A program made the translations under genes and the position numbers. A DNA stretch of 8,671 nucleotides from the NCBI GenBank assembly GCA_021789095.1, contig JAJYJX010000109.1, positions 1 through 8,671 of the forward strand, in the 5' to 3' direction. Below the pieces are notes generated by a model that saw only the letters and a list, made by a program, of their open reading frames with translations, had not been told where the DNA came from and did no database searches. Source of the DNA: a bacterium (GTDB taxonomy: Bacteria > JAMCPX01). Shown here piece after piece: positions 1-8,671 of the stretch. Each line of letters opens with the position of its first letter. The first letter of the stretch is position 1.

Positions 1-571
1 TCCGATCTGCGATGATGATGATGCCTGCTATTGCAATAAGGGTCGGCGTTGATTTAAGGTTGCCAAGGGCAACAGAAGTTTCAGGATTTGAAACAACGAT
101 GCCTGCATCCTTAAGCCCTATGAAAGCTATGAACAGGCCTATACCGACAACGGTTGCATGTTTTATACTGTCGGGTATTGAATTAAAGATAAGCTCACGT
201 ACGCCCCAGAACGTAAGCAGTACGAATAGAATGCTCGATATGAACACAATGCCGAGCGCTATGCGCCAGTCAACACCCATTGTTCCGCATATGACGAAAG
301 AGAACAATGCATTCATTCCCATTCCGGGTGCCAGCGCTATAGGATAGTTCGCGATAAGCGCCATTAGAAGTGTTGCTAATGCGGAGCTTATCGCCGTTGC
401 CGCCATTACGGCTTCGAAGTCCATGCCTGCGCCGTGCGGGGCTGCTACAGACAATATGGCGGGGTTTACAAGTATGATGTAGGCCATTGTCATGAATGTT
501 GTAGTACCGGCGATGAACTCGGTCTTTATGTCGGTATTGTGTTCCTTTAATTTAAAAAATCTCTCAAACAT
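1..571 (-). CDS. NCS2/AzgA-family purine (adenine/guanine/hypoxanthine) permease, 5' part only
   Basis: This is probably an inner-membrane, proton-coupled nucleobase importer. The first 190 residues are present; the 3' part lies beyond the left edge. The family normally has about 430-450 residues and 12-14 membrane segments. Family hallmarks are a short cytosolic start, then TEFIAGTTTFMTMAYII (residues 17-33), which leads into the first helix (about 21-42). The substrate-path motif APGMGMNA is at 81-88. Further hydrophobic segments lie near 55-75, 104-124, 139-155 and 176-188. The ATG at 571 has GAGGA four bases upstream. The gene lies 69 bases downstream of the Tam41-like gene on the same strand and may be read through from it, although the spacer contains strong inverted repeats. 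Exact substrate (adenine, guanine, hypoxanthine or xanthine) cannot be told from this part. The family call is firm and the substrate is inferred. Confidence 0.92.
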   Translation of the reverse strand, partial: MFERFFKLKEHNTDIKTEFIAGTTTFMTMAYIILVNPAILSVAAPHGAGMDFEAVMAATAISSALATLLMALIANYPIALAPGMGMNALFSFVICGTMGVDWRIALGIVFISSILFVLLTFWGVRELIFNSIPDSIKHATVVGIGLFIAFIGLKDAGIVVSNPETSVALGNLKSTPTLIAIAGIIIIADR

Positions 572-580
572 TGTTTCCTC

Positions 581-639
581 TTGCCGTAGCCCTCCACAAT
601 AAATATCACAGCAGTGCAATACCGGCAATTATTTATTGT
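581..639 (-). promoter_or_regulatory. Permease leader: two interlocked inverted repeats, possible pseudoknot
   Basis: Seen directly: a perfect 10-base inverted repeat, acaataaata at 596-605 against tatttattgt at 630-639, with a 24-base loop. A second 6-base repeat pairs ttgccg (581-586) with cggcaa (623-628). Read along the minus-strand RNA, the arms come in the order A-B-A'-B', which is the topology of an H-type pseudoknot. Arm B' ends directly beside the GAGGA ribosome binding site (580-576). The loop has no purine-riboswitch core that I recognise. It could be a cis-regulatory RNA, an attenuator, or an operator palindrome. The 10-base repeat is solid as a sequence fact; the fold and any function are inferred. 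Confidence 0.4.
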
Positions 640-640
640 C

Positions 641-1591
641 TTATCTTATCGCTTTTTGCTTCAGCAGTCTGAACAGGTATCTCCAGCCGAATATGAGAGG
701 AAGCCTGCGGTCCCACTCAGTCAGGTTCAGTTTTTCTCCCGTTGTCCGTTCTATCTTCAGCTCAAGATAACCAACATAATCAGAGAATGTATATATGCTC
801 TTCGGCCACCTATAAACAGCCCTTCTTCTGGATCTTTTGATAAACGTATCGATATAATTTCTGGGATAGCAGGGTCGTACAGTTTTATAGACATCACCGT
901 TTTTTTCTACGTTGCCTCCCGCGATTTCCTGTTCAAGGAAAATACCATAAACCTTCCTGTAAAATGCCTTTTCGCTGTTATACAGGTTTACAATCTTGTC
1001 ATCCGTTTCCGTTCTTACCTCAGCCCTGTAACTCAACCCCAGCAACCGGAGTATGAAGTCATCGAGTGAAAATCTTTCGCCGACCATGTCCGATAGTGCG
1101 AACAGGGTATTAAATCTCATGGCGCTGTAAATGCGGTTCAGAAAAAAAGACAAAAACTTTTCATCCTTTACATACAGGATTCCTATGCGTTTGGCGAGCC
1201 TTCCTGCTATAAAAAGGTCTTTGAGTTTATCGTGTTGCGTCGCACACATCAGTCCGTATTTATCTATAACGCAGTATTTGGACGGCTTGGTGGTTCCATT
1301 TTCATTGATCTTGAGGAAGTAAGAATTAGGCGGTACAATTTTATTCAAAAGCGAGTGAACGTAGGATTTATAAAATGCTGAATACTTGTCGACTATGATA
1401 TAGAAATCGGGGAAGCTTGTCGGTGTAGATACCTCGGGATTCAGCATCGAGCCGTACATGAATATGCACTCAATACCTTTAAAATGCTTTAAAAAATACC
1501 GCAAAAATGGATCTGCTGCTGCTGTTTTGTACGGATAGTAGGTATCATACAGATACTTTGTTATTACATCTTTATAATGTCTGGCATCCAA
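641..1591 (-). CDS. Tam41/Mmp37-like phosphatidate cytidylyltransferase (CDP-diacylglycerol synthase)
   Basis: This is likely a peripheral-membrane nucleotidyltransferase making CDP-diacylglycerol from CTP and phosphatidic acid, the role of mitochondrial Tam41. The 316-residue protein shows the family blocks in order. FMYGS (44-48) is the nucleotidyltransferase GS motif. PDFYIIVD (61-68) includes D62, the probable metal ligand. KYGL (111-114) is followed by DLFIAGRLAKRIGIL (125-139), which matches the Tam41 pattern 'LYVAGRL-KPV-IL'. RFSLDDF...LLGLSYRAEVR (173-193) and a following K-I-V...FYRKVYG (199-216) match its helical domain. The C-terminus (about 250-316) is rich in Arg/Lys and aromatics and may contact the membrane; there is no membrane segment or signal peptide. 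The start is TTG at 1591: in-frame stops lie just upstream, AGAGG is 12 bases upstream, and the next in-frame ATG would cut into the GS motif. Ordinary bacteria use the unrelated membrane enzyme CdsA, so the cellular role here is uncertain. The family call is fairly firm and the reaction is inferred. Confidence 0.8.
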   Translation of the reverse strand: MDARHYKDVITKYLYDTYYPYKTAAADPFLRYFLKHFKGIECIFMYGSMLNPEVSTPTSFPDFYIIVDKYSAFYKSYVHSLLNKIVPPNSYFLKINENGTTKPSKYCVIDKYGLMCATQHDKLKDLFIAGRLAKRIGILYVKDEKFLSFFLNRIYSAMRFNTLFALSDMVGERFSLDDFILRLLGLSYRAEVRTETDDKIVNLYNSEKAFYRKVYGIFLEQEIAGGNVEKNGDVYKTVRPCYPRNYIDTFIKRSRRRAVYRWPKSIYTFSDYVGYLELKIERTTGEKLNLTEWDRRLPLIFGWRYLFRLLKQKAIR

Positions 1592-1615
1592 TTCAGATTA
1601 TTACCTCTGTTTATC

Positions 1616-1644
1616 CATATACACAGTACCGTTGAGATTGTCTA
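1616..1644 (-). promoter_or_regulatory. Candidate sigma-70-type promoter for the Tam41-like gene
   Basis: On the minus strand, TAGACA (1644-1639, five of six matches to the -35 consensus) is separated by exactly 17 bases from TATATG (1621-1616, four of six matches to the -10). Transcription would begin near 1609, giving an untranslated leader of about 18 bases that carries the AGAGG site (1608-1604) before the TTG start. This rests on pattern match and position only. Confidence 0.4.
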
Positions 1645-1668
1645 TTTACCGCGATAGAAAATTATCTC
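1634..1668. promoter_or_regulatory. Imperfect nested dyad overlapping the candidate -35
   Basis: GAGAT (1634-1638) is inverted as ATCTC (1664-1668), and inside it TCTAT (1641-1645) is inverted as ATAGA (1654-1658). The two pairs are nearly concentric, around 1650. The dyad covers the candidate -35 of the Tam41-like gene and could be a repressor or activator site shared by the divergent pair. It is AT-rich and short, so chance is a real alternative. Confidence 0.25.
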
Positions 1669-1812
1669 TAAAATATAATATGCTTCTAACAGGGTAAGGC
1701 CGCATCCTTTCTATAAGTGGTTTACCGGGCAGCAAGGGCAAAAAATTCTTAATATATTTACGGAGTTTAAAAACCGTGCAATAATAATGGCGATAATATG
1801 ACAAGCCCTGTT

Positions 1813-1820
1813 AAAGGAGG
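1813..1820 (+). promoter_or_regulatory. Ribosome binding site that fixes the SDR start
   Basis: AAAGGAGG is a near-perfect Shine-Dalgarno sequence, four bases before the ATG at 1825. It lies inside the reading frame opened by an earlier ATG at 1798, which lacks such a site, so the downstream ATG is the likely start. Confidence 0.85.
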
Positions 1821-1824
1821 GAAC

Positions 1825-2652
1825 ATGAGATTTGAACACAAGATAGCAATAGTTACAGGCGCTGCAAGCGGTATTGGCAAAGCCGTTATCCAGATGTTTG
1901 CAGATGAAGGGGCAAAGGTTGTTCTTGCCGATATAAATGAAGAGGGCATTGTAAAATTTGCCCAAGAATTGACGTCAAAGGGTGTTGATGCAATGGCAGT
2001 ACAGACGGATGTTACAAAGCTCGAAATGGTAAGAAATCTTCTTCATAGGACACTGCAGAAATACGGGAGGATAGACATACTTCATAACAATGCGGGGATC
2101 ATCCTGCCGGCTGATATCGATGCTCTTGACTACCGGGACATAGACAAACAGATCCATATAAATCTGTATGGCATTATATACGGTACAAAAGAGGTGATTC
2201 CCATTATGAAAAAGCAAGGCTCCGGCCATATTATTAATACTGCATCTCTGGCAGGTGTTGTACCGGAACCGGGCTCTGCAATCTATTCAGCTACAAAATT
2301 TGCCATAAGGGGTTTTGATCTTGCGGTAAGGCTCGAACTCATGGATACAGGCGTGAGCATTACGACACTCCTTCCTGATTCTGTAGAAACCCCGCAGCTG
2401 CACTACGAAGCAACCCATGGCGGCTCACCCATGTCTTTCCTTGATAAGCCTCAGACACCTGAAGCTGTAGCGCAGGCAGTGAAGAAAGCCATAATAAAAA
2501 ACAAGGCAGAGGTTTATGTGCCTCATTCCCAGGGGATAATAGCAAGGCTTGCACTTATGTGGCCATGGAGCATACCCATGCTCTGGCCCATGCTGAAAAA
2601 ATCAGGAAGGAAAAACCTCGAAAAGAAACTGCAGGAATTGAAGAAACAATAA
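1825..2652 (+). CDS. Classical short-chain dehydrogenase/reductase (SDR), substrate unknown
   Basis: This is an NAD(P)-dependent oxidoreductase with a Rossmann fold, 275 residues. The cofactor motif TGAASGIG is at 11-18, and D36 at the end of the second strand favours NAD(H) over NADP(H). NNAG is at 88-91. The catalytic tetrad is N113, S141, Y154 and K158 (in YSATK, 154-158). The C-terminal part departs from soluble SDRs: residues about 238-257 are hydrophobic and Trp/Pro/Met-rich, followed by a basic tail (258-275), which suggests attachment to the membrane face and possibly a lipid-like substrate. The start was chosen from the strong ribosome binding site. It stands alone on the plus strand, divergent from the Tam41-like gene and convergent with glmM, with 5 bases between the stop codons. 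The family call is certain; the specific reaction cannot be told. Confidence 0.93.
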   Translation: MRFEHKIAIVTGAASGIGKAVIQMFADEGAKVVLADINEEGIVKFAQELTSKGVDAMAVQTDVTKLEMVRNLLHRTLQKYGRIDILHNNAGIILPADIDALDYRDIDKQIHINLYGIIYGTKEVIPIMKKQGSGHIINTASLAGVVPEPGSAIYSATKFAIRGFDLAVRLELMDTGVSITTLLPDSVETPQLHYEATHGGSPMSFLDKPQTPEAVAQAVKKAIIKNKAEVYVPHSQGIIARLALMWPWSIPMLWPMLKKSGRKNLEKKLQELKKQ

Positions 2653-2657
2653 AATAA

Positions 2658-4016
2658 TTATTCCACTGCTCCTATGGCCTTTTCAATGACCGCCGCTATC
2701 TCTGATGCATACGTTTGTATGAGTCTTTGATCCTGTCCCTCTATCATCACCCTTGCAAGCGGTTCGGTACCCGAGTATCTTACAAATACCCTGCCCGTGT
2801 CCTTCAGCTTATCAGATACCAGCTGTATCATCTTTTCTACCCCGGGTATGCTTGAGAAAGGCATTTTCTTTGACACCCTGACGTTCACAATGATCTGTGG
2901 ATACCGTTTCATCATGCCTGCAAGCTCAGATAACTTTTTACCTGAAAGCACCATAAGTGCGAGCACCTGCAATGCAGTAATAATACCATCTCCTGTTGTA
3001 GTGTACTCGATGAATATCACATGCCCGGACTGTTCTCCGCCGAGCACGTATCCTTCTTTTATCATGCTCTCAAGTACATATCTGTCACCCACATTTGCCC
3101 TGATAAGCTTTATGCCTTCCCTTTTCAGGGCAAGCTCTAAACCTATATTGCTCATAACAGTTGCCACAACGCCGTTACCCTTAAGCTTTCCGTTATTTTT
3201 CATGTGTACGGCGCTCATGGCAAGGATAGCGTCGCCATCAACAATGTTTCCTTTTTCATCGCACATAATCACCCTGTCGCCATCTCCGTCAAAAGCAATC
3301 CCGATGTCCGCCTTATATTTTTTAAGTCCTTCTGTCATGAATTCAGGGTGCATGGAGCCGCAATTGTGGTTTATGTTTCTGCCGTTTGGCGAGGCAGAAG
3401 TAACGGCAATAACCGCACCCAGTTCCTGAAACACCGCAGGCGCAATTTTGTATGTTGCGCCGTTTGCACAATCTACAATCATCCTTATGCCCGAGAGCGA
3501 CAGGTTTTTGGGGAAGGTATGTTTTAATGAAACAATATATCTGCCGGCTGCATCTGACAGCCTGTATGCTTTACCTATCCTTTCTTTCGGCAGCGTAGGG
3601 CTTACAGCTTTATCAGAGAGAACGAGCTTTTCTATCTCTGATTCGATCGTGTCACCGAGCTTGTAACCGTCGGGACCGAAAAACTTTATGCCGTTGTCCC
3701 TGTAGGGATTATGCGAGGCGGATATAACTATGCCGACATCGGCCTTGATCTCATTGGTAAGGAATGCGATGCCCGGGGTAGGGAAGGGGCCGGTTAAAAT
3801 AACATCCCCGCCCATTGATGTAATACCTGCAGTCAGCGCCATTTCAAACATGTACCCCGACAGCCGCGTGTCTTTGCCTATAACAAATTTATGGTGCGGC
3901 TTGCCGTTTGAAAGGAGGGCACTCGCGGCTTTGCCCAGTTTTAAAACGGTCTCTACAGTCATGGGCTCCTTGTTGGCGATCCCTCTGACCCCGTCTGTTC
4001 CAAAAAGTCTGTTCAT
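2658..4016 (-). CDS. glmM: Phosphoglucosamine mutase GlmM
   Basis: The enzyme converts glucosamine-6-phosphate to glucosamine-1-phosphate, the cytosolic step before UDP-N-acetylglucosamine for peptidoglycan and LPS. At 452 residues it has normal family length. It opens with FGTDGVRG (5-12). The catalytic phosphoserine is S101 in SASHNP (99-104), the metal loop is DGDGDR (243-248), the sugar-binding loop is GEQSGH (327-332), and the phosphate-binding loop is RYSGTEP (413-419). All key residues are intact. Its ATG overlaps the cdaR stop as ATGA, and GGTGAGG lies five bases upstream inside cdaR, so translation is probably coupled. In Firmicutes, GlmM binds and inhibits the cyclic di-AMP synthase CdaA; the shared operon makes a similar link plausible here but unproven. 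It is the last gene of the operon and ends 5 bases from the opposing SDR gene, with no terminator hairpin in between. Confidence 0.97.
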   Translation of the reverse strand: MNRLFGTDGVRGIANKEPMTVETVLKLGKAASALLSNGKPHHKFVIGKDTRLSGYMFEMALTAGITSMGGDVILTGPFPTPGIAFLTNEIKADVGIVISASHNPYRDNGIKFFGPDGYKLGDTIESEIEKLVLSDKAVSPTLPKERIGKAYRLSDAAGRYIVSLKHTFPKNLSLSGIRMIVDCANGATYKIAPAVFQELGAVIAVTSASPNGRNINHNCGSMHPEFMTEGLKKYKADIGIAFDGDGDRVIMCDEKGNIVDGDAILAMSAVHMKNNGKLKGNGVVATVMSNIGLELALKREGIKLIRANVGDRYVLESMIKEGYVLGGEQSGHVIFIEYTTTGDGIITALQVLALMVLSGKKLSELAGMMKRYPQIIVNVRVSKKMPFSSIPGVEKMIQLVSDKLKDTGRVFVRYSGTEPLARVMIEGQDQRLIQTYASEIAAVIEKAIGAVE

Positions 4017-4666
4017 GAGTGCCTCACCTTGAATATTACAACAACAGCCTGCGGCTGTACAGTTACCATTTTATAGTCCGATATTGATAAAGGAACCATA
4101 AGTGAGATGTCATTTCTGAATTTACTTATATCCACGGGAATTGTCATAACAGCGTTTATGTTACTTATGATTGTAGATGGACCTATCACCGTTACTTTGT
4201 CCGGTTCCGTTACAATACCTTTGAAAGTGCTGTTTTCAGGCGGGTTGCCTACTATTGAAACACCGACATCCACAACCCTGCTTACCAACCTGTCGAGAGA
4301 CAGAGTTATGCTGCTGGGATAGATGGTTTCGATTTTTATCCGGTTTGGTATGTCAAACTCGGATGGCGAAATATTAAATATGTAATTACCGATGCCTGTT
4401 TTTGTAAGGTTTACGTTATATACCGGCTTGCTGTTTGCATAGTTGAATATTGTTGATGAAGGACCGGAAATGGTAAGCTCTATGTACTGCGGCACGTTGT
4501 TTATAATGACCTCACCTTCAGATAAGTTATTGATCACCACCGGCACCTTTAAGGTGACCTCCGATGTTTTTTCACCCTGGGCAAAGAACCACAGGAATAC
4601 AGCGATAAGCACGGCGAGTATCTTGTACACGAAGTTATCGGTTATAAGTTTCAAAAATCTTCTCAT
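4013..4666 (-). CDS. cdaR: YbbR-domain regulator of cyclic di-AMP synthase (CdaR-like)
   Basis: This is a membrane-anchored protein, expected to modulate CdaA from the outer face of the inner membrane. Of its 217 residues, 1-12 are basic and cytosolic, 13-29 form one membrane helix (uncleaved anchor), and the rest is extracytoplasmic. The exported part holds two YbbR-type beta repeats, roughly 35-125 and 131-213. They are marked by the similar segments ISGPSSTI (66-73) and VIGPSTII (160-167). Firmicute CdaR often has three or four repeats, so this is a short form. Its start overlaps the cdaA stop as ATGA and its stop overlaps the glmM start as ATGA. Position between cdaA and glmM supports the name; regulation of CdaA is known in Firmicutes and inferred here. 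Confidence 0.88.
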   Translation of the reverse strand: MRRFLKLITDNFVYKILAVLIAVFLWFFAQGEKTSEVTLKVPVVINNLSEGEVIINNVPQYIELTISGPSSTIFNYANSKPVYNVNLTKTGIGNYIFNISPSEFDIPNRIKIETIYPSSITLSLDRLVSRVVDVGVSIVGNPPENSTFKGIVTEPDKVTVIGPSTIISNINAVMTIPVDISKFRNDISLMVPLSISDYKMVTVQPQAVVVIFKVRHS

Positions 4667-5421
4667 GATGACACACCCAAAAGTTTTGACAACTCCGGCT
4701 TGATTATCTCGGGAGGATCAAATATGGTTATATCCTTATCGACCACTATGGATGCCTTGCCTGTTTCCTCTGATACAATGACGATCAGCGCATCCGTTTC
4801 TGCGGAAAGGCCAAATGCCGCCTTGTGTCTTGTTCCATACGTTGGATGATACTGTATATCCTGGGACAAGGGAAGCATGCATCCCGCGGCTATTATCCTC
4901 TTTCCCTTTATAACAACAGCACCGTCGTGCAACGGTGTGTGTGTGTTGAATATCGTCAGAAGCAGTTCTTTTGTCACAACAGCATCGATAATGCGGCCTG
5001 TATCAATTACCTCTTTTACGCCTATATTTCTTTCAAAGACTATAAGTGCGCCGGTTCTTGTTTTCGCCAGCTCTGTTACAGCCTCTGTAACCTGCTTAAT
5101 GCCTTCTTTTACCTCGTTTGTCTGGAAATTGGCCCTGCCAAAGTATCCCTTGCCCACGTATGCTAAAGCGCGCTTTAAGTCCTGCTGAAACACTATTATA
5201 ATAATAAGCACTATAGAACTGATGAAGTTGTTCAAAAGCCAGTGCAGGGCCGTAAGATTGAAAACATTTGATAGTATATAGGCGGCAAAGATAATAAAAA
5301 TACCAACAAGCACCTGTGCCGCTTTTGAGCCTTTCAGCATAAGCAGGAGCCTGTATATGAGATAGCTGACTATTGCTATGTCAACAGCGTTCTTTATAAT
5401 ACTGTAAGTAAAAGTATGCAT
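4663..5421 (-). CDS. cdaA: Diadenylate cyclase CdaA (DacA), cyclic di-AMP synthase
   Basis: This integral inner-membrane enzyme joins two ATP molecules into cyclic di-AMP. At 252 residues it is slightly short of the usual 270 or so. Three membrane helices lie near 11-29, 36-54 and 66-80. A linker precedes the cytosolic DAC domain (about 100-235). The catalytic DGA motif is at 166-168 after LH. The triphosphate-binding motif, usually RHR, reads RHK at 198-200 within YGTRHKAAFG, a conservative change. It starts in a TAATG overlap with the folP stop with only a weak GGA upstream, so it probably depends on ribosomes finishing folP. The next gene is cdaR. Cyclic di-AMP generally governs potassium and osmolyte balance and wall homeostasis; the targets here are not visible in the window. 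Confidence 0.94.
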   Translation of the reverse strand: MHTFTYSIIKNAVDIAIVSYLIYRLLLMLKGSKAAQVLVGIFIIFAAYILSNVFNLTALHWLLNNFISSIVLIIIIVFQQDLKRALAYVGKGYFGRANFQTNEVKEGIKQVTEAVTELAKTRTGALIVFERNIGVKEVIDTGRIIDAVVTKELLLTIFNTHTPLHDGAVVIKGKRIIAAGCMLPLSQDIQYHPTYGTRHKAAFGLSAETDALIVIVSEETGKASIVVDKDITIFDPPEIIKPELSKLLGVSS

Positions 5422-6620
5422 TATGCGTCCATTATGTGCTTTGTCATCAGCAAAGCCTGTTTTGTTTCTTTTACATCATGAACCCTTATAATATCAACTC
5501 CGTGTGCCGCTGCCCATGCAGCAGTAGCCACAGATCCATACATGCGCTGTCCCGTTTCGGTGTTTGTTAGTTTTCCTATAAAGGACTTTCTTGAAGTGCC
5601 AATAAGCACGGGAAGCCCGAGTAATTTGAATGCCCTTACGTGTTTCAATATTAATAGATTGTGTTTTACTGCTTTACCAAACCCTATACCGGGATCAATA
5701 ATAATGCGGTCTTTATCAATACCAGCCTTTATTGCATGCAGTACCCGCTGTTCGAGAAATGATAAAATCTCGGCAATGACATCGCTGTACTGTGGGGCAA
5801 CCTGCATTGATTGGGGAGTACCTTTCATGTGCATCAGCACAATGGCAGCCCTATACTTTCTTACAACCTCCTGCATGCCTTTATCAAACGTCATCGCACT
5901 TACGTCGTTAACTATGTCGGCGCCGTTATCAAGGGCTGCGGCCGCAACATCTGATTTCATTGTATCTATTGAAATGGGTATTTTTATCTTTTCCCTCAGC
6001 CGTTGTATAACAGGAATTACACGCCTTTTCTCCTCTTCCGCATCCACGGGTCCGCTGCCCGGTCTTGTTGATTCACCACCTACATCTATTATATCAGCAC
6101 CGTGTTCGCAGAGCTCAAGGCCGTGTTCAACAGCAGCTTCTGTGGAAAGAAATCTGCCACCGTCTGAGAATGAGTCAGGGGTCACATTGAGAATGCCCAT
6201 AAGTCTCGGACCATCCTCGAGGTTAATGCTGGCATCCCTGTATCTGAGGGTTGAGCGTGTATTGAAAAGATTTTTTATGGCTGATTCCAGTTCATCCGCC
6301 ACATCGGACAATCCGAACTGCTGCGACTTTATCTTTTGTGCAATGATCTCGATCTGCCTGTATGTGCCCATTAAGAGAGCATCTGCTATAATATCCGGAT
6401 CCTTTATAACGCTCCACGCTGTTGCGAGTTCGGCACCTGCTGCCAGTGCCTCCTGTTTTAATATATTTGCGGCAGGTGAGGATAGGTCCTTGATTCTCAG
6501 CGTGTAGAATACGGATTTCTTATCCATAACCTCTATGCCGTCAGGGTGTACTGCTATTGATTTAAAATACGAGACAACTTCCCTATCGGATACAGGGTTT
6601 AAAAGATATACCTTTTTCAT
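5421..6620 (-). CDS. folP: Dihydropteroate synthase FolP with N-terminal extension
   Basis: This cytosolic folate enzyme, the sulfonamide target, joins p-aminobenzoate to the hydroxymethyl-dihydropterin diphosphate. The 399-residue protein is far longer than the usual 270-280. The catalytic TIM barrel occupies about 138-399 with all signatures: ILNVTPDSFSDGG (143-155), GGESTRPG (181-188), SIDT (217-220), NDVSA (238-242), MHMKGTPQS (263-271), DPGIGFGK (309-316), GTSRKSFIG (341-349) and RVHD (379-382). Residues 1-137 form an extra domain with ANILKQE (51-57) and IKSQQFGL (97-104). From memory, similar extensions occur in FolP of some anaerobic and deltaproteobacterial lineages, and their function is unknown to me. 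The ATG at 6620 was chosen because it follows the leader and begins the recognisable domain. A TTG at 6659 would add 13 residues, but its AGGGGA site is only two bases away. No strong ribosome site precedes the ATG, so the start is less certain than the gene. Confidence 0.93.
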   Translation of the reverse strand: MKKVYLLNPVSDREVVSYFKSIAVHPDGIEVMDKKSVFYTLRIKDLSSPAANILKQEALAAGAELATAWSVIKDPDIIADALLMGTYRQIEIIAQKIKSQQFGLSDVADELESAIKNLFNTRSTLRYRDASINLEDGPRLMGILNVTPDSFSDGGRFLSTEAAVEHGLELCEHGADIIDVGGESTRPGSGPVDAEEEKRRVIPVIQRLREKIKIPISIDTMKSDVAAAALDNGADIVNDVSAMTFDKGMQEVVRKYRAAIVLMHMKGTPQSMQVAPQYSDVIAEILSFLEQRVLHAIKAGIDKDRIIIDPGIGFGKAVKHNLLILKHVRAFKLLGLPVLIGTSRKSFIGKLTNTETGQRMYGSVATAAWAAAHGVDIIRVHDVKETKQALLMTKHIMDA

Positions 6621-6638
6621 ATTATTGCAAAGCTTGCT

Positions 6639-6693
6639 TAACCCAAAAAATGCACACAAATTCCCCTATTTTTCAAATGCATTTTTGGGGTTA
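6639..6693 (-). promoter_or_regulatory. Large inverted repeat in the ftsH-folP spacer (folP leader)
   Basis: Two 16-base arms, 6639-6654 and 6678-6693, are inverted copies with one mismatch (6645/6687), around a 23-base loop. Each arm has a run of C/G, a run of A/T and the end TGCA. It begins just beyond the ftsH stop (6702-6704) and ends 18 bases before the folP ATG. In minus-strand RNA it would form one long hairpin, with an AGGGGA purine run (6667-6662) exposed in the loop. The T run lies inside the stem and not after it, unlike a simple intrinsic terminator. It could be an attenuator, an RNA-processing signal that separates ftsH from folP expression, or a protein-binding palindrome. Confidence 0.5.
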
Positions 6694-6701
6694 TCGGTTT
6701 G

Positions 6702-8543
6702 TTACTGAGGGTTGACAAGTGCGTCTATCTCGTTGGCATCGAGTATTTCTTTTTCAAGAAGTTTGCTTGCAAACTTATTGAGTATATCAAATTTCTTCTT
6801 GAGTAAGTCCGTAGCGTTATCGTAGCATGTCATGATTATTTTTTTAATCTCTTTGTCTATCTCCACCGCAGTGAGCTGACTGTATTCGTTATGCCTGCCA
6901 ACCTCTTTGCCCAGAAATATGAGCTCTTCTTTTTTGCCGAACGTGATTGGCCCGAGTTTATCGCTCATGCCCCATTCACATATCATCTTTCTTGCAAGCT
7001 CTGTTGCTTTTTCAAGATCGTTGCTTGCACCTGTTGATGAGTCCCCCAGCGCCAGCTGTTCTGCTGCCCGTCCACCCATAAGCACGGTTATTGTTGTAAG
7101 CAGGCTTTCCTTTGATACCGTGTATTTGTCCTCTGTCGGAAGCTGGAGAGTTATACCCAGTGCAAGTCCCCTTGGTATGATTGTAACTTTATGAATGGGA
7201 TCGGCATTGGGGAGTGACTTTGCAACAAGTGCGTGGCCGGCCTCGTGATAAGCAATCAGTTTTTTCTCTTTATCTCCTATGATCATGCTCTTGCGCTCTA
7301 CACCCATGAGTATCTTGTCTTTGGCCTCTTCAAATTCCTGCATTGTTACCTTTTCTTTTGATTTTTTTGCGGCAAGGATTGCTGCCTCATTTGCTATATT
7401 TTCCAGGTCGGCCCCTGTGGCTCCTGGAAGTCCCCTTGATATGACGTTGAGGTCAACGTCTGCATCCAACGGTATCTTTTTCGTATGCACCTTCAGTATC
7501 TCTTCCCTGCCTTTAAGATCGGGTACATGGACAACAACCCTCCGATCGAACCTGCCGGGCCTCAGAAGTGCGGGGTCAAGTATGTCGGGTCTGTTGGTCG
7601 CTGCAATCATTATTACATCTTCATTGGCAATAAATCCGTCCATTTCTACAAGGAGCTGATTCAATGTCTGTTCCCGCTCATCGTGTCCGCCGCCGAGACC
7701 AGCCCCCCTGTACCTTCCCACTGCGTCTATCTCATCTATGAATATGATACACGGTGCGCTCTTTTTTGCCTGCATGAACAGGTCTCTTACCCTTGCAGCA
7801 CCGACACCTACGAACATCTCAACAAAATCAGAACCGCTTATACTGAAAAACGGAACCTTTGCTTCTCCTGCTATTGCTTTTGCAAGCAATGTTTTCCCTG
7901 TTCCAGGTGCGCCAATCAGAAGTACACCTTTCGGAACCCTTCCACCCAGCCTTGTGAACTTCTGAGGGTTTTTCAAGAACTCGATGATCTCCTGCAGTTC
8001 TGATTTGACCTCTTCTATGCCGGCAACATCCTTGAACGTAATGTTCTGCAGCCCCTCATTCATGAGTTTTGCCCTGCTCCTGCCAAAGGACATGGCTTTA
8101 CCCGTACCTGCCTGCATCTGACGCGTAAAAAACACCCACCACAGTACAAAGATTATAGCCAGAGGCACCCATGTTATTAGGATGCTCCTCCATACGGAAT
8201 CCTGTTCCTCTGATTTGGCTGTTATATTAACGTTCTTATCCAGCAGTGTTTTTACAAGGGTAGGGTCCTCGGGTGCATATGTTTCAAAATCTTTATTGTC
8301 TTTCGTTATGCCTGTTATCTGGTGTCCTTTTATAACGACGGATTTGATCTGGTTATTATTAGCCGCCTGAACAAACTCGCTGAAGGTGTAGCTTTTTGCC
8401 TGCTGAGCCGGCGGGTTAATAAATTTTATAAGAACCACGGCTATTACAAATATAACGATCCACATACCGATGTTCTTTAAAAGACCGGCGTATCTGTTAT
8501 TGTTGTTTTGTTTTGGTGCTTTTCTTTCGTTTTTTTCGTCCAT
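6702..8543 (-). CDS. ftsH: ATP-dependent zinc metalloprotease FtsH
   Basis: This hexameric inner-membrane AAA+ protease degrades misfolded membrane proteins and short-lived regulators; in E. coli these include LpxC and sigma-32. The predicted 613 residues are of normal length. Membrane helices near 24-43 and 118-139 flank a periplasmic domain (about 44-117). The AAA module has Walker A GAPGTGKT (211-218), pore loop MFVG (243-246), Walker B IIFIDEID (266-273) and the arginine-finger region RPGRFDRR (328-335). The protease site is HEAGH (433-437), with D509 as the probable third zinc ligand. The start at 8543 has GAGG six bases upstream. In-frame ATGs at 8558 and 8555 and a TTG at 8591 are possible but have poorer sites. 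It lies 54 bases after the end of the probable tilS gene, and the folP leader follows it. Confidence 0.97.
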
Positions 8544-8597
8544 TGGGTACCTCATCATAATAAAAGTAAGCAAATTATTGAAAATAATCAATAGGAA

Positions 8598-8671
8598 TCA
8601 AAGCACTGTTTTATCAAATACCAGCTTTTCTTTATCCTTATAAGCCTTAATGCCGCCCGGGAATAGATCAA
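8598..8671 (-). CDS. tilS: C-terminal end of probable tRNA(Ile)-lysidine synthase TilS
   Basis: Only the last 23 codons and a TGA stop (8600-8598) are inside the window. The tail reads ...LFPGGIKAYKDKEKLVF... and ends TVL. The pattern 'LPGG-(K/R)-A......L-F' resembles the segment that closes the N-terminal region of TilS, and tilS directly upstream of ftsH is a very common bacterial arrangement. If correct, the protein ends at that point, as a short TilS without the extra C-terminal domain. TilS attaches lysine to cytidine 34 of the tRNA that reads AUA codons. With so few residues, the call rests largely on context; reading frame and stop are clear, identity is inferred. Confidence 0.5.
   Translation of the reverse strand, partial: DLFPGGIKAYKDKEKLVFDKTVL

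Follow-up and report, generated by a model that had tools for sequence, protein, structure and literature searches.

A Tam41-family protein from a bacterial genome with a cdsA fragment: a predicted soluble cytidylyltransferase for lipid phosphates

Phospholipid synthesis branches at CDP-lipid, which bacteria are usually assumed to make by CdsA alone. Among the closest described systems, a Firmicutes Tam41 has been crystallized and its CDP-DAG synthase activity published (Kimura 2022, as cited in PMC11646218). Of the three acidic residues that belong to the fold, Tam41 retains only one (PMC11646218); mutation of D220 in the yeast protein abolishes its activity, and the C-terminal region of S. 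pombe Tam41, which was removed for crystallization, binds the membrane (PMC7018664). Yeast Tam41 has been expressed in laboratory E. coli depleted of CdsA (PMC6362211), where it relieves the accumulation of phosphatidate. In Caulobacter, CpgB is a ceramide kinase (PMC10331486) and CpgC is needed for the conversion of ceramide-1-phosphate to ceramide phosphoglycerate, by a mechanism that was still called unidentified in 2025–2026 (PMC12275187, PMC13228409); an InterPro CDP-DAG synthase-like domain has been noted in CpgC, together with the suggestion of NDP-ceramide (PMC11324152).

The Tam41 family and its bacterial members are already known; what is new here is the branch described below, its partners and its link to CpgC. 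The first-pass annotation of this DNA mentioned structural work on a Firmicutes homologue, which is indeed available (PDB 7ecd; Kimura 2022, as cited), and it rightly called bacterial members little studied, although one bacterial Tam41 has already been published in that work.

The gene, its family and its predicted fold

The gene occupies positions 641..1591 of the window (the whole 8,671-nucleotide stretch of DNA analysed), where an open reading frame had been listed with no strand given; it lies on the minus strand and encodes 316 amino acids plus a stop codon from a TTG start at 1591, as indicated by the ORF call, the PF09139 match and dN/dS. A ribosome-binding-like AGAGG (1604..1608, minus strand), seen directly in the sequence, stands 12 nt upstream of this start. 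Relatives at 58–66% identity in seven sister genomes, together with dN far below dS across sister pairs (0.094 versus 0.822 in the pair L004/L008), mark it as a conserved, real gene. The sister genomes that bear names are metagenome assemblies throughout, one of them named as a Deltaproteobacteria bacterium. A search of the window's own genome (a 2.15 Mb assembly, 92% complete) found this as its sole PF09139 gene.

Around the gene lie a partial xanthine/uracil-type permease gene and a divergent SDR gene, followed by glmM, ybbR, cdaA, folP and ftsH. The latter row (2658–8591, minus strand), whose first three genes overlap by 4 bases, gives this metagenome-assembled genome a c-di-AMP synthase neighbourhood. 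Five genomes of the window's family have the SDR gene (1825–2649), whose product scores above the cut-off for none of the NCBIfam models listed, next to the Tam41 gene; it is divergent in four of them (G000, G001, G004 and G008) and on the same strand in G003.

Assignment to the Tam41 family, as proposed in the first-pass annotation, is borne out both by sequence and by predicted structure. The window protein gives a significant match to PF09139 (Tam41_Mmp37) over residues 89–225, with 33 bits against a curated cut-off of 24, and this model also matches nine of eleven relatives at E up to 0.01. Among solved structures, S. pombe Tam41 was the only match in a single-sequence search (E 2.2e-4), and a profile of the eleven relatives matched S. 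pombe Tam41 6ig2 at E 5.7e-8. The Firmicutes Tam41 was absent from the sequence-profile matches of the window's family at E up to 1 and was found by fold only; the best NCBIfam score for the window protein, 13 bits against a cut-off of 270, was no usable match. In the AlphaFold2 model (mean pLDDT 81.5, pTM 0.83), a nucleotidyltransferase domain and a winged-helix domain are arranged as in solved Tam41. The model aligns with the Firmicutes Tam41 bound to CTP-Mg (7ecd) at Z 20.2 (3.0 Å, 229 residues) and with S. pombe Tam41 (6ig4 and 6ig2) at Z 16.5, so that the comparison with yeast-type Tam41 proposed in the annotation also returns a Tam41 fold, whereas the next-best fold, that of an aminoglycoside nucleotidyltransferase, reaches Z 6.7. 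Identity to proven Tam41 is just 18–19% in the structure alignment, and the part from about residue 260 onwards is modelled at pLDDT of only about 58–71. Judged by these sequence matches and this model, the window protein is a genuine member of the Tam41 family.

The blocks typical of Tam41 lie where they had been reported (YGS at 46–48, PDFYIIVD at 61–68, DLFIAGRL at 125–132, LSYRAEVR at 186–193 and FYRKVYG at 210–216), with the exception of KYG: this had been placed at K111-Y112-G113, whereas alignment puts the KYG of S. pombe Tam41 on K105-Y106-C107 (1271..1279; all motif coordinates are on the minus strand), whose lysine is invariant in 29 aligned relatives. The nucleotidyltransferase GS motif is Y46-G47-S48 (1448..1456), with G and S invariant in the same 29 relatives; it is followed by the invariant acidic residue D62 (1406..1408), identified from the alignment of relatives and the 6ig2 profile, by G130-R131 of the AGR motif (1199..1204), with R again invariant in the 29, and by LSYRAEVR (1013..1036), which aligns with LSYLGDIR of S. 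pombe Tam41 and with the relatives. The elements GS...D, KY, GR and SYxxD/ExR all align with 6ig2 and are invariant or nearly so in the 29 sequences, and G47, S48, D62, P88, K105, R131, Y188, R193, R261 and K279 are identical in 29 of 29 divergent relatives. A single invariant acid after the GS motif agrees with the retention of one acidic residue in Tam41 (PMC11646218); a counterpart of yeast D220 could not be placed with certainty in the window protein.

The C-terminal residues 245–316 (644..859, minus strand), with RWPK at 261–264, form a basic, conserved and presumably membrane-binding part. The basic aromatic C-terminus noted from the sequence at first sight holds up: residues 245–316 carry a net charge of +10, the last helix (298–311) is amphipathic, and the window protein has no transmembrane segment (hydropathy maximum 0.89). 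R257, R261-W262-P263-K264, K279, R282 and G285 are strongly conserved, and the region is shared, more loosely, by far plasmid relatives that stand in the CpgC position. By analogy with S. pombe Tam41, it may dock on the membrane.

Distribution and lipid-gene neighbourhoods

Bacterial relatives are patchy, occurring in 24 of the 386 genomes searched; the PF09139 search across these genomes did not recover the gene of the window, although the search of its own genome did, so that the counts from the wider search are lower bounds. Plasmid-borne relatives are found in Roseomonas, Pseudomonas, Qipengyuania and Diaphorobacter. A viral origin was rejected, there being no relatives among the viral contigs searched.

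A gene for a DAGK-type lipid kinase is directly adjacent to the Tam41-like gene in the sister genome G003, in G022 and in Pseudomonas, Qipengyuania and Roseomonas, stands one gene away in G232, and lies within the same cluster in a Gemmatimonadetes locus and in G201. Such adjacency or near-adjacency is seen in 6 of about 19 lineages; were its rate as high as 2% per lineage, the chance probability would still be only about 1e-6. In the Gemmatimonadetes locus, the Tam41-like gene shares 4 bases with a CDP-alcohol phosphotransferase gene; in G201 the two abut, and the clusters of G232, Roseomonas and Pseudomonas also include such a phosphotransferase gene. In the window, neither a lipid-kinase gene (ceramide-kinase-like genes included) nor a phosphotransferase gene adjoins the Tam41 gene, whose neighbour is the divergent SDR gene; within the window's family, the kinase is adjacent in G003 only, among the genomes examined. 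The window genome does have a kinase gene on another contig (C124), whose product is 47% identical to the kinase abutting Tam41 in G003 and which lies beside a TatC-like gene, also found near the cluster in G003; by sequence, the two kinases are orthologous. The window genome also has three CDP-alcohol phosphotransferases.

Two lineages share a cluster (L077 8357–13842, L047 987–6690) of genes for an alpha-oxoamine synthase, an acetoacetate-decarboxylase-family protein, a lipid kinase, an acyltransferase-like protein, a Tam41-like protein and a CDP-alcohol phosphotransferase, possibly an amino-lipid pathway of a new type.

On the Roseomonas plasmids, the CDP-alcohol phosphotransferase, kinase and Tam41-like genes follow each other in this order, close to a serine palmitoyltransferase gene (613 bits against an NCBIfam cut-off of 500) and an ACP gene. 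The Pseudomonas plasmid has its kinase and Tam41-like genes within a sphingolipid cluster that also includes lptF/G, phosphoesterase, cytidylyltransferase-like, acyl-AMP ligase, epimerase, ACP and serine palmitoyltransferase genes. This arrangement mirrors cpgA-cpgB-cpgC of Caulobacter, the relative standing in the CpgC position. The plasmid proteins in that position, which PF09139 does not detect, are homologous to the window's family over their full length, C-terminus included (hhalign, 99.8% for the Pseudomonas and 99.4% for the Roseomonas protein). Gene order and this homology of the plasmid proteins suggest that CpgC is Tam41-like, the Caulobacter sequence itself lying outside the comparison.

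The Pseudomonas cluster (L123 5743–26098, on plasmid pPNP1 of Pseudomonas sp. JS425) is of the phosphosphingolipid type, with a serine palmitoyltransferase above the NCBIfam cut-off; it has insertion sequences and a class 1 integron close by, which suggests that sphingolipid synthesis can be mobile between bacteria. A DUF2141 gene is found beside or near the CpgC-position genes on three plasmids (L126 5447–5968, L125 5559–5960, L124 9651–10148), and a similar-looking ORF, putatively DUF2141, stands beside the gene in L078 (8603–9100).

Proposed activity, substrates and the place of CdsA

We consider it probable, with some reserve, that the window protein is a soluble, peripheral CTP:lipid-phosphate cytidylyltransferase of the Tam41 family that is additional to CdsA and acts after a lipid kinase. 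The computed features are the Tam41 fold, the GS...D, K, R and SYxxExR residues, the lack of a membrane-spanning segment and the basic amphipathic C-terminus. In the proposed pathway, a DAGK-type lipid kinase, here probably the product of the C124 gene, would make phosphatidate or a similar lipid phosphate; the window protein, docked on the membrane by its C-terminus, would bind CTP between its nucleotidyltransferase and winged-helix domains and transfer CMP to the phosphate of this lipid, yielding CDP-lipid and pyrophosphate, and a CDP-alcohol phosphotransferase would then add the head group. That the protein retains the fold but acts as a nucleotidyltransferase on an unrelated substrate, or is inactive, we find the least credible of the readings considered: its minimal nucleotidyltransferase core does also resemble ANT and MNT proteins (Z 6–7) and its overall identity to Tam41 is low, but the active-site residues are invariant in 29 divergent proteins, the Z score of 20 compares with 6.7 for other folds, and the neighbours are lipid genes.

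The search for cdsA envisaged in the annotation found a fragment of 116 N-terminal residues at a contig end of the window genome, 74% identical to CdsA of G001, and seven of the eight sister genomes have a full-length cdsA match. The idea that CdsA has been replaced in this organism is thereby rejected, and the Tam41-type enzyme appears as an addition to it. Of the options that had been offered, a second cytidylyltransferase, perhaps for a special lipid phosphate, fits better than replacement, because the relatives adjoin lipid-kinase and CDP-alcohol phosphotransferase genes. The window protein itself does not match PF01148 in a search up to E 0.1. It appears unlikely that bulk phospholipids depend chiefly on this protein for CDP-DAG synthesis, with CdsA non-functional or in a secondary role. 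A PF01148 match is lacking in three near-complete carriers (G040, G111 and G185) that nevertheless retain CDP-alcohol phosphotransferases alongside the Tam41-family gene, and replacement of CdsA is possible in these; but they are unrelated to the window's family, in which CdsA is found, and the excess of CdsA-less genomes among carriers (3/12 versus 10/159 others) is borderline (p 0.05).

A CpgC-like activity, in which ceramide-1-phosphate would be converted to CDP-ceramide for a phosphosphingolipid, seems quite improbable for the window protein, even though its relatives occupy the place of CpgC beside a ceramide-kinase-like gene on the Roseomonas plasmids and in the Pseudomonas sphingolipid cluster and share full-length homology with it. 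Spt-type genes (525 bits or more, a class in which two such carriers tested fall below the NCBIfam cut-offs) are present in 9 of the 16 carriers outside the window's family versus 92 of 362 non-carriers (p 0.016), but the search of the window genome found a single alpha-oxoamine synthase gene, bioF (468.6 bits against an NCBIfam cut-off of 426), which overlaps a bioB-like gene. No serine palmitoyltransferase-type gene was found in this 92% complete genome, which makes ceramide an unlikely substrate, and none of the sister genomes has an Spt-type match. Since such genes accompany only some carriers and none in the window's family, the bacterial Tam41 branch probably serves several lipid phosphates; for the window protein, the simplest substrate to assume is phosphatidate.

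Comparison with known systems

If the proposed cytidylyltransferase activity is true, a second, soluble enzyme would form, with a lipid kinase, a separate route to make or recycle lipid head groups. More tentatively, and with somewhat less than even confidence, we propose that bacteria have a broad branch of Tam41-type enzymes that includes CpgC and constitutes a module, coupled to DAGK-type kinases, for activating non-standard lipid phosphates alongside CdsA; its products would be CDP-ceramide in sphingolipid producers and, in the window's lineage, a CDP-lipid derived from phosphatidate made by the kinase or from a related lipid. The interesting part is that the link to Tam41 offers a testable answer for the CpgC step, adding a structural connection and a wide distribution to the CDP-DAG-synthase-like domain and NDP-ceramide of PMC11324152.

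CdsA (PF01148) presumably catalyses the same reaction as the window protein, but is an integral membrane protein unrelated to it in sequence and structure (PMC7018664). The CpgC-position proteins (Caulobacter CC_1161 and those of the Pseudomonas and Roseomonas plasmids) are, like the window's family, paired with a DAGK-type kinase, although, unlike the window gene, they are clustered with serine palmitoyltransferase. Firmicutes Tam41 (7ecd) shares the fold, the CTP-binding core, a bacterial origin and presumed C-terminal membrane docking with the window protein, from which it differs in sequence (18% identity in the structure alignment). The mitochondrial Tam41 of S. pombe and S. cerevisiae (6ig2, 6ig4) has in common with it PF09139, the KY..., AGR and LSYxxDxR motifs and the fold, whereas the window protein is bacterial and has a strongly conserved RWPK region beyond the local Pfam match.
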